This document shows, one piece after another, positions 1-64,000 of a stretch of DNA of 64,000 nucleotides. Origin of the DNA: Microvirga aerophila. Lineage in GTDB: Bacteria > Pseudomonadota > Alphaproteobacteria > Rhizobiales > Beijerinckiaceae. The stretch spans positions 124,001 to 188,000 of the forward strand of contig NZ_QOIO01000003.1 in NCBI RefSeq assembly GCF_003332305.1, given 5' to 3'. Each line of letters begins with the position of its first letter. Within the stretch, counting starts at the first letter, position 1. A program made the translations under genes and the position numbers. The notes under the pieces were generated by a model. The model ran no database searches. It worked only from the letters and a program-made list of their open reading frames with translations, and had not been told where the DNA came from.

Positions 1-1053
1 TCCCGATCCTGATTGAAAGAATTCGCTTTCGGCATAGGCGTCCGACACCAGGGAGGCTTCATCCACGATGTAGATCGTGTTTGCCTGGTCTGAATTGGTC
101 CTGATCGGGGCGTGAAATTTGAATGTCTCGGAGCCTGCAGGAGTATCGCGATACTCCTGCAGGTCCCCGTAGCCGTATAGGAAACTGTGCAGGGTCCGGG
201 CTTCGCGCCCGGTTTTTTCAAGGATAACTTTTGCCGCTCGCCCGGTGGGCGCCAACAGTTGAAATGCTCGTCCCTGGGCGGAGAGATACTCAGTGATCCC
301 TTTGATAAGGAATGTCTTGCCGGTCCCGGCATATCCCTTGAGCATAAAGACGCGCTGATCACGATCCGCCAGGAAGCCGGAAACTGCGGCCAAGCAACCG
401 TTCTGATCGTGGTTCAAATCGTCCGAGAACGCATCGTGCAGCGCAATCCGGGTGCGCAGCGTCCGCACCCTCGGATCGACCTGCGCCATCGCCTTTGCGA
501 CCGCCTCTTGTATCCGGAGGATGCGGTCTGCAGGAAACTTCAGAATACGACCGGGTGCCCCCGTTGCTGTCGACTGCCTCGCGGGGGTGGCGTCAGCCTC
601 CACCGGCGACGATGAGGGCGCTTCGGTTTCCTTTATGTCCCGTTGCGGCGTGAGCCACTCGATGTCTGGGCGCATGAAACGACAGAACCAACAGGCGAGC
701 GACCAAGCGTCTTCAAGAAGGCTTTCCGCCTGCGCTGGCGCCACCCGGCCATTGTGAGCGGCCTCGTTGCCCAGCTTGCGGATGGTGTGGAACTTGGCAA
801 GCAATCGGGCATCCAGCAGGTCGCCCTGCTCCAGTCGAACGAGTCGATCAAAGTGCGTGTCGTTTTCGACGCGATCCAGACCAAATCGGTTGAACAAATG
901 CATGACCATGGCTTCGGTGAAGCCCCGCAGGCGGATCGCGGCCCGGTCAGGCTGCTGGGCGCCCGCCTCTTCGGCCATCCGGGCAGACTCATGGAGGTCC
1001 GGCCAGAACGGTTCGAGAAACCGGAAGCTGTTCTTGTTGATTGCCGATTCCAC
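1..1053 (-). CDS. DUF4145-like domain fused to superfamily I/RecD-like DNA helicase (3' end cut by window edge)
   Basis: An uninterrupted leftward frame runs from a GTG at 1053 to the window edge (351 codons visible). A GAGG ribosome site lies 9 bases before the GTG. Residues about 6-110 resemble DUF4145, with an FRFLEPFWPDL start and an HTIRKLGNEAAHNG motif; this domain is known from HsdR restriction subunits and other nucleic-acid enzymes. A linker follows, then a P-loop ATPase with Walker A GYAGTGKT near residue 240, motif Ia LLAPTGRAAK and Walker B IVDEAS near residue 330, as in RecD/Pif1-like helicases. It lies on an integrase-bearing island, so a role in defence or DNA processing is plausible but inferred. 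The later helicase motifs are outside the window. Confidence 0.8.
   Translation of the reverse strand, partial: MESAINKNSFRFLEPFWPDLHESARMAEEAGAQQPDRAAIRLRGFTEAMVMHLFNRFGLDRVENDTHFDRLVRLEQGDLLDARLLAKFHTIRKLGNEAAHNGRVAPAQAESLLEDAWSLACWFCRFMRPDIEWLTPQRDIKETEAPSSSPVEADATPARQSTATGAPGRILKFPADRILRIQEAVAKAMAQVDPRVRTLRTRIALHDAFSDDLNHDQNGCLAAVSGFLADRDQRVFMLKGYAGTGKTFLIKGITEYLSAQGRAFQLLAPTGRAAKVILEKTGREARTLHSFLYGYGDLQEYRDTPAGSETFKFHAPIRTNSDQANTIYIVDEASLVSDAYAESEFFQSGSG
134..163. repeat. 30-bp perfect palindrome inside the helicase gene
   Basis: Both strands read the same over 30 bases. Each half is CCTGCAGGAGTATCG and there is no spacer. It lies wholly inside coding sequence, between the GRAAK and VDEAS motifs of the helicase, where it encodes part of a DLQEYRDTPAG stretch. 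It could be a protein-binding site, a cruciform-prone site, or chance. Confidence 0.85.
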
Positions 1054-1404
1054 GATGCCCCGCCTCTTGGATTTTATTTCGAATCCTAGAATGGGATCCT
1101 AGGCTGAGGACTTACTGCCGCCAAATCCGTTTGATGGGAATTGTTTGGTTAAGGCGTCGCATCAGACAGCATGGTTACCCGGCAACATGACGGCTGGCCG
1201 CTCGCGGGTGAATCGAGCCATCGCCTCCATGCCCCATGAAGGACTCCCTGGCCGGACCATCGGTTTGCGGCTGCGAAGGCTTAGGGAAGGTCAAACGGCG
1301 CACCACACGGCGTTGACCCCGTTGAAGCGGATGCCCAAGATGAATGAAACGTTGTTCCGCAGGGCTGCCAAGCGCAACCCAGTGGCGTAGGGAGAAGATT
1401 CGCA
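1054..1404. other. Intergenic stretch between divergent genes
   Basis: No convincing gene. It should hold the divergent promoters of the helicase gene and the small gene at 1405. Two ATCCTAG direct repeats lie near 1084-1103. A rightward open frame beginning at a TTG near 1145 encodes 81 residues of low-complexity, arginine-rich sequence and was judged spurious. Confidence 0.5.
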
Positions 1405-1656
1405 ATGGCAGCGCGGGAGCGAACCTATCGGTGCGTGGGAGGCCCATGCGAAGGCATGCTCTGCACCTTGGGCGAAGAGCGGCGGATCCGCCTCTCACTC
1501 CAGGACGGCAAGGCTCCCACCACTCCCCCAGACAGGGCCCCGGCCCTATCGGGCGAAGCCGCCGACTATGATGTGCGCCGGCTTCTGGCACCCAATGGCC
1601 GGTGGCACGAGTTCCTGGTGCTGTCGGCCTGGACCAGCATGCAGGCGACAGTCTGA
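1405..1656 (+). CDS. Small GGPxxG-motif hypothetical protein
   Basis: An 83-residue protein with a purine-rich site (GGGAGAAG) about 8 bases before its ATG. The N-terminus has a YRCVGGPCEG motif like the Y-x-x-x-GGPxDG opening of many short phage, plasmid and island proteins, and the C-terminus is a WHEFLVLSAW stretch. There is no signal peptide or membrane segment. Function is unknown. Its position on the integrase-bearing island fits accessory cargo. Confidence 0.55.
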   Translation: MAARERTYRCVGGPCEGMLCTLGEERRIRLSLQDGKAPTTPPDRAPALSGEAADYDVRRLLAPNGRWHEFLVLSAWTSMQATV

Positions 1657-1783
1657 CTCAACCGCGGGCGACGGTGTTGATAAAGGCCTGCACACGGCGC
1701 CCGGCGGCGTCAGGGGGGCTTGAAGTTGCTGAAGCTGTCCGCAACGATGGTTCTGACATCTGCCCGAAACTGCTTGAGAGGTA

Positions 1784-2041
1784 GTGGTTCATCGGGAGGA
1801 AGACTTATCGAGATCACCTAGAGGGCGGCGTCCCAGCGATCTATTGAAGGCGGCCGAGGCTGCGTTCAAGAAAGTTACGGCGAAGCCTGTTGGGGGGCCT
1901 CCCAAGGCTTCGGCCATCCCGGGCGTGAATGAGACTGTCACCCTGCGCATTGACCAGGAGGTGCTCGAATCCTTCCAGCAGGACGGCCCTGGATGGCAGG
2001 ACCGGATCAACGCCGCTTTGCGCAAGGCGGCGGGCAAGTGA
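1784..2041 (+). CDS. Orphan BrnA-like antitoxin
   Basis: An 85-residue protein. The C-terminal half (VTLRIDQEVLESFQQDGPGW, then QDRINAALRKA) matches the ribbon-helix-helix pattern of BrnA antitoxins, which normally repress their own operon and neutralise the RNase BrnT. No BrnT-like reading frame lies directly upstream, where brnT is usually found, so this appears to be a solitary antitoxin or a repurposed DNA-binding protein. The GTG start at 1784 has an AGAGG only two bases upstream, so the true start could be further in. The stop codon is just before the ribosome site of the MliC-like gene, which suggests co-transcription. Confidence 0.65.
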   Translation: MVHREEDLSRSPRGRRPSDLLKAAEAAFKKVTAKPVGGPPKASAIPGVNETVTLRIDQEVLESFQQDGPGWQDRINAALRKAAGK

Positions 2042-2052
2042 GGGATCGTTTC

Positions 2053-2385
2053 GTGAACGACGCAACCCGTGTTCCGGGCAGAACGGTCTTGATCGCCCTC
2101 CTGTTTGCGGGCGCCGGCACAGGGGCGGCTGCCCAAGATCCCAAACCTGTTCACTACACCTGCGCGGACGGGACAAAGCTACAGGCTACGTTCTCTCCCC
2201 CGAGCACCTCAATGGGTTCGGTCAAGCTGGACTATGCTGGATCAACGGTGGAGACGACGCTCCCGCAGGCCATCTCTGCGGATGGCGGTCGGTACACACA
2301 CGGCGATGTGGAGTTCTGGATCAAAGGAACGGGCGCCACCCTGACCCGGGCGGGAAAAGCGACGACCTGCCAGTCTAGCAGTTAA
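2053..2385 (+). CDS. MliC-like inhibitor of c-type lysozyme, secreted
   Basis: A 110-residue protein beginning at GTG 2053, chosen because GAGGGA lies 7-8 bases upstream; another in-frame GTG at 2038 overlaps the preceding stop. A signal peptide (TVLIALLFAGAGTGAAA) is followed by a single MliC-type domain: YTCADGTKL at its start, a SADGGRYTHGDVEFWIKG core that corresponds to the family's S-A-x-G-x-R-Y signature, and a C-terminal cysteine able to pair with the first. MliC/PliC proteins protect cells from c-type lysozyme of animal hosts or protists. There is no lipobox cysteine at the cleavage site, so the protein should be periplasmic. Confidence 0.75.
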   Translation: MNDATRVPGRTVLIALLFAGAGTGAAAQDPKPVHYTCADGTKLQATFSPPSTSMGSVKLDYAGSTVETTLPQAISADGGRYTHGDVEFWIKGTGATLTRAGKATTCQSSS

Positions 2386-2415
2386 ACCGCACCTTCCGGC
2401 CTGATGAGAGCATGT

Positions 2416-3690
2416 TCACGATAGGTCGTCCCTTGCATCTCTAGTCGGTTGTCCGCCGTGTAGGCTGCCTAGTGCTGCCGCAATCGATTTACCAACATGA
2501 TCATTGGCGATGCGGATTGGGTCATCCGCCAAGTGAGAATAGCGGGCGGTGGTTTCGGTGCGCTTGTGGCCCAGGAGCTTACCGATCATGGGAAGCGTGA
2601 GCCCAGAGTTTACAGCCGCAGACGCGAAGGAATGACGCAGGTCATGAAGACGAACTCCTTCGAGCCCGCTAGTGGCACAGATCCTCTGCCAAGGCTTCTG
2701 GAGGTTCACGAGGTGGGCTGATGGCCGATTCCCGCAAATCACGTGAGGGTTACCGTTAGTGCGTGGAACCCTCTCAAGAACCTGTATGGCGGGCTTGTTA
2801 AGGAAGATCAGCTTTTGCCCTGTCTTTGAGTCAGGGAGTCGGATCATCTGCTTGGTGAGGTCGATCCACTCCCACTGCAGCGAGAGGATTTCGCTGAGAC
2901 GGGCGCCAGTCAAAAGGAGCAGCCGGAGGGCAGAAAGGGCATACAGACTCTCACTTCCCTCGATTTCAGCAGTATAAAAAGCGGCACCGAGTCGCTCAAT
3001 CTCCTCAAGGCTTAGGTAACGCTCCCGCTTGGCTTCCCGGTACTTCTCGATATGGCGCGTCGGGTTAGCTCCCGCAGAGCGCCAGCCCCATCGTTCCGCA
3101 AGGTTGAACATCTTGGACAGGAGGGAGACGCAGCGGTTTGCGATTCCTGGGCCTCCAGCGACAACCGCTCCCCCATGGAAGCTTGTGGATCTCGACGCGC
3201 CTGGCGTGGCTGTTTCCCCATTCCGAACAGCCCTTTTGAAGCGGTCAATATCGGCTTGAGTCACCTCGGATACCGGGAGAGCGCCCAACAGGGGGAGAAT
3301 ATGATTACGAATATTGCTCTCATCCGTCTGGATGCTGCGGGGCTTCTTATGCTGACGGGCATGCTCCTGCAGGTAGCGTTCGCACAACTGAGCAACTGTT
3401 GGCTTGGCGGAAGCCGCCTTTCGTGCGGCCGTTGGATCCCCGCCGCCCCGGATCGTGCCCCATAGCCGCTGAGCCTCATGGCGGGCGGTGTCAGGGGTCC
3501 ACGGCGATCCATGTTCGCCGATGGTGAGCCACCGTTGCCGCCCCTGGATAGTGGCCTTGAGAATATATACTTTGGCTTGGCGTTGGCACCGGACCCCGAA
3601 GCCGCGGACCTCGGAGTCCCACGCGATCTGACCCGGTTCAAGGGCGTCGACCAATCGCTTGGTGATACGGGTACGTTTGAGCTCAGTCAT
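2416..3690 (-). CDS. Tyrosine recombinase (phage/island integrase)
   Basis: A 424-residue integrase starting at ATG 3690, preceded by GAGGAA. It has an N-terminal DUF4102-type arm-binding domain (TKRLVDALEPGQIAWDSEV), a SAM-like core-binding domain, and a C-terminal catalytic domain. The catalytic set is visible: Arg in TGARLSEIL, His-x-x-Arg in LHDLRHSFAS, His in LGHKRTETTARYSH, with the nucleophilic Tyr in that last motif. It catalyses site-specific integration and excision. A tRNA-Arg 3' fragment lies 150 bp upstream of its start, the normal position for an attachment site, so it is the island's own integrase. Confidence 0.93.
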   Translation of the reverse strand: MTELKRTRITKRLVDALEPGQIAWDSEVRGFGVRCQRQAKVYILKATIQGRQRWLTIGEHGSPWTPDTARHEAQRLWGTIRGGGDPTAARKAASAKPTVAQLCERYLQEHARQHKKPRSIQTDESNIRNHILPLLGALPVSEVTQADIDRFKRAVRNGETATPGASRSTSFHGGAVVAGGPGIANRCVSLLSKMFNLAERWGWRSAGANPTRHIEKYREAKRERYLSLEEIERLGAAFYTAEIEGSESLYALSALRLLLLTGARLSEILSLQWEWIDLTKQMIRLPDSKTGQKLIFLNKPAIQVLERVPRTNGNPHVICGNRPSAHLVNLQKPWQRICATSGLEGVRLHDLRHSFASAAVNSGLTLPMIGKLLGHKRTETTARYSHLADDPIRIANDHVGKSIAAALGSLHGGQPTRDARDDLS

Positions 3691-3718
3691 CGGTTCCTCG
3701 CCGGATTGGAGCACCCTT

Positions 3719-3738
3719 CTAGCTACAGGCTAGCTACA
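3719..3738. repeat. Direct repeat upstream of the integrase gene
   Basis: CTAGCTACA occurs twice with a two-base spacer, 29-48 bases upstream of the integrase start. Further out, GGTCTA (3779-3784) and TAGACC (3815-3820) form an inverted pair. Their place between integrase and att core suits arm-type or excisionase binding sites, but that is inference. Confidence 0.4.
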
Positions 3739-3842
3739 ATGGTGGCGAGAAATGGGCAGAAAACATGGGTAGTTGCTAGGTCTAAATTACTGCAGAGTGA
3801 GAAGTATATCAAGGTAGACCGAACCTAATAGGAGACTGACTA

Positions 3843-3892
3843 GCGGTTTCCTAAACCGTAGGTCGGAAGTTCGAGTCTTCCCGGGATCGCCA
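3843..3892 (+). other. Attachment site: 3' fragment of tRNA-Arg(CCT)
   Basis: The fragment folds as the 3' half of a tRNA: an anticodon arm with loop TTCCTAA (anticodon CCT), a T arm with GGAAG/CTTCC stem and TTCGAGT loop, then an acceptor strand ending in GCCA at 3892. No D arm or matching 5' acceptor strand (GATCCCG expected) precedes it. This is the usual scar of integration into the 3' end of a tRNA gene. The intact gene should lie at the far end of the island, left of this window and on the plus strand. Confidence 0.85.
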
Positions 3893-3977
3893 GTATTTTA
3901 CGCCCTCACGAAATGCCGTGGTTACTGCGTGGGTGGTTCAGAAGCCGCCCTCATCGCCTGAGCCACTGCCTCGCCGG

Positions 3978-4955
3978 TCAAGGCCTCACCACCACGTTCC
4001 CTATCACTGTTCCTTGCTCGACACGTTCGTGTGCTTCGATCGTCTGATCTAAAGGCAGGCTTGCTCCGATGGCATGGTGCAGTCGCCCCTCATCCATCCA
4101 GCGGGTCAGGTCCATAATGCCCTGAACACGGGCCTGGGCCGAAAGCTCGTAGACGAGGAAGAACCGCACTGCGGCGCCGCTGAGAATCATTGGTCCAAAG
4201 TCAAAGGCCGCCTGCGGTGAGTTCGACCCATAGGCGACGCAAAGTCCGCCCGGTGCAACGATCTTCGGAAGCAGAGATGCGTTTCCGGCCATATCAACTT
4301 CGACCACCCGGTCGACGCCATACCCGCTTGTGATCTCGCGAACTCGGTCGGGCACCGATTCGGTCCGGTAATTGATAATCGCGTCAGCACCGGCTGCCCG
4401 GGCATGCTCCTCTTTTTCGTCCGAGCTCACGGTGGCGATTACCTGAGTGGCTCCAAGGAGCTTTGCCATCTGAATGGCATAGTGTCCGACCGCTCCAGCA
4501 CCGCCCGCAACCAGGACTATCTGGCCTTCAGGCGAGCCATCCGTCGTCATGGCGCGATGCGCTGTCAGGGCCGGGATCCCCAGACAAGCTCCCGCTTCGA
4601 GGGAAACCGCGTCGGGGAGTCTAACCGCCTGTTCAGACGGCACCGCAATGTAGGTTGCGGCTGTCCCAAAGGCCCGCTTCCATTGACCGTTCCAGATCCA
4701 AACCCGTTCGCCAACCCGGGCAGGGCCCACCCCAACACCCACACGGTCGATGATGCCTGCCCCATCGCTGTGCGGGATGACTCGTGGCGCAGTCATTGGG
4801 CGTGAGCCCGAGCGTGTCTTCCAGTCCGAAGGGTTCACGCCTGACGCATGGACGTGAACCCGCACTTCACCTGGGCCGGGCTCCGGATCAGGCATCTCGC
4901 CGAACTGAAGCACCTCACGCGCTGGACCATTCCGCTCGTACCAAACTGCCTGCAT
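3978..4955 (-). CDS. NADPH:quinone oxidoreductase, medium-chain dehydrogenase family
   Basis: A 325-residue zinc-independent MDR protein. The start is ATG 4955 (MQAVWYERNG) with CAGGAA 7 bases upstream. The N-terminal GroES-like domain has SGVNPSDWKTR. A Rossmann domain carries VLVAGGAGAVGHYAIQMAK for NADPH binding. The structural-zinc cysteines of alcohol dehydrogenases are absent. It should reduce quinones or other activated carbonyls in the cytoplasm. It lies between two copies of the tRNA-Arg 3' end, so it may be cargo of an older or tandem integration rather than core genome. Confidence 0.85.
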   Translation of the reverse strand: MQAVWYERNGPAREVLQFGEMPDPEPGPGEVRVHVHASGVNPSDWKTRSGSRPMTAPRVIPHSDGAGIIDRVGVGVGPARVGERVWIWNGQWKRAFGTAATYIAVPSEQAVRLPDAVSLEAGACLGIPALTAHRAMTTDGSPEGQIVLVAGGAGAVGHYAIQMAKLLGATQVIATVSSDEKEEHARAAGADAIINYRTESVPDRVREITSGYGVDRVVEVDMAGNASLLPKIVAPGGLCVAYGSNSPQAAFDFGPMILSGAAVRFFLVYELSAQARVQGIMDLTRWMDEGRLHHAIGASLPLDQTIEAHERVEQGTVIGNVVVRP

Positions 4956-5333
4956 CGAAAAATTCCTGTTCCTTGCCAAAGAGAGCTTAGCGGAGTGGCT
5001 GAACCCGGCCAGAGTCCAAGAACAGAATTCGTCGGGAAAGCTTGGTCAAAAGACGGAATGACTGAAGGACAAGGGGGCTGGCTGCGCCGCGGCCGTAGGT
5101 CGGAAGTTCGAAGTCTTCCGGGGATGGCCATTTCCTGGTCGCGTCGGGCGACATGTTGAGCGGACGGGCTTTTGCCGCGCGATTGAGCATCGGTTGAGCG
5201 TCTGGAAATCATTTGCACGACCCTGGTGTGCGATTCCGGCCGTCCTTACACTCATGCGCGTATGCACCGGCCGCGGCCCCACGCCCGGCACGGAACTTGC
5301 CTGCCCCATCATGGCCAAACACCAGAGGCAGTC
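4956..5333. other. Intergenic stretch with decayed att copy
   Basis: No gene was recognised. It should hold the promoter of the leftward oxidoreductase gene and carries the second tRNA-Arg 3' fragment at 5093-5130. Confidence 0.5.
5093..5130 (+). repeat. Decayed second copy of the tRNA-Arg 3' end
   Basis: It aligns over its whole length with 3856-3892. Differences are one inserted A in the T loop (making it eight bases) and two C-to-G changes near the acceptor strand. It is in the same orientation as the first copy. The broken T loop rules out function as tRNA. It is best read as an old or secondary attachment-site remnant. Confidence 0.75.
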
Positions 5334-5522
5334 ATGACCAACTTGTTTCGGAAATGGTTCGAATATCTCAACGAGGTTGAGCGCGGCCTGAGGGATCAGG
5401 GCTACATCTCCGTCTATGGCGGGGCCACGTCCCTCGTCATCTGCACCAGATGCGCGCAAGGCAACCCTGCACGTCGGATCGACCGGCCGGATGAAAGGCT
5501 TCGCCAGGCCTTCGAGGTGTAA
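5334..5522 (+). CDS. Small hypothetical protein (62 aa)
   Basis: The frame starts at ATG 5334 with AGAGG about 5 bases upstream and encodes a short protein, MTNLFRKWFEYLNEVERGL followed by a DQGYISVYGG segment. No signal peptide, membrane segment or known motif is visible. It ends 14 bases before the stop of the convergent aldolase-like gene. It could be real or a remnant at the island boundary. Confidence 0.4.
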   Translation: MTNLFRKWFEYLNEVERGLRDQGYISVYGGATSLVICTRCAQGNPARRIDRPDERLRQAFEV

Positions 5523-5536
5523 CGCCGGTTTTAGCC

Positions 5537-6664
5537 TTAAGTCATGGCTCCGCGTGCCGTGATCGGCCACAGGCTTTCGACGCGGCCGTTCCGCACGCCC
5601 ACATACCAGTCGTAGCGATCGACCGTCGGGTCGCAATGACCGGGCACGAGGCGAATCTTCTCGCCGAGTTTGAGTGCGCCGTTGTGCGAGGGAGTGAATT
5701 TCAGGTTGCCGTGCTCATCCGATGCGCCCGCATACGCGATGTCGGGCTTCTCCCAGACCAGCGGCAGGCCGCTGTCCACGCCTACGCCTTTATGGCCCAC
5801 ATCGATTACAGCGGAGCCTGCGCGGGTCACGCTCATGACGGTGCCGAGCACGAAGAGGGATTGCCGAAACAGGGACACAGGCGCGCCGTTCTCGTCGAAG
5901 TTTCGGCCGTAATCCGCATCCATGAAGCAGTAGCTGCCCGCCTGAATTTCCGTGTAGACCCCGGACGTGCTCTCGAGATCGAACGTTCCGGTGCCTGCGC
6001 CGGTGACGGCCGGGCAGGGAAGGCCACCCTGCTCCAGGGCGTCCAGCGTCGCCCTCACGATGCCAACCGCCGAGACGATCGCCGCCTTGCGCTCCTCGAA
6101 CCGGCGCAGGTGCTGCGCGCCGCCATGATACGCCTGGAGGCCGCCGAAGGTCAGCGACCGCGAATCCGCGATGCGCTTGACCAGATCGGCCGCCTCCTGC
6201 GGAGAGGTGACGCCGCAACGGCCGCTGCCCACGTCGATTTCCACGTAAACCGTCAGCCTTGCACCTGCCTCGGCGGCTGCCCCATCCAGGGCGTCGATCT
6301 GGTCAGCGTGATCGGCGCACACACCGATCGTCGCAACATGCGCAAGAGCCGCCAGGCGCGCGAGCTTGCGCGCACCGACGACCTCGTTCGTCACCAGAAT
6401 GTTGGATACGCCGCCCCAGGCCAGAGCCTCCGCTTCACCCACCTTCTGCACGCATTGGCCCACGGCTCCGTGCGCCTTCTGAAGGTGCGCGATGACCGGC
6501 GACTTATGGGTTTTCGCGTGAGGCCGCAGGGCGACGTTGCGTCCCTTGAGGCGGCGGGCCATCGTGGCGAGATTGGCCTCGAACGCGTCGAGGTTCAGGA
6601 TGAGGGCCGGAGTCTCGACCTCGTCCTCGCGCATTCCGGGTTCGGCAGGCGGATGTTGCAGCAT
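5537..6664 (-). CDS. PLP-dependent D-threonine/3-hydroxy-D-aspartate aldolase-like enzyme (DSD1 family)
   Basis: A 375-residue fold-type III PLP enzyme. The alanine-racemase-like N-terminal barrel has the PLP lysine in LRPHAKTHKSP. The C-terminal domain ends with LVPGHCDPTVDRYDWYVGVR, the His/Cys metal site of D-threonine aldolase and D-serine dehydratase relatives. Overall motif order resembles 3-hydroxy-D-aspartate aldolase (VEIDVGSGRCGVT, SGVYTEIQAGSYCFMDADYG). It probably cleaves a D-beta-hydroxy amino acid to glycine plus an aldehyde or glyoxylate; the exact substrate cannot be read from sequence. It lies 41 bp downstream of the DUF1275 gene on the same strand. Confidence 0.85.
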   Translation of the reverse strand: MLQHPPAEPGMREDEVETPALILNLDAFEANLATMARRLKGRNVALRPHAKTHKSPVIAHLQKAHGAVGQCVQKVGEAEALAWGGVSNILVTNEVVGARKLARLAALAHVATIGVCADHADQIDALDGAAAEAGARLTVYVEIDVGSGRCGVTSPQEAADLVKRIADSRSLTFGGLQAYHGGAQHLRRFEERKAAIVSAVGIVRATLDALEQGGLPCPAVTGAGTGTFDLESTSGVYTEIQAGSYCFMDADYGRNFDENGAPVSLFRQSLFVLGTVMSVTRAGSAVIDVGHKGVGVDSGLPLVWEKPDIAYAGASDEHGNLKFTPSHNGALKLGEKIRLVPGHCDPTVDRYDWYVGVRNGRVESLWPITARGAMT

Positions 6665-6705
6665 GTCTTGGGGTCTCTACGGGTACATTGGCGACAGCCC
6701 GGTGA

Positions 6706-7530
6706 TCAGACGCTGTGTGCGTTGTGGCGATGGGCGAACAGGTCTGCCACGAGCGGCGGTCCGGCCAGCAGGATGAGCAGGAGGGCGAGCGGGATCGAGA
6801 ACAGGAAGCCGGCACGGCTGTACCCGACGGCGCCGATCACGCCGCCGATGAAAAACGACAGGAGCAGCAGGCTTAATAGACAAAGCTTGCCGTGATCGGC
6901 CTGCACTTTCGGCGACGTTTTATTGCGATTCCAATAGGCGAGCTTGCCCAGTTCGATGCCGATGTCCGTCACGATGCCCGTTACATGAGTGGTGCGCATG
7001 CGGGCACCGGAAATCTTTGTCACGGTGGCATTCTGCAGCCCCATGATGAAGCAAAGCAGCGGCACCGCCGCCAAGGTGAAATGCCAAGAAGCCGAGATGA
7101 GCCAGCCCAAGATGCCGAAGCCGATAAGCAGAGCCGCCTCCAGCATCAGCGGCAGGGCGAACTGGCTCTCCAGGTGACGGCGCCGTCCCCAATTGATCAG
7201 GATGGCCGAGCAGCCGGCTCCAGCAAGAAATGGCAGCAACGCTGCAAGGCCGATCAGAGTCAAGTCCACCGCACCAAGCGCCAGATTGTCGGCCATGGAC
7301 GAGAAAACGCCGGACATATGCGAGGTGTACTGGCCAACGGCCAGAAAACCGCCTGCGTTGATGGCGCCGGCCACGAAGGTGAGCGTCATCCCCAGCTGAG
7401 CGTCTGCCGTTCCGGTTCTCTGCGAGGCGACGACGCGCCTTGCCGACCCGATGTAGCGCGCCGTCAGATCATGATGATTTTTCAGGATGCCCCAGAACGA
7501 CATGATGCGGGAGCTTAGCTGCTCCCGCAT
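6706..7530 (-). CDS. DUF1275 (YoaK-family) integral membrane protein
   Basis: About 274 residues from ATG 7530, with roughly six hydrophobic helices. DUF1275 features are present: MTLTFVAGAINAGGF near the N-terminus, then YTSHMSGVFSS and MGLQNATVTKISGARMRTTHVTG. The family is a transporter-like membrane group of unknown substrate. An alternative start, ATG 7503 (MSFWGIL), lies just after a perfect 8-bp hairpin (GCGGGAGC/GCTCCCGC, 7507-7528), so the start is uncertain. Longer upstream extensions would overlap the glucosidase gene and were discarded. Confidence 0.85.
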   Translation of the reverse strand: MREQLSSRIMSFWGILKNHHDLTARYIGSARRVVASQRTGTADAQLGMTLTFVAGAINAGGFLAVGQYTSHMSGVFSSMADNLALGAVDLTLIGLAALLPFLAGAGCSAILINWGRRRHLESQFALPLMLEAALLIGFGILGWLISASWHFTLAAVPLLCFIMGLQNATVTKISGARMRTTHVTGIVTDIGIELGKLAYWNRNKTSPKVQADHGKLCLLSLLLLSFFIGGVIGAVGYSRAGFLFSIPLALLLILLAGPPLVADLFAHRHNAHSV

Positions 7531-7561
7531 ACCTTCGTCGATGCAAAAAGGTGCGTGAAAA

Positions 7562-9805
7562 CTACTGGGCCGTGCTCCGGGAGATGGACGCGCGGCGCTC
7601 TGTGGGCGGGATGCGGATGGTCTCGATGATCTCGGCCTTGCCGATCGCCTCGGCCTGGGAACTGCCGCCGACAAAGACCTCGATGTCTCCCGCCTCGACC
7701 AGATAGGTTCCGTCATCGAGGTGGAAACCAAGCTCCTCGACCGGGACGCGCAGGGTGATGCGCTTGGTTTCGCCCGGTTTGAGAGCGACCTTTTCGAAGG
7801 CCTTCAGTTCGCGCAAGGGGCGGCTGCGCGTTGCGACCGGATCGCGGGTGTAAAGCTGAGCTACCTCTTGGCCGTCCCGCGCGCCCGTGTTGGCGAGGTC
7901 GACCGAAACTTTGAGCGTGTCGCCCGCGCCGAGGCGGGGCTTTGCGATCGCGGCCTCTTTGTAGGCGAAGCTCGTATAGCTGAGGCCCCAGCCGAACGGG
8001 TAGAGCGGGGTGATCGCCTCGTCGATGTACTGCAAGGTGAACCGGTTGTTCGCAAGGGTCGGGCGTCCGCTCGGCAGACGGTTGTAGTAGTAGGGCAGTT
8101 GTCCCACGGTGCGGAACCAGCTCAAGGGAAGCTTGCCGCTGGGGTTCGCGTCGCCGAAAAGCACGTCGGCCACCGCGGGTCCGCCTTCCGTGCCCGGATA
8201 CCAAGCCATGACGATAGACGGGATCCTGTCGGCAAGCTGACCCAACTCCATCGGCCGCCCGGCGATGATGACGAGCGCAACGGGCTTGCCGGTGGCGGCC
8301 AGGGCCTCCAGCACTTCGACCTGCCGGCCATTGAGGGTCAGGCGCGTGCGCGATGCGGCTTCGCCCGAAAGCTCCTGCGGCTCGCCGAAGACCGCGATCA
8401 CGAGATCGGAGGACTCAGCCGCGTCGACAGCGGCCTGAAGCCCGTCCGTGTTGCGGCAGAACAGGTCACAGGCAGGCGCATGATTGACCGTGATGCCGGC
8501 GCTTGCCGCCCGCTGGCGGATGCCCTGCAGGACCGTGACGCTGTCCTCCTTGTGGCCGCGGGCCGCGTGAGGTCCCAACTGGTCGTGCGGCGCGTCCGCA
8601 AGCGGACCCACGACCGCGATGGAACGAACCCCTTGCGCCACCGGAAGCACGTTGTCGCGGTTCTGCAGCAGCACCAGGGTCTCGCGCGCGACCTCGCGGG
8701 CCACTTTGCGCGTTTCGGCGGACGGGAAGATCGAATCGACTCGCGCGGGATCGGTATCGGGGCGCTCGAAAAGGCCGAGGCGCATCTTGGTGCGCAGGAT
8801 GCGCCGGACGGACTCGTCCACCACGCTCTCGGGCACCCGGCCCGAACGCACTTCCCCCGGAAGGTGATTGATATAGAGCTGGCCCATCATGTCCATGTCG
8901 ACACCGGCCAGGATCGCCTTGCGGGCAGCTTCCGCGCCGTCCTTGGCGATGCCGTGGCCCAGCAGTTCGTGGATGCCGGCCCAGTCGGACGTGACGAAGC
9001 CGTCGAAGCCCCATTGGTTGCGCAGCACGTCGGTGAGGAGCCAGGGATTGGCCGTGGACGGAACGCCGTTGAGGGCGTTGAAGGCCGCCATGAAGCTTGC
9101 CGAGCCGGCCTTCACGGCTGCCCGGAAGGGCGGCAGGTAGGTGTCGTACATCTCTGCGGGCGGAATGTAGGTGGTGTCGTAGTCGCGCCCGCCCTGGGGC
9201 GCGCCGTAGCCGGCGAAATGCTTCGCCGCGGTCGCAAGACCACCCTGGCGGAAGCCCTCGACCCGGGCCGCGGTGAGCACGGATCCCAGATGCGGATCCT
9301 CGCCGAAGCCCTCGACGATGCGTCCCCAGCGGCTGTCCCGCGACAGGTCGGCCATGGGCGCGAACGTCCATTGCACGCCGATATAGGCGGCCTCCTTGGC
9401 GGCCCATTCCGAGGCAAGCCGTGAGATGCGCGGGCTGAACGCCGCCGCCTCGCCCAGGGGAATCGGATATTGAGTGCGGAAGCCGTGCAGAACGTCGAGG
9501 CCGAAGATCGGCGGGATCTTCAGGCGGGTCTGGCGCGCGAGGGCTTGAGCGCGGGCCACGTCGGCGGCGCTGTTGAAGTTCAGGAGCGCTCCGGCCTTAC
9601 CTTCGGAGATGTCCTCCCAGCGCAGGGGCGGCCCATGGGAGATCAGGTTCAATTGTCCGATCTTTTCCTCAAGGGTCATCTGGCCGAGGAGTTCGTTGAC
9701 CCGCCGCTCCACATCATCCTGTGCATGGCCTGTGGAAAGAGCGCCCAAGAAAAGACCACATGCGAGGCTAACTCGCGTCAGCCCCGAGAGACAAGAAAAC
9801 CGCAC
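7562..9805 (-). CDS. bglX: Periplasmic beta-glucosidase, glycoside hydrolase family 3
   Basis: A 747-residue secreted GH3 enzyme. GTG 9805 is preferred because GGAG lies six bases upstream and a clean signal peptide (RVSLACGLFLGALSTGHA) follows; ATG 9811 touches that ribosome site. The TIM-barrel domain has KHFAGYGAPQGGRDYDTTY and the nucleophile Asp in GFVTSDWAGIHE. A five-stranded sandwich domain and a C-terminal fibronectin-III-like domain (LANTGARDGQEVAQLY) follow, the usual BglX order and length. It removes terminal beta-glucosyl residues from oligosaccharides. It is divergent from the kinase-like gene at 9941. Confidence 0.93.
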   Translation of the reverse strand: MRFSCLSGLTRVSLACGLFLGALSTGHAQDDVERRVNELLGQMTLEEKIGQLNLISHGPPLRWEDISEGKAGALLNFNSAADVARAQALARQTRLKIPPIFGLDVLHGFRTQYPIPLGEAAAFSPRISRLASEWAAKEAAYIGVQWTFAPMADLSRDSRWGRIVEGFGEDPHLGSVLTAARVEGFRQGGLATAAKHFAGYGAPQGGRDYDTTYIPPAEMYDTYLPPFRAAVKAGSASFMAAFNALNGVPSTANPWLLTDVLRNQWGFDGFVTSDWAGIHELLGHGIAKDGAEAARKAILAGVDMDMMGQLYINHLPGEVRSGRVPESVVDESVRRILRTKMRLGLFERPDTDPARVDSIFPSAETRKVAREVARETLVLLQNRDNVLPVAQGVRSIAVVGPLADAPHDQLGPHAARGHKEDSVTVLQGIRQRAASAGITVNHAPACDLFCRNTDGLQAAVDAAESSDLVIAVFGEPQELSGEAASRTRLTLNGRQVEVLEALAATGKPVALVIIAGRPMELGQLADRIPSIVMAWYPGTEGGPAVADVLFGDANPSGKLPLSWFRTVGQLPYYYNRLPSGRPTLANNRFTLQYIDEAITPLYPFGWGLSYTSFAYKEAAIAKPRLGAGDTLKVSVDLANTGARDGQEVAQLYTRDPVATRSRPLRELKAFEKVALKPGETKRITLRVPVEELGFHLDDGTYLVEAGDIEVFVGGSSQAEAIGKAEIIETIRIPPTERRASISRSTAQ

Positions 9806-9940
9806 CGGCATCTCCTCGATACGCACGAAAACGTTATTACAGAGAAAACTCCCTCAGAAAACGAGTTCGTGCTACAAACAGCGAGTGCCGGAAGTGGCGT
9901 CTTAGGGGCGTCTGGTCAATTCAAATATGCGAAAAAGGCG

Positions 9941-11431
9941 ATGCTTGAGCTGCCTTACCCTTTAAAGCGCGTGCTTGCGGCGTGGTCCGGGCTCCTGGCC
10001 GTCTCGGGGCTGGCCCTCGCCGGAGCTGCGTTCAGTCAGCGTCCCGAACTCGTCATCATGGCGGCAGTGGCTTTCCTGGCCCTGATCCTCGTCGGAGGCG
10101 TCCTCGTCAGCCGACGCATCGCCCGCGCTTTGTCCTTCCCGAAGAGCGATCAGGCAGGGCCGGCGCAGATCCATTCATCGTTTCCGGTTCCGGCGGGACC
10201 GAAACTATCGGCGGGCCGGCCAAGCGTCCCGGATCTGTCGCCGGGCGAGCAGAACCTTCGCCGCGTCCAGAAGCTCGAAGCGGTCGAGCGCCTGCGAGAC
10301 GGCATCGTGCACGACCTGAACAACAAGCTGATGGTGATCAGCGCCAATATCGACTCCGTCGCAAGACAGATGAAGGAGCAGCCGGCGCTGCAGCGCAAGC
10401 TTCTGTCCGCCCTCGTGGCCTCCGATCAAGCGGCGGGCCTGCTGGCCAAGTCCACAGCCTTCGCCCGCCAGGGCGACACAAAGGTGCAGTATGTGGATCT
10501 GGCGGAGCGCATCGATTCCATCGCAGCTCTGATGAGCCGCTCCCTACTGCGGGACACGGTGGAGCTGCGCGTCGACCTCGAAGATGGCCTGTGGCCGGTG
10601 GAGGCCGACCGGGACGAGCTCGAAACGGCGATCATCACCTTGAGCGCCTATGCGCGCGATACCCTGGCCCAGGGAGGAGCCATCACGCTCGAAGCGCGAA
10701 ACATCCATGTGCAGAAGGGGACGTTGTCGGATCTCGAACGCGAGGGCGACTTCGTGCAGCTCGTCATCGGCAGCTCTGGCGAAGCTGATCCCGCCCAGGA
10801 GCGCGACCTGACCGAGCAGGCCTTTGTGCTGCAGGATATCGATCTGCAGCCCTGGCTGACCTTAAGCCGGAGTCTCCAGTTCCTGCAGCCCCTCGGCGGC
10901 GCGGCCGAGGTGCGCAATACCGAAACCGGACGGGCCATCATTCTCTACCTTCCACGCGCTAACGCCCCGGCGCTGCTAACCTCGGGCTCCGCGCAGCACG
11001 ACCCGATCGAGAGTGGCGTCGTGCGTCCTCATACGGAAATCCTCGTGGTGGACGATGAGGTCGAGGTCGCCCTGGCGCTGCAATCCATGCTCGAAGAGTT
11101 CGGTTACGTGACGCGCATCGCCACTCATGCCAGCCAGGTCATGAAAAGTCTCGACGCGCGACGGCCTGCCCTCGTTCTCACCGACGTGTCCATGCCCGGA
11201 ACCCTGAACGGCATGATGCTCGCCCGCGAGATCCGGCAGATCTTTCCGGATCTGCCGATCCTGCTCATCACCGGCAATCCTGCCGTGGCGGACGGCGAGA
11301 AGGAGTTTCCCCTTCTGCACAAGCCAATCCTCAGCCGCGATCTTCATGGGGCGATCCAACAGCATCTGTCGAAGCCCGAGGAGAACAAGGTCGTGCCGCT
11401 GTTCCCACGGCCGGTTCGGCGGACGTCCTAG
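9941..11431 (+). CDS. Histidine-kinase-like protein with eroded ATPase domain and C-terminal receiver
   Basis: A 496-residue protein starting at ATG 9941 (AAAGG upstream). Two membrane helices lie near residues 10-55, with no sensor domain. A dimerisation/phosphoacceptor helix follows with an intact His (GIVHDLNNKLMVISANIDSV). The expected ATP-binding motifs are degraded: the N-box reads TLSAYARDTL with no Asn, the G1 position reads IGSSG with no Asp, and G2 reads WLTLSRS with no glycines. The C-terminal receiver is intact: VVDDE acidic pair, Asp in LTDVSMPG, LLITG, and Lys in HKPI. It probably cannot autophosphorylate and may act as a phosphotransfer scaffold, as ChpT-type proteins do. Confidence 0.85.
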   Translation: MLELPYPLKRVLAAWSGLLAVSGLALAGAAFSQRPELVIMAAVAFLALILVGGVLVSRRIARALSFPKSDQAGPAQIHSSFPVPAGPKLSAGRPSVPDLSPGEQNLRRVQKLEAVERLRDGIVHDLNNKLMVISANIDSVARQMKEQPALQRKLLSALVASDQAAGLLAKSTAFARQGDTKVQYVDLAERIDSIAALMSRSLLRDTVELRVDLEDGLWPVEADRDELETAIITLSAYARDTLAQGGAITLEARNIHVQKGTLSDLEREGDFVQLVIGSSGEADPAQERDLTEQAFVLQDIDLQPWLTLSRSLQFLQPLGGAAEVRNTETGRAIILYLPRANAPALLTSGSAQHDPIESGVVRPHTEILVVDDEVEVALALQSMLEEFGYVTRIATHASQVMKSLDARRPALVLTDVSMPGTLNGMMLAREIRQIFPDLPILLITGNPAVADGEKEFPLLHKPILSRDLHGAIQQHLSKPEENKVVPLFPRPVRRTS

Positions 11432-11449
11432 GCCTCTGGCTCGTCGGTC

Positions 11450-11510
11450 AAAAGCCCCCATCCTTCGAGACGGTGCTGCGCGCCCCTCAGGATGAGGGCT
11501 GTGGGCTTTT
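11450..11510. terminator. Bidirectional terminator containing a Rhizobiales-type palindromic repeat
   Basis: AAAAGCCC (11450-11457) pairs with GGGCTTTT (11503-11510). Inside, CATCCTTCGAG opposes CTCAGGATGAGG, the ends of a palindromic intergenic repeat common in Rhizobiales. It lies between two convergent genes, where a two-way terminator is expected. Confidence 0.6.
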
Positions 11511-11564
11511 CCCTTATAAGCTAGCCTGTGAGCCCAGGCGTCGAATTGGGATGGGCCACTTATG

Positions 11565-12269
11565 TCAGGGCGCGGCCACGGCCGAAGGCTGGAGCAGCGC
11601 CTTGGTGTGGCTTGCGGCCTCGACCAGGGCCGCGAACAGACGCTGCTGCGGCTTCTTCCAGACCAGCAGCTCCGGATGCCACTGCACGCCGAGCAGGAAC
11701 GGCGCGGTCTCGCTCTCGACCGCCTGGACGATGCCGCTCTCATCCTCGGCGGCAATCCGCAATCCCTCTCCGAGCTTGTCGACCGACTGGTGGTGCAGGG
11801 CGTTCACCTGACAGGGATTGCAGCGCAGAATGCGATTCAGGTGCGTTTCCGGCTTGATCGACACGCGCTTTTTCGGAAGCACCGTGCGCATCTTCGGAGC
11901 CTGGACGTAGACTTCATAGATGTCCGTGTGAAGCGTGCCGCCGAGCGCCACATTGATCATTTGCGAGCCGCGGCAGATGCCCAGCACGGGCAGCTGCGCC
12001 GGAAGAGCCACCCTGAGCAGCGCAAGCTCCAGCTTGTCCCGCTCGGGGTCGATGCGCACGTCCGGCAGAACCTGGCCGCCATAGATCTCCGCCCCGATAT
12101 CGTCTCCGCCCCCGATGATCAGGCCCTGGAGGGATACGCGCGGGAGCGCATCGCCGGGCGTCAGGTGCACGCTCCTGGCGCCCGCGCGGTAGAGCGCAAG
12201 CTTGTGCATCAGGTAGCTTCGCCATCCCCCTCGCCTTGAGGTGGTGACGCCAATCAGCGGCCGGCTCAT
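11565..12269 (-). CDS. Class I glutamine amidotransferase-like peptidase C26 (gamma-glutamyl hydrolase, PuuD-like)
   Basis: A 234-residue protein. The start is ATG 12269, which overlaps the amidoligase stop by the ATGA arrangement. Peptidase C26 motifs are present: LIIGGGDDIGAEIYGG, the nucleophile Cys in VLGICRGSQMINV, and the His/Glu pair in GVQWHPELLVW. Relatives hydrolyse gamma-glutamyl bonds (PuuD, gamma-glutamyl-GABA hydrolase). Coupling to an amidoligase suggests it trims or recycles the amide product of that enzyme. The pair should be transcribed from the EcfG-type promoter at 13275. Confidence 0.88.
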   Translation of the reverse strand: MSRPLIGVTTSRRGGWRSYLMHKLALYRAGARSVHLTPGDALPRVSLQGLIIGGGDDIGAEIYGGQVLPDVRIDPERDKLELALLRVALPAQLPVLGICRGSQMINVALGGTLHTDIYEVYVQAPKMRTVLPKKRVSIKPETHLNRILRCNPCQVNALHHQSVDKLGEGLRIAAEDESGIVQAVESETAPFLLGVQWHPELLVWKKPQQRLFAALVEAASHTKALLQPSAVAAP

Positions 12270-13243
12270 GCCCGGACGACCTGTTCTATCACGTTGGCCC
12301 AGCTCTTGTCCTCGCCCTCGAAGGTCAGATAGGCGGCCCCTGCCGCGTCGAGCTGTTCGCGATCCGCCGCCAGACGCTCCACCGCAACCCAGCGGTTCCA
12401 GTCCGGCGCCATGCTCCACCCCGGGTCGCTGACCCGCGCGTCGGGCAGGCGATAATGGAAAGTCGGCCGCCCGTTGATCTTCTCGTTCGGCAGCACCGCG
12501 CGCACCCGCTTCTCGTCGAGATGGTGCAGGAGCGGCAGCAGGTCCAGGTCGCGGTTCCGGGTTGGGTTGGCGGCCAGGTAATCGTCGATGAAGTCCGGTA
12601 TGTCCGGCCAGTAATCGGGCGAGGCGAGCCTGCGGACGTACTCGGCCGGAAACGGGTCCGCGAAGCCCAGAAGCTCGCGGGTCGTGTCCGGCGCAACCTC
12701 CCGCCGCAGCCAGGGATTGAGCAGCACGAAGCTTTTGAGGAAGGCCGCGACCGTGGCCGCATCCCGGCGCGGAATCTCCGGGTTGAAGTGAAGCCCGAAG
12801 GCATAGAAGGGGGCATCCTGCGTTCCCTTCGCGCCGATCTCCCGCAGGATTGTCAGGACCTGATTCAAGTCCTGAAGCCGGTCCATGGGAACGGGGGCCG
12901 TCACCAGCTCGCAGGGCACCAGATAACTGGCCGCGAAGCCGAACCAGGCGGCGATGCGGGGCAGTACCCGGCCCTGGGCTTCGCCGCTCTTGGCCGGATG
13001 CAGGATCCGGCTGTCCAGCTCGACCGACATGTCACCGATGGCCGATCCCTTGAGCGCGAAGGCATGGGGATCCTCCTCGGCGATCTCTCCGCCAAGAGCC
13101 TTCTGAAGCGCCTGGACAGTGGCCTCCGCCGATGGGCCGACGAACTCCACCTCGACCCCCACGGTCCGCGTCCGCCCGTGTTCGTTGCGCAGGACCGGGG
13201 GCAGGGCGAAATCGATGGAGGTGGGAAGCGCCAGTTGCGCCAT
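12266..13243 (-). CDS. Amidoligase (COOH-NH2 ligase superfamily)
   Basis: A 325-residue protein from ATG 13243, with GGAG six bases upstream. TRTVGVEVEFVGPS near residue 25 is the family's opening strand with metal-binding glutamates, followed by SVELDSRILHP and FGLHFNPEIP. This glutamine-synthetase-like fold is the one predicted to join amines or peptides to carboxylates using ATP. Family members repeatedly pair with gamma-glutamyl peptidases or cyclotransferases, and here the partner gene overlaps by four bases. The natural product is unknown. The upstream promoter matches the general-stress sigma factor consensus. Confidence 0.85.
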   Translation of the reverse strand: MAQLALPTSIDFALPPVLRNEHGRTRTVGVEVEFVGPSAEATVQALQKALGGEIAEEDPHAFALKGSAIGDMSVELDSRILHPAKSGEAQGRVLPRIAAWFGFAASYLVPCELVTAPVPMDRLQDLNQVLTILREIGAKGTQDAPFYAFGLHFNPEIPRRDAATVAAFLKSFVLLNPWLRREVAPDTTRELLGFADPFPAEYVRRLASPDYWPDIPDFIDDYLAANPTRNRDLDLLPLLHHLDEKRVRAVLPNEKINGRPTFHYRLPDARVSDPGWSMAPDWNRWVAVERLAADREQLDAAGAAYLTFEGEDKSWANVIEQVVRA

Positions 13244-13274
13244 GACTGTCTCCGAAACGTGTACAGCTGAGGTG

Positions 13275-13299
13275 AACGACCGCATTGTGGTCAGGTTCC
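13275..13299 (-). promoter_or_regulatory. Sigma-EcfG-type promoter of the amidoligase operon
   Basis: Read on the minus strand, GGAAC (13299-13295), 16 bases, then CGTT (13278-13275) matches the alphaproteobacterial general-stress consensus exactly. The amidoligase ATG lies 32 bases downstream, leaving a short leader with its ribosome site. Confidence 0.75.
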
Positions 13300-13389
13300 G
13301 CCACGCTGGAAATGCCCCGATCTTTGCCGGCATGGTGTGGCCTTTCGGGCGCTCTTCGGGCTCACTTTGGACGCGACGCATTGTTCGGC

Positions 13390-13426
13390 GCGGAAAACCG
13401 GGTCCACTTTTCCGCACGATGCGCTA
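13390..13426. repeat. Dispersed imperfect palindrome
   Basis: GCGGAAAA opposes TTTTCCGC around a CCGGGTCCAC centre, followed by ACGATGCGCTA. It resembles the copy at 45711-45752 (GCGAAAA, GTGGCTCCGG centre, then GATGCTCTA), read in the opposite order. Such elements are scattered between genes in Rhizobiales genomes. Confidence 0.55.
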
Positions 13427-13440
13427 CAAGCGCATCCATC

Positions 13441-14844
13441 ATGGACACGACCACCTCGATCACGAGCCCCCAAACGCTGGAACGCGCCGCCTGGACCGCC
13501 GAACTGCGCGCCATGATGGCGCTCGGTTGGCCTCTCATCCTCACCAACGTGGCCCAGAACGCCCTGATGACGACGGACGTCATCCTGATGGGGTGGCTCG
13601 GCTCTGGCGCTCTGGCGGCCGGCGCGCTTGGCACGAATCTCTACTTCGCGTTCCTGATCTTCGGGATCGGCCTCGTCAGCGCGACCTCGCCCCTGATCGC
13701 CGAAGAGCTCGGGCGCAAGCGTCATTCCGTGCGCGAGGTGCGTCGCACGGTCCGGCAGGGATTCTGGGCAGCGATCACGGTCGCGGTGCCGATCTGGATC
13801 GTGGCCTGGAACGGGGAGGCGCTTCTCCTGGCCATGGGGCAGGAGCCCCTCCTGGCTCACGAGGCCGGGGAATACATGCGCGCCCTGCAATGGAGCCTGC
13901 TGCCGTTCCTGTTCTATCTCGTTCTGCGCTCGTTCCTGTCGGCCCTCGAGCGGCCGGGCTGGGCCCTCGTGATCGGCCTCCTGGCCGTGCCGGTCAATCT
14001 CGCGGCCGCCTATTGCCTGATGTTCGGCACGTTCGGGCTCCCGGAGTTCGGCCTCGTCGGAGCCGGATACGGGACGGTGATCTCCAGCACCTTCATGTTC
14101 GTCGCGCTCGCTGGCGTGATCAGTTACGACCGACAGCTCAGGCGATATCATCTGTTTGGACGCTTTTGGCGGCCCGACTGGCCGCGTTACGCCACCCTGT
14201 GGCGCATCGGCGTGCCCATCGGCCTGACACTCGCCTTCGAGGTGACGATCTTCAACGCGGCGGCGCTGTTCATGTGACGCATCGGCGCGAATGAACTCGC
14301 GGCCCACGCGATCGCCCTGCAGATCGCATCCTTCTGCTTCATGGTGCCCTTCAGCTTCGGGCAGGCCGTCACGGTCCGCGTTGGGCGCGCCTTCGGAGCG
14401 CGGGATCCCGATGCGGTCACCCGCGCCGGCTGGACCGCGTTCGTTCTTGGCGTCGGCTTCATGGTGTTCACGGCGATGCTTATGCTGTTTGTGCCCCATC
14501 TGCTGCTCGGCGCATTTCTCGACCTGAGCGATCCGAAGAATGCGCCCGTGATCGGCTTTGCGGTCTCGTTCCTGGTGCTCGCCGCCCTGTTCCAATTAGT
14601 GGATGGCGCTCAGGCGGTCGGTGCGGGCATGCTGCGGGGGCTTCAGGACACGCGCATCCCGATGTTCTACGCGGCCTTCGGCTATTGGGGCGTGGGCCTT
14701 CCGCTCGGCGTAGCGCTGGCCTTCGGCACGAGCCTGCGCGGCGTGGGCATCTGGATCGGCCTAGCCACAGGACTTGCGGTGGTGGCCGGGCTGATGCTCT
14801 GGCGCTGGGTGCGCCGGGACAAACTCGGGCTGGTGGCCGCTTAG
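13441..14844 (+). pseudogene. MATE-family multidrug efflux gene interrupted by an in-frame TGA
   Basis: One frame from ATG 13441 to TAG 14844 encodes a 467-residue MATE (NorM/DinF-like) exporter with the usual twelve hydrophobic segments, for example LRAMMALGWPLILTNVAQNA at the start. The frame is broken only by TGA at 14275-14277, after EVTIFNAAALFM. The frame then continues as [19 protein letters not shown], the expected next segment. MATE proteins usually have Gly at that point, so GGA-to-TGA is the simplest change. The truncated product would lack the whole second half. Sequencing error is possible. It is divergent from the amidoligase operon and convergent with ispH. Confidence 0.85.
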
Positions 14845-14850
14845 ACCTAT

Positions 14851-15819
14851 TCAGCAGGCTCTCGCTTGCCAGGGGACGAGGTGCGACAGGTCGACGGGGG
14901 CGAAGCGCGTTCCCTCCTCGGTCACGCGCACCTCCTCCACGGTGACGCGCCGCCACCGGGCCAGCTGGCTCAGCGCCTCCTGCACGAGCTCCTCAGGCGC
15001 GGATGCGCCTGCCGTGAGGCCGATCACCGCCGCCCCATTGATGAACGATAGGGTCAGATCGCGCGGATCCTGCATGAGCAGGGCAGGGCGGCCCTCGCTC
15101 TCGGCCACCTCGCGCAGGCGCGCGGTGTTCGACGAATTGCGCGCGCCGCAAACGATGACCCGGTCCGCCCGCTTGGCGATGACGCGAACCGCCATCTGGC
15201 GGTTCTGGGTCGCGTAGCAGATCGTCCTAGTGTCGGGCCCCTGGATCGCCGGAAAGCGCCGCTTCAGGGCCTCGATGATTTCCCGCGTGTCGTCCACGGA
15301 GAGCGTGGTCTGGGTCACATAGGCAAGATGCTCAGGGTTTTCGACCGCAACCGTGAGAGCTTCCGCCACGGTGGCGACCACATGAACCGTGCCGTCGATC
15401 CTACCCGTAGTGCCCTCGACCTCCACATGGCCACGATGCCCGATGACGATGACCTCGCGGCCGGCCCTGGCGTGGCGCTGCCCTTCGCGATGAACCCGGC
15501 GCACCAGCGGGCACGTGGCGTCGAGCACCGAAAGCCCCCGCCGAACCGCTTCGCGCTCCACCGCTTCGGGGACGCCGTGGGCGCTGAAGATGGCCACGGC
15601 CCCATCGGGGATCTCCGACAGATCGTCCACGAAAACTGCGCCCTGCCGCTTCAGGTTCTCCACCACGCGGCCGTTATGGACGATCTCATGGCGCACATAG
15701 ACGGGCTTGCCGGTCTGCGCGAGCGCATCCTCTACAGCCCGGATCGCCCGCTCGACACCGGCGCAGAAGCCGCGTGGCGACGAAAGAAGAACCTTTAAGG
15801 CGGCTTGATCCGGGCTCAT
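14851..15819 (-). CDS. ispH: 4-hydroxy-3-methylbut-2-enyl diphosphate reductase
   Basis: A 322-residue IspH (LytB), last enzyme of the MEP pathway, making IPP and DMAPP. The three iron-sulfur cysteines are present in SSPRGFCAGVERAI, VLDATCPLVRRVH and TICYATQNRQ. AHGVP, TQTTLS and the C-terminal TAGASAPEELVQ are also seen. The start is ATG 15819, overlapping the hpnE stop as ATGA. It is the last gene of the carotenoid operon, so supply of C5 precursors is co-transcribed with their use. Confidence 0.95.
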   Translation of the reverse strand: MSPDQAALKVLLSSPRGFCAGVERAIRAVEDALAQTGKPVYVRHEIVHNGRVVENLKRQGAVFVDDLSEIPDGAVAIFSAHGVPEAVEREAVRRGLSVLDATCPLVRRVHREGQRHARAGREVIVIGHRGHVEVEGTTGRIDGTVHVVATVAEALTVAVENPEHLAYVTQTTLSVDDTREIIEALKRRFPAIQGPDTRTICYATQNRQMAVRVIAKRADRVIVCGARNSSNTARLREVAESEGRPALLMQDPRDLTLSFINGAAVIGLTAGASAPEELVQEALSQLARWRRVTVEEVRVTEEGTRFAPVDLSHLVPWQARAC

Positions 15820-17102
15820 GCGGCGTGCTCCACCCGCTGCGGGTGCGGAGCCGCAGCAGGCAGTCGCGTCCGGTAGGCATGCTGAAGGGCCATGATGGCT
15901 TCCTGTCCGGCGATGACGGCGCTCTCGATGGTGGCCGGCAGGGAGCCAATCCAGTCTCCCGCCAGCGCCACGTTGGCGAGTGGCAGGAGCGGCGGTTGCG
16001 GCAGGGGGCATGCAGCCTGCCGGATCGTAGCGCGTCTTTCCTTCACCACGCGGGTTTCGGGCTGACGGCTCGCCGCTGCATCAAGGCCGAGCGATCCCAG
16101 GACGGGGGCGATCTCGCGCCATATGGCTGAGGCGATTTCGTTGGAGTTGCGATCCACAAGCTCTCCGGCGGCGGACACGGTGACGCTGACATGGTTGTCA
16201 CGGATCAGAACCCACTGGGCGAGGGTCCCGACGAAGCCCAGGAACCGAGGCCGGTCGAGGCCGCAGATGCGGTAATGGATGTTGAGAATCGGCTCGAACC
16301 GGTCCGGAACCGGGAGGTTGGGCATCAGCCGCGCGATCTCCCACGGAGGAAGCGCCAGGACGACGCGGTCATCCGGACCCAGCGCCACCGTGCGGTCCGT
16401 CAAGGCAAGCCCTATGGCGCGGTCGTGACCGGTCAACACGCAGCGCAGGCGCTGGCCCGTGAGAAGCTGCGCTCCCCTGGCCTGCAACGTATCCAGGGCC
16501 GGCCGGACGAGATCCTCGTCGAGCCCGTGGCGCGCTACCAGGAGTTTCCCGGCCCCAGGCCGGACGAGACGGCGCAGGGCGAAGCCAAGCCGCTGGGAGG
16601 ATGCTTCCATGGCGGGTGTGTTGAGCACCGCAATGGTCAAGGGCTCGATCAGGCTCTTCATGATCGGCCTGTCGCCGATGAGCTCGGCGACAGGCCGGTC
16701 GGAGGAGCAGAGGGCGAGGCGCAAGAGGCGTCCAAGATCGCCCAGGCCCAATCCTCTCGGACGTCGCGACGGAAACAGCCAGGACCAGGGCGAGAGACCG
16801 ATGCGACTGGTCTGTTCGGTCCCGGCGTCGTGAATGGGGAGGCCGTCCGGTTCCGGCTCGATCCAGAGCTGTCTTGCGCCAACCGTCTCGAGGAACCCGA
16901 TAGCGCGACGATTGGCCGTGAACAGCACATGGGTGCCGTTGTCATGGGTGAAGCCGCCCGCCGGATAGAGTGTGCGGCAGCGTCCTCCCGCCTGCGGCGC
17001 TGCCTCGTAGAGGATTGCTTCTCCGCCCTCTGCGGTTGCCGCGAGCGCGGCGCTCAGGCCTGCAATCCCGGCCCCAACGATATGTGTTCGCCTCGCCCTC
17101 AT
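15816..17102 (-). CDS. hpnE: Hydroxysqualene dehydroxylase
   Basis: A 428-residue FAD-dependent amine-oxidase-like protein. The start is ATG 17102, overlapping the preceding stop as ATGA. The N-terminal dinucleotide site is HIVGAGIAGLSAALAA, followed by EAAPQAGGRCRT; the C-terminal FAD motif is NVALAGDWIGSLPATIESAV. HpnE reduces hydroxysqualene to squalene. Its position directly after the HpnC-HpnD fusion fixes this assignment over other carotenoid oxidases. Longer upstream starts would lie inside the preceding gene and add an arginine- and proline-rich tail, so they were rejected. Confidence 0.9.
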   Translation of the reverse strand: MRARRTHIVGAGIAGLSAALAATAEGGEAILYEAAPQAGGRCRTLYPAGGFTHDNGTHVLFTANRRAIGFLETVGARQLWIEPEPDGLPIHDAGTEQTSRIGLSPWSWLFPSRRPRGLGLGDLGRLLRLALCSSDRPVAELIGDRPIMKSLIEPLTIAVLNTPAMEASSQRLGFALRRLVRPGAGKLLVARHGLDEDLVRPALDTLQARGAQLLTGQRLRCVLTGHDRAIGLALTDRTVALGPDDRVVLALPPWEIARLMPNLPVPDRFEPILNIHYRICGLDRPRFLGFVGTLAQWVLIRDNHVSVTVSAAGELVDRNSNEIASAIWREIAPVLGSLGLDAAASRQPETRVVKERRATIRQAACPLPQPPLLPLANVALAGDWIGSLPATIESAVIAGQEAIMALQHAYRTRLPAAAPHPQRVEHAA

Positions 17103-18757
17103 GCGGCCCTCACTGCCAGACCTATGAGCTGCAGCCGATCCACCGCGGTCAGCTGCAGCTTGCCGGACCTCGTTCCCCACCCGCGCGCCACGAGACGGTC
17201 CAGGATGCGGCGGTAACTCTCCATCATCAGGACGGCCGGCTTGAGGCTCGACCTGTCGAGCCGCCTCAGGGCCTCGTCCGCTGCGGCAAAGCCCGCGCGG
17301 GCCTCGTCCGCCAGATTTTCGCACACGCGGGCAAAGCGCGGGTCTGACGCCAGCACGCTTGCCGGCGCATCGTGCAGGCCGTGGCGGGCAAGGCGCGACA
17401 GGGGAATGTAGACGCGCTCCAGCGCGGCATCCTCGTCGATATCGCGCAGGATGTTCACGAGCTGGAGCGTGTGTCCTAGTTCCTGCGCGAAGCTTTGCGC
17501 CGTCGGGGCGCCGAAGACGTGGATCGACAGGACGCCGACCGATCCGGCGACGCGGCGGCCATACGTGTTCAGGGCGTGATCGTCAGCCAGCCGAACGCGC
17601 TCCTGGCAATCCGTCTCCATCCCGTCGAGGAGCGCATGGCATTCCCCCAGCGGCAGCCGGAAGAGGCTCGACGCGCGGGCAAGCTCGCGCCCGATCGGCG
17701 TTTCGGGCGCACGATGCAGACGGTCGATCTCCCTGCGCCACTCGTTGAGGAAGCGGCGCTTCTCCCATGACGGCAGCGCTCCGTCCGCAATGTCGTCAAC
17801 CTCCCGGCAGAACGCATAAACGGCGTGGATGGCGCGGCGCCGATCGGCCGAGAGGCTTTTCATGCCGAGCCGGAAGGACGAGCCCGAGCGCCGGACGGCC
17901 GCCGCCGTGATATCCGTGTCGCGACTCGATGCAGGTCGCGCAGCGCCGGCAAGCCCCCGCAAAAACGCCATGGCGGCGTCGGCCCGGGAAATGCGGACCC
18001 GCGTCAGTGCCGGGTCGCAGCTGCGCAAACGCCGACTCAGGCGTTGGGCCAACGCGAGGGTCGCGATGCTTTGCGCCCGCAGGCGCCTGTCTTGAAGGCG
18101 CTCGGGCAGAACTCGCGCGCGGTCGATCAGCCCATCGACCCGGTCCAGAACGCCGTTCAGAACAGCACGGCGCAGGGATGCATTCGAAGGTTCGAAGAAG
18201 GCAGTCTCGCCGCCCGCGACCTGCAGCCAGGAGACCGGCAGGTAGATGCGGTCGAGGCGCTTTTGGTCAGGCTGGCAATCCTGCACGTGGTTGAGAATTT
18301 GAAGCGCCGTGCAGAGTGCATCGGCGGGGCCGTGGGCGGTTTCGCTTTCACCATGAAGGCGCAGGAGAAAGCGTCCGACCGGATTGGCCGAGACGGCGCA
18401 GTAATCGGTGAGCTCGGCCCAATCCGCATAGCGGGTTTTCACGGCGTCCCGGCGAAAGGCGCGGACCAGGTCCCGCGCCTCCACGAGGCCTGCACCATAG
18501 CGCCGATCGACGGCATGGAGTTGCGCCGCTTGCGGGATCTTGGGATCGCCTTCGACCAGGGCCTGTTCAAGGCTGTCGAGACGAGCAAGTTTCTCGTCGG
18601 CCTTCAGGTCGGGCGCGTCGGCGATGTCGTCCGCCATGCGGGCAAAGCGATAGAACGCGAGCACGGCATCGCGATGCGCGCGGGAGAGCACGAGCGACGC
18701 GACGGGGAAACTTTCGTCCCGTGGACGTTTAGATGCCTGCATTTGGCCCATCTGCAT
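17099..18757 (-). CDS. hpnC-hpnD: HpnC-HpnD fusion: hydroxysqualene synthase plus presqualene diphosphate synthase
   Basis: A 552-residue protein made of two complete squalene/phytoene-synthase domains. Residues about 10-275 match HpnC: ESFPVASLVLSR, first Asp-rich motif DDIAD at 43-47, second motif QDCQPD near 160, then RIYLPVSWL. Residues about 290-552 match HpnD: SGSSFRLGMKSL, DDIAD at 321-325, and NILRDIDEDAALERVYIP. HpnD condenses two FPP to presqualene diphosphate, and HpnC converts it to hydroxysqualene. These are normally two adjacent genes. No stop or frameshift lies between the halves, and all four metal-binding motifs are intact. The start at ATG 18757 is four bases after the glycosyltransferase stop. 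Confidence 0.92.
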   Translation of the reverse strand: MQMGQMQASKRPRDESFPVASLVLSRAHRDAVLAFYRFARMADDIADAPDLKADEKLARLDSLEQALVEGDPKIPQAAQLHAVDRRYGAGLVEARDLVRAFRRDAVKTRYADWAELTDYCAVSANPVGRFLLRLHGESETAHGPADALCTALQILNHVQDCQPDQKRLDRIYLPVSWLQVAGGETAFFEPSNASLRRAVLNGVLDRVDGLIDRARVLPERLQDRRLRAQSIATLALAQRLSRRLRSCDPALTRVRISRADAAMAFLRGLAGAARPASSRDTDITAAAVRRSGSSFRLGMKSLSADRRRAIHAVYAFCREVDDIADGALPSWEKRRFLNEWRREIDRLHRAPETPIGRELARASSLFRLPLGECHALLDGMETDCQERVRLADDHALNTYGRRVAGSVGVLSIHVFGAPTAQSFAQELGHTLQLVNILRDIDEDAALERVYIPLSRLARHGLHDAPASVLASDPRFARVCENLADEARAGFAAADEALRRLDRSSLKPAVLMMESYRRILDRLVARGWGTRSGKLQLTAVDRLQLIGLAVRAA

Positions 18758-18761
18758 GGCG

Positions 18762-19865
18762 TCACCCTACGGGATAAAGCCTGCCCTTCCACCCGGCGCG
18801 GCGCTTTCCGCCGATCCGCAGGAGCACGCTCCATTGAATCGCGAGGCCGACCAGCATGGTGAAAGGATGCAGGGGAATGGACAAGGGATTTTCCCGGGTG
18901 GCGACCGTCACGATCGCGCGGGTGCTCAAGGACACCAGGGCCGCCAGGAGGATCGGCAGCGTCGGGGTCATCACCAGCAGCCCGAACGGCAGTACATGAC
19001 CTCCGAGCAGCAGGACGGTCCAGATCGGCAGACCCGCGGGCGTCGCCATCCCCTCATGGGCATTTTTGGCAAAGCCCGCCCAGGCGTCGCCGAAGCGCGC
19101 ATACATGCGGCACGAGGCCAACCCGTCTCCGGGCATCAGATCGGTCATGATCCCCTTGCGCCGGAAGAGCCGAGCAAGCTGGATTCCGTCATGGAGAAGA
19201 GACCGGATCGCCGCGTGACCGCCGGCTGCCCGGTAGGCCTCGCGCTCCACCAGAACAAGTTGGCCGCAGGCGGCGCCAAGGCCCGGATCCGGGGAGCGGC
19301 GCATGAGCCTCATAGGCAGATAGCCGACGAGAAGGAAATTGATCGTCGGCACGATGAGCAACTCGCCGAGGGAGCGCATGACCTGCCGCGGGACCGCGCT
19401 CACGAGCTTCGCATTGCCGGATTGCGCATGTCCCGCCAGCGCCGCAGCGGCATGCGGGGCCAAACGCACATCCGCATCCATGAAGAGAAAATGCGTGCCT
19501 GCCGCCGCTTCCGACAGATGATGACAGGCATGGACCTTGCCGGTCCAGCCGCTCGCGAGGGGCGGCGCCGTGAGCAGCCGAACGCGCGCGTCGCGCCGGG
19601 CGTAGGTGCCCACGATGGCGGCGGTCTCATCCGTCGAGCCGTCGTCCATTACAAGGATTTCGACCGGCACGCCCGTGCTCGCAAGCGCCGCTTCGAGCGC
19701 CGGCCCAATGTTCGCGCCTTCGTTACGGGCCGGAATCAGGATCGACACCAGGGTGTCGGAGGCCGGCCGGTGCTGCGGTGTCGCGCGCAAGGTTTTCAGG
19801 TTGATCACTGCCAGAATAGCGGGCAGCGCCGCGAGAGCCAACAGGATGAACCCAAGGATCGTCAT
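18762..19865 (-). CDS. Membrane glycosyltransferase family 2 (CrtQ-like)
   Basis: A 367-residue protein with an N-terminal membrane helix (ILGFILLALAALPAILAVI), a cytoplasmic GT2 domain and C-terminal hydrophobic helices. GT2 motifs: VSILIPARNEGANI, VMDDGSTDETA, HFLFMDADVRL (DxD) and a later HDGIQLARLFRRKG. Length and topology match CrtQ-type enzymes that glucosylate C30 carotenoid acids. The start overlaps the acyltransferase stop as ATGA. It is predicted to add a sugar to a carotenoid carboxylate; other lipid acceptors cannot be excluded. Confidence 0.82.
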   Translation of the reverse strand: MTILGFILLALAALPAILAVINLKTLRATPQHRPASDTLVSILIPARNEGANIGPALEAALASTGVPVEILVMDDGSTDETAAIVGTYARRDARVRLLTAPPLASGWTGKVHACHHLSEAAAGTHFLFMDADVRLAPHAAAALAGHAQSGNAKLVSAVPRQVMRSLGELLIVPTINFLLVGYLPMRLMRRSPDPGLGAACGQLVLVEREAYRAAGGHAAIRSLLHDGIQLARLFRRKGIMTDLMPGDGLASCRMYARFGDAWAGFAKNAHEGMATPAGLPIWTVLLLGGHVLPFGLLVMTPTLPILLAALVSLSTRAIVTVATRENPLSIPLHPFTMLVGLAIQWSVLLRIGGKRRAGWKGRLYPVG

Positions 19866-20692
19866 GGGGCGCGCCCCTGGTGCGATGGATCGAAGGCGCG
19901 TCCGCGCAGGGCTGCCGACAAGCGACGCCAGGTGTCATAGACGCCGCCGATGCCGGCGCGTCCCTCGATCAGCGAGTGGAACCTGCCGGGATCCCGGCTC
20001 TGCACATCGGCGCTCAAGCCGTCGAGGGTTGCCGTAAGCCTGCTCTCCAGGCGCTGTATGCGCTCGGTGCGCGGCAGATCGAGAAGCTCCTGCGCCTGCA
20101 TGGGAGCCCCGAAGGCGATGCAGGCCTCCGCGCCGCGCTCCGCCCAGAAGCTGTATTCGATCCCGAGCGGCAGAATGGTGCAGCCAGGGGCGCGCTCGAT
20201 CAGATGAGCGATACCGGATCTGAGCCCGACGGGACGCTCCCTCACATCGCTGAATCGACCCTGGGCGGTGATCCACAGGGCGCGATTCGGAGCAGACAGG
20301 ATTTCCTCGCCGGCTTTGAGAAACGCCGCGGCTCCGCGGGCCGTGCCAAGATCGACCCCGAAGGCTCCTATCCGGCCAAAGACGCCGTATTGCTTCAGCA
20401 TCGCGGCATCGATCGGCGCATAGCTTTCGTGTTCCGGGAACAGGCGGTCGGCCGCGAGAATGTAAATCGCCGCGTCCCACCAGGACGGATGGTTGGAATA
20501 GACGATAACAGGTCCAGGCGGCATGGATGCGGGCATGCCCCACCGAGCCACCCGCAGGGCGTTCATGTGGCGTGTGAAGTAGCGCCCGAAATAGCCGACC
20601 ATGAAGCGGTGGATAGGGACAGAGCGGCGCGCGACGGGAGAGACTTCCTGTCTGGAAGCGGCTTCGCCCGTCCGGTTGGCCATTGTCTTCAA
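19862..20692 (-). CDS. PlsC-like acyltransferase of the carotenoid cluster
   Basis: About 276 residues. The catalytic HX4D motif is YSNHPSWWDAAIY. A later ITAQGRFSDVRERP stretch sits where PlsC enzymes have FPEGTR, so motif III is divergent. The start is either TTG 20692, which overlaps the preceding stop as TTGA, or ATG 20683; neither has a strong ribosome site. By context it could acylate the sugar of a glycosyl-carotenoid, the role CrtO has in staphyloxanthin synthesis. It is clearly different from the housekeeping PlsC at 52798. Confidence 0.8.
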   Translation of the reverse strand: MKTMANRTGEAASRQEVSPVARRSVPIHRFMVGYFGRYFTRHMNALRVARWGMPASMPPGPVIVYSNHPSWWDAAIYILAADRLFPEHESYAPIDAAMLKQYGVFGRIGAFGVDLGTARGAAAFLKAGEEILSAPNRALWITAQGRFSDVRERPVGLRSGIAHLIERAPGCTILPLGIEYSFWAERGAEACIAFGAPMQAQELLDLPRTERIQRLESRLTATLDGLSADVQSRDPGRFHSLIEGRAGIGGVYDTWRRLSAALRGRAFDPSHQGRAP

Positions 20693-22224
20693 GAGACTTT
20701 CCGCATGGTGGCAGCCTTGACGTCCGCATCAAGCGCATCGGCTGCGATCCAGCCGGACATCATCACCATCGGCATGCCAGGCCCCGGGTGAGCCGCCCCG
20801 CCCGCCAGATAGAGGCCTTGCACCTGCCGGCTGCGGTTGCCCGGCTTGAAGGCTCCCATGAACTTGCCATGGCTCGCTAGCCCATAGATTGCGCCGTTCA
20901 AAACCTTGTAGCGATCATGAATGTCCTGCGGGGTAAGATGCCGTTCGACCACGATGCGGCTCTCGATGTCCTCCATGCCGGCCGTGCGTTTCAGCTTGTC
21001 GAGAATGACCTGGCGATAGGCCGGAAACATTTGCGACCAATCGTGATGCGGGCGCAGGTACGGCGTATGGACCAGAACGTAGAGGGCTTCGCCGCCCTCC
21101 GGCGCAACGCTCGCGTCCGTGACGGCCGGGGCCGCGATGTAGCACGTCGGGTCAGGCGCGGGCTCGCCCTTGCGATAGATGAAATCGAACTCCTCCTCGG
21201 GATCGCGCGAGAACACGAAATCGTGGTGGAGCAGGTGGTCGTAGCGCTGTTTGAGTCCGAGATAGAGGACGACGCCCGAACAGGCGGGTTCGAAATCCTT
21301 CCTGGCGTAGTGCTCGCCCACGTCTCCGCCCACGAGTTCCTGATAGGTGCGGATGGAATCCATGTTGGACACGATGCTGTCATAGCGCGCCACATCCCTG
21401 TTCGACGTGACGATGCCGGTCGCCGCGCCGCTCTCGATGTGGATGGACTGCACGTCCGTCTCGGGCCGGAAAATGACGCCGAGTTCGCCTGCGAGCTTGA
21501 TCAGGGCCTCGACCACCGCGCGGGTGCCGCCCATCGGGTACCAGACGCCCTCGGCGGCCTGCATATGGGCGATGGCGCACAGGACCGCGGGCGATCCGTA
21601 GGGCGACGAGCCCACATACTGGGTGAAATGGTCGAGCATCTGCGCCAAGCGCTCGTCCTTGACCTTGGACCGGATGGTGCCGGCCACCGATGACCCCATC
21701 CGCAGGGAAAGCACATCCCGGAGCGTGCCCGGGTTCATGTTCGCCCGGATGTTGATGGTGTCGAACAGGTCTTCGACCGGCTTCCAGAAGAAGAAACGGT
21801 TCGAGATGTTGTGCAGGTTCTCGGACAGCGCCTGAAACTGCCGGTATCCTTCGCCCGCCTTCGTGCCGGGCGCGAAGCGGTCCATGGCGTCCGCCATGGC
21901 GGCGATATCCTCTTGCAGGTCGATGCGGGAGCCGTCGTCGAAGAAGCACCGCCATTGCGGATCGAGACGCACGAGATCGAGATAATCCGAGAGGTTTCGC
22001 CCCGCCTCCGAGAAGATGCGCTCCAGAACGCGGGGCACAGTGAGGATCGTGGGACCCATGTCGAAGCGAAAACCATCCTCGTGCAGCACCGCGGCCTTGC
22101 CGCCGATCCAGGGATTCTTGTCGTAGAGCGTCACCGCATGACCGCGCGCCGCCGAGACGCAGGCCGCCGCCAACCCGCCGAGTCCACCGCCGATCACGGC
22201 GACTGAAGCTGTCTGAGCGCTCAA
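20689..22224 (-). CDS. CrtI/CrtN-family carotenoid desaturase or oxygenase, second copy (CrtP-like)
   Basis: A 511-residue FAD-dependent protein. TTG 22224 is preferred because GGGAGG lies six bases upstream; ATG 22260 has no clear ribosome site. N-terminal FAD site VAVIGGGLGGLAAACVSAAR, then NPWIGGKAAV and FDMGPTILTVP. The C-terminal motif is GLYLAGGAAHPGPGMPMVMM, typical of the family. Two such paralogues in one C30 cluster usually divide the work: one desaturates, the other oxidises terminal methyls or continues desaturation. Which does which cannot be settled from sequence alone. Confidence 0.85.
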   Translation of the reverse strand: MSAQTASVAVIGGGLGGLAAACVSAARGHAVTLYDKNPWIGGKAAVLHEDGFRFDMGPTILTVPRVLERIFSEAGRNLSDYLDLVRLDPQWRCFFDDGSRIDLQEDIAAMADAMDRFAPGTKAGEGYRQFQALSENLHNISNRFFFWKPVEDLFDTINIRANMNPGTLRDVLSLRMGSSVAGTIRSKVKDERLAQMLDHFTQYVGSSPYGSPAVLCAIAHMQAAEGVWYPMGGTRAVVEALIKLAGELGVIFRPETDVQSIHIESGAATGIVTSNRDVARYDSIVSNMDSIRTYQELVGGDVGEHYARKDFEPACSGVVLYLGLKQRYDHLLHHDFVFSRDPEEEFDFIYRKGEPAPDPTCYIAAPAVTDASVAPEGGEALYVLVHTPYLRPHHDWSQMFPAYRQVILDKLKRTAGMEDIESRIVVERHLTPQDIHDRYKVLNGAIYGLASHGKFMGAFKPGNRSRQVQGLYLAGGAAHPGPGMPMVMMSGWIAADALDADVKAATMRKVS

Positions 22225-22360
22225 GGCAATCCTCCCGCAGGGCATTCGGATGCCGGTCATCCGCGCCCAGGTTCTGTGATCATGGTTCTAGGAAGGGCAG
22301 GGGCCACTTCAAGGCGAGAGCGGACCGATCGAGCCTGAAGGGATCCCATCTGCGTCCCTG

Positions 22361-23911
22361 TCAGAGGGCGGCTTCGCCGACGGCGCCGGCCGCCGGTTTC
22401 CGCTTCCGTGTTCCAGCCCGGCGACGCTCCCTGTCCTCCAGGAGGAGCCTCGCGGTGATGCGGGCTCCCTCGAAGATCACCGGAAGGCCGCTGCCGGGAT
22501 GCGTGCCGCCGCCCACAAGATAGACGTTGCGGCCGAAACGGTTGTGGGGCCGGAAGTAGAGCATCTGGGTCAGGTTGTGGGCGAGGTTGAAGGTTGCGCC
22601 CTCGAAGACCGCGAATTCGTCCTGCCACCCTTTCGGGGTCACCACCCGCTCGAAGCGGATGCGGCTTTCGATGTCGTGGAGACCCAGAAGCTTCAGGCGC
22701 TCGAGGATGATCCCCCGGAAGCGCGACGCCTCCCGGGCCCAATCGACGGGACAGCGCAGGTTCGGCACCGGCGCCAGAACATAGAGGCTGGTATGTTGCT
22801 CGGGCGCGAGGGAAGCGTCGGTCGCACCCGCATGCTGCACGTAGATCGAAGGCTCGTCGGACAGGATGCCGTCCGTAATCTCGCGGATATTGCGCTCATA
22901 ATCCCGGGACAGAAGGATCGTGTGATGGGCGAGATCGCCCACGCCGCCCTCAATGCCGAGATAGAGCATGAAGGTCGAACAGGAGAGCTTCGCGCGGTCG
23001 AGCTTCTTGTTCCGCCAGCGCGGGCGCATGGCCTCGGGCACGAGGCGGCGCATGGCGTGGCCGAAATCCCCGTTCACTACCACGGAGCCCGCCGCGAAGC
23101 GTTCGCCTCCGGCCTCTATTCCGACGGCCTCGCCGCCCTCGTAGAGGATGCGCTCGACAGGGGAACCGAGACGGATGTCGACGCCCATCTTGCGGGCCAC
23201 GTTCGCCATTGCTTCCGAGACGGCGCCGCAGCCGCCGACCGGGTGATAGACGCCGTGCTCGTATTCGAGGAAGGAGAGGATCGTGAACAGGCTCGGGCAT
23301 TGGAACGGCGACATGCCGAGATATTTCGTCTGGAACGAGAATGCCAGGCGCACCCGGGGATCGGCGAAGTAGCGCTTGAGATCGCCGTCGACGGTGGAGA
23401 AGGGCCGAAGCTTCGGAAGCGCCGCCAGCATCGCGGGCGACACGAGGTCGGCCGGACTCGAGAAGCCTTGTTCGAGAACGGGCCGGAAGGCTTCGAGCTT
23501 GGCTCGGTTGTCCTCCAGGAAACGACGGACGTTTCCGGCGTCCGCCGGCGCGATGCGCGCAATCTCCTGTTCGAGCCGCTGAAGATCAGCCGTTGCGCGG
23601 ATCTCTCCGCCGCCCTCGAACACCAGGTGATATTGCGGGTCGAGCCGCTCCAACGTCACGTGGTCCTCGAGCCTCTCGCCGCAGGCCTCGAAGATGTCGC
23701 GCAGGACGCGTGGGTAAAGGAAGAAGGTCGGGCCGATATCGAACTTGTATCCGCCCTCGGCCGTGATGGTTCTGGTGCGTCCGCCGACCGCATGTTCCCG
23801 CTCGAACACCGTCACCGGAATCCCCTCGCGGGCCAACAACATGGCGGCCGCAAGCCCACCCGGTCCTGCTCCGACGATGGCGACACGCGATGACGGAGAA
23901 GGGTTCAGCAT
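22361..23911 (-). CDS. CrtI/CrtN-family carotenoid desaturase, first gene of the operon
   Basis: A 516-residue FAD-dependent protein starting at ATG 23911, with GAGG nine bases upstream. N-terminal site VAIVGAGPGGLAAAMLLARE, then HAVGGRTRTI and FDIGPTFFLYPRVL; C-terminal motif VYLVGGGTHPGSGLPVIFEG. It belongs with phytoene and diapophytoene desaturases. With squalene-forming enzymes downstream, the likely substrate is a C30 chain (squalene or dehydrosqualene) rather than C40 phytoene. No CrtB or CrtE gene is present in the window. It leads a leftward operon of seven genes. Confidence 0.87.
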   Translation of the reverse strand: MLNPSPSSRVAIVGAGPGGLAAAMLLAREGIPVTVFEREHAVGGRTRTITAEGGYKFDIGPTFFLYPRVLRDIFEACGERLEDHVTLERLDPQYHLVFEGGGEIRATADLQRLEQEIARIAPADAGNVRRFLEDNRAKLEAFRPVLEQGFSSPADLVSPAMLAALPKLRPFSTVDGDLKRYFADPRVRLAFSFQTKYLGMSPFQCPSLFTILSFLEYEHGVYHPVGGCGAVSEAMANVARKMGVDIRLGSPVERILYEGGEAVGIEAGGERFAAGSVVVNGDFGHAMRRLVPEAMRPRWRNKKLDRAKLSCSTFMLYLGIEGGVGDLAHHTILLSRDYERNIREITDGILSDEPSIYVQHAGATDASLAPEQHTSLYVLAPVPNLRCPVDWAREASRFRGIILERLKLLGLHDIESRIRFERVVTPKGWQDEFAVFEGATFNLAHNLTQMLYFRPHNRFGRNVYLVGGGTHPGSGLPVIFEGARITARLLLEDRERRRAGTRKRKPAAGAVGEAAL

Positions 23912-24208
23912 GGAGCAGTGCCTCAAGCGCCGCGAGAAACGATCCGCGAGTGTCGTGAACTAGGTCGAACACCAGGACAGACCAGAGCATGCCGGCGAAA
24001 ATGAACCCGGCGGAAAATATTCACGACGGCGCGGAACAAAATGGCCTTGAGGCTATTGTCGTGCAAGCTTGGCAGTAATTGAGGCTAAATGTAAGAATAT
24101 TCGCACGGCTAAAAAGTATGGAAGATTAAGGGAAAAATTATCACGCCTTATTCTTGCCTTTTTATCCATCAGCTTCCCTACCAAGCACAAAGCAAGGGGA
24201 GACTATCC
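23912..24208. other. AT-rich divergent promoter region
   Basis: A 297-bp gap between the leftward carotenoid operon and the rightward rlpA-like gene. The part from about 24000 to 24180 is much richer in A and T than its surroundings. It must hold both promoters. No convincing sigma-70 or EcfG match was found; GGAAC near 24035 has no CGTT at 16-17 bases. Confidence 0.5.
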
Positions 24209-24622
24209 TTGAAGAAGACCCTCACCCGCGCATCGTTACTGATGCCTATTCTTTTCGTAGCCGCTTGCAACACTACAACAGACCCCACCGAGACCGGATC
24301 CATATCGACGAAGGCGATTGAAACAGGCCGGGAAATGCAACGGGGACAGGCCTCCTGGTACGGGCCAGGCTTTCATGGCCGACGCACCGCCAGTGGGGAG
24401 CGCTTTAACTCCTACGACATGACGGCCGCTCACCGCTCCCTGCCGTTCGGCACGCGGCTTCGCGTGGTCAACGAGACCAATGGCCGGTCGGTCGTGGTTC
24501 GCGTCAACGACCGCGGGCCCTTCGCCCACCGGCGCATCATCGACCTGGCCAAAGGCCCGGCGCAGCAGCTCGGCCTGACCTCGGCCGGTACCGCCTACGT
24601 GTCCCTGCACCGTCTCGATTAG
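24209..24622 (+). CDS. rlpA: RlpA-like septal-ring lipoprotein
   Basis: A 137-residue protein that appears to start at TTG 24209, with GGGGAG eight bases upstream. A lipoprotein signal ends at LFVAAC. The double-psi beta-barrel follows: GQASWYGPGFHGRRTASGE, AAHRSLPFGTRLRVVN and VVRVNDRGPFAHRRIIDL. RlpA proteins are outer-membrane lytic transglycosylases acting on denuded septal peptidoglycan. It lacks the C-terminal SPOR domain of longer homologues, so septal targeting is not evident. Confidence 0.88.
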   Translation: MKKTLTRASLLMPILFVAACNTTTDPTETGSISTKAIETGREMQRGQASWYGPGFHGRRTASGERFNSYDMTAAHRSLPFGTRLRVVNETNGRSVVVRVNDRGPFAHRRIIDLAKGPAQQLGLTSAGTAYVSLHRLD

Positions 24623-24687
24623 GGTTAGGCGGATCTTAATTCCTAGACGCGATCCTTGGCCTGATTCGGGACCAAGGGTTGCGTATT

Positions 24688-25044
24688 ATGGAATCGAGAT
24701 CGTCTGAAGCGACGAACGTCATCCGCTTTCCGGGAGCGCGCTCGTCGGCGTCCCCTCGGCGGGATCAAAGAAGTCTCATGGATGCGGTCTATGCCGCCGG
24801 CTCCTTGCCGATCGCGGCGGATGACCAAACCACGAAGATGATGGCGACGCGCCTCACCATCTTCGGCTTCGTCGTGATCGATGAAGTCCAGTCGGACGGA
24901 TCGGCGCGCAGGCTTCGCCCGTCCGAGGCCATCCACGCGTCGACGGTCCATCCTTGGCGCGTCTCAAAACCCTCCAGCCGCTACAGGGTCGACGACAGCC
25001 TGCCGGTCTCGGACCGGGACCTGTTCGCGGCACAGCACGCCTGA
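24688..25044 (+). CDS. Hypothetical protein (118 aa)
   Basis: ATG 24688 has AAGGG nine bases upstream. The N-terminal third is polar (EATNVIRFPGARSSASPRRD). A predicted helix-rich core TTKMMATRLTIFGFVVIDEV follows, and the C-terminus is RYRVDDSLPVSDRDLFAA. No known domain was recognised. No signal or membrane segment. Confidence 0.55.
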   Translation: MESRSSEATNVIRFPGARSSASPRRDQRSLMDAVYAAGSLPIAADDQTTKMMATRLTIFGFVVIDEVQSDGSARRLRPSEAIHASTVHPWRVSKPSSRYRVDDSLPVSDRDLFAAQHA

Positions 25045-25145
25045 CGCTCTCGCCTTCGCGGTTCGCCGCGCTAGAACGTGTCCTTGAGTGCATCGGCCGG
25101 GTTGGGTTTTCGCGATCTGCCGGTTGATGCGTCAGGAACATAGCG

Positions 25146-25451
25146 ATGCATCTGGTTCAACTTCTGTTGCCGCTTGCCGACAATGAGGGACGCCGCTTCG
25201 ACGGCGCCGCTTATGGTCGGATTCGGTCCGAGCTGTCCGAGCGTTTCGGCGGCGTCACCAGTTTTACCCGCGCTCCGGCCCACGGCGTCTGGAAAGAAGG
25301 CGGACATACGGCTCACGACGATATCGTGGTGTTCGAGGTCATGGCCCGAGAACTCGATCACACGTGGTGGGAGAATTATCGGGCGGACCTTGAGCGTCGG
25401 TTTGATCAGGAGGCTCTCATCGTCAGGGCTCTCAAAGTTGAAATGCTCTAG
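25146..25451 (+). CDS. Conserved hypothetical protein (101 aa)
   Basis: A compact protein starting MHLVQLLLPLADNEGRRF, with a central ELSERFGGVTSFTRAPAHGVW segment. The style is that of a small globular alpha/beta domain with conserved aromatic residues. No catalytic motif was recognised. Its codon usage and composition match neighbouring genes. It precedes the PHA-system protein by 143 bp on the same strand. Confidence 0.65.
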   Translation: MHLVQLLLPLADNEGRRFDGAAYGRIRSELSERFGGVTSFTRAPAHGVWKEGGHTAHDDIVVFEVMARELDHTWWENYRADLERRFDQEALIVRALKVEML

Positions 25452-25594
25452 GTCGCAACCAGCTTACGGCGTCGCGGCCGATCCCTCTCTTATCCTTGCG
25501 GCGGTCTATGATCTCCCTGCGAGGCTGCCCCACCGGCAGGTGGAACCCGACCAGCACTGCTTCGCTTGACGTGTGGAACAAGCGGAGGCTGCTG

Positions 25595-25906
25595 ATGTCG
25601 AAACCCCTCATCGTGTCCATTCCCCACAATCTCGGTAAGGAGGAGGCCCTGCGCCGTCTTCAGGGAGGCGTGACCCGTTTGAAATCGCAGTTCGGCGACA
25701 AGATCGCATCGGTCGACGAGACCTGGAGCGGCGACCGGATGGATTTTCGCGTCGGCGCCATGGGACAGACCGTCAACGGGCATCTCGACGTTCAGCAAGA
25801 TCAGGTGCGCGTCGAAGTACACTTGCCCTGGCTTCTTGCGATGGTGGCCGAGAAGGCCAAGAATTTCATCCAGAAGCAAGGTACGCTGATGCTGGAGAAG
25901 AAGTGA
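25595..25906 (+). CDS. Polyhydroxyalkanoic acid system family protein
   Basis: A 103-residue protein from ATG 25595, with GGAGG six bases upstream; longer upstream starts were discarded. The whole protein (MSKPLIVSIPHNLGKEEALR, then DETWSGDRMDFRV and HLPWLLAMVAEKAKNFIQ) resembles the PHA_gran_rgn family, small proteins linked to polyhydroxyalkanoate granules. No other PHA gene lies nearby. Confidence 0.75.
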   Translation: MSKPLIVSIPHNLGKEEALRRLQGGVTRLKSQFGDKIASVDETWSGDRMDFRVGAMGQTVNGHLDVQQDQVRVEVHLPWLLAMVAEKAKNFIQKQGTLMLEKK

Positions 25907-25952
25907 ACCAGCCTATATGTATGAATAGTCGTTCACCAAGATGAACGTCGAT

Positions 25953-25977
25953 GGAACTTAGTCGCATCCTTTGCGTT
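25953..25977 (+). promoter_or_regulatory. Sigma-EcfG-type promoter upstream of the galactofuranose/glycan cluster
   Basis: GGAAC at 25953-25957, 16 bases, then CGTT at 25974-25977 is an exact match to the general-stress consensus. The glycosyltransferase ATG is at 26096, so the leader would be about 110 bases. Confidence 0.7.
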
Positions 25978-26095
25978 GTCTATTCGATTGCGACCGCGAC
26001 CCATCGCTGGTCCGATCCACAAACTAGCAAAACATCGTCCCGGACCTGGTTTTCAGTCCGATCGTGACATCACATTTGTTTCTGAGGATCGCGCT

Positions 26096-27313
26096 ATGCA
26101 TGAGCGTCTGATAACGCAGTCGCATGCCTCTCGTTCACTGTTCAAGACCGACTCCAAAAAGCCTCTCCTGGTTTGTTTTTCCCACCTCCGGTGGGACTTC
26201 GTGTGGCAACGTCCTCAGCATCTCCTCAGTCGCGCCGTCAAACATTATGATGTTCTGATCATCGAAGAGCCGATCTTCAAGCCTGGCATCACTCCTCATA
26301 TGGATTTGAGCGACCGGCCGCAGGGAGTCACGATCGCCGTTCCCATGCTGCCTGAAGGGCTCGCGCACGAAGATGTCGTGGCCGAGCAGCATGACCTCAT
26401 TGAGAAGCTGATCGGGCGTGAAGCCTCGAAGACCCGCGTCTTCTGGTACTACACCCCGATGGCTCTCGCTTTCTCGAGCGATCTTGAGTGCGATCTGTGC
26501 ATCTATGACAACATGGACGAGCTTTCCCTCTTCCGGGGTGCATCCCAGGAGCTTCTGTCCCTGGAAAACGATCTCTTCAGCCGCGCCGATCTGGTGTTTA
26601 CCGGCGGCATGAGCCTCTACGAGGCCAAGCGCAACCGGCACCGCAGCGTCCACGCATTCCCGTCCTCCATCGACTTCAATCACTTCTCGAAGGCGCGCGG
26701 CGTCAAGCAGGATCCGGCGGACCAGGCGCAGATCCCCTATCCGCGTCTTGGGTTCTTCGGCGTCATCGATGAGCGCCTTGACGTCGACCTCGTGGCTCAG
26801 GTTGCCGAACTTCGTCCGGACTGGCAGTTCGTGATGATCGGCCCGGTGGTGAAGATTGATCCGGCAAGCTTGCCGCAGCGGCCCAACCTTCACTGGCTTG
26901 GCGGCAAATCCTACGACGAACTTCCGCAATACCTTTCGGGCTGGAACATCGGCGTTATGCCGTTCGCCCTGAACGAGGCGACCAAGTTCATCAGCCCGAC
27001 GAAGACGCCGGAATTTCTGGCAGCCGGCGTGCCCGTCGTCTCGACGGCCATTACCGATGTGGTCAGGCCTTACGGCGAGAAGGGATTGGTCGAGATCGCC
27101 CGCAGCGTCGAGGAATTGGTTGAGAAGGCGGAGCTTATCCTGGCTCGGCCAAGGGAGAGCTGGCTTGCCAAGGTCGACCGCCATCTGGCGGCCGGTTCCT
27201 GGGACAAGACATGGGCTTCCATGCACAAGCTCATGCTGGATGTAACCGGCGACACCGTTGCCGATCGTCCCGCTTCGTCCCTGCCTGTTTACGCCACCAC
27301 GCCTGCGGAGTAA
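26096..27313 (+). CDS. Family 1-like glycosyltransferase
   Basis: A 405-residue GT-B fold protein from ATG 26096 (GAGGA about 8 bases upstream). It begins the catalytic region with LLVCFSHLRWDFVWQRPQHL. The C-terminal domain has NLHWLGGKSYDELPQYLSGW and NEATKFISPTKTPEFLAAGVPVV... (acidic donor site), typical of GT4/GT1-type retaining enzymes. It ends four bases before glf. With UDP-galactopyranose mutase next to it, a galactofuranosyl or related surface-glycan role is likely, but donor and acceptor are unknown. Confidence 0.83.
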   Translation: MHERLITQSHASRSLFKTDSKKPLLVCFSHLRWDFVWQRPQHLLSRAVKHYDVLIIEEPIFKPGITPHMDLSDRPQGVTIAVPMLPEGLAHEDVVAEQHDLIEKLIGREASKTRVFWYYTPMALAFSSDLECDLCIYDNMDELSLFRGASQELLSLENDLFSRADLVFTGGMSLYEAKRNRHRSVHAFPSSIDFNHFSKARGVKQDPADQAQIPYPRLGFFGVIDERLDVDLVAQVAELRPDWQFVMIGPVVKIDPASLPQRPNLHWLGGKSYDELPQYLSGWNIGVMPFALNEATKFISPTKTPEFLAAGVPVVSTAITDVVRPYGEKGLVEIARSVEELVEKAELILARPRESWLAKVDRHLAAGSWDKTWASMHKLMLDVTGDTVADRPASSLPVYATTPAE

Positions 27314-27317
27314 TGGA

Positions 27318-28472
27318 ATGTACGATTGGTTGATTGTCGGAGCAGGTTTTGCCGGCAGCGTTCTCGCGGAGCGGCTTGCAAACGAGCGTAACGAGCGTGT
27401 GCTCCTCATCGACCGGCGGCCTCATATCGCCGGAAACGCCTATGATTGCTACGATGACGAAGGTTTGCTGATCCACCAGTACGGTCCACACATCTTTCAC
27501 ACCAACTCGAAGCAGATCTTCGATCACCTTTCGCGCTTCACCGAATGGCGCTTCTACGAGCACCGCGTCCTGGCGGAAGTGGACGGCATGCAGGTGCCGA
27601 TCCCGATCAACCTCGACACGGTGAACAAGCTTTACGGCCTCAACCTCACGTCCGAGCAGCTGCAGGATTGGTTCGCCGAGCGGGCCGAGAAGGTGTCCGA
27701 GATCAAGACGTCCGAGGACGTGGTGATCTCGACGGTTGGCCGCGAGCTCTACGAGAAATTCTTCCGCGGCTACACCCGCAAGCAGTGGGGGCTTGATCCG
27801 TCCGAACTCGACAAGTCGGTGACGTCCCGCGTCCCGACCCGCACGAACCGCGACGACCGGTACTTCGGCGACGAATTCCAGTTCATGCCGAAGCACGGCT
27901 ACACGCGCATGTTCGAGAAGATGGTCCGCCATCCGAACATTCACGTCATGACGCAGACCGATTATGAGGACGTAAGACACGTCGTACCGCACCGGCGCGT
28001 GATTTATACCGGCCCGATCGACGAATACTTTGACTTCCGCTTCGGGAAACTTCCCTACCGGTCGCTCCGCTTCGAACATGTGACGCTGGACAAGACGTGG
28101 CATCAGTCGGTCGCGGTGGTGAACTACCCGCAGACGAACGATTATACCCGCGTGACCGAGTATAAGCATCTGACGGGCCAGGAGCACCAGAAGACCGCTT
28201 TGACCTACGAGTACCCGTCGGCTGAAGGCGACCCCTACTATCCCATTCCAAAGCCGGAAAATCAGGAACTGTTCAAGAAGTACGAGCGGTTGGCCCTGAC
28301 GACGCCGGATGTGTGGTTCGTAGGCCGCCTGGCGACCTATCGCTACTACAACATGGACCAGATCGTCGGGCAGGCCCTTGCCACGTTCCGACGCATCAAC
28401 GAGTCCCTTCCGGCTCAGGCCGATACTACCGACGTCAAAGTCATGCCGTCAGCGGCAGCGCTTGCGTCATAA
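27318..28472 (+). CDS. glf: UDP-galactopyranose mutase
   Basis: A 384-residue flavoprotein that interconverts UDP-galactopyranose and UDP-galactofuranose. FAD site YDWLIVGAGFAGSVLAERLA, then IAGNAYDCYDDEGLLIHQYG and PHIFHTNS. Substrate-site residues lie in FRGYTRKQWGLDPSEL and in the C-terminal LATYRYYNMDQIVGQAL. Length is normal for the family. The start at ATG 27318 has CGGAG nine bases upstream, inside the end of the glycosyltransferase gene. It implies that the cell makes a galactofuranose-containing glycan. Confidence 0.95.
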   Translation: MYDWLIVGAGFAGSVLAERLANERNERVLLIDRRPHIAGNAYDCYDDEGLLIHQYGPHIFHTNSKQIFDHLSRFTEWRFYEHRVLAEVDGMQVPIPINLDTVNKLYGLNLTSEQLQDWFAERAEKVSEIKTSEDVVISTVGRELYEKFFRGYTRKQWGLDPSELDKSVTSRVPTRTNRDDRYFGDEFQFMPKHGYTRMFEKMVRHPNIHVMTQTDYEDVRHVVPHRRVIYTGPIDEYFDFRFGKLPYRSLRFEHVTLDKTWHQSVAVVNYPQTNDYTRVTEYKHLTGQEHQKTALTYEYPSAEGDPYYPIPKPENQELFKKYERLALTTPDVWFVGRLATYRYYNMDQIVGQALATFRRINESLPAQADTTDVKVMPSAAALAS

Positions 28473-28545
28473 TCAAGTGTCCCATCGAACAATCTACGCC
28501 AAGCATAGTTGTAATAGAACTTTGTATAAGCGTAGGAGATGATTG

Positions 28546-30717
28546 ATGGGGCAATCCTTAGAGCTTTGGGGCGGAATCGAATGTACAGTCGCCCGTATCG
28601 GCGATGACTTCCGAAACCAAAGCCTGGAGACCGGGCACGGCGATCGCATTGAGGATCTCGACCGGATCGCTGCCCTCGGTATCCGCACCCTGCGCCATCC
28701 GGTGCTCTGGGAGACGGTGTCCCCCGAGAGCCCGGATCGTACGGACTTTTCCTGGCACGACAGCCGTCTGAGGCGCCTGCAGGACCTCGGCATCAGGGCC
28801 ATTGCGGGCCTTTGCCATCACGGCAGCGGACCGCGTTACACCAACATGCTCGATCCGGCCTGGCCGGAACTGCTGGCGCGCCACGCGGCCCATGTGGCCG
28901 AACGGTACCCGCACCTAGACCTCTACACGCCAGTGAACGAGCCGCTCACTACCGCGCGCTTCTCGGGCCTCTATGGCCACTGGTACCCGCACGGCACAAC
29001 CTACGAAGCCTTCCTCAAGATCCTGGTCAACGAGTGCAAGGCGACCGTGTTTGCCATGCGGGCGATCCGGAAGATCCGCCCGGGCGCTCAGCTGGTCCAG
29101 ACCGACGACATGGGCAAGACCTTCTCGACGCCCACGCTCGCCTGCCAGGCTGAGCACGAAAACCAGCGTCGATGGCTCTCCTTCGATCTCTTGTGCGGGA
29201 TGGTCGACCGCAATCACCCCTGGTGGGATATCCTCCTGGAGCACGGGGTCAGCCAAGCTGATCTTGAGCTGTTCCTCGAGGCCGATGCCGCGCCGGACAT
29301 CATCGGCATCAATCACTATCTCACCAGCGAGCGCTATCTCGACGAACGCATGAGCCGCTATCCCGAACACCATCGGGGTGGCAATGGACGGCACCGATAC
29401 GCCGACGTGGAGGCGGTTCGTATGCCGCTTCCGGCCGAGGAACTTGGTCCGGCGGCGCGGCTGCGGGAGGTGTGGGAGCGCTACAAGCGGCCCATCGCAG
29501 TCACCGAGGCTCACCACGGAAGCACCCGCGACGATCAGCTACGCTGGCTCGCGCAGGTTTGGCAGGGTGCGGAGGCTGTACGACAGGAGGGCGCCGACAT
29601 TCGCGCCGTGACGGTCTGGTCCCTGTTCGGCGCCGTTGACTGGAACACGCTCCTCACCCAACGCGCCGGCTTCTATGAGCCGGGTCCATTCGACGTCCGG
29701 GCTCCCGAGCCTCGACCCACGGCGCTGGCCCATGCGGCCGAGGCGCTTGCCAAGACCGGGACCTTCGACCACCCGGTTCTCGACCGGGCCGGGTGGTGGA
29801 AGCGCGACATTCGTTTCTACCGTCCTCCGGCCAGGAAATCGAATGCATGCCGCCTCGTGGGCGCGCCGCGCCAGCTCCTGATCACAGGCGCAACCGGCAC
29901 CCTAGGCCGCGCCTTCTCGCGCCTGAGCGACTTCCGAGGCCTCGATCATACCCTTGTGTCGCGGGACGACATGAACATCGCAGACCGGGAAAGCGTGAGG
30001 GCGGCGCTTGCCTGCAACAGGCCCTGGGCGGTGATCAACACGGCCGGCTATGTGCGCGTGGCTCAGGCCGAAGAGGAGTCCGAGATCTGCTTTCGCGAGA
30101 ATGCGCTCGGAGCTGAAGTGTTGGCTGAGGCCTGCTCGGAATTGGGCATCCCGCTCGTGACCTTTTCGTCGGATCTCGTCTTCGACGGCGGCCTCGGCCG
30201 CGCCTACGGGGAAAGCGACGAGGTCAATCCGACCACCGTCTACGGGGCCAGCAAGGCCGAGGCGGAACAGCGGGTCCTGGCGGCGCACGACAAGGCCTTG
30301 GTCATTCGAACCAGCGGGTTCTTCGGTCCATGGGACCGGTACAACTTCGTCTGGTCGGTCCTCAACACCCTGAGCCGAGGGGAGGGGATTGAAGCCAGCG
30401 GCGACATCGTATCCCCGACCTATGTGCCCGACCTTGTGCATGCTGCCCTCAATCTCCTCATCGATGGCGGCACTGGCCTCTGGCACATGGCCAATCTCGG
30501 TGAGGTGTCGTGGCGCAATTTCGCCGTCATGGTGGCCGAGCGCGCCGGACTCGACGCCAGCGCCATCGTCGAAATCCAGAACGGCGCTGCGCTGAATACC
30601 GCCCTGTCCACAGAGCGCGGCATCCTCATGCCGAGCCTTGAGGTCGCGGTCGACCGCTTCTTCCACGACAGCGAGATCGACTGGTCGATGGACGCCATGA
30701 GAATGGCAGCCGAGTAA
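28546..30717 (+). CDS. GH1-like glycoside hydrolase fused to RmlD-like sugar-nucleotide reductase
   Basis: A 723-residue two-domain protein from ATG 28546 (AGGAG 7 bases upstream). Residues 1-420 are a GH1/GH-A barrel: acid/base Glu132 in YTPVNEPLTTARF and nucleophile Glu321 in AVTEAHHG, where GH1 enzymes have TENG. Residues about 443-723 are an extended short-chain dehydrogenase like dTDP-4-dehydrorhamnose reductase: LLITGATGTLGRAF and catalytic YGASKAEAE. No signal peptide, so it is cytoplasmic. The combination suggests one protein that handles both a glycosidic bond and a nucleotide sugar; real substrates are unknown. It is last in the cluster and is followed by a terminator. Confidence 0.85.
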   Translation: MGQSLELWGGIECTVARIGDDFRNQSLETGHGDRIEDLDRIAALGIRTLRHPVLWETVSPESPDRTDFSWHDSRLRRLQDLGIRAIAGLCHHGSGPRYTNMLDPAWPELLARHAAHVAERYPHLDLYTPVNEPLTTARFSGLYGHWYPHGTTYEAFLKILVNECKATVFAMRAIRKIRPGAQLVQTDDMGKTFSTPTLACQAEHENQRRWLSFDLLCGMVDRNHPWWDILLEHGVSQADLELFLEADAAPDIIGINHYLTSERYLDERMSRYPEHHRGGNGRHRYADVEAVRMPLPAEELGPAARLREVWERYKRPIAVTEAHHGSTRDDQLRWLAQVWQGAEAVRQEGADIRAVTVWSLFGAVDWNTLLTQRAGFYEPGPFDVRAPEPRPTALAHAAEALAKTGTFDHPVLDRAGWWKRDIRFYRPPARKSNACRLVGAPRQLLITGATGTLGRAFSRLSDFRGLDHTLVSRDDMNIADRESVRAALACNRPWAVINTAGYVRVAQAEEESEICFRENALGAEVLAEACSELGIPLVTFSSDLVFDGGLGRAYGESDEVNPTTVYGASKAEAEQRVLAAHDKALVIRTSGFFGPWDRYNFVWSVLNTLSRGEGIEASGDIVSPTYVPDLVHAALNLLIDGGTGLWHMANLGEVSWRNFAVMVAERAGLDASAIVEIQNGAALNTALSTERGILMPSLEVAVDRFFHDSEIDWSMDAMRMAAE

Positions 30718-30733
30718 TTCGTCTTTTCTCAAG

Positions 30734-30770
30734 AAAAAGGCCCGGCGGGACAATCCCGCCGGGCCTTTTT
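30734..30770. terminator. Bidirectional rho-independent terminator
   Basis: A perfect 17-bp stem (AAAAAGGCCCGGCGGGA and its complement) with a CAA loop, flanked by A and T runs so that it works in both directions. It separates the convergent GH1-RmlD and GH2 genes. Confidence 0.92.
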
Positions 30771-30795
30771 CTTTTCGTCGAATAGACCGACCGAC

Positions 30796-33546
30796 TCAGG
30801 CCGCCGCTTCGGCAGCCCTGACGGCTTCTTCCAGGCGGGGCGCACGCGCCTCAACGGCAAGCTCCACCAAGGAGTCGAGAAGCAGGGTCGCGGTGGGATC
30901 GGCCAAGGGCGCATCCCGGAACAGCCGAAGGGTCGATGCCACCATGCGGCCGCGTCCATAGGAGCGCTCGACGCCCAGAGCCACCGGCTTGTGGATCCAG
31001 CCGACCACGAGACCAGCAAACACCCGGGCCTGGAAGTCCAGAAGATTGCAGCCCGAGATCACGTAGTCCGGCAGCACCCGGTCCATGGTCTCGTCGAGGA
31101 GGGGACCGGACGGGAAGCGGGCGAAATGGCTCGACCGCCTCAGCCAGCCGAAGGATGAGGCCCAATCACCCGACCACAGCGTGCCGGCGCGCGCCTGGAC
31201 CCTGACCGCCTGCCAGTGCGGGAAGAACGGATACAGGCTCATGTCGGCTTCGGGCAGCAACAGAAGCTTGGCGCCCTGGCGCACGTGGTCCGCGATGGCT
31301 TTGTTGTGCGTGCGGGCCACAACCAGCGTGGATTCCTCGAGCGCACGGGCCAAGGTATAGCCCATGGCCGTGAAGCGCTCCCGAATATCCTCGTCGGGCG
31401 ACCAGACAAGCTCGCGCGAGCGGGTCGAGCGGGGGCGCGTCGGGTGCACGGCGATGTCGATGTGGTTGTGGGAAACCACGCGGCCGTCCGGGGCACGCAG
31501 GTCGAAATTGACCCGGCGCAGGGCCGATTCGTCCAGATCCGGCGCCTGCACCTCCACCCGACCGAGATCGAACACCGTCGGAGCCTCGATGCGCGGCAGG
31601 GGCAGGGTCTGCTTGGTGTCGCAGACAGTGATCTCGAGCTGGCAATCCTCAAGGACCGGTCCTGCGCCGTGCGCCACCGAAAGCTGAAGGCTGATCGTCT
31701 CGCCCGCCCAGTAGGAGGCGCGCTCCCATCGCGGCACGATCACCGTGTCCGAGTTGACGATGTGGAACAGCTCATGGAACACGCGCGGGTTCCGGCGCAT
31801 GTCGAGAAGACCGTTCGACTCCCAGTGGCAGTCGTGCAACTCCGTGATGACGTAGCCGGCAAGGCTCGGCTTCTGGCGCATGACCTCGATTTCGTATTTC
31901 AAGGCGCGGAACTGCTGCCACTGCGCCGCGATGACGAAGCGGCGCAGGTCGCCGAACACCCGGTCCAGGCTCCAGTCGGAGAACCGGTTCTCGACGCCGT
32001 GGGCATACATCACGCCCTCGCCCCAGTCGTGGCCGGTCTCGAACCACCAGGGCTCCTCGCCCTTCTCGTCCCGAAGGTCCTTCGGGTACGGCAGGCCCCA
32101 ATTGCCGAACTCGGAGCACATGAGCGGCTCGCGTCCGGTGATCACCGCATCGCCATGCGGAGAATAGAGCCAGGACGCCCTGCTGGAGAGTTCGTCGACG
32201 AACTGGTCCCATTGCGCCCGGTGGTCCGGATAGGCGGCGTAGAAATGGTAATCCGCGATGTCGGATTCCACGTGGAAGCTGGGGGCCAGCGGCGAGTTGT
32301 CGACCACGAGCCGGGTCGGATCGTAGGCCTTGAGCCAGGCGAAGGTTCGCTTGAGCCACTCGCGGTGGTCCGCGTCGTTGACGAGGTCCACGCCCCAGTT
32401 CTCGTTGATGATCGTCCAGATGATGATGGACGGATGATTGGCGTCGCGATCGACGATGCCCTTGAGGAGCTTTTCCTTGCGCCCGCGGGAGCGGTCGGTC
32501 GCCATGCCGCCGTTGGGAAGCTCGGTCCAGATGAGCATGCCCATCCGGTCGGCAACCTCGTAGTAGCGCGGATCGGCCGCCTTGATGTGGCAGCGCAGGC
32601 AGTTGAGGCCGAGTTCCTTGGCCTTGCGGAACTGATCCTCCAGGAACTCCACGGACGGCACGGTGCAGATCGTGTCCGGGTAGTAGTCCTGGTCGAGGGC
32701 CGAGCGCAGATAGAGGGGCTCGCCGTTGAGGTAGAACTTGCCGTTCCGGGTCTCGATGGTGCGGAACCCGAAATGATCGGCGATCTCATCCCGGACCTGG
32801 CCGTCGCGGATCAGCTCCAGGCGGACGCGATAGAGGTTGGGATGGTCGGTAGACCAGGACTGCACGTCCGGCACCGTGAACTCGAACGGCATGCTGGTGA
32901 CGCCGACCTGGGTCTCGTGCAGTTCGTCCAGCACCACCTCGCCCGAGGGGTCGCGAACCTCGACGCGGATCTGCGTGGAATCCGTCAGCGGACGCGCGAA
33001 GAACACGCCCGACGTGACCCGGCCCGTCTCGCGGTTCGGAACAAGCCGGACACGGTTCATGTGGTCCGGGATGCGGCGCTCGAGATAGACGGGCTGCCAG
33101 ATGCCGGACAGGGGGCCATACCAGCTCTGCTTGCCGAACGGGATCTCGGCGAATGGCGAATCGGGGAACTCGGCCGGGTTGTCGGTGGGCGAGTCCACGC
33201 GCACCTTGATCTCGTTCCGCCCGGGCTTGAGGTAGTGGGTCACGTCGAACGAGAAGGGCAGAAAGCCTCCTTCGTTCGTGCCGACCGGCTCGCCGTTGAT
33301 GAAGACGCGCGAGTTGTGGAACACCGCGCCAAAACGGATCAAGATGCTGTCGTGCAGCCACTCCTCGGCGATCTCGATCGTCCGCCGATAGATGCCGATG
33401 CCCGCGCGCATGCGCAGGTCCGAGAACTGGGCCTGCCAGGGACTAGGCACAACGATGTGGCGAACTTCAGCCGGGCCGGACAGGCGGTCATCCGCCACAT
33501 GCAAAAATTCCCAGGTCCCGTCCAAGCTGATGCGATTATCCTGCAT
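30796..33546 (-). CDS. Glycoside hydrolase family 2 (beta-galactosidase/beta-glucuronidase-like)
   Basis: A 916-residue GH2 enzyme from ATG 33546, with AGGAG six bases upstream. The N-terminal jelly-roll domain has VVPSPWQAQFSDL and GAVFHNSRVFINGEPVG; an immunoglobulin-like domain follows; the barrel has acid/base Glu382 in INENWG and nucleophile Glu479 in CSEFGNWG. A C-terminal extension of about 250 residues resembles ligand-binding or trehalose-trimming modules seen in large GH2 proteins, but was not identified. There is no signal peptide, so the substrate is imported or cytoplasmic. It faces the glycan cluster across a shared terminator. Confidence 0.9.
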   Translation of the reverse strand: MQDNRISLDGTWEFLHVADDRLSGPAEVRHIVVPSPWQAQFSDLRMRAGIGIYRRTIEIAEEWLHDSILIRFGAVFHNSRVFINGEPVGTNEGGFLPFSFDVTHYLKPGRNEIKVRVDSPTDNPAEFPDSPFAEIPFGKQSWYGPLSGIWQPVYLERRIPDHMNRVRLVPNRETGRVTSGVFFARPLTDSTQIRVEVRDPSGEVVLDELHETQVGVTSMPFEFTVPDVQSWSTDHPNLYRVRLELIRDGQVRDEIADHFGFRTIETRNGKFYLNGEPLYLRSALDQDYYPDTICTVPSVEFLEDQFRKAKELGLNCLRCHIKAADPRYYEVADRMGMLIWTELPNGGMATDRSRGRKEKLLKGIVDRDANHPSIIIWTIINENWGVDLVNDADHREWLKRTFAWLKAYDPTRLVVDNSPLAPSFHVESDIADYHFYAAYPDHRAQWDQFVDELSSRASWLYSPHGDAVITGREPLMCSEFGNWGLPYPKDLRDEKGEEPWWFETGHDWGEGVMYAHGVENRFSDWSLDRVFGDLRRFVIAAQWQQFRALKYEIEVMRQKPSLAGYVITELHDCHWESNGLLDMRRNPRVFHELFHIVNSDTVIVPRWERASYWAGETISLQLSVAHGAGPVLEDCQLEITVCDTKQTLPLPRIEAPTVFDLGRVEVQAPDLDESALRRVNFDLRAPDGRVVSHNHIDIAVHPTRPRSTRSRELVWSPDEDIRERFTAMGYTLARALEESTLVVARTHNKAIADHVRQGAKLLLLPEADMSLYPFFPHWQAVRVQARAGTLWSGDWASSFGWLRRSSHFARFPSGPLLDETMDRVLPDYVISGCNLLDFQARVFAGLVVGWIHKPVALGVERSYGRGRMVASTLRLFRDAPLADPTATLLLDSLVELAVEARAPRLEEAVRAAEAAA

Positions 33547-33892
33547 AACATCTCCTTGAATCAGGGCGTACCCAAGGGCGTCCAAAGCGGCGAAAACATG
33601 GCTGAACGGCAGACAGCGCAACGTGGCGCGTGATCTACCGCACACTCGAGCCCATTCAGCTTCGCTTGAAACATCCGCCCCTTAACCCCTGACCATCGTT
33701 CTATGGCCCGTTCTCAACAACGGCCATGCGGCATGTTGGATCCCGGACATTCATCGGCAAAACTGATTTCGGCGGCAGTCCCGGCAGGCTGATTGGATCT
33801 CGGGCAGGAACCGCCTTTCCCATCTCGCGTTGCCCTCATACGGCCGAGCCTTGGCGGCTCATCTCGCAAAACTATATTACATGAGGCTCATA
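33547..33892. other. Divergent intergenic region
   Basis: A 346-bp gap between the leftward GH2 gene and the rightward small membrane protein gene. No reading frame of note. It contains the EcfG-type promoter at 33807-33831; no clear promoter was seen for the GH2 gene. Confidence 0.5.
33807..33831 (+). promoter_or_regulatory. Sigma-EcfG-type promoter of a small membrane protein gene
   Basis: GGAAC at 33807-33811, 16 bases, then CGTT at 33828-33831, an exact consensus match. The ATG at 33893 is about 60 bases downstream. Confidence 0.75.
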
Positions 33893-34180
33893 ATGCCAAA
33901 ACTCATTCCTGACGATCGTTCCCGACAGGGTCCCAAGGGCCGCCCGGTTCTCGGAGTTCTGATCAGCGCCCTCGCACTTCTGGCCGTCATCGGCGCCGGC
34001 TTGATGATCTGGATGGGCGCGACCTCCCCGGACAATCCAAGCCAGGAGGCATCCCGCGAGGCCGTGACCGGGTCTCCGTCGGGGTCCTCGAACGCAAACC
34101 CGACAAATCGGATATCGCCCGCCAACCCGGCTTATCCGGTGCCGGCCGAGCCCTCGGCGACTGGAACCACGAAGCAGTAA
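33893..34180 (+). CDS. Small single-pass membrane protein, predicted general-stress gene
   Basis: A 95-residue protein from ATG 33893 (GAGG 6-7 bases upstream; ATG 33881 is also in frame). A basic N-terminus (PKLIPDDRSRQGPKGRP) precedes one membrane helix (VLGVLISALALLAVIGAGLM). The C-terminal 55 residues are Ser/Pro/Asn/Thr-rich and probably disordered in the periplasm. No domain is known. It is monocistronic, between an EcfG-type promoter and its own terminator. Confidence 0.75.
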   Translation: MPKLIPDDRSRQGPKGRPVLGVLISALALLAVIGAGLMIWMGATSPDNPSQEASREAVTGSPSGSSNANPTNRISPANPAYPVPAEPSATGTTKQ

Positions 34181-34198
34181 CAACACCTTATCTAAGGG

Positions 34199-34236
34199 AA
34201 GCCGGGAACGATGTTGTTCATCGTTCCCGGCTTTTT
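34199..34236 (+). terminator. Rho-independent terminator
   Basis: A 15-bp perfect stem (AAGCCGGGAACGATG with its complement), TTGTT loop and a following T run. It ends the small membrane protein transcript. Confidence 0.9.
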
Positions 34237-34322
34237 CTTGCGTTGCGCCGGAGAGGCGGCGACTTTTCGCCTCAATGATTCGCAAGACCGCCCGTTCGAG
34301 GGATTGCGACAAGGCGGATTGA

Positions 34323-36851
34323 ATGACGAGTAATGGAATGCGGCGGCTCTTCTGGGCCGCGATGGTTTCGCTAGCCCTTTCGGCAGGTGGTCTGGCTCAG
34401 GCGCAGCAGCCCCAGCCCCAACCCTCCAGTCCGGCCCAAACCCAAAACCTGCCCCAGACGCCGGCCGCTCCCGCGCCGGAAGCTCCGGCCGTTTCCGCCG
34501 ACACCAAGGCGGCGCGCGCCAAGCTCGACGGCTACAAGGCCGATCTCGACCAGAAGGAGCTTGCCCTGCGCGGACGGGCGCAGTCCGACGCGGACCTTCA
34601 GGTTCTGCGCCAGCAGATCGAGCCGATCATCGCCAATATCCGCGCGGTCATCGACGAGCAGGCGCCGAAGCTGGAGGCAAGCCGCGAGCGGTTGAACCAA
34701 CTCGGCCCCAAGCCCAAGGAAGGCCAGCCCGAGGAAAGTCCTGACGTGGCCCGGGATCGGAGCGAGCGGGAAGCCGCCGTCGCGGAGCTCGACGAGACCC
34801 AGCGCCTGGGACGCGCCCTCCTGGTTCAGGCGGAGCAGCTCAACACGCAGATCGGCGACCTGCGCAGATCCGGCTTTACCCGCGCGCTCTTCGAGCAGAC
34901 CGACAGCGTGTTCAGTCCGGGCCTCTGGCTCGCCGTGATACAGGCGATCCCGCGGGAGCTGCGCGCGCAGCAGATCACCTTCACCGACACGCTGGGGCAG
35001 GTGCAGCGCAACAGCTCCCTGGGCGTTCTGCTGATCCTCGGCCTCGCGATCGGCGCCGCCGTCGCGCTTTATGCCGGGCGGCGTTCGATCGCGCCTCGCC
35101 TGGTCCGGCGAGACCCGGCGATCTCCGACCCTGCCCGTCGCAGCCGCCTCCTGGCGGCGCTGGCGGTTCTGCTGCTCGGCGCGGTGCCGGCGATGGCCGG
35201 AAGCTGGATCGTCTGGATCGCATTCGATTCGGCCGACATCTTTCCGCCCCGCCTGGAGCGGGTGGTGGCGGCCCTCCTGCGCGGCCTCGCCTTCATTGCC
35301 TTCGTTCGCGCCCTGGCCGACGCGATCCTGGCGCCTGACCGCTCCCCTTGGCGCTTGGTCTCCATCTCGAATGCGTCGGCCACGCGGATCATGAGTTTCT
35401 CGATCACCCTGGCGACCGTCATGGTAGTCGGAAAAGTCCTCGACGCATTCAACCAGGCCATTGCGGCGGTCCTGCCGATCACGGTCATGACGCGGGCCCT
35501 CTTCGCCCTTGCGTCCGGGTTGATCTTCGCCGAATTGCTGCGCCGGTTCGCCGCCCGGGCGAACCAGGACGAGGCTTGCCTCGGGCCCTACGTGCCGCCC
35601 GAGGTGGATATCGGCGGCCCTGTCCGGACCGTGGGCTGGCTCGCTGTCGCCATCGTCGTCGGAAGCGTGATCGGCGGCTATGTGGCGCTTGCCTCCTTCA
35701 TGGTCGATCAGGTGGTCTGGATCTCGATCCTCATCGCCCTTCTCGTGCTGGCCATCGCGCTGGCGGACGAGTTCATCGGGAACTCCTTGCGTGGGCCGAG
35801 CCGCATCGCCACGACGCTTCAGGCCAATACCGGCCTGCGCCGCCGTTCCCTGGAGCAGATCGGCGTTCTGGCGAGCGGCGCAGCGCGCCTTTGCCTCATT
35901 ATCATGGCGATCCTGCTCGTGCTCGCGCCGTGGGGCATCGAATCCACCGACCTGATGGGGTCCCTGCGGGCCATCTTCTTCGGCTTCAGCGTCGGCGACG
36001 TCACCATCTCCATCTCGTCAATCCTGATCGCCGCCGCGTTGTTCGCCGCAGGCTTCACGGTCACGCGGATCATCCAGCGCTGGCTCGACAACACGTTCCT
36101 GCCCGCGACCGATCTCGATGCGGGCCTACGCAACTCGATCCGCACGGCGGCCGGCTATGTGGGCATCATCACGGCGGGCATGATTGCCTTCACGTATCTG
36201 GGCCTGAGCCTCGAGCGGGTGACCATCGTGGCCGGCGCGCTCTCGGTCGGTATCGGTTTCGGCCTGCAATCCATCGTCAACAACTTCATCTCGGGTCTGA
36301 TCCTTCTCTGGGAGCGCCCGATCCGCGTGGGCGACCTGGTGGTGGTGGGCGACGGGGAGGGCTATGTGCGCCGGATCAACGTGCGCTCCACCGAGATCCA
36401 GACCTTCGACCGGTCGACCCTGATCGTGCCGAACTCCAACCTGATCTCCGGCATTGTGCGCAACCGGGTGCGCAACGACCGGGTCGGGCGCGTGCTCGTG
36501 TCCGTTCCGGTCCCGCGCGCCACGGATCCGGATCAGGTTGCGGAAATCATGCGCCGCGCGGCGCTTGCCCACCGGGAGATCATGAGCGAGCCCACGCCAA
36601 GGGTCCTGTTCAAGAAAGCGACTGAAAACACCATCGACTTCGATCTGGTGTGCTTCGTGGACGACATCGATTCCGCCGGCCGGGTATCGAGCGATCTCTA
36701 TTTCGAGATCTTCCGGGAGTTGCGCAAGCTTACCGCGCCGCCCGAGCCGGCCGCCTCGTCCAGCCCCCCGGAGGAGCCCGAGGAAAAAGCCTCCAAGCCG
36801 GTGGATGAGGATGAAGGCTTAACCCTTCTCAAGGATAAATCTCCGGCATGA
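34323..36851 (+). CDS. Mechanosensitive ion channel, DUF3772-MscS type
   Basis: An 842-residue inner-membrane protein. A signal peptide (FWAAMVSLALSAGGLAQA) leads into a Pro/Gln-rich segment and a periplasmic coiled DUF3772 domain (residues about 60-190, DLDQKELALRGRAQSDADLQ). Many membrane helices follow. The C-terminal MscS module has the pore helix region LSVGIGFGLQSIVNNFISG and the beta domain WERPIRVGDLVVVGDGEGYV. It should release solutes on hypo-osmotic shock. Its stop overlaps the CAP-lipoprotein start as ATGA. Confidence 0.9.
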   Translation: MTSNGMRRLFWAAMVSLALSAGGLAQAQQPQPQPSSPAQTQNLPQTPAAPAPEAPAVSADTKAARAKLDGYKADLDQKELALRGRAQSDADLQVLRQQIEPIIANIRAVIDEQAPKLEASRERLNQLGPKPKEGQPEESPDVARDRSEREAAVAELDETQRLGRALLVQAEQLNTQIGDLRRSGFTRALFEQTDSVFSPGLWLAVIQAIPRELRAQQITFTDTLGQVQRNSSLGVLLILGLAIGAAVALYAGRRSIAPRLVRRDPAISDPARRSRLLAALAVLLLGAVPAMAGSWIVWIAFDSADIFPPRLERVVAALLRGLAFIAFVRALADAILAPDRSPWRLVSISNASATRIMSFSITLATVMVVGKVLDAFNQAIAAVLPITVMTRALFALASGLIFAELLRRFAARANQDEACLGPYVPPEVDIGGPVRTVGWLAVAIVVGSVIGGYVALASFMVDQVVWISILIALLVLAIALADEFIGNSLRGPSRIATTLQANTGLRRRSLEQIGVLASGAARLCLIIMAILLVLAPWGIESTDLMGSLRAIFFGFSVGDVTISISSILIAAALFAAGFTVTRIIQRWLDNTFLPATDLDAGLRNSIRTAAGYVGIITAGMIAFTYLGLSLERVTIVAGALSVGIGFGLQSIVNNFISGLILLWERPIRVGDLVVVGDGEGYVRRINVRSTEIQTFDRSTLIVPNSNLISGIVRNRVRNDRVGRVLVSVPVPRATDPDQVAEIMRRAALAHREIMSEPTPRVLFKKATENTIDFDLVCFVDDIDSAGRVSSDLYFEIFRELRKLTAPPEPAASSSPPEEPEEKASKPVDEDEGLTLLKDKSPA

Positions 36852-37345
36852 AACGTCTTGCCACCCTCGGCCTCACGGCTATTGCCCTGGCGGCCTGCCA
36901 AAGCGCTCCTGCGCCTCGGGCGACCAGCCAGACTCCCAGCTTCTACGTCTCCATGGCGAAGGCCGATGCGGCGGTGGACGCCGCAATGGCCAGGGACATG
37001 ATCAGCGCCTATCGGGGCAACAAGGGACTGGGGCCCCTGACGCTCGACCCCGCCCTCCAGGCCGCGGCCCAGGCGGAAGCCGACGCCATGGCGTCGGCGG
37101 ACAAGCCGAGTTCGGCCGATGCCTTCAAGTCCCGCCTGGCCGCCTCCGGCGTCAAGGCGCCCGGGGCCAATCTCTCGGCCGGGTATCATACCCTTGCGGA
37201 AGCTTTCTCGGGCTGGCGTGAGAGCGCCCAGCACAACCGGGTTCTCCTCGACCCCCAGGCCAGCCGTATCGGCATCGCCACGGCCTATACGCCGAACTCC
37301 AAGTACAAGGTCTATTGGGCGCTTGTGGTGGCGGCCGACCGCTAG
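36848..37345 (+). CDS. CAP-domain (SCP-like) lipoprotein
   Basis: A 165-residue lipoprotein: signal peptide with lipobox LAAC at residues about 16-19, then a CAP/PR-1-like domain (MISAYRGNKGLGPLTLDPAL, QAEADAM, SGWRESAQHNRVLLDP and IGIATAYTPNSKYKVYWALV). Bacterial CAP proteins are of mostly unknown function at the cell surface. Translation is coupled to the channel gene by the 4-base overlap. Confidence 0.85.
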   Translation: MKRLATLGLTAIALAACQSAPAPRATSQTPSFYVSMAKADAAVDAAMARDMISAYRGNKGLGPLTLDPALQAAAQAEADAMASADKPSSADAFKSRLAASGVKAPGANLSAGYHTLAEAFSGWRESAQHNRVLLDPQASRIGIATAYTPNSKYKVYWALVVAADR

Positions 37346-37443
37346 ACGGCTCTGACCTAGGCCTGGGACAGTCCAGGGATTGTTATCGCGTGTCAAAACG
37401 TTAGGTCTAGGGGATATGGTCCCGCGCCCCTGGGCAGAGGATC

Positions 37444-39330
37444 ATGCAACCCTCATCGGGCGTAGGGCTTTCATCCCACCCCGTGACGTTCATTGGTAGA
37501 CCACGCATGTGGCTGATTCGCCTTTATGTCCGGGTTCTTGGCCAGCTCGGCTCCGATCTTCGCGTCGGGGCTCTGCTGTCCCTTGCCAACGTGGCGCTTG
37601 CGGTCTCGGCCTTCGCCGAGCCGATCCTGTTCGGGCGCATCATCGACGTTCTCACCAGGGCTCAGATCCCTGGCACGCCGCCGATTACGTTCGGGGTCCT
37701 GACGCCTCTCATCGTCGCCTGGATCGCCTTCGGGTTCTTCTCCATCGGGGCCGGCGCCCTCGTGGCCCTCTACGCCGACCGGCTCTCGCATCGGCGGCGT
37801 CTCGCCGTGGTGGCGAACTACTTCGAGCACGTGCTCGAACTGCCGCTGGCATTCCATACCAGCACCCATTCGGGCCGGGTCCTGAAGGTTATGCTCGAGG
37901 GCTCGGGCGGCATGTCCTGGCTGTGGCTCGGATTCTTCCGTGAGCACCTGTCGGCCTTGGTGGCCCTGGTGATCCTGCTGCCGCTGACCGTGTTTCTGAA
38001 CTGGCGGCTTGGGCTTCTCCTCGTGGCGCTCGTCGTCGTCTTCACGGTTCTCACCGCGATCGTGGTGCGCAAGACCGAAAGTCTGCAGGGCTCGGTGGAG
38101 CGCTATCACTCCAATCTTGCGGAACACGCCTCCGATGCGCTCGGCAACGTGCCGGTGATCCAGTCCTTCACCCGGGTGGAGGCGGAGACCCGGTCCTTGC
38201 GGACCATCATCCATCAGCTGCTCCAGGCCCAGAACCCTGTCCTGTCCTGGTGGGCCATCGCCTCCGTGGCGTCGCGGGCGGCGGCGACCATCACGGTGAC
38301 TGCGATCTTCCTGACAGGCACGTGGCTTCACCTCAACGGGCTTGCGACCATCGGCGAGATCGTGATGTTCATGAGCATGGCCACCATGCTGATCGGGCGA
38401 CTGGAGCAGGCGGTCAGCTTCATCAACCAGTTGTTCATGCAGGCCCCGAAACTGCGCGAATTCTTCGAGATCCTCGACACCGCGCCTGCCGTGCACGACA
38501 GGCCCCACGCGAAGAACGTGGAACGCTTCGGAGGCGAGGTCGCTTTCGAGGAGGTGAGCTTTTCCTACGACGGCAAGAGGTCTGCCGTGCAGGACGTGAC
38601 GTTCCACGTCAGGCAGGGCGAGACCGTGGCGCTCGTCGGTTCGACGGGATCCGGCAAATCCACCACCTTGGGTCTCCTGCACCGCGCCTTCGATCCGCAA
38701 TCCGGCTGCATCCGCATCGATGGCGACGACATACGCGACATCTCCCTGGCGTCCCTGCGCCGCAACATCGGTGTGGTGTTTCAGGAGCCGATGCTCTTTG
38801 CGCGGTCGATCCGCGAGAACCTCCAGGTGGGCCGTCCCGAGGCGTCCGATGCCGAGATGATCCAGGCGCTCGAACGGGCGCAGGCGCTCGAATTCATCAC
38901 CCGCCAATCCGACGGCCTGGATACCATCATCGGCGAGCGGGGGCGCTCCTTGTCGGGCGGCGAACGCCAGCGCCTGTCGATTGCCCGCGCGCTTTTGAAG
39001 AACCCGCCGATCCTGATCCTCGATGAGGCGACCAGCGCACTCGACGCCGCCACGGAGCAGAAGCTTCAGCGGGCGCTTGACGAGGTCATGAAGGGCCGCA
39101 CCACCTTCGTCATCGCCCACCGGCTCGCCACCATCCGCAACGCGGACCGCATCCTGGTCTTCGATCATGGACGCGTCGTCGAGACCGGCACGTTCGACGA
39201 ACTCGTGGCGAAGGGCGGGCGCTTCGCGGAGCTCGCCAAGGCTCAGTTCATGGCGACCGACGCCAAGCCGTCTGACGCCAAGCCGAAGGCCGCAAGGAGG
39301 GTTCCGGCGGGTTCGCCTGTCGAGGCGTAA
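37444..39330 (+). CDS. ndvA: Cyclic beta-1,2-glucan exporter, ABC transporter permease/ATPase
   Basis: A 628-residue half-transporter with six N-terminal membrane helices and a C-terminal ATPase. ATPase motifs: Walker [10 protein letters not shown], signature [10 protein letters not shown], Walker B/D-loop [12 protein letters not shown], and switch HRLAT. Overall sequence style matches NdvA/ChvA, which export cyclic beta-1,2-glucan to the periplasm for hypo-osmotic adaptation and host interaction in Rhizobiales. ATG 37444 has AGAGG close by; ATG 37507 ([12 protein letters not shown]) matches the usual NdvA N-terminus but lacks a clear ribosome site. No glucan synthase ndvB gene is nearby. Confidence 0.9.
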
Positions 39331-39379
39331 CGGATACGGTGTCAAACCGTCACCTGATATCAATTTCCGAGGAATCACC

Positions 39380-40309
39380 ATGGCGCAGGCGACCAAAGAA
39401 CTGTCCCTTCCCGGGTGGTCCGGGCGGTTCACCGTTGGACAGCAGAAAGTCAACGACATTCGGCTGCATTATGCGGAGGCCGGCGACGCCGATGCTCCCC
39501 TGGTCATCCTCCTGCATGGCTTTCCGGATTTCTGGTGGGGGTGGAGACGACAGATGGGGCCCTTGGCGGAGGCCGGTCTGCGGGTCGTCGCGCCCGACCA
39601 GCGAGGCTACAATCTCAGCAGCAAGCCGCCGCGCTTCCAGGCCTACGACCTCGACATCCTGTCATCCGACGTCATCGCGTTGGCCGACGCCTTGGGGAGC
39701 CCGAAGGTTCGGCTCGTGGGACATGATTTCGGCGGGCTCGTCGCCTGGTGGGCGGCCACCTGCCATCCGGACCGGGTGGAGCGGCTCGCGGTCATCAACG
39801 CGCCGCATCCAGAGGTGGTCTCGCCCTATATGCGCCGCCATCCGACGCAGATGATGCGCAGCCTCTACGCAGGATTCTTCCAGCTTCCCTGGCTGCCGGA
39901 AACGGCGCTCTCGGCAGGCAATTTCGCGATGCTGCGGCAGGCGCTCACGGGGAGCAGCCAGGCCGGTGCCTTCACGTCCGCCGATCTGGATCTCTATGAA
40001 CGCGCATGGGCTGAGCCCGGCGCCCTCAAGGCGATGCTCGACTGGTATCGGGCCTTGCGCGTGAAGGCCCAATTGCGCGATGCGCGCGTGACGGTTCCCA
40101 CGCTCCTCATCTGGGGCCAGCAGGATCGCTTTCTCGAGACAGGGCTTGCGGAGGAGAGCCTGGCGTTGTGCGACGCCGCCAGGTCCGTGTTCTTCGAGCA
40201 GGGGTCCCACTGGGTGCAGCTCGAAGAGGTCGATGCGGTCAATCAGGCTCTGGTCGAGTTCTTGCGGCCGGAGCCTCGTCAGCCTTCCGGGCATGTGCCA
40301 GAGGCGTGA
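39380..40309 (+). CDS. Alpha/beta hydrolase, epoxide hydrolase-like
   Basis: A 309-residue protein from ATG 39380 (GAGGAA six bases upstream). Oxyanion motif LLHGFPDFWWGWRRQ, nucleophile Asp in LVGHDFGGLVAWW (an Asp, as in epoxide hydrolases and dehalogenases rather than Ser esterases), acid Asp in LIWGQQDRFLE and His in GSHWVQLE. It likely opens epoxides or hydrolyses a carbon-halogen bond. Its last 71 bases overlap the end of the convergent CNNM gene. Confidence 0.88.
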   Translation: MAQATKELSLPGWSGRFTVGQQKVNDIRLHYAEAGDADAPLVILLHGFPDFWWGWRRQMGPLAEAGLRVVAPDQRGYNLSSKPPRFQAYDLDILSSDVIALADALGSPKVRLVGHDFGGLVAWWAATCHPDRVERLAVINAPHPEVVSPYMRRHPTQMMRSLYAGFFQLPWLPETALSAGNFAMLRQALTGSSQAGAFTSADLDLYERAWAEPGALKAMLDWYRALRVKAQLRDARVTVPTLLIWGQQDRFLETGLAEESLALCDAARSVFFEQGSHWVQLEEVDAVNQALVEFLRPEPRQPSGHVPEA

Positions 40310-41570
40310 TCCGGAGCGCCGTGATGCGGTTGCGGGACTTGCGCAGCACCTGGAAGCGGAAGCCATGGAACGTGAAGATCTGGCCTGTGTTCGGAATGGC
40401 CTGCGCCTCGTGGATCACAAGGCCCGCGACCGTCGTCGCCTCGGCGTCCGGAAGGTTCCAGTCCATGACCCGGTTGAGATCGCGGATCGGCACGGAGCCG
40501 TCCACATTGACCGCGCCGTTGGGTTGAGGCCGCACGCCCTGCACCGAAAGGTCGTGCTCGTCCTTGATGTCGCCGACGATCTCCTCGAGGATGTCCTCGA
40601 GGGTCACGAGGCCCATCACCTCGCCGTACTCGTCCACCACGAGGGCGAAGTGCGTCTTCTTGGCCAGGAAGGCCTTGAGCTGGTCTCGGAGCGAGGTCGT
40701 GTCGGGCACGAACCAGCTCTCGAGGGCGATGGCTTCCACCCGCAGCTTTCCGGCGTCGCCGCCCACCGCGTCGAGGGCGCGCAGCAAGTCCTTGGCGTGC
40801 AGCACGCCGACGATGTTCTCCTGGCTTTCGCGCCAGAGCGGCATACGCGTATAGGGTGAGGAGAGCACCTCGCGGACGATCTCCTCGGACGAGAGATCCG
40901 CGTTGATGGTGCGCATCTTGGTGCGGTGGACCATGACCTCCGAGACCGTCAGATCCTCAAGGTCGAGGAGGCCGCCCAGCATGTCGCGCTCCACCTTGGC
41001 GACGCCGCCCTCCCGGTGCAGGAGGTTGAGCTGGCCCCGGATCTCCTCCGAGGCCGAGAGGATGGGTACGTTCGTGCCGATGTGAATGCCGAAGGGACGC
41101 AGCATGAGCCGCACCAGCCGCTCGATGGCGATGGCGAGCGGTCCGAGAATGCCCACGACCCAGTTCATGGGCCGCGACAGGAACAACGAGACCGTATCGG
41201 GCGACGAGATCGCCAGGGTCTTGGGCAGAACCTCGGCGAAGATGATCACCAGGATCGACATAATGATCGTGGCGTAGAGCGCGCCGCCATCGCCGAAGAT
41301 ACCTACGAGTACGCTGGTCGTGAAGGCCGATACGCCGATATTGACGATGTTGTTGCCGATCAGCACCGTGCCGATGAAGCGCTCGCGGATCTGCAACAGC
41401 CGGTTCACCAGCCCGGCGCGGGTGTCGCCACCCTTTTCCAGCATCAGCATCCGGGCCTTCGATGCGGCCGTGAAAGCCGTTTCGCCCGCTGAGAAGAACG
41501 CCGAGAGAAGAAGACAGAAAACGACGACCAAGCCGGCGAGCCAGAGGTCGACGGAGGGATCCTCAATCAT
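40239..41570 (-). CDS. HlyC/CorC (HCC) family CNNM-CBS transporter
   Basis: A 443-residue membrane protein: DUF21/CNNM domain with four helices (LWLAGLVVVFCLLLSAFFSA start), a CBS pair (DLTVSEVMVHRTKMRTINAD and THFALVVDEYGEVMGLVTLE) and a C-terminal CorC_HlyC domain. The family is tied to Mg2+/Co2+ efflux. The start overlaps the aroB stop as ATGA, giving a co-translated aroK-aroB-CNNM set, a common arrangement in Rhizobiales. Confidence 0.92.
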   Translation of the reverse strand: MIEDPSVDLWLAGLVVVFCLLLSAFFSAGETAFTAASKARMLMLEKGGDTRAGLVNRLLQIRERFIGTVLIGNNIVNIGVSAFTTSVLVGIFGDGGALYATIIMSILVIIFAEVLPKTLAISSPDTVSLFLSRPMNWVVGILGPLAIAIERLVRLMLRPFGIHIGTNVPILSASEEIRGQLNLLHREGGVAKVERDMLGGLLDLEDLTVSEVMVHRTKMRTINADLSSEEIVREVLSSPYTRMPLWRESQENIVGVLHAKDLLRALDAVGGDAGKLRVEAIALESWFVPDTTSLRDQLKAFLAKKTHFALVVDEYGEVMGLVTLEDILEEIVGDIKDEHDLSVQGVRPQPNGAVNVDGSVPIRDLNRVMDWNLPDAEATTVAGLVIHEAQAIPNTGQIFTFHGFRFQVLRKSRNRITALRITPLAHARKADEAPAARTRPEPD

Positions 41571-42694
41571 GGCCGTGATGTGCTGTTTTCATCCTGCAGA
41601 AAGGCCCGGACGCTGGCGACGGGCACGTCGCGCGCGATAAAGCTCTGCCCGATTCCCCGGACCAGGATGAACGTGAGGGCGCCGCCCTTCACCTTCTTGT
41701 CCTGGGCCATGGCGTCGAGGAGTTCGTCGACGGTGCCGCACCCTCCCGGCACCTGGGCGAGGCGCGTGGGCAGTCCGGCTTCGCTCAAGTGAGCCTCGAC
41801 CCGCTCCGCATCCGCAGGCGGGCAGACGCCCAGCGCCACCGAGAAGCGGAACGCCTGGCACATGCCGATGGCAACGCCCTCACCATGAACCAAACGGGCG
41901 GAATCGTAGTAGGTGATGCGCTCGAGGGCATGGCCGAAAGTGTGGCCGAGATTGAGAAGGGCGCGATCCCCGTCTTCCCGCTCGTCCTTGACGACGACGG
42001 CGGCCTTGGCCCGGCAGCTCTGCGCAACCGCCTCGTCGCGCTCCGGCCCGCCGTCAAAAACCCCGCGCCAGTTCGCCTCGCACCAAGCGAAGAAGTCCGG
42101 GTCGTCGATGAGGCCGTATTTCACCACCTCGGCGTAGCCGGCCCGCATTTCGCGGATGGGCAGCGTGTCCAGAAGGGCCGTGTCGGCCAGGACGAGACTT
42201 GGCTGATGAAACGCGCCCACGAGGTTCTTGCCGTGGAGCGAATTGATGCCCGTCTTGCCGCCGACGGAGGAATCCACCTGGGACAGCAGGGTGGTCGGCA
42301 CCTGCACGAGGCGCACGCCCCGGCGCACCACGGCCGCCGCGAAGCCCGCGAGATCGCCCATGACGCCGCCGCCGAGCGCCACCACAAGATCGCCCCGCTC
42401 GACCTTGGCTTCCAGCACCGCGTCGCAAACGCGCTCCAAGGACGCATAGGACTTGGTGGCCTCGCCGGGCGGCAGGGTGATGATGGAGACGCGCAGGCCG
42501 TGCTGCTGCAGCGAGGCCGCGAGGGCTTCGGCGTAAAGCGGCCCCACGTGACCATCCGTCACGATGGCGGCGGTGCGGGCTTCCAGGGCCGCGATGCGGC
42601 TGCCGGCTTCTCCGAGCAAGCCTCGGCCCACCAGGATCTCATAAGCCCTGTCGCCGAGGGGAACCGGGACCGTGGTGATGGATGCAGGCCGCAT
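41567..42694 (-). CDS. aroB: 3-dehydroquinate synthase
   Basis: A 375-residue enzyme of the shikimate pathway converting DAHP to 3-dehydroquinate. NAD site VVALGGGVMGDLAGFAAAV, metal and substrate residues in QVPTTLLSQVDSSVGGKTGI and LLNLGHTFGHALE. The start is ATG 42694 (MRPASITT), 17 bases after the aroK stop; the longer upstream frame lies within aroK and was rejected. Confidence 0.95.
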   Translation of the reverse strand: MRPASITTVPVPLGDRAYEILVGRGLLGEAGSRIAALEARTAAIVTDGHVGPLYAEALAASLQQHGLRVSIITLPPGEATKSYASLERVCDAVLEAKVERGDLVVALGGGVMGDLAGFAAAVVRRGVRLVQVPTTLLSQVDSSVGGKTGINSLHGKNLVGAFHQPSLVLADTALLDTLPIREMRAGYAEVVKYGLIDDPDFFAWCEANWRGVFDGGPERDEAVAQSCRAKAAVVVKDEREDGDRALLNLGHTFGHALERITYYDSARLVHGEGVAIGMCQAFRFSVALGVCPPADAERVEAHLSEAGLPTRLAQVPGGCGTVDELLDAMAQDKKVKGGALTFILVRGIGQSFIARDVPVASVRAFLQDENSTSRP

Positions 42695-42711
42695 CCTGGC
42701 CGCTGCGCCGC

Positions 42712-43338
42712 TCAATGGCGTGAACCTCCGTTTTGCTCCAGCCACTCCGCCACGGCCTTCATGACGTCGATCACGACGCGGTCGTGGGGAGCCTCGTGCG
42801 AATCGACTGTCAGATTGGCCAAGGCGTAGACCGGGTGGCGTATGGCCATGAGCTGGCGCATGGTGCCCTCCGGATCCGGGTTCTGGAGGAGCGGGCGGGT
42901 GGCCCGCTTGCGCACACGGCGCATGAGCACGTCGAGATCCGCCCGCAGCCACACCGAGACTCCGTTCTCGGCAATCCGGGCGCGAGTTTCCTCGTTCATA
43001 TAGGCGCCGCCCCCGGTGGCCAGCACCATCGGCCCTTCCTGCAGAAGACGGCCGATGACCCGGCGCTCGCCATCCCGGAAATAAGCTTCGCCGTGAATGG
43101 AAAAGATATCGGGAATCGACATTCCGGCGGCCGCCTCGATTTCATGGTCGGCGTCGCGAAAAGGAAGGCCAAGCTTCTGGGCAAGCCTGCGGCCGACGGT
43201 GCTTTTTCCAGCGCCCATGAGGCCGACGAGCACGATCGATCGCGCGCCGAGCTGGCGGGTGATTGAGGGGCCGCCATGGCTTCCGATGTCCTGCCCGCCC
43301 TCGTCCACGAGCGAATTGAGGCGGCTGATAGTGTTCAT
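42712..43338 (-). CDS. aroK: Shikimate kinase
   Basis: A 208-residue P-loop kinase: Walker A LVGLMGAGKSTVGRRLA, shikimate-binding DADHEIE and YFRDGERRV, VLATGGGAYMN, and the lid RKRATRPLL. It is about 30 residues longer than E. coli AroK because of an N-terminal extension. It phosphorylates shikimate at O3. First gene of the aroK-aroB-CNNM set. Confidence 0.95.
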   Translation of the reverse strand: MNTISRLNSLVDEGGQDIGSHGGPSITRQLGARSIVLVGLMGAGKSTVGRRLAQKLGLPFRDADHEIEAAAGMSIPDIFSIHGEAYFRDGERRVIGRLLQEGPMVLATGGGAYMNEETRARIAENGVSVWLRADLDVLMRRVRKRATRPLLQNPDPEGTMRQLMAIRHPVYALANLTVDSHEAPHDRVVIDVMKAVAEWLEQNGGSRH

Positions 43339-43475
43339 GCCCTTGTCCTAGCACGGGGCCGGGGGTCTGTCACAAGGGCGTTATTGGGCGAAGGGGACGC
43401 GACCTTGCGCTTGGTCAGGGCTTGCCATTGCGGCCCATGCGTGGTTCTAGCGGGGTAACGCTTCAAGAGGCTCCC

Positions 43476-43625
43476 GTGCCGACTTTACTTCGATTTCTCT
43501 TTGTCGTCGCCATCCTGGCCGGTCTGGGCTTTGCGGCCATGTTCGCGCTCGCGACCTTTGTCGAACCCGACTCCCGGGAGATCACGGTGCCGATCCCGCA
43601 TAACCGCCTGCCCGCGTCTTCATGA
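43476..43625 (+). CDS. Small membrane protein upstream of xerD
   Basis: A 49-residue protein from GTG 43476, with AGAGG 5-6 bases upstream. Most of it is one membrane helix (LLRFLFVVAILAGLGFAAMF) followed by a short periplasmic tail (ATFVEPDSREITVPIP). Its stop overlaps the xerD start as ATGA. No known function. Confidence 0.7.
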   Translation: MPTLLRFLFVVAILAGLGFAAMFALATFVEPDSREITVPIPHNRLPASS

Positions 43626-44554
43626 GCGGCGCGCGCCACGCCAGCCTGTTCCTGGACATGCTCGCAGCCGAGCGCGGCGCTTCGAAGAACACCCTCGACG
43701 CCTACCGGCGCGACCTCGACGATTATCTCGCCTATCTCCGGGAGGCCGGATCGGAACCGGACAAGGCCGCCGCCGCCACGGTGCGCGGATTCATGGCGAG
43801 CCTCGAGGAGCGCGGCCTGAAGGCCACCTCCGCCTCCCGGCGGCTTTCGGCCGTGCGCCAGTTCCATAAATTTCTCTACGTAGAAGGCTACGCCGCCGCC
43901 GATCCGACGGCTGCCGTTTCGGCCCCGAAGCGGGGGCGCTCCCTGCCTAAGGTGCTGTCGGTGGAGCAGGTCGACCGCCTGCTCCAAGTCGCTCACGAGG
44001 AAGCCGGGCGCGAGACCGCGTCACCGGCCGAACGCCTGCGCGCGGCTCGCATGGCCTGCCTGCTCGAACTCCTCTACGCCACGGGCCTGCGTGTCTCGGA
44101 GCTGATCTCGCTCCCGCGCAGCGCCGCCAAAACCCGGGAGCGCTTCCTCGTGGTGCGCGGCAAAGGCGCGAAGGAACGCCTCGTTCCCCTAACGGAAGCG
44201 GCTCGCGAGGCGGCGCGCACCTATTTGGCGCTCCTGGAGGAACGCAATAAGACCGCCGGGTCGTGGCTGTTTCCCGCCGACAGCGAAAGCGGCCATCTGA
44301 CCCGCCAGGCCTTTGCCCGCGACCTGAAGACGGTTGCGGCCGCCGCAGGCCTTCGCACCGACAAGATCAGCCCGCACGTCCTGCGCCACGCCTTTGCGAG
44401 CCACCTGCTCCAGAACGGAGCGGATCTGCGGGTCGTGCAGGAGCTGCTCGGGCATTCGGATATTTCGACCACCCAGATTTATACCCATGTGCTGGATGAG
44501 CGCCTGAAGAGCATGGTGCGGGACCTGCATCCCTTGTCAGGCAGCGACGGCTGA
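43622..44554 (+). CDS. xerD: Site-specific tyrosine recombinase XerD
   Basis: A 310-residue XerC/D recombinase. N-terminal SAM-like domain (MLAAERGASKNTLDAYRRDL); catalytic Arg in ATGLRVSELISL, Lys in VRGKGAKERLVPL, His-x-x-Arg in SPHVLRHAFASHLL, His and Tyr in LLGHSDISTTQIYTHV. It resolves chromosome dimers at dif during division. It is chromosomal and of normal length, distinct from the island integrase at 2416. Confidence 0.95.
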   Translation: MSGARHASLFLDMLAAERGASKNTLDAYRRDLDDYLAYLREAGSEPDKAAAATVRGFMASLEERGLKATSASRRLSAVRQFHKFLYVEGYAAADPTAAVSAPKRGRSLPKVLSVEQVDRLLQVAHEEAGRETASPAERLRAARMACLLELLYATGLRVSELISLPRSAAKTRERFLVVRGKGAKERLVPLTEAAREAARTYLALLEERNKTAGSWLFPADSESGHLTRQAFARDLKTVAAAAGLRTDKISPHVLRHAFASHLLQNGADLRVVQELLGHSDISTTQIYTHVLDERLKSMVRDLHPLSGSDG

Positions 44555-44742
44555 CGGCGCGTCCATTTCGGCTGTTCTCGCGCGTTTCAGCCAGGATGCA
44601 GACTAACCTATGTAAATCGATGAATTTATATTCCTGTTTCTCAATAGAAACGTTCTAAAATACGTATTTGTCGAACTCCTTTAGCAACAAGCACCACCGG
44701 CATGCGTTGTCCGAGTCCATGGCTACGCAACGGTGGAGATAC

Positions 44743-44931
44743 ATGATGGCTGATCGATCCGGCACCTCGAATCGGGGCTTTGCCTCGATGGACAAAGAGC
44801 GGCAATTGGAGATCGCCCGTAAGGGCGGACAGAGCGTGGCCCCTGAAGATCGCTCCTTCTCGAAAAATCGCGATCTCGCCAGCGCGGCCGGCCGTAAGGG
44901 CGGGCAACATTCCCGGGGCGGCAACCGCTAG
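44743..44931 (+). CDS. KGG-domain (YciG-like) stress protein
   Basis: A 62-residue hydrophilic protein from ATG 44743 or 44746 (GGAG about 5 bases upstream). Two KGG repeats are visible: RQLEIARKGGQSV and DLASAAGRKGGQHSRGG. Such proteins are usually stress-induced. No EcfG-type promoter match lies in the 190 bp upstream. Confidence 0.85.
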   Translation: MMADRSGTSNRGFASMDKERQLEIARKGGQSVAPEDRSFSKNRDLASAAGRKGGQHSRGGNR

Positions 44932-44951
44932 CAGCGTCCCGGTCTGAACGC

Positions 44952-44984
44952 AAAAGAGCTGCCGATCCAGCAGCTCTTTTCTTT
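44952..44984 (+). terminator. Rho-independent terminator
   Basis: Stem AAAAGAGCTGC/GCAGCTCTTTT with a seven-base loop, followed by CTTTC. It ends the KGG gene transcript and may also serve the convergent DUF305 gene. Confidence 0.85.
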
Positions 44985-45016
44985 CTGTCTTGAAATGCCA
45001 AAAGGCCGGTGGCGGC

Positions 45017-45397
45017 TTAGCGGCCCTGCTTCTTGAGCCACGCTTGCATCTCGGCGATTTCACGTTCCTGCTCGCGGATCACGTCGGTGGCCCATTTGCG
45101 GATTTGCTCGTCCTTGACATGCTGCAGGGCCACCTTGGCCATGTCGATGGCACCCTGGTGGTGGGGGATCATGCCGCGCACAAAATCGACATCCGCGTCG
45201 TTCGAGAATTCGATTTCCATGTCCCGGTGCATCTTCGCATTGGCTTCGCGATAGCCCTTTGTGGCGGGCGTTTCCGCAGCGGTTGCGGCGGATGGCCGGG
45301 CGTGGCCCGAATGGCCGCCGTGATGCGTTCCTTGCGCAAGCGCAAGAGCCGGGATGGAGGCCATTGCAAGGGCAAGAACAAGAGGATGAAGTCTCAT
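45017..45397 (-). CDS. DUF305 periplasmic protein
   Basis: A 126-residue secreted protein from ATG 45397 (AAGGAG 8 bases upstream; ATG 45403 is too close). Signal peptide LVLALAMASIPALALA, a His-rich segment (THHGGHSGH), then a DUF305 four-helix domain with FVRGMIPHHQGAIDMAKVAL. DUF305 proteins often accompany copper-handling genes, and the His/Met content fits metal binding. A decayed copper-chaperone gene lies just upstream. Confidence 0.88.
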   Translation of the reverse strand: MRLHPLVLALAMASIPALALAQGTHHGGHSGHARPSAATAAETPATKGYREANAKMHRDMEIEFSNDADVDFVRGMIPHHQGAIDMAKVALQHVKDEQIRKWATDVIREQEREIAEMQAWLKKQGR

Positions 45398-45440
45398 CGG
45401 CATTCTCCTTGGGTTCGGTTCTGGGCGTTGAACGAGGATG

Positions 45441-45596
45441 TTAGGTGGTGGCCTCGGACGAGCCCGACGTGACCGTGATCTCGCGAACCGCGAGATCGGT
45501 CTCGATCCTGGCCGTGCCGTCGATGGCCTAGATGGCACAGGTGACGGCGCCGACGCAGCCGCTGCATGTCATGCCCGGAATGTGGAAGTGAAACAT
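45441..45596 (-). pseudogene. Heavy-metal-associated (CopZ-like) chaperone, nonsense-mutated
   Basis: The frame starts at ATG 45596 with MFHFHIPGMTCSGCVGAV, the MxCxxC copper site, and continues TCAI. A TAG at 45530-45528 then interrupts it. The frame goes on as AIDGTARIETDLAVREITV, the expected second half, and ends at TAA 45443 without the usual last helix. Relatives have Gln at the stop position, so a CAG-to-TAG change is likely. The shortened C-terminus points to real decay rather than a single base-call error. Confidence 0.75.
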
Positions 45597-45710
45597 GGTC
45601 GAGATCCTTAGGCTTCCTGAGGTCTCACGATGTTTGGGGCTTCCCATGATGGTAAGGTCAAGGGCTTCGTGCAGCCCTAGCGCATCGTGCTGAACTGGAG
45701 GTCCACGTTG

Positions 45711-45752
45711 GCGAAAAGTGGCTCCGGTTTTTCGCTCGGTCCGATGCTCTAG
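45711..45752. repeat. Dispersed imperfect palindrome after metW
   Basis: GCGAAAA at 45711 opposes TTTTTCGC ending at 45735 around GTGGCTCCGG; GATGCTCTAG follows and includes the metW stop codon. Related to 13390-13426. Confidence 0.5.
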
Positions 45753-46393
45753 CGCCGCTTGAGCAAAAACACTCCCTGCTCGCCGAGCAGGTTCCAGGCC
45801 CACCAGGGCAGGGTCACGCGGATCGGGCGTCCGCTGGCGTCGAGGGCCACCGCCTTTTCCATCTGCGCGCCCACCTCCCGGCACAGCTCCACGAAGTCGC
45901 GGATGGTGCAGAAATGGATGTTGGGCGTGTCGTACCAGGAATAGGGCATGTTCTTGGTCACGGGCATCCGGCCCCGGAGGACCACGTCGAGGCGAACGCT
46001 CCAGTGGCCGAAATTCGGGAACGACACGATGGCCCGGCGACCGATGCGCAGGAGGTGTTCCAGAACCACCTTCGGCTGCTTGGTCGCCTGGATGGTCTGG
46101 GTGAGGATGACGTAGTCGAAGGCGTCATCCGGATAATCGGCCAAGTCGGTGTCGGCATCGCCCTGGATCACAGGCAGCCCCTTGGCCAGGCAGGCATTCA
46201 CCCCGTCGCGGGACAGCTCGATGCCCCGCCCATCGACGCCCTTGCGATCCCGCAGGAGGGCCAGGAGCGAACCGTCGCCGCAGCCGATGTCGAGCACCCG
46301 GGAGCCGGGCTCGACCATGTCGGCCACCAGGAGAAAATCGAGGCGGTGTCCCGCAACGTCCTCGATAGGGGGCAGAACGCGGGAGGACGTCAT
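45749..46393 (-). CDS. metW: Methionine biosynthesis protein MetW
   Basis: A 214-residue SAM-dependent methyltransferase-fold protein: motif [18 protein letters not shown], then [16 protein letters not shown] and [18 protein letters not shown], characteristic of MetW. MetW works with MetX in homoserine acylation in many proteobacteria. The start overlaps the metX stop as ATGA. Its stop is within a dispersed repeat. Confidence 0.93.
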
Positions 46394-47565
46394 GCGATTC
46401 CCCGCGCCCGCGCGGCAGCATCGATAAAGCCCTGGGCGGCTGCGAACATTTCAGGCTCGTCGAGCAGAAAGGCGTCGTGGCCCTTGTCGCTCTCCACCTC
46501 CACGAAGCCCACGGAGGCGGCCGCTGCGTTCAACGCATGCACGATGGCGCGCGAGTCCGAGGTGGGAAACAGCCAGTCCGACGTGAAGGAGATCACGCAG
46601 AAGCGGGTTTTCGATCCCCTGAATGCCTTGGCGAGGCTGCCTCCGTGCTCCGCTGCGAGATCGAAGTAATCCATCGCGCGCGTCACGTAGAGATACGAAT
46701 TGGCGTCGAAGCGCTCCACGAAGGACAAGCCCTGATAGCGCAGGTAGCTCTCGATCTGAAAATCCGCATCGAACGAAAAAGTCGGTGCGCTGCGGTCCTG
46801 GTAGTTGCGGCCGAACTTCCGGTGCAGGGCGATCTCCGACAGGTAGGTGATATGTGCGCCCATGCGGGCGACCGCCAGGCCTTTGGAGGGCCGCGTCCCC
46901 TCAACCAGGTAACGGCCGCCGCGCCAGTCGGGATCGGCCATGACGGCTTGGCGTCCCACTTCGTGGAACGCGATGTTCTGGGCCGAGTGGCGCGCCGCCG
47001 CCGCGATGGGAAGCGCCGCGAAAACCCGGTCCGGGTAGCTCACGGCCCATTGCAGCACCTGCATGCCGCCCATGGAGCCGCCGATGACGCAGAACAGGCT
47101 CTCGATGCCGAGCCTGTCGATCAGGGCCGCCTGGGCCCGCACCATGTCGCGGATCGTCACGACGGGAAAATCGACCGCATAGGGCTGGCCTGTCGCCGGA
47201 TTGGTCGAGGCCGGGCCCGTCGTTCCCATGCAGCCGCCGATCACGTTGGCGCAGATCACGAAGAAGCGGTTCGTGTCGACGGGCTTGCCGGGCCCCACCA
47301 TGGTGCTCCACCAGCCGGGCTTGCCGGTCAGGGGGCTGACATTCGCCACGTGCTGGTCGCCCGTGAGCGCATGGCAGATCAGAACCGCGTTCGACTTGTC
47401 CGCATTGAGCTTGCCATAGGTCTGGTAGCCGATCTGCCAGGGGCCGATCGAGCCGCCGGAATCCATCAGCAACGGCTCGCTCGCGCCGAAGCGCGCCACA
47501 AGGCTCGACGGATCGTCGACCTGGTTTCGCGGTTCGGGGGGCAGGGTTGCGCTGGACATGGTCAT
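46390..47565 (-). CDS. metX: Homoserine O-acetyltransferase
   Basis: A 391-residue alpha/beta hydrolase-fold acyltransferase. Nucleophile Ser in [14 protein letters not shown], acid Asp in [13 protein letters not shown], His in [11 protein letters not shown]. Oxyanion region [13 protein letters not shown]. It acetylates (or succinylates) homoserine as the first step of methionine synthesis. It is divergent from the chorismate mutase gene. Confidence 0.94.
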
Positions 47566-47567
47566 GC

Positions 47568-47583
47568 GTTCGATCTTTCGAAC
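47568..47583 (-). promoter_or_regulatory. Hairpin immediately before the metX start codon
   Basis: GTTCGA and TCGAAC flank a four-base loop, ending two bases before the ATG. The only purine-rich ribosome-site candidate (GAAAGA) falls inside it, so folding could limit translation. ACCGGT also occurs twice just upstream. Confidence 0.35.
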
Positions 47584-47704
47584 ACCGGTAGTTCGGACCG
47601 GTCATGCCGTCAACGCGCTAAAAGCCCGGCGGGGGCTGGATAGGACTTGGCAGGGCCGCGGGAGACTGCGAAAGAGAAGCGCCTTTTGACCAGGATCACC
47701 ACTC

Positions 47705-48538
47705 ATGTCCTCCGACGCGCCCGTTCCCTCCCTTGCCGATCTGCGCCAGGAGATCGACCGGATCGACGAGACGATGCACCGGCTCCTGATGGAGCGCGGT
47801 AAGATCATCGACCGCCTCATCGCCGTGAAGAAGACCTCCGAATCCGGCTCCGCCTTCAGGCCGGGCCGAGAGGCTTCCATGATGCGCGCTCTTGCCGAGC
47901 GTCACGAGGGGCTGCTTCCGCTCGACACGGCCGAGGGTATCTGGCGGGTGATCATCGCGACCTTCACGTATGTGCAGGCCCCTTACTCAGTTCATGCGGA
48001 TGTTTCGGCAGGCGACGCGCCCGTGCGCGATTCGGCCCGGTTCCACTTCGGTTTCACGGTCCCGTATGTGACCCATCCGAGCGCCGCGGCGGTGATCGAG
48101 GCGGTCGCGACCTCGCGAGGGGATCTCGGCATCTTCCGGATGGACCAGGGCGCGACGAGCGGCGCGTGGTGGCGGAGTCTGGCAGGGCCGGACCGTCCCA
48201 AGATCATCGCGCGCCTGCCCTTCATCGAGCGGCCGGACCACCCCGCCGGCACCCCGGTCTTCGTCATCTCGAAACCCCTGGCCGATGCGTCCCTGCGCGA
48301 CGTGGTGCTCTATGCGGCGCAGTTCGAGCGCTGGCACAAGGGCGCCAACGAGGCGCTCGCGGATCTCGGCGGCGAGGTGGTGGCGAGCGCCGCCGACGCC
48401 AACGGCCTGTCGGAACTCATCGCCGTGCCGGGGACGCTTCAGCCCTCGGATCTCCAGAACGCGCTCACCAAGGCCGGCGCAAGCCTGTCGCAGCTCGTCG
48501 AAGTGGGCAGCCACGCCGAACGTTTCCGCGTGAAATGA
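47705..48538 (+). CDS. AroQ chorismate mutase with degenerate prephenate-dehydratase-like domain
   Basis: A 277-residue protein. Residues 8-95 form the AroQ helical domain (LADLRQEIDRIDETMHRLLM, RLIAVKK). Residues about 110-277 look like a reduced prephenate dehydratase periplasmic-binding fold (FGFTVPYVTHPSAAAVIEAV, DLGIFRMDQGATSG), but the family's catalytic Thr-Arg-Phe motif is not seen. It converts chorismate to prephenate. hisC and tyrC follow, so prephenate flows toward tyrosine and phenylalanine. Confidence 0.85.
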   Translation: MSSDAPVPSLADLRQEIDRIDETMHRLLMERGKIIDRLIAVKKTSESGSAFRPGREASMMRALAERHEGLLPLDTAEGIWRVIIATFTYVQAPYSVHADVSAGDAPVRDSARFHFGFTVPYVTHPSAAAVIEAVATSRGDLGIFRMDQGATSGAWWRSLAGPDRPKIIARLPFIERPDHPAGTPVFVISKPLADASLRDVVLYAAQFERWHKGANEALADLGGEVVASAADANGLSELIAVPGTLQPSDLQNALTKAGASLSQLVEVGSHAERFRVK

Positions 48539-48593
48539 GCCTCAGCCTGCGCTAGAGCATCCGCCGAACCGATTGATTGCAGGAACCTGATCC

Positions 48594-49703
48594 ATGGCCG
48601 CCCGTCCCGAACCCCGCCCCGGCGTAATGCAGATCGAGGCCTATGTGCCCGGCAAGAGCAGCGCCGGCGCCGGGGTGACGAAGATCCACAAGCTCTCGTC
48701 CAACGAAACCCCGCTCGGGCCTTCGCCGAAGGCCCTCGAGGCCGTGCGGTCGGCCGGCTATCTTGAGCTCTATCCGGACGGTTCCGCGACCAAGCTGCGG
48801 GAGGCCATCGGGGCGAAATACGGCCTCGACCCGGCCCGCATCATCTGCGGCTCGGGCTCGGACGAGCTTCTGAGCCTGATCACGAACGCCTATGTGGGGC
48901 CCGGCGACGAGGGCATATTCGCGGAACACGGGTTCCTGGTCTATCGCATCGCCATTCTGGCCGCCGGCGGCGTGCCGGTCGTGGCGCCCGAGAAGGACTA
49001 CCACGCGGACGTGGACGCGATTCTCGCCAAGGTGACGCCGAAGACAAAGATCGTCTTCCTGGCCAATCCCAACAACCCGACCGGCACCTATCTGCCCTTC
49101 AACGAGGTGAAGCGCCTGCATGCGGGCCTTCCAGCCCATGTGGTGCTGGTCCTCGACGCGGCCTATGCGGAATACGTGCGCCGCAACGATTATGAATCGG
49201 GACTCGAACTCGTCGCCACGTCCGAGAACGTGGTGATGACCCGCACCTTCTCGAAGATCTACGGCCTCGCGAACTTGCGCCTCGGCTGGATGGTGGCGCC
49301 CGCCCACATCATCGATGCGGTCAACCGCATCCGTGGACCGTTCAACATCAACGGCCCGGCCATGGCGGCCGGCATCGCGGCGATCCAGGACGACGCCCAT
49401 GTGAGCAACGCGATCGCCCATAACGAGCAATGGGTGGCCTGGCTCACCAAGGAGATCGAGGCGCTCGGGCTCAAGGTGACGCCGAGCGTGGGCAATTTCC
49501 TGCTGATCCATTTTCCGAAAGACGCGGGCAAGACCGCCAAGGAGGCGGATGCGTTCCTGTCCGGCCGCGGCCTGATCCTTCGCCGGATCGACGCCTATGG
49601 CCTGCCCCACGCCCTGCGCCTGACGGTCGGCGACGAGGAGGCGAACCGGCTCGTCGTCGAGACCCTGCGCAACTTCCTGAGCAGGACGAAGACCGATGCC
49701 TGA
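48594..49703 (+). CDS. hisC: Histidinol-phosphate / aromatic amino acid aminotransferase
   Basis: A 369-residue class I/II PLP aminotransferase. Substrate-entry motif [15 protein letters not shown], then [28 protein letters not shown] Lys in [17 protein letters not shown], and [19 protein letters not shown] lies 8 bases before the ATG. In this operon the enzyme likely works on prephenate or aromatic keto acids as well as, or instead of, imidazole-acetol phosphate. tyrC overlaps its end by eight bases. Confidence 0.92.
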
Positions 49704-50643
49704 GCGTCTGGGTCTCCCCCGCGAAACGCCGCTCTTCGAGCGCGTCGCCCTGATCGGCCTCGGGTTGATCGGCTCCTCGATCGCCCGCGCGGCGAGGCAC
49801 CTCAACCTCGCCCGCACCATCGTGGCCATTGATCGCGACGAGGCAACCGTTGCCCGTGTGCGCGAGCTGAAGATCGCCGATGAAGCCACGTCCGATGCGG
49901 CGGCCGGCGTCAAAGGGGCGGATTTCGTCATCCTGTGCGTGCCGGTGGGCGCATGCGGATCCGTGGCGGAGGCCATCGGGGCCAATCTGGCTCCGGGCTG
50001 CATCGTGTCGGACGTGGGATCGGTCAAAGGCTCCGTGGTGGCTCAGGTTCAGCCGCACCTGCCCGAGGGCGTGCATTTCGTGCCCGCTCACCCAGTGGCC
50101 GGAACGGAGCATTCCGGCCCTGATGCGGGGTTCTCCACCCTGTTCTTCAATCGCTGGTGCATCCTCACGCCGCCCGAGGGCGCCGATGAGCAGGCCGTCG
50201 AGCGGGTGCGCGCCTTCTGGTCGGCCATGGGCTCGAACGTGGAGGTCATGACGGCGCAGCACCACGACCTCGTGCTCGCCATCACCAGCCACGTGCCGCA
50301 CCTGATCGCCTACAACATCGTCGGCACGGCGGCCGATCTGGAGACGGTCACGCAGTCCGAAGTGATCAAGTTCTCAGCCGGCGGCTTTCGCGATTTCACC
50401 CGCATCGCGGCCTCCGATCCGACCATGTGGCGCGACGTCTTCCTCCACAACAAGGAGGCGGTGCTCGAGATGCTGGGCCGCCTCAACGAGGATATCGCTC
50501 TGCTCGCTCGCGCCATCCGGTGGGGCGAGGGCGACAAGCTCTTCGACCTGTTCACCCGCACCCGCGCGATCCGCCGCGGCATCATCTCGGAAGGCCAGGA
50601 AACGGCGGAGCCGGATTTCGGCCGCCGCCGCCAGGGTCAGTAA
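49696..50643 (+). CDS. tyrC: Prephenate/arogenate dehydrogenase
   Basis: A 315-residue NAD(P)-dependent enzyme: Rossmann motif [50 protein letters not shown] with the catalytic His, and [17 protein letters not shown]. It makes 4-hydroxyphenylpyruvate or tyrosine. It overlaps hisC by eight bases and its stop overlaps the DUF2125 gene by seven. Confidence 0.93.
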
Positions 50644-51686
50644 ACCGGCCGAAGCTCGAAATTGGGAATGACGAACGGGCCCAGCGCGAGCCGTCCGTTG
50701 TCGAGGCGAACGGGCGGCAGGGGCGACAGCGCCGGCTTGGCGCCCGGCTGAGTGCTGGGCGCGCCGCCCTGGCCGAGGAGGGCGCCCCCCAGCAGCGCAC
50801 CGTTGCGGCGGCCCATGACGTTGCCCAACAGGCCATCGAGGCCAGCGGCCGCGATGTTCAGCTGACCGGCTGGCCGATGCATCTCATCGAGACGCACATC
50901 GCCCTTGGCTTCGACCCTGCGGGAGCCCTTGGCCAGTGACAGCATCAGGATGTCGAGCTTGCCGCCCGCCGCGCGCCACCGCTCCAGCTCCTGGGCGACT
51001 GGCCGTCCGCGAAAGCCTTCGGCCTGCGTGACCGTGAAGTCCGAATCGAGATCCGTCGCCTCGTTGCCGCCGACCAGGCTGTCCAGGACAGGGATCCGCG
51101 CCTGTTTCACCGCCAGGGCCGCGTCGTAGGCTTTCTCCGGGCCTCGCGAGGGGTTCGGCCTGACATGAAGCTCGAGATGCTGGCCGGTGCTCGCAAACTC
51201 TCCTAGGGCGAGACCCTTCACCGTGACGTTCGGCGCTTCCGCCACCAGGGAAAGACGCTGCAAACCGTTGGGCGAAGCGTGGACGCTGGTTTGCAGGAGA
51301 TCCCATTTGCCCTGCACCGTGACCGCGCCGTCGGTCACGGTCAACGGACCGTCGATCTCGGTGATGATGAAGCGCGGCTGGTACACCTGCGCAACGGACT
51401 CGACCCGCCCGAACGAGGCGGTGACCGCACCTTGCTTCAGATCGAGAGAGCCGCAGATGATCTCGATCCGGAACGGATAGCCGCCGATCTGCCGGTCCTG
51501 GCAGGTCCATTGCCGACCCGCCCGGGCCTCCGCCGCGAGCCAGCCGTCAAGGGCTTCCGCAGCCCGGCCTCGGATCACGAACCAGGCGACGCTCCACGCC
51601 ACGGCGACCAGGAGCAAAAGGACGAAGGGCGTATAAAGCCAGAAACGGCTGTAGCGTGCAGTCCCGGCGCTTGCGGCCTCATCCAT
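50637..51686 (-). CDS. DUF2125 membrane-anchored protein
   Basis: A 349-residue protein from ATG 51686. One N-terminal membrane anchor (FWLYTPFVLLLLVAVAWSVAWF) is followed by a large periplasmic beta-rich domain typical of DUF2125 (WTCQDRQIGGYPFRIEIICG, FGRVESVAQVYQPRFIITEI). Function of the family is unknown. A Gly/Pro-rich tail near residue 310 is probably flexible. Confidence 0.88.
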   Translation of the reverse strand: MDEAASAGTARYSRFWLYTPFVLLLLVAVAWSVAWFVIRGRAAEALDGWLAAEARAGRQWTCQDRQIGGYPFRIEIICGSLDLKQGAVTASFGRVESVAQVYQPRFIITEIDGPLTVTDGAVTVQGKWDLLQTSVHASPNGLQRLSLVAEAPNVTVKGLALGEFASTGQHLELHVRPNPSRGPEKAYDAALAVKQARIPVLDSLVGGNEATDLDSDFTVTQAEGFRGRPVAQELERWRAAGGKLDILMLSLAKGSRRVEAKGDVRLDEMHRPAGQLNIAAAGLDGLLGNVMGRRNGALLGGALLGQGGAPSTQPGAKPALSPLPPVRLDNGRLALGPFVIPNFELRPVY

Positions 51687-51763
51687 TCGGTTTTTCTCCT
51701 GTTGTGTCGCGCCTTGGTAACTGGTAGCGGCGGAAGCAGGCAAGGTTCGAGCGTGCGTGCAGG

Positions 51764-52315
51764 ATGGAAGACTCCGCCGATGATCTGTGGGTGTTCGGCT
51801 ACGGGTCGCTGATGTGGCGGCCGGGCTTCCCTTATGTAGAGCGGCGTCTCGCGCATCTCTATGGCTATCACCGCTCCCTTTGCGTTCTGTCCCACGTCCA
51901 TCGCGGAACGCCGGAGAATCCGGGTCTCGTGCTCGGTCTTGATCGGGGCGGGCGCTGCCACGGCGTCGCCTTCCGGGTGGCCGCCGACGAGGCCGGGGCG
52001 ACCATGCACTACCTGCGCGAACGCGAGCAGGTTACCGCAGTCTATCTCGAGCGCCATGTCAATGTGCGCCTCGACGACGAGCGCGCCGTGACGGCGGTGA
52101 CCTATGTGGCCGACCGGAAGCATGGCCAATATGCTGGGAAGCTGCGGTTCGACGAAGTTCTGCGGCTCGTGCGCCAGGGGCAGGGAGTCTCGGGCCGCAA
52201 TCCCGATTATGTCCGGTCGACCCACGAGCACCTGCTCACCATGGGCATCGTCGATCCGTTGCTGGAGCGGATCATGCAATCCCTCGATGGGAAAGGCGGG
52301 ATTCAGGAGGCCTGA
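51764..52315 (+). CDS. Gamma-glutamylcyclotransferase (ChaC-like)
   Basis: A 183-residue protein beginning WVFGYGSLMWRPGFP, the signature of ChaC-type enzymes that cleave glutathione or gamma-glutamyl peptides to 5-oxoproline. The catalytic Glu is probably in YLREREQVTAVYLER. HVHRGTPENPGLVLGL and YVRSTHEHLLTMGI complete the family pattern. It is divergent from the DUF2125 gene and overlaps the next convergent gene by 13 bases. Confidence 0.9.
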   Translation: MEDSADDLWVFGYGSLMWRPGFPYVERRLAHLYGYHRSLCVLSHVHRGTPENPGLVLGLDRGGRCHGVAFRVAADEAGATMHYLREREQVTAVYLERHVNVRLDDERAVTAVTYVADRKHGQYAGKLRFDEVLRLVRQGQGVSGRNPDYVRSTHEHLLTMGIVDPLLERIMQSLDGKGGIQEA

Positions 52316-52737
52316 GGCTCGTCGACCCGCAGATCGTCCACGATCGCGCGGCGCTGGACGTCGCTCTCGGCCAGACGATGGACGTGCATCTCGTTGGCGC
52401 CGAGTTCCCGCACCCGGGTCATCCACCGGGCTCGCGCCTGCTGGCTCGGATGGGAACCGGCGGTCGCCACATCGAGCACATGGGCGATGCCGTCTTCGTC
52501 CCGCTTCACCGCCAGGATCACCGCATCGGTCACATCCAGGACCTCGGCCTCCACCAGCGGGTGAACGCCGACGATGTAGCGACGGCCCGAGCGGCCGCGC
52601 CAGGAACTCAAGGTGTTCGACGAACGCAGGCCCGCTGTGGCCCGTAGTCTTTCCTCACGCACGTCAGCCCTCCGCGTTCGATCGTTGCGGAGATCCCGCA
52701 TCGCCATGGACCACGATATGTTTCGTTTGTTCGCCAT
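52303..52737 (-). CDS. Hypothetical protein (144 aa)
   Basis: A soluble, charged protein. A basic N-terminus (NDRTRRADVREERLRA) precedes a compact domain SGRRYIVGVHPLVEAEVLD with DAVILAVKRDEDGIAHVLDV. No catalytic motif was recognised. ATG 52737 is immediately downstream of a palindrome; ATG 52707 is an alternative. No clear ribosome site for either. Confidence 0.6.
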   Translation of the reverse strand: MANKRNISWSMAMRDLRNDRTRRADVREERLRATAGLRSSNTLSSWRGRSGRRYIVGVHPLVEAEVLDVTDAVILAVKRDEDGIAHVLDVATAGSHPSQQARARWMTRVRELGANEMHVHRLAESDVQRRAIVDDLRVDEPQAS

Positions 52738-52739
52738 TT

Positions 52740-52756
52740 GTTCTTAATGTAAGAAC
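52740..52756. promoter_or_regulatory. Perfect palindrome next to a start codon
   Basis: GTTCTTA and TAAGAAC flank ATG as a three-base spacer. It ends three bases before the start of the leftward 144-residue gene, so it could be an operator or a leader hairpin. Confidence 0.4.
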
Positions 52757-52797
52757 TGGTGAATGAAACGTCAAGGAAGTCTCAATCCGTTGTGATC

Positions 52798-53562
52798 TCA
52801 GGCGTTGGAAAAATTCGTCGCCGGCCGGGTCGGATCAAGGCCAAGTTCGCGTCGCCCTTCGGCCACGAGCCGATCGGACGAGGTTTCGATCTGCTCCTGC
52901 ATCGTCTTGAAGAACTGGTCCCGCGGCAGACCGGCCGGAATGGGGTCCATGATTTCGACCACGATGGTTCCCGGGCGACGGATGAACTGGCGGCGCGGCC
53001 AGTAGAGGCCGGAATTCAACCCGATCGGAAGGCAGGGAACGCCAAGGTTCTGATAGAGATGAGCGATGCCGAACTTGTAGGCCGGAGGGGCGCCGGCCGG
53101 GCGGCGGGTTCCTTCCGGAAAGATCAGAATCTGACGTCCCTTGGCGGCGGCTTCCTTGGCCCGGGCGGTCATCTGAATGAGCGCCTGGGATCCGGCCTTG
53201 CGGTTGACCGGAACCGCGCCGCCTTTCCAGGTGTACCAGCCGAAGAAGGGGATCCACATCAACTCCCGCTTCAGAATGAAGGCCGGCGCGTCGAAGAGCG
53301 TCAGCAGCGCGAAGGTCTCCCAAATCGATTGGTGCTTCGACCCGATCAGCAGGCCGCCCGATGGGATTTTCTCCCGACCGCGCACCTCGATCTTGGTCCC
53401 AGTCAGAACCCGCAGGAGCCAGAGAGACGTATGGCCCCACAACGACGCAAGGCGCATGAAGTGCCGCTGCGGCACCAGCAAGGCCGGGAGCAGCACGATC
53501 AGCCAAAAGGCAAGGTTCAGATAGAAGGCGACGTTGAAGAGCAGGGAACGGAAAATGAGCAT
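52798..53562 (-). CDS. plsC: 1-acyl-sn-glycerol-3-phosphate acyltransferase
   Basis: A 254-residue membrane-associated acyltransferase from ATG 53562 (MLIFRSLLF). N-terminal hydrophobic segments precede the catalytic site SKHQSIWET, an HX4E form of the usual HX4D, then GGAVPVNRKAG, ILIFPEGTRRPAG and CLPIGLNSG. It acylates lysophosphatidate in phospholipid synthesis. It is downstream of ftsE-ftsX-ydcF on the same strand. Confidence 0.9.
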   Translation of the reverse strand: MLIFRSLLFNVAFYLNLAFWLIVLLPALLVPQRHFMRLASLWGHTSLWLLRVLTGTKIEVRGREKIPSGGLLIGSKHQSIWETFALLTLFDAPAFILKRELMWIPFFGWYTWKGGAVPVNRKAGSQALIQMTARAKEAAAKGRQILIFPEGTRRPAGAPPAYKFGIAHLYQNLGVPCLPIGLNSGLYWPRRQFIRRPGTIVVEIMDPIPAGLPRDQFFKTMQEQIETSSDRLVAEGRRELGLDPTRPATNFSNA

Positions 53563-53652
53563 GATACCGGCGAAAAAGGAAAAGCGGGGCGGCATCCGCC
53601 TCGCGGACGGCCACCTTAAAGCATTTTCAGGCGAAGGGGAGGGGCGATCAGA

Positions 53653-54384
53653 CTAATACCACGAGGGCTCGGCGGCCACATGCTGGATCGGCTTGCTCAT
53701 GATCTTCACCACCGCCGAACGCTCGGGATCATCCTCGAAGCGGGTGCGGAGCCAGACGGCCAGGAACTTCACGTATTCGGTGGCCAGAACCCGGGCCGCC
53801 GACACGTCATGCCACCAGGCGTGCGGATCGATGGTGGCGGCCACCGGATAGGGAATTTTCTGGAGGTTCGGCAGCACGTGGTCGAGTTCGACCAGGGTCC
53901 TGGGCATGTGATAGTTGGACGTGACCACAATCAGGGCGTCGAAGCCATGCCGCTCGGCCCAGCGCCGGGTCTCGATGGCGTTGCCGATGGTGTTGCGCGC
54001 CCGGTAGTCCAGGTCCACGCAGCAATCGAAGAGACGCCGCTGGCCCGGATTGAGCCGCGAAATCTCCTCCCGGCTGGTCTTCTCGTTGACGCCGGAGATC
54101 AGGAGCCGCTTGGCGTAGCCCTGCGCCAGAAGATCGATGGCGTCGCCGATGCGGTGCGCGCCGCCTGTAAGCGCGACGATCCCGTCGGCCCGGGTCTCAG
54201 GCTTCTGCTCGAAACGGTCCATGGAATAGACAAAGAGGAGAAACCCCAGAAACCCCACGATTGCGCAGGCGGAGGCTGCAAAAAAGGTCAGGCTCAAGAC
54301 ACGTCGCAGCAACGACCGCCTCCCGGCATGCGAGGGCGATCCCGACATGGTCCAGCCCCAGCCCAGGGCTTCCGTCGTATCCAT
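53653..54384 (-). CDS. YdcF-family (ElyC/SanA-like) membrane protein
   Basis: About 243 residues; ATG 54384 is assumed, with ATG 54348 an alternative. One membrane helix (FFAASACAIVGFLGFLLFVY) precedes a DUF218 domain: DGIVALTGGAHRIGDAIDLL, RLLISGV, RNTIGNAIETRRWAER and VTSNYHMPRTLVELDHVLPN. Family members act in envelope homeostasis (ElyC, SanA); the biochemical activity is uncertain. Confidence 0.85.
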   Translation of the reverse strand: MDTTEALGWGWTMSGSPSHAGRRSLLRRVLSLTFFAASACAIVGFLGFLLFVYSMDRFEQKPETRADGIVALTGGAHRIGDAIDLLAQGYAKRLLISGVNEKTSREEISRLNPGQRRLFDCCVDLDYRARNTIGNAIETRRWAERHGFDALIVVTSNYHMPRTLVELDHVLPNLQKIPYPVAATIDPHAWWHDVSAARVLATEYVKFLAVWLRTRFEDDPERSAVVKIMSKPIQHVAAEPSWY

Positions 54385-54492
54385 GGCGCTCAGCGTCGCC
54401 AAACTCTGCGTTCGCGAGTTCATCTCGGCTGAGGATAATGCAGATTGCGGCAATGGAGAGGCAGCCTCTTTATCCACCGGTAACCATCACCA

Positions 54493-55479
54493 TCAACCAT
54501 TACCGTTAAGAAATCGTCTCACGGTCAGCCGCGACACGATGCCCGTGATGATCGCCACCACGAGAGCGATGAGCACCACCACCGCATAGCCGCGCCAGCT
54601 CATGCTGAAGGAGCCGAAGAGCGCTTCGATCTGGTCGCCCGCAGGGCTGGCGCGCCAAGACCGGGTGACGAGCCCCAGGATGATCGTCAGCACCAGGGCC
54701 GCGCCTGCGCCTGCGGCGCTCCCCCGGAGACCGAGCTTGAAGAAGCGGCGCTGGAATTCGCGCGCGATGAAATCGTCGTTGGCACCCACGAAATGGAGGA
54801 TGTCCACCACCTCCTTGTTGCCCGCCATCGCGCCGCGGGTCGCGAACGTCACCGCAAGCCCGGCCGCCATGAGAACGAGAGCCACAAGGGCGGCCCCGAT
54901 CCCGATGATCGTGTTGGCCATGGTCGACAGACGGGACACCCACAGGGCGTGATCGTCCAGGCTCGCCCCCGGCACCTGCTCGCGCAGGGTCTGCCGCAGG
55001 CCCGTGAAGTCGGGCTTGGCCCCGCCCTGCAACTTGAGCACGATGAGGCGCGGGACCGGCAGGTCGTTGAAATCGAGGCCTGTGCCAAGCCACGGCTCGA
55101 GGAGACGCTCGGATTCCGCCTTGGAAAAGGCCTGCGCCTGCTCGACACCGGGCGCCCGGCGGGCAAGCGACACGGCGCGTTCCACATCGGCCTCGATGTT
55201 CCTCTGGGCATTGGGACGCACCTGGATCGTGACCTCGCGGGCGATGTCGGAGCGCCATTGCGCGGAACTGGTGGCAACCAACTCGGCGCCGCCCGCGCAC
55301 AGGGCCGCCAGGAAGGTCAAAATCGCGATGACGGCCGCGAGCGCTCGGCCGCCGGCGGAATCCACCGGCACCAGCGGCGCGTTGCGCCGAAGGGACGCGG
55401 GCAGAGGGCGCTGACGCTCCTCGGGCTTGGCGGGCTTCGGCTGGCGCGGCGGCTGCGAGGACGCGTTCATCCGGCTCAC
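54493..55479 (-). CDS. ftsX: Cell-division ABC transporter permease FtsX
   Basis: A 328-residue permease: basic, Pro-rich cytoplasmic N-terminus, one membrane helix (VIAILTFLAALCAGGAEL), a periplasmic domain and three C-terminal helices. The start is GTG 55479, overlapping the ftsE stop as GTGA; ATG 55470 is possible. FtsX with FtsE controls peptidoglycan hydrolases at the septum. Confidence 0.92.
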   Translation of the reverse strand: MSRMNASSQPPRQPKPAKPEERQRPLPASLRRNAPLVPVDSAGGRALAAVIAILTFLAALCAGGAELVATSSAQWRSDIAREVTIQVRPNAQRNIEADVERAVSLARRAPGVEQAQAFSKAESERLLEPWLGTGLDFNDLPVPRLIVLKLQGGAKPDFTGLRQTLREQVPGASLDDHALWVSRLSTMANTIIGIGAALVALVLMAAGLAVTFATRGAMAGNKEVVDILHFVGANDDFIAREFQRRFFKLGLRGSAAGAGAALVLTIILGLVTRSWRASPAGDQIEALFGSFSMSWRGYAVVVLIALVVAIITGIVSRLTVRRFLNGNG

Positions 55480-56195
55480 TCGTCGATATGCAGTCTGCCG
55501 TCGCCGAGCACGAGGCGGCGGACACCGAGCTGATCCATCAGACTGAAATCGTGGGTGGCGATGACGACCGAGGTTCCAAGCCGGTTGAGTTCGATGAAAA
55601 GACGCAGGAGCCGGCGCGCCAGCGACGGGTCCACGTTGCCGGTGGGCTCGTCCGCCAGGAGCAGGTCCGGCCGGACGATGAGCGCGCGGGCAATCGCCGC
55701 GCGCTGCTTCTCACCGCCGGACAGGACCGGGGGCAGCATGTGCATGCGGTCGCCCAATCCCACCCAGCGCAGGAGTTCGACTACCTCGTTCCGGTAGCTG
55801 GCCTCCTCCTTGCCCTGCACCCGCAAGGGGAGCGCCACGTTCTCATAGGTGGTCAGGTGGTCGAGGAGCCGGAAATCCTGGAAAACGACGCCCATCCGCC
55901 GGCGCAGGTCGGTCAGGTCGTCCTTGGAGATCCGGGACACGTCCTCGCCGAACAGGGAGATCAGGCCGCGGGTCGGCTTGACGGACAAGAGGATCAGGCG
56001 CAGCAGCGTGGTCTTGCCGGCGCCCGAGGGGCCGGTCAGAAACTGGAACGAGTGAGGCTCGATGGAGAAGGTCAGGTCGCGCAGGACCTCGGGCCCCATG
56101 CCGTAGCGCACGCCCACATTCTCGAAATGCACGGCCGGAGCCAAGCCTTCCTCGTACTCGGTGTCGTAAAACGCCTTCACGCGCTCCTGAACCAT
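55476..56195 (-). CDS. ftsE: Cell-division ATP-binding protein FtsE
   Basis: A 239-residue ABC ATPase: Walker A LTGPSGAGKTTLLRLI, Q-loop VFQDFRLLDHLT, signature LSGGEKQRAAIARAL, Walker B LLLADEPTGNVDP, H-loop VIATHDFSLMDQ. Partner of FtsX. It begins the ftsE-ftsX-ydcF-plsC set. Confidence 0.95.
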   Translation of the reverse strand: MVQERVKAFYDTEYEEGLAPAVHFENVGVRYGMGPEVLRDLTFSIEPHSFQFLTGPSGAGKTTLLRLILLSVKPTRGLISLFGEDVSRISKDDLTDLRRRMGVVFQDFRLLDHLTTYENVALPLRVQGKEEASYRNEVVELLRWVGLGDRMHMLPPVLSGGEKQRAAIARALIVRPDLLLADEPTGNVDPSLARRLLRLFIELNRLGTSVVIATHDFSLMDQLGVRRLVLGDGRLHIDE

Positions 56196-56523
56196 CCTTT
56201 TGGGGGTGAAAGTTAAGGCGGACTGACGTTCGCCCAGGTCCGATTCGCCTCAGCTTATGGCCTCTTATGCCCGGCGTGCCAACAAGCTGCCGATCAAAGA
56301 CGCCAAGACAGGCACAAATCAAAGACGCCAAGACAGGCACAAAGCCTAACGCGATGCTATCGAAACTTCGTTAAGGGATGAACCTCCCAAACGTCGTCCT
56401 GGCAAACTTTGAGCAGAGGCGTTAAGTCCGTTTGACTTCCCGACCACGCCATGGTCGTGAAGAGGAACCCTTCCGGCGGCCGGAAATGCAAAGCCGCGCA
56501 TCACTTTCTCGAACGGACCGACG
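56196..56523. other. Intergenic stretch between ftsE and hpt
   Basis: A 328-bp divergent region without a recognisable gene. It holds a 25-bp tandem duplication and presumably the promoters of both flanking genes. Confidence 0.5.
56293..56342. repeat. 25-bp exact tandem duplication
   Basis: Two identical head-to-tail copies (56293-56317 and 56318-56342), each beginning ATCAAAGACGCCAAG. Perfect identity suggests a recent slippage event. Confidence 0.95.
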
Positions 56524-57090
56524 ATGACTGGTACGCCCCGCATACGCGTTCTCTACGACGAGCAAATCATTGCCAAGCGCATCGAGGAGCTGGCCCAGGA
56601 GATCGTGCGCTCGAAGCCCGAGAACCTGCTCGTCGTCGCCGTGCTGAAGGGCAGCTTCATGTTCGCGGCCGATCTCATCAGGGCCCTGCATCGGGTGGGC
56701 CTCGAGCCCCAGGTCGAGTTCGTGCATCTGTCGAGCTACCGGGACGGAACGGTCTCGTCCGGCCAGGTGGCGATCCTGCGCGACGTGGAAAGCGACGTGC
56801 GCGGCCGCGATGTCCTCCTCGTGGACGACATTCTGGAATCCGGCCGCACGGTCACGTTCGCCAAGGACCTGCTGATGGCGCGCGGCGCAAAGCGGGTTTC
56901 GACCGCCGTTCTGCTGGAAAAGCCCGGCAAGCGGGCCGTGAACATCGACGCCGATTTCGTGGGCTTCACCTGCCCGGACCTGTTCGTGGTCGGCTACGGC
57001 ATGGACGTGGCCCATTCCTACCGCCAGCTGCCCTTCGTGGGCGTGGTCGATCACGCCAACCAATCGCCCGATCTCTTCGACAAGAAATAA
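56524..57090 (+). CDS. hpt: Hypoxanthine phosphoribosyltransferase
   Basis: A 188-residue purine-salvage enzyme. PRPP-binding motif LLVDDILESGRTV, VAVLKGSFMFAADLIRAL, and base-site region FVGFTCPDLFVVGYGMD. It converts hypoxanthine and guanine to IMP and GMP. Normal length. It is convergent with tspO, 13 bases away. Confidence 0.94.
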   Translation: MTGTPRIRVLYDEQIIAKRIEELAQEIVRSKPENLLVVAVLKGSFMFAADLIRALHRVGLEPQVEFVHLSSYRDGTVSSGQVAILRDVESDVRGRDVLLVDDILESGRTVTFAKDLLMARGAKRVSTAVLLEKPGKRAVNIDADFVGFTCPDLFVVGYGMDVAHSYRQLPFVGVVDHANQSPDLFDKK

Positions 57091-57103
57091 CGGCTGTTTC
57101 TGT

Positions 57104-57616
57104 TTATCCGTTGAGATGCCAGATCGCCCCATTCAGGGCGGTCGCATAGCCGACCCAGGCGAGATACGGCCAGAGCAGCAGGGCAGCAAAACGGTCGAGA
57201 GGCCAGAAGGCCTTGATCGTCGCCAGGATCGCGACGATCAGGGCCGCGATGACCACGAGGCCCGCCAATGGACTGTGCGCGCCGAAGAACGCGAACGACC
57301 AGAGAGAATTGAGCGCGAGCTGCACGAAAAACGCCGTTACGGCGGCGGCGCGGCCGGGCTGCTCCTTGGGAAGCGACAGGATGCGCCAGATCGCGTAGGC
57401 CATCAGGATGTAGAGCGTCGTCCAGACCGGTGCGAACAGCCAGTTGGGAGGCGTGAAGCCAGGCTTGGCGAGAGTTGCATACCAGGTCGGGATGTTCGGC
57501 GTCGTCACCAGGCTTCCGGCAATGCTGACCGCCGCCACGGGCACGACGGCAAGCAGAAACCGTTGGACAGGCGGGGTCGGTCCCCCGGCCAAAGTGGATT
57601 GGCCTGGATGCATCAT
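57104..57616 (-). CDS. tspO: TspO/MBR family tryptophan-rich sensory protein
   Basis: A 170-residue membrane protein with five helices. Hallmarks: WYATLAKPGFTPPNWLFAPV, LNSLWSFAFFG, and WPYLAWVGYATALNGAIW. TspO binds porphyrins and other ligands and affects stress and pigment regulation. A near-match to the EcfG consensus (GGAAC-N16-GGTT) lies on its strand at 57684-57660. Confidence 0.93.
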   Translation of the reverse strand: MMHPGQSTLAGGPTPPVQRFLLAVVPVAAVSIAGSLVTTPNIPTWYATLAKPGFTPPNWLFAPVWTTLYILMAYAIWRILSLPKEQPGRAAAVTAFFVQLALNSLWSFAFFGAHSPLAGLVVIAALIVAILATIKAFWPLDRFAALLLWPYLAWVGYATALNGAIWHLNG

Positions 57617-57685
57617 TCAACAAATCCCTTTAATGGGTGAGCTTCGCAATTGCTTCGCAAACCCGTCTCGCTCCTGGAGGTTCCC

Positions 57686-58840
57686 ATGTCGTCATCCCGC
57701 CCGCAATGGTCCAAACGCAGCCTCACGGCGCAGGCCATGGGCCATGTGGACCCGATCACCAAGGCGGTTGTGCCGCCGATCCATGTGGCGACCACCTACA
57801 TTCGCGACGAGGACAACGCCTATTCGTCGGGCTACGTGTATGGCCGGCCCGACAACGCCACGGTGCGCGAGGCCGAAGGCGTGCTCGCCATGTTGGAGGA
57901 AGCCCAGGCTGGAGCGCTCCTGTTCTCCTCGGGAATGGCGGCGGCCACCGCCGTGTTCCAGGCCCTGAACCCTGGAGATCACATCGTCGCCTCCAAGGTC
58001 ATGTACTGGGCCCTGCGCAGCTGGCTCATGACCGAGGCGGTGCGCTGGGGCCTCAAGGTCGATTTCGTGGAGACCGACGATCTCGACGCCCTGAAGGCAG
58101 CGGTCGTTCCGGGCAAGACCAAGATGGTCTGGGTCGAGACACCCTCGAACCCGCTCTGGACCATCACGGACATCGCGGCCGCGGCCGACATCGCCCATGC
58201 GGCGGGAGCGCGGCTTGCGGTCGATTCCACCACCGCCTCGCCGGTCCATACCCGTCCCCTGTCGCTCGGGGCCGACATCGTCATGCACGCGGCCACGAAA
58301 ATCCTGAACGGCCATTCGGACGTGGTGGCCGGCGTGCTCGCGGGCGCGAAGGTGGACGAGTTCTGGGACAAGGTGGCGTCCATCCGGAAGATGCAGGGCG
58401 CGATCCTCGGGCCGTTCGAGGCTTATCTCCTCATGCGCGGCATGCGCACGCTGCATCTGCGCACCGCCGCCCAGGCCCGGACCGCCATGGATCTGGCCGA
58501 ACGTTTCTCCGCGCATCCGAAGATCGCCCGGGTGCTCTATCCGGGCCTGCCGCAGCATCCCGGCCACGACATCGCGGCGCGGCAGATGGAGGGCGGTTTC
58601 GGCTACATGCTGTCGATCCAATTGACCGACGGTGAAGCAGCCGCAATCCGCGCCGCCGCGCGGGTGCACCTGTGGAAGCGGGCGACGTCCCTGGGCGGCG
58701 TAGAAAGCCTCATCGAGCACCGAGCTTCGATCGAGGGTCCGGGCACACCCTGCCCGCCGGACCTGCTGCGCCTGTCCGCCGGGATCGAGGCGGTGGACGA
58801 CCTCTTCAGGGACCTGGACGAAGCTCTGAGAGTCGGTTAG
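57686..58840 (+). CDS. Cystathionine gamma-synthase/beta-lyase family PLP enzyme
   Basis: A 384-residue trans-sulfuration enzyme from ATG 57686 (GGAGG six bases upstream). Motifs: YGRPDNATVREAEGVLAMLE, LLFSSGMAAATAVFQAL, VETPSNPLWTITDI, PLP Lys in HAATKILNGHSDVVAG, and ATSLGGVESLIEHRAS. The particular reaction (synthase, beta-lyase or gamma-lyase) is not decided by sequence. Confidence 0.9.
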   Translation: MSSSRPQWSKRSLTAQAMGHVDPITKAVVPPIHVATTYIRDEDNAYSSGYVYGRPDNATVREAEGVLAMLEEAQAGALLFSSGMAAATAVFQALNPGDHIVASKVMYWALRSWLMTEAVRWGLKVDFVETDDLDALKAAVVPGKTKMVWVETPSNPLWTITDIAAAADIAHAAGARLAVDSTTASPVHTRPLSLGADIVMHAATKILNGHSDVVAGVLAGAKVDEFWDKVASIRKMQGAILGPFEAYLLMRGMRTLHLRTAAQARTAMDLAERFSAHPKIARVLYPGLPQHPGHDIAARQMEGGFGYMLSIQLTDGEAAAIRAAARVHLWKRATSLGGVESLIEHRASIEGPGTPCPPDLLRLSAGIEAVDDLFRDLDEALRVG

Positions 58841-58918
58841 CCGGCTCACTTGCTCTTGTCATAAAACTTGTGCTGTTCTTGAGCTACGCGAACGCGGTTT
58901 TACCAGAGGAATGTCCGC

Positions 58919-60864
58919 ATGACGTCGACCATCACCCGCCGCCGGGTTCTGCAAACGGGCGTGGCGGCAGCCGCCCTGACGGCCATGCCCCAGATGAGCT
59001 GGGCGGCTGGTTCCGTCGTCAAGCTGCGCATCATGGAGACCACCGATCTCCACGTGAATATCCTGCCCTATGACTACTATCGCGATGCGGCCGACGACAC
59101 GGTGGGCCTGACGCGCACCGCCACCATCGTGAAGGCGGCGCGCTCCGAGGCCAAGAACAGCCTCCTGTTCGACAACGGCGACCTGATCCAGGGCTCGCCC
59201 TTGGGCGATTTCGTCGCCTACCGGCGCGGCATGAAGAAAGGCGACGTCCACCCGATGGTCGCCGCCATGAACACACTGAACTACGATTGCGGCACGCTGG
59301 GCAATCACGAGTTCAACTACGGGCTCGAATACCTGCAGAACGCGCTCGGGGCGGCGAAATTCCCTCTGGTCTGCGCCAACGTCATGAAGGCGGACGGCGA
59401 GACGATGTTGAAGCCGTGGCTCGTCCTCGATCGCGAGGTCACGGACGAAGCCGGCGCGAAGCAGAAGCTCAAGGTCGGCGTGATCGGCTTCGTGCCGCCG
59501 CAGATCGTGCAATGGGACAAGGGTCACCTCGACGGCAAGGCGACGACGATCGACATCGTCGACGCGGCCCAGAAGCACGTGCCCGAACTCAAGAAGGCCG
59601 GGGCCGACATCGTGGTGGCGCTCTGCCATTCGGGCATTGCGGGCGGGGAGCGCAAGGGCGGCGAGGAGAACGCGGCGCTGCACCTTGCCAAGGTCGAAGG
59701 CATCGACGTGATCCTGACCGGACACCAGCATTTCACGTTCCCGGGCGGCAAGGAATTCAACAACATTCCGGGCGTGGACGTGAAGGCCGGCACGCTGCAC
59801 GGCAAGCCGGCCGTCATGGCCGGTTTCTGGGGCAGCCATCTTGGTCTCGTCGACCTCGAACTGACCAAGGAAGGCGACGCCTGGAAGGTTGCCAATTTCC
59901 GCACCGAAGCGCGCCCGATCTACGACCGCGTCGAGCGCAAGGTGGTGGCGAAGGTGGAGTCGGATGCAGGCGTGATCGCGGCGGTTCAGGCGGATCACGA
60001 TGCCACGCTCAAATACGTGCGCGAGCCGGTCGGCACCACCTCGGTGCCGATCCATTCCTATTACTCGCTGGTCGCCGACGACGCGTCCGTGAAGCTCGTG
60101 ACCGAGGCGCAGGCGTGGTACGTGGCGGATCTGTTGAAGAACTCGCCTCACAAGGACCTGCCGCTGCTTTCGGCGGCTGCGCCCTTCAAGGCCGGGGGCG
60201 CGGCGGCCCGAACTATTTTACCGACATCAAGCCCGGTCCGCTCGCCATCAAGGACATGGCGGACATCTACATCTATCCCAACACCATCCGGGCCGTGAAG
60301 GTGACCGGCGCGCAGGTGCGCGAATGGCTGGAGCGTTCCGCCGGCATCTACAACCAGATCGATCCAGCCAAGGGCGGCGAGCAGGAACTCGTCAACGCCA
60401 AGTTCCCAGCCTTCAACTTCGACGTGATCGCGGGCGTTCAGTACAAGATCGACCCGACCCAACCCTCGCGCTACGACAATGACGGCAAGCTGGTGGACGC
60501 CAATGCGCGCCGCATCAAGGACCTGACCTATAACGGCAAGGCCGTGACAGATGATCAGGTGTTCATCGTAGCCACCAACAACTACCGCGCCGGCGGCGGC
60601 GGCAACTTCCCGGGCAATGACGGCTCGACCATCGTGCTGGAGGCTCCGGACCTCACCCGCGACGCCATCATGCGTTTCATCATCGAGCGCAAGGAAGTCG
60701 CCCCGAAGGCGGACGGCTCCTGGTCCCTGGTGACGCCTACGGGCAATGTCACCATGACGTTCCTGACCGGCCCCAACGCCGCCGCGTATCAGCCGGCCGG
60801 CATCAAAATCGAAAAGATCGGCGACGCGCCGGAAGGTTTCGTGAAATACCGCATCGTCGGCTGA
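58919..60864 (+). pseudogene. cpdB: 2',3'-cyclic-nucleotide 2'-phosphodiesterase/3'-nucleotidase, frameshifted
   Basis: A twin-arginine signal peptide (ITRRRVLQTGVAAAALTA) starts a metallophosphoesterase domain (ETTDLHVNILPYDYY, TLGNHEFNYGLEYL, GHQHFTFPGG). The frame is correct to APFKAGG near 60198 and continues one base out of register as GGPNYFTDIKPGPLAIKDMA to a normal 5'-nucleotidase C-terminal domain and TGA 60864. One missing base in a G/C run (about 60196-60204) explains it. Intact, the enzyme would release nucleosides from periplasmic nucleotides. Sequencing error at this run is quite possible. Confidence 0.85.
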
Positions 60865-60880
60865 TCAGCTTTGACCCTCT

Positions 60881-60962
60881 GTCATCACCGGCCTTGTGCC
60901 GGTGATCTCGATTGGCTTGCGCTCCACTTGATCGAGATGGCCGGGATACGCCCGGCCATGAC
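60881..60962. repeat. Double-hairpin intergenic repeat
   Basis: Two perfect 9-bp hairpins, ATCACCGGC/GCCGGTGAT (60884-60906) and ATGGCCGGG/CCCGGCCAT (60937-60959). Outer GTCAT and ATGAC also pair. Such compound palindromes are scattered between genes in Rhizobiales. Confidence 0.7.
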
Positions 60963-60973
60963 AGGAGGGAGCT

Positions 60974-61867
60974 CTACGGCATCGTGATGACGTCGGTCAG
61001 CTGCTCGGGCTTGGGTTCCTTGTGCAGACGCCGGCGCTTGGCGAGAATGATCGTGCCGTTCAGCTCGCCGCCGAACAGAAAGATCGCCCCGAGGGTATAG
61101 AGAAAGATCAGCGCCACCATGGCGGTGGCAAGCCCCCCATAGGTTGACGCATAGGCGCCCGGGAAGAACTCGAGATACCAGCCGAAGCCGATGCCGCCCA
61201 GGAGCCAGAGAATGAGCGTCACGCCCACTCCCGGCAGCACCGAGCGGAACCTCCGTCGCCCCGACGGGATGAACATATGGGCGACGATGAGGCCCGCCAC
61301 GATGACCACGGTGGCAACGCCGAGTCGAAGAAAATCGATGATCCCGCTGAACGTCGTCAGGGCCGGCACCCAATAGACGATGCCGCGCCACACAAAAGGC
61401 CCGAGAACCACCAGGAAGGCGAGCGCCAGCATCACCAGCGCGCCCCCGATGACAAAGGCCACCGATTCCAGGCGTGTCAGCCACCAGGCCCGGGTTTCCC
61501 GCACCCCATAAGCCCGGTTCAGGCCAACCCGCAGGCTCTCCACGCTGCTGGATGCGAAGTACAGGACGAGCACCAGGCCTAGGGTCAGCACGTCGCTGCG
61601 CCGCCCCGTGAGGATGTTGTGCACCTCCCCGGCGATGGGCCCGGCGATTTCCTGCGGCCAAGCCTCGAGGATGATGTCGGCAGCCTCGTCGGCGAGCGTT
61701 CCCGTTCCAAACAGGCCGGCAAGGGCCGTCACCAGGATGAGAAAAGGGAACATGGAGGTCAGCACCGACAGCGCGATATGGCTCGCGATCGCCCAGGCGT
61801 CATGCATGACGAAGCGATTGGCCGTGATGGCGAAGATCTCGAGATAAAGGCGCAGGCGGCGGGTCAA
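60974..61867 (-). CDS. YihY/BrkB-family membrane protein
   Basis: A 297-residue protein from TTG 61867, which has GGAG nine bases upstream; a longer frame reaches 61975 but adds an unlikely N-terminus. BrkB features: HDAWAIASHIALSVLTSMFPF, YFASSSVESLRVGLNRAYGV, FIPSGRRRFRSVLPGV and STYGGLATAMVALIFLY, with six helices. The family is of unsettled function (once misnamed RNase BN). Confidence 0.87.
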   Translation of the reverse strand: MTRRLRLYLEIFAITANRFVMHDAWAIASHIALSVLTSMFPFLILVTALAGLFGTGTLADEAADIILEAWPQEIAGPIAGEVHNILTGRRSDVLTLGLVLVLYFASSSVESLRVGLNRAYGVRETRAWWLTRLESVAFVIGGALVMLALAFLVVLGPFVWRGIVYWVPALTTFSGIIDFLRLGVATVVIVAGLIVAHMFIPSGRRRFRSVLPGVGVTLILWLLGGIGFGWYLEFFPGAYASTYGGLATAMVALIFLYTLGAIFLFGGELNGTIILAKRRRLHKEPKPEQLTDVITMP

Positions 61868-62115
61868 ACAACATGTCTCCGGGCTGCTGGAGATGGCGCG
61901 AAGGCTTCGACAGACAAGGGAAAGTCTCCCGACGGTCGCCAAGGTTCCATCCCGGTCCGCAATTTGGGCCGCCATCGGCAGGTCTAGGCCGAATAGTCCG
62001 ACTTAGGAAGGGGCCGGACGGCAAGGGTGGGGCAGGGGCCTGTGCATGCTCCCTTGGTTCGATTGTGCTTGGGGCTTCTGTCGGCTACTCGCGGGCGGGA
62101 CAGGAGCGCTTCGCC

Positions 62116-62985
62116 ATGACGTCTGCACATCTCCTTGCGCGCCTTGCGCCCCCTCTCTTCGTCGTCATCTGGGCGACGGGGTTCATCGTCGCCCGGGTGA
62201 TTGCGCCTTATGCGGAGCCCCTGACGTTCCTGCTGGTCCGCTATCTGCTGGCAAGCTTGATTCTGGGCCTTATCGTCCTGGCGGCACGCGCTCCCTGGCC
62301 CAAAACTCCGCGCGATTGGCGCGACGGGCTCGTGGCCGGAGTCCTGCTGCATGGGCTTTATCTCGGCGGGGTCTTCTGGGCGGTGAAACACGGCCTGCCG
62401 GCCGGAATCTCGGCTCTCGTCGCGGGGGTTCAGCCACTCGTCACGGGCGCCCTGGCGGGGCCTCTCCTGGGCGAGCATGTCTCGGCACGGCGCTGGACCG
62501 GGATCGGCATCGGCTTTCTGGGCGCATCCCTGGTGGTGTTGCCGAAGCTGGGCGACGGGGGCGTCCCGCCGCTGGCGCTCGGCGTCTGTCTGCTGGGCAT
62601 GTTGTCCATTACCCTGGGCACCATCTGGCAGAAGCGCACCGGCGGCAGGCTTGACCTGCGCACCAGCGCGTTCGTCCAGTTCCTCGGAGCGGCGGCGGTG
62701 ACGGCTCCCCTGGTGCTTCTGACCGAGCAGGGGCACATGGACCTGACCCTGCCGCTCCTGGGGGCGCTCGCCTGGGCGGTCTTTGGCCTGTCCATCGGGG
62801 CGATCGGCCTGCTGCTGTTCCTGATCCGGCAGGGGGCGGTCGTCGGGGTGGCGACGCTGCTCTACCTCGTTCCGCCCGTGGCGGCCGTGATGGCCTTCGG
62901 GCTTTTCGGCGAGACCCTGAGCCTGGTCCAGATGGCCGGGATGGCCTGCGCGGCCCTGGGGGTCGCGGTGGCGAGCCGGAGCTGA
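62116..62985 (+). CDS. EamA-family drug/metabolite exporter
   Basis: A 289-residue DMT permease with ten helices in two EamA repeats (VVIWATGFIVARVIAPYAEP and the repeat start ALGVCLLGMLSITLGTIW). ATG 62116 has AGGAG 10 bases upstream. Substrates are unknown. Confidence 0.88.
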   Translation: MTSAHLLARLAPPLFVVIWATGFIVARVIAPYAEPLTFLLVRYLLASLILGLIVLAARAPWPKTPRDWRDGLVAGVLLHGLYLGGVFWAVKHGLPAGISALVAGVQPLVTGALAGPLLGEHVSARRWTGIGIGFLGASLVVLPKLGDGGVPPLALGVCLLGMLSITLGTIWQKRTGGRLDLRTSAFVQFLGAAAVTAPLVLLTEQGHMDLTLPLLGALAWAVFGLSIGAIGLLLFLIRQGAVVGVATLLYLVPPVAAVMAFGLFGETLSLVQMAGMACAALGVAVASRS

Positions 62986-62995
62986 CGGACAGCAT

Positions 62996-63026
62996 GAAGC
63001 CCCGGCTCGACGCTCCGGGGCTTCTT
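62996..63026 (+). terminator. Rho-independent terminator
   Basis: Stem GAAGCCCCGG/CCGGGGCTTC with a nine-base loop, followed by TT. It lies between the convergent EamA and 52-residue genes. Confidence 0.8.
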
Positions 63027-63040
63027 ATGACGTGATGAAT

Positions 63041-63199
63041 TTACTTGGTGATCTTCACGGAGACCGGGTCGCTGGCCGGGAAGGTCTCTTCCACGCCCTC
63101 ATCGAGCTTCTCGTCGAGGGAGGTCTTGGAGTTCTCCGGCAGCTTGTCGTCGTCCTTGCCGGCTTTATCGTCCTGGTTCTGAGGCTTGTTGTTGTTCAT
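63041..63199 (-). CDS. Small acidic conserved protein (52 aa)
   Basis: A 52-residue, highly charged protein from ATG 63199 (GGAGA 7-8 bases upstream): MNNNKPQNQDDKAGKDDDK, then LDEGVEETFPASDPVSV, a tail shared by small proteins of many alphaproteobacteria. Probably disordered; function unknown. Confidence 0.75.
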   Translation of the reverse strand: MNNNKPQNQDDKAGKDDDKLPENSKTSLDEKLDEGVEETFPASDPVSVKITK

Positions 63200-63279
63200 G
63201 CCATGTCTCCGGCGAGGGCAGCGAATGCCTGTTCGACACGACAACGCCTCACCGGCGGGTTCCGATCCCGCCACGCTGC

Positions 63280-63311
63280 AAAAGAGGCGGCGCTCCTGAT
63301 TGAGCGCCGCC
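63280..63311 (-). terminator. Rho-independent terminator of the TRAP gene
   Basis: On the minus strand, GGCGGCGCTC/GAGCGCCGCC with a six-base loop is followed by TCTTTT. It is eight bases past the stop of the TRAP binding-protein gene. Confidence 0.85.
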
Positions 63312-63318
63312 CTTGCGG

Positions 63319-64000
63319 TCAGCGCTGAACCGGCTGCGAATTGACGAAGTAGTCGAAGGGCAGCTCGGCGATGCGGAACCAGGTCAGCTCCTTCTCGCGG
63401 AAGGCGCTCCACGAATCGTAGACCTTCTTGAACTTCGCATTGGAGGCCGCGATCTCGCTGTAGAGCTTGAACGCCTCCTTGTAGCTCTGCTCCATCACGT
63501 CCTTCGGGAAGGGGCGCAGCTGCACACCTTGTCCGACGAGACGACGGATCGCTTCCGCGTTCTCCGCGTCGTATTTCGCCACGCACATGGCGTTGGCTTC
63601 CGCGCAGGCCGCCTCGAGGATGGCCTTGTAGTGCGCGGGCAGCGAGTTCCACTTGTCCATGTTGACATAGAGCGAGGGCTGCGCGCCGCCTTCCCAGAAG
63701 CCCGGGTAGTAATAGTACTTGGCGACCTTCACGAAGCCGAGCTTCTCGTCGTCGTAAGGCCCTGAGAACTCTACCGCGTCGAGGGTGCCGCGCTCGAGCG
63801 CCGGATAGATGTCGCCCGCGCCCAGAACCTGCGGCACCACGCCGAGCTTCGCTATGATCTGACCACCCATGCCGGCGATGCGCATCTTGAGGCCCTGGAG
63901 ATCCGCGACCGAGTTAATCTCCTTGCGGAACCAGCCGCCCATCTGCGCGCCCGTCTGCCCGGCCGGGATCGGGAACACACTGTAGTCCTTCATGAAGTCG
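63319..64000 (-). CDS. TRAP transporter substrate-binding protein, DctP family (5' end cut by window edge)
   Basis: The visible 226 C-terminal residues continue to the right edge without a start. DctP-type features: GWFRKEINSVADLQGLKMRI with the conserved Arg that contacts the carboxylate, GAGDIYPALERGTLDAVEFS, and YYYYPGFWEGGAQPSLYVN. It captures an organic acid in the periplasm for a TRAP permease, expected further right. The residue pattern resembles the TakP-like group for keto acids. Confidence 0.9.
   Translation of the reverse strand, partial: DFMKDYSVFPIPAGQTGAQMGGWFRKEINSVADLQGLKMRIAGMGGQIIAKLGVVPQVLGAGDIYPALERGTLDAVEFSGPYDDEKLGFVKVAKYYYYPGFWEGGAQPSLYVNMDKWNSLPAHYKAILEAACAEANAMCVAKYDAENAEAIRRLVGQGVQLRPFPKDVMEQSYKEAFKLYSEIAASNAKFKKVYDSWSAFREKELTWFRIAELPFDYFVNSQPVQR

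What the first reader, a model, noticed from the sequence alone, without database searches (positions are those of the whole stretch)
14851..23911. Seven-gene operon for a squalene-based, glycosylated and acylated C30 carotenoid
Seen: one leftward run of two CrtI/CrtN-type oxidases, a PlsC-like acyltransferase, a CrtQ-like GT2, HpnC-HpnD, HpnE and IspH, with nearly all junctions overlapping by four bases. Known: HpnC/D/E make squalene; C30 carotenoids are built from squalene in some bacteria; CrtP, CrtQ and CrtO finish staphyloxanthin-type pigments. Inference: the operon is a near-complete path from IPP/DMAPP to a carotenoid glycosyl ester, lacking only FPP synthase and an aldehyde dehydrogenase. 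The pigment may be new.
Basis: partly seen in the sequence, partly recalled or inferred. Interest (0 to 1): 0.72.

Follow-up and report, generated by a model that had tools for sequence, protein, structure and literature searches.

The report
Microvirga operon for squalene-derived pink pigment
A Microvirga bacterium carries a seven-gene operon predicted to turn simple isoprenoid units into squalene and then into a pink C30 carotenoid that likely bears a sugar and a fatty acid, much like the known Methylobacterium pigment; the genome also holds, elsewhere, a gene that is likely the aldehyde-oxidising enzyme the operon lacks.

Summary
In detail: one leftward run, 23911-14851, encodes CrtN, CrtP, a PlsC-type acyltransferase, a GT2, an HpnC-HpnD fusion, HpnE and a second IspH. 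The genome has no hopene-cyclase match and no phytoene synthase, so its squalene most likely feeds a C30 carotenoid, not hopanoids or a C40 pigment. The gene order stands in 32 of 33 Microvirga genomes with CrtN and CrtP. HpnC-HpnD fusions are also in print (PMC5462960). What I add: a coniferyl-aldehyde-dehydrogenase-type gene on another contig is present in 33 of 33 operon-bearing and 2 of 15 operon-free genomes; homologues sit beside crt genes in six genomes. It is the best candidate for the missing step in this genus. And 27 of 33 operons carry a methyltransferase that this window lacks. Verdict: real, well explained, new variant of a known kind, moderate interest.

The parts
22361..23911 (-). 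CrtN-type desaturase, 516 aa: predicted to desaturate squalene towards 4,4'-diapolycopene
   Evidence: TIGR02734 505.8 bits; groups with CrtN of Azospirillum and Methylobacterium-like clusters (100/100), weakly (74/64) with staphylococcal CrtN, apart from CrtI
20689..22260 (-). CrtP-type oxidase, up to 523 aa: predicted to oxidise terminal methyls to aldehydes
   Evidence: TIGR02734 410 bits; CrtP side of the tree 95/98 (with the one CrtD row), 70-81% identical to Azospirillum and Methylobacterium-like CrtP
19862..20692 (-). PlsC-type acyltransferase, predicted to acylate the sugar
   Evidence: PF01553 25.4 bits over cut-off 23; HX4D; 62% identical to the acyltransferase next to CrtP in a Methylobacterium-like genome
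18762..19865 (-). GT2 glycosyltransferase, predicted carotenoid-acid glucosyltransferase
   Evidence: PF00535 72 bits; 57% to the Methylobacterium-like GT, 26% (E 4e-28) to the GT of an S. warneri pigment gene set
17099..18757 (-). HpnC-HpnD fusion, 552 aa: predicted FPP to presqualene diphosphate (HpnD half) to hydroxysqualene (HpnC half)
   Evidence: TIGR03464 residues 11-269, TIGR03465 residues 288-545; at least two DxxxD motifs in each half
15816..17102 (-). HpnE, 428 aa: predicted hydroxysqualene to squalene
   Evidence: TIGR03467 217 bits, below its 283-bit cut-off but the best family; start at ATGA overlap
14851..15819 (-). second IspH (LytB), 322 aa: predicted to raise IPP/DMAPP supply
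   Evidence: TIGR00216 303.8 bits; the other IspH is on C174
22261..22360 (-). 100-base gap where 27 of 33 operon-bearing genomes hold a methyltransferase gene; empty here

Best explanation
This is a single operon predicted to make a squalene-derived (C30) carotenoid that is likely glycosylated and acylated, the Microvirga version of the pathway shown in Methylobacterium and Azospirillum. Predicted steps: the second IspH raises precursor supply; the HpnC-HpnD fusion joins two FPP to presqualene diphosphate and converts it to hydroxysqualene; HpnE makes squalene; CrtN desaturates it; CrtP oxidises chain ends to aldehydes; an aldehyde dehydrogenase encoded elsewhere (C152:88975-90390, coniferyl-aldehyde-dehydrogenase type) likely oxidises these to acids; the GT2 adds glucose and the PlsC-type enzyme a fatty acid. 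The most likely product is an acyl-glucosyl ester of 4,4'-diapolycopene-4,4'-dioic acid. Shown here: gene content, order, conservation, no match to hopene cyclase or phytoene synthase, co-occurrence of the aldehyde dehydrogenase. Inferred: all enzyme activities and the product.
For: Families and anatomy. Own genome: no match to the hopene cyclase model; the only SQS_PSY besides the fusion is a ~285-aa protein, of a kind found once in each of the 48 genus genomes whether or not they carry the operon (NDUFAF6-like by recall). Gene order CrtN-(MT)-CrtP-AT-GT2-HpnCD-HpnE-IspH in 32 of 33 CrtN/CrtP-bearing genus members, the 33rd (G334) lacking only IspH there. At least two IspH in 32 of 33 operon genomes (in G334 the second is near the hopene cyclase); 11 of 15 operon-free genomes have one. 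Published genetics: GT and acyltransferase deletions and their intermediates in M. extorquens AM1 (PMC10448405; Results and Discussion read); in A. brasilense deletion of crtNPOQ abolishes pigment and accumulates squalene, deletion of hpnCDE abolishes pigment and leaves no squalene peak (PMC13274349, passages read). Aldehyde dehydrogenase: over 300 bits in 33 of 33 operon genomes and 2 of 15 others, next best match 137.7 bits; inserted between the same two genes in 6 of 6 operon genomes looked at, and those genes adjoin without it in 7 of 7 operon-free genomes where the site was found (three more stretches did not hold the site).
Against: No chemistry or expression data for this organism. A published study names the pink pigment of Microvirga sesbaniae zeaxanthin, a C40 compound, with 'crtBI' genes (PMC11356035, passages read). 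HpnE is below its curated cut-off. Aldehyde dehydrogenase: outside the genus the link weakens. Of 24 of 199 family genomes with a CrtP over 800 bits, 8 have a match at E 1e-60 and 16 do not (8 Methylobacterium-like, 4 g151, 3 Salinarimonas-type, 1 g156), and 34 of the 42 genomes with a match have no such CrtP; eight class-level relatives (51-59%) had no crt gene on the fetched stretch (3-20 kb); the enzyme beside the A. oryzae crt genes is only 30-33% identical. On the species tree only 7 supported independent pairs exist: same way 5.8 on average, opposite 0, median p 0.031, range 0.031-0.0625. CrtN's grouping with staphylococcal CrtN is weak (74/64), and the one CrtD row lies with the CrtP side on a long branch.
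Confidence: 0.85

Rival explanations
1. The operon makes squalene for hopanoids or sterols, and the two oxidases act on something minor.
For: HpnC, HpnD and HpnE are the hopanoid-pathway squalene enzymes; separate hpnC and hpnD copies beside a hopene cyclase occur in G298, G313 and G339.
Against: No hopene cyclase match in this genome, and none over the cut-off in 31 of 33 operon genomes (one of them, G341, has a 24-bit match). G313 keeps a separate hopanoid set besides the fused set.
Confidence: 0.03
2. It makes a C40 carotenoid (lycopene or zeaxanthin type) as reported for Microvirga sesbaniae.
For: Pigment of M. sesbaniae assigned as zeaxanthin by an MS peak at 569.3 (PMC11356035); one genus member, G310, does have a CrtI-type gene beside a CrtB-like one.
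Against: No CrtB-like synthase in this genome; oxidases are not with CrtI; no cyclase or hydroxylase gene in the operon (lycopene cyclase elsewhere in the genome was not searched).
Confidence: 0.05
3. The pathway stops at another oxidation state, or CrtP itself makes the acid, so that the unlinked aldehyde dehydrogenase is unrelated (for example a lignin-aldehyde catabolic enzyme whose distribution follows the operon by lifestyle).
For: NCBI names its relatives coniferyl aldehyde dehydrogenase; 16 of 24 family genomes with CrtP lack it at E 1e-60.
Against: 33 of 33 against 2 of 15 in the genus; the two operons that lie at another place (G313, and G315 on a plasmid) carry a linked homologue and no second one over 300 bits; linked homologues also in G193, G418, G476, G372.
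Confidence: 0.35

Closest known systems
Methylobacterium (Methylorubrum) extorquens AM1 C30 carotenoid pathway (PMC10448405)
   Same: Squalene route by HpnC/D/E; CrtN and CrtP; GT and PlsC-type (lysophospholipid) acyltransferase next to CrtP; product known: 4-[2-O-11Z-octadecenoyl-beta-glucopyranosyl]-4,4'-diapolycopenedioic acid.
   Different: There the genes are not in one locus and hpnCDE lie with the hopene cyclase; HpnC and HpnD are separate; no IspH in the cluster is mentioned in the sections I read; its aldehyde dehydrogenase was not found. Here all is one operon with a fused HpnCD and no hopene cyclase match in the genome.
Azospirillum brasilense crtNPOQ + aldH and hpnCDE loci (PMC13274349)
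   Same: Same tailoring set, squalene intermediate shown by deletion.
   Different: Two loci; in A. oryzae the aldehyde dehydrogenase beside crtN is only 30-33% identical to the Microvirga candidate; the A. brasilense one was not compared.
Staphyloxanthin operon crtOPQMN (gene roles recalled and from PMC10448405)
   Same: CrtN, CrtP, CrtQ-like logic of desaturation, oxidation, glycosylation, acylation.
   Different: Uses CrtM (diapophytoene), not HpnCDE; its CrtO acyltransferase is unrelated to the one here (no match at E 10).
HpnCD fusions of Acidobacteria SD2, Actinobacteria and Rhodospirillum centenum (PMC5462960, passages)
   Same: One gene about twice the size of hpnC or hpnD.
   Different: There reported in a study of hopanoid producers; here in a carotenoid operon of a genome without hopene cyclase match.

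Membership tests
Squalene-route C30 carotenoid acyl-glycoside clusters (Methylobacterium/Azospirillum type) | HpnC, HpnD and HpnE as source of squalene | tested here: met
   (HpnE below curated cut-off but best family)
Squalene-route C30 carotenoid acyl-glycoside clusters (Methylobacterium/Azospirillum type) | CrtN-type and CrtP-type oxidases, not C40 CrtI | tested here: met
   both in clades with Azospirillum and Methylobacterium-like proteins at 100/100
Squalene-route C30 carotenoid acyl-glycoside clusters (Methylobacterium/Azospirillum type) | GT and PlsC-type acyltransferase next to CrtP | tested here: met
Squalene-route C30 carotenoid acyl-glycoside clusters (Methylobacterium/Azospirillum type) | aldehyde dehydrogenase acting on the C30 aldehyde | tested here: inconclusive
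   candidate by co-occurrence and by linkage in relatives only
Squalene-route C30 carotenoid acyl-glycoside clusters (Methylobacterium/Azospirillum type) | C30 acyl-glucosyl product | not testable with these tools
   needs LC-MS/NMR
Squalene-route C30 carotenoid acyl-glycoside clusters (Methylobacterium/Azospirillum type) | FPP synthase supplying the route | not tested
   not searched
Staphyloxanthin operon | CrtM diapophytoene synthase | tested here: not met
   only the HpnCD fusion and one genus-wide SQS_PSY protein
Staphyloxanthin operon | CrtO-type acyltransferase | tested here: not met
   no BLAST match at E 10 to the S. xylosus CDS annotated as CrtO (390 bases, so perhaps short)
C40 carotenoid cluster | CrtB phytoene synthase | tested here: not met
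Hopanoid (hpn) cluster | squalene-hopene cyclase | tested here: not met
   0 matches in G000

The most novel reading that the evidence does not exclude
The pink colour of Microvirga is a C30 acyl-glucosyl ester of diapolycopenedioic acid and the zeaxanthin assignment in the genus is wrong; a coniferyl-aldehyde-dehydrogenase-type enzyme is the missing aldehyde oxidase of the pathway in this genus; and the 27 of 33 operons with an extra methyltransferase make an undescribed mixed diester (methyl at one end, acyl-glucose at the other), which this window's species has lost or never had. Squalene in these bacteria is then a pure pigment intermediate, freed from hopanoids, with its first two enzymes fused and its own IspH.
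Probability: 0.35. Interest if true: 0.58.

Novelty: new variant of a known kind. Interest (0 to 1): 0.4.

Why it matters
It gives a compact operon for an antioxidant C30 pigment class, useful for expression in another host, and it names a concrete gene for the aldehyde oxidation step, a step whose enzyme a knockout study in M. extorquens looked for and did not find (PMC10448405; the Methylobacterium-like genomes sampled here lack this gene, so theirs is another). It also offers a natural contrast (operons with and without a methyltransferase) for working out how the ends of the molecule are decorated, and suggests that the published C40 pigment call in Microvirga needs rechecking.

Tried and rejected
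Hopanoid reading: rejected, no hopene cyclase match. C40 reading: rejected for this genome. 'HpnCD fusion is new': rejected after finding it in print (PMC5462960). 'The unlinked aldehyde dehydrogenase serves the whole family of clusters': rejected, 16 of 24 family genomes with CrtP lack it and class-level relatives are not linked to crt genes on the stretches fetched. The first species tree was built with some rows on the wrong strand and the first oxidase tree held a wrong reading frame; both are discarded for (from I keep only the Fisher p, which uses no tree). The tree leaves out the G372 pair and three further family rows (one of them the wrong frame) that one search had. Promoter and terminator scan: nothing above the shuffles. 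Genome-collection scan with the fusion gave only two loci. The two key papers on the squalene route (PNAS 2022, Mol Microbiol 2021) are not held; I know them only through other papers' words. Not done: structure prediction, FPP synthase search, lycopene cyclase search.
Full report
WHAT IS THERE. On the minus strand, 23911 to 14851, seven genes follow one another: CrtN, CrtP, a PlsC-type acyltransferase (AT), a GT2 glycosyltransferase, an HpnC-HpnD fusion, HpnE and IspH. Four of six junctions overlap by four bases, one has a 4-base and one a 100-base gap. The HpnC and HpnD models each match one half of a single 552-aa frame, over their cut-offs, and each half keeps at least two DxxxD motifs. 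Upstream stands a divergent RlpA gene; downstream a convergent gene that I read as a MATE transporter (no family call).

WHERE IT IS FROM. The window is G000:C108:124001-188000. So the genus is Microvirga.

WHAT ELSE THE GENOME HAS. No match to the squalene-hopene cyclase model. SQS_PSY: besides the fusion only one ~285-aa protein, between genes that I read as TrmFO and SecF; each of the 48 genus genomes has such a gene, operon or not; I recall this as the NDUFAF6-like group, not a carotenoid enzyme. IspH: two copies, one in the operon. FPP synthase and lycopene cyclase were not searched.

CONSERVATION. Of 48 genus genomes, 33 have both a CrtN and a CrtP over the TIGR02734 cut-off (a 34th, G310, has a single CrtI-type gene beside a CrtB-like one). 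All 33 have a full-length fused HpnCD; G318 has the fusion without crt genes; G342 and G325 show broken remains. The order is CrtN-(MT)-CrtP-AT-GT2-HpnCD-HpnE-IspH in 32 of 33; G334 lacks IspH there. The flanking RlpA and MATE genes are seen on the same stretch in 28 of 33, RlpA alone in 3, neither in 2 (G313, G315). Among 297 genomes drawn from the order, the fusion matched over its length in one unbroken frame in G000 and G193, and with one stop inside in G212 and G183. Eight of nine g4 genomes sampled, Methylobacterium-like by cluster layout (g4 is unnamed), have CrtP-AT-GT2, with no HpnCD on the stretches fetched.

OXIDASES. In a tree of 25 proteins, the window's CrtN and CrtP fall in two 100/100 clades with Azospirillum and Methylobacterium-like proteins. 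The CrtP side also holds staphylococcal CrtP (95/98, together with the single long-branched CrtD row); the CrtN clade's union with staphylococcal CrtN is weak (74/64); four CrtI form their own clade (100/99). The names CrtN and CrtP of the staphylococcal rows are mine, from gene order; the records say phytoene desaturase family and FAD-dependent oxidoreductase.

TAILORING. In M. extorquens AM1, deletion of META1p3663 left diapolycopenedioic acid, deletion of META1p3664 left its glucosyl ester among other peaks, and the product is an acyl-glucosyl ester (PMC10448405; Results and Discussion read). The window's GT2 and AT are 57 and 62% identical to the corresponding pair of an unnamed Methylobacterium-like genome (G117) and 53 and 48% to those of A. 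oryzae; the GT is 26% identical to a staphylococcal GT, and the AT has no match to CrtO. An HX4D pattern is seen in 52 of 53 AT-like frames from the loci fetched (M. roseola is in twice), one of them (HYAPLDA) doubtful. Azospirillum deletions show squalene as the intermediate (PMC13274349, passages).

THE MISSING ALDEHYDE DEHYDROGENASE. G193's operon is followed by an aldehyde dehydrogenase. Used as query over 48 genus genomes it finds a match over 300 bits in 33 of 33 operon genomes and in 2 of 15 others (G310, G298); the next match is 137.7 bits. Fisher p 5e-10 (table only) ignores kinship; on a two-gene species tree the operon changes 11 times, and in 7 supported independent pairs the enzyme goes the same way in 5.8 on average, never the other way, median p 0.031. 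The two exceptions are 47-48% identical to the window genome's protein and 61% to each other, against 70-74% for five genus members compared; one operon species, M. pudoricolor, is at 62% (P0354). In G313 and G315, whose operons lie at another place, the homologue is beside the operon and is the only one over 300 bits; in the other 31 it is not on the operon's stretch. In G000, G297, G301, G308, G312 and G314 it sits between an ABC ATPase and a sensor kinase gene (my reading of both); in G306, G323, G325, G328, G331, G340 and G343 those two genes adjoin without it; the G298, G310 and G342 stretches did not hold the site. Homologues directly follow the GT in G418, G476 and G372. Against: of 24 of 199 family genomes with a CrtP over 800 bits, 16 (8 g4, 4 g151, 3 g139, 1 g156) have none at E 1e-60, while 34 of the 42 family genomes with one have no such CrtP; eight class-level relatives show no crt gene on the stretches fetched, one of them only 3 kb; NCBI calls the group coniferyl aldehyde dehydrogenase. 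I put the role at about 0.6 for this genus and do not extend it to Methylobacterium.

METHYLTRANSFERASE. 27 of 33 operons hold a gene of about 356-392 aa between crtN and crtP. Of six scanned, five match methyltransferase domain PF13649 at or over its cut-off; the sixth (L075) matched no Pfam family. None of the 15 operon-free genomes has it at E 1e-20; five operon genomes have no match and this one only a 77-bit match on another contig. Mo et al. suggest an unknown methyltransferase in M. extorquens PA1. A methyl ester at one end is my inference.

IN PRINT. Searches for Microvirga with carotenoid and squalene (1 paper), with carotenoid (25 of 47 listed) and for any two of Microvirga, C30, crtN (10 of 62 listed) list no title or abstract about this operon; two of these papers were opened for passages. 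PMC11356035 assigns M. sesbaniae pigment to zeaxanthin with crtBI; M. sesbaniae has an orthologue of the aldehyde dehydrogenase (P0304, 70%), which fits a C30 operon there, untested. Its 842-base 'crtB' is close in size to the genus-wide SQS_PSY gene; that this is the same gene is a guess.

VERDICT. The operon is real and well explained. Gene fusion, squalene route and acyl-glycoside product are each known; their union in one operon, with its own IspH and in genomes mostly without hopene cyclase, is a new variant. The pigment is probably not new.

Noticed in passing
window 13285-14844 (+): The MATE-like transporter gene next to the operon reads as two frames of 330 and 167 aa, while relatives have one uninterrupted gene of roughly 470-550 aa; it may be broken here or an assembly slip.
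   Followed up: no
L073:7133-8230 and equivalents in 27 of 33 operons: Methyltransferase-like gene between crtN and crtP in most Microvirga operons, missing in this window.
   Followed up: partly
L085 (G310:C152:60000-78000): One genus member has a CrtI-type gene beside a CrtB-like one and no C30 operon.
   Followed up: partly
L079 (G342), L086 (G325), L076 (G318): Broken or partial remains of the operon; these genomes also lack the aldehyde dehydrogenase over 300 bits.
   Followed up: partly
P0110: A 946-aa protein from an Azospirillaceae record carries GT2 domains together with the HpnC-HpnD match in one chain, which links a glycosyltransferase with squalene synthesis.
   Followed up: no
G298, G313, G318, G334, G339 (L081, L083, L084): In the five species with a hopene cyclase over cut-off, an extra IspH stands within about 3 kb of the cyclase, so an extra IspH goes with squalene use in general.
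   Followed up: partly
L149 / L212 (Microvirga ossetica plasmid): The whole operon with a divergent aldehyde dehydrogenase lies on a plasmid, so the pathway may move as a unit.
   Followed up: partly
L208:15990-17102 (Azospirillum oryzae): A sulfotransferase gene follows the GT in the crt cluster, hinting at a sulfated pigment.
   Followed up: no
L001 (G000:C90): The genus-wide small SQS_PSY protein may have been mistaken for CrtB in published Microvirga genomes; M. brassicacearum is also reported with a 'phytoene synthase' terpene cluster (PMC6780248, passages).
   Followed up: partly
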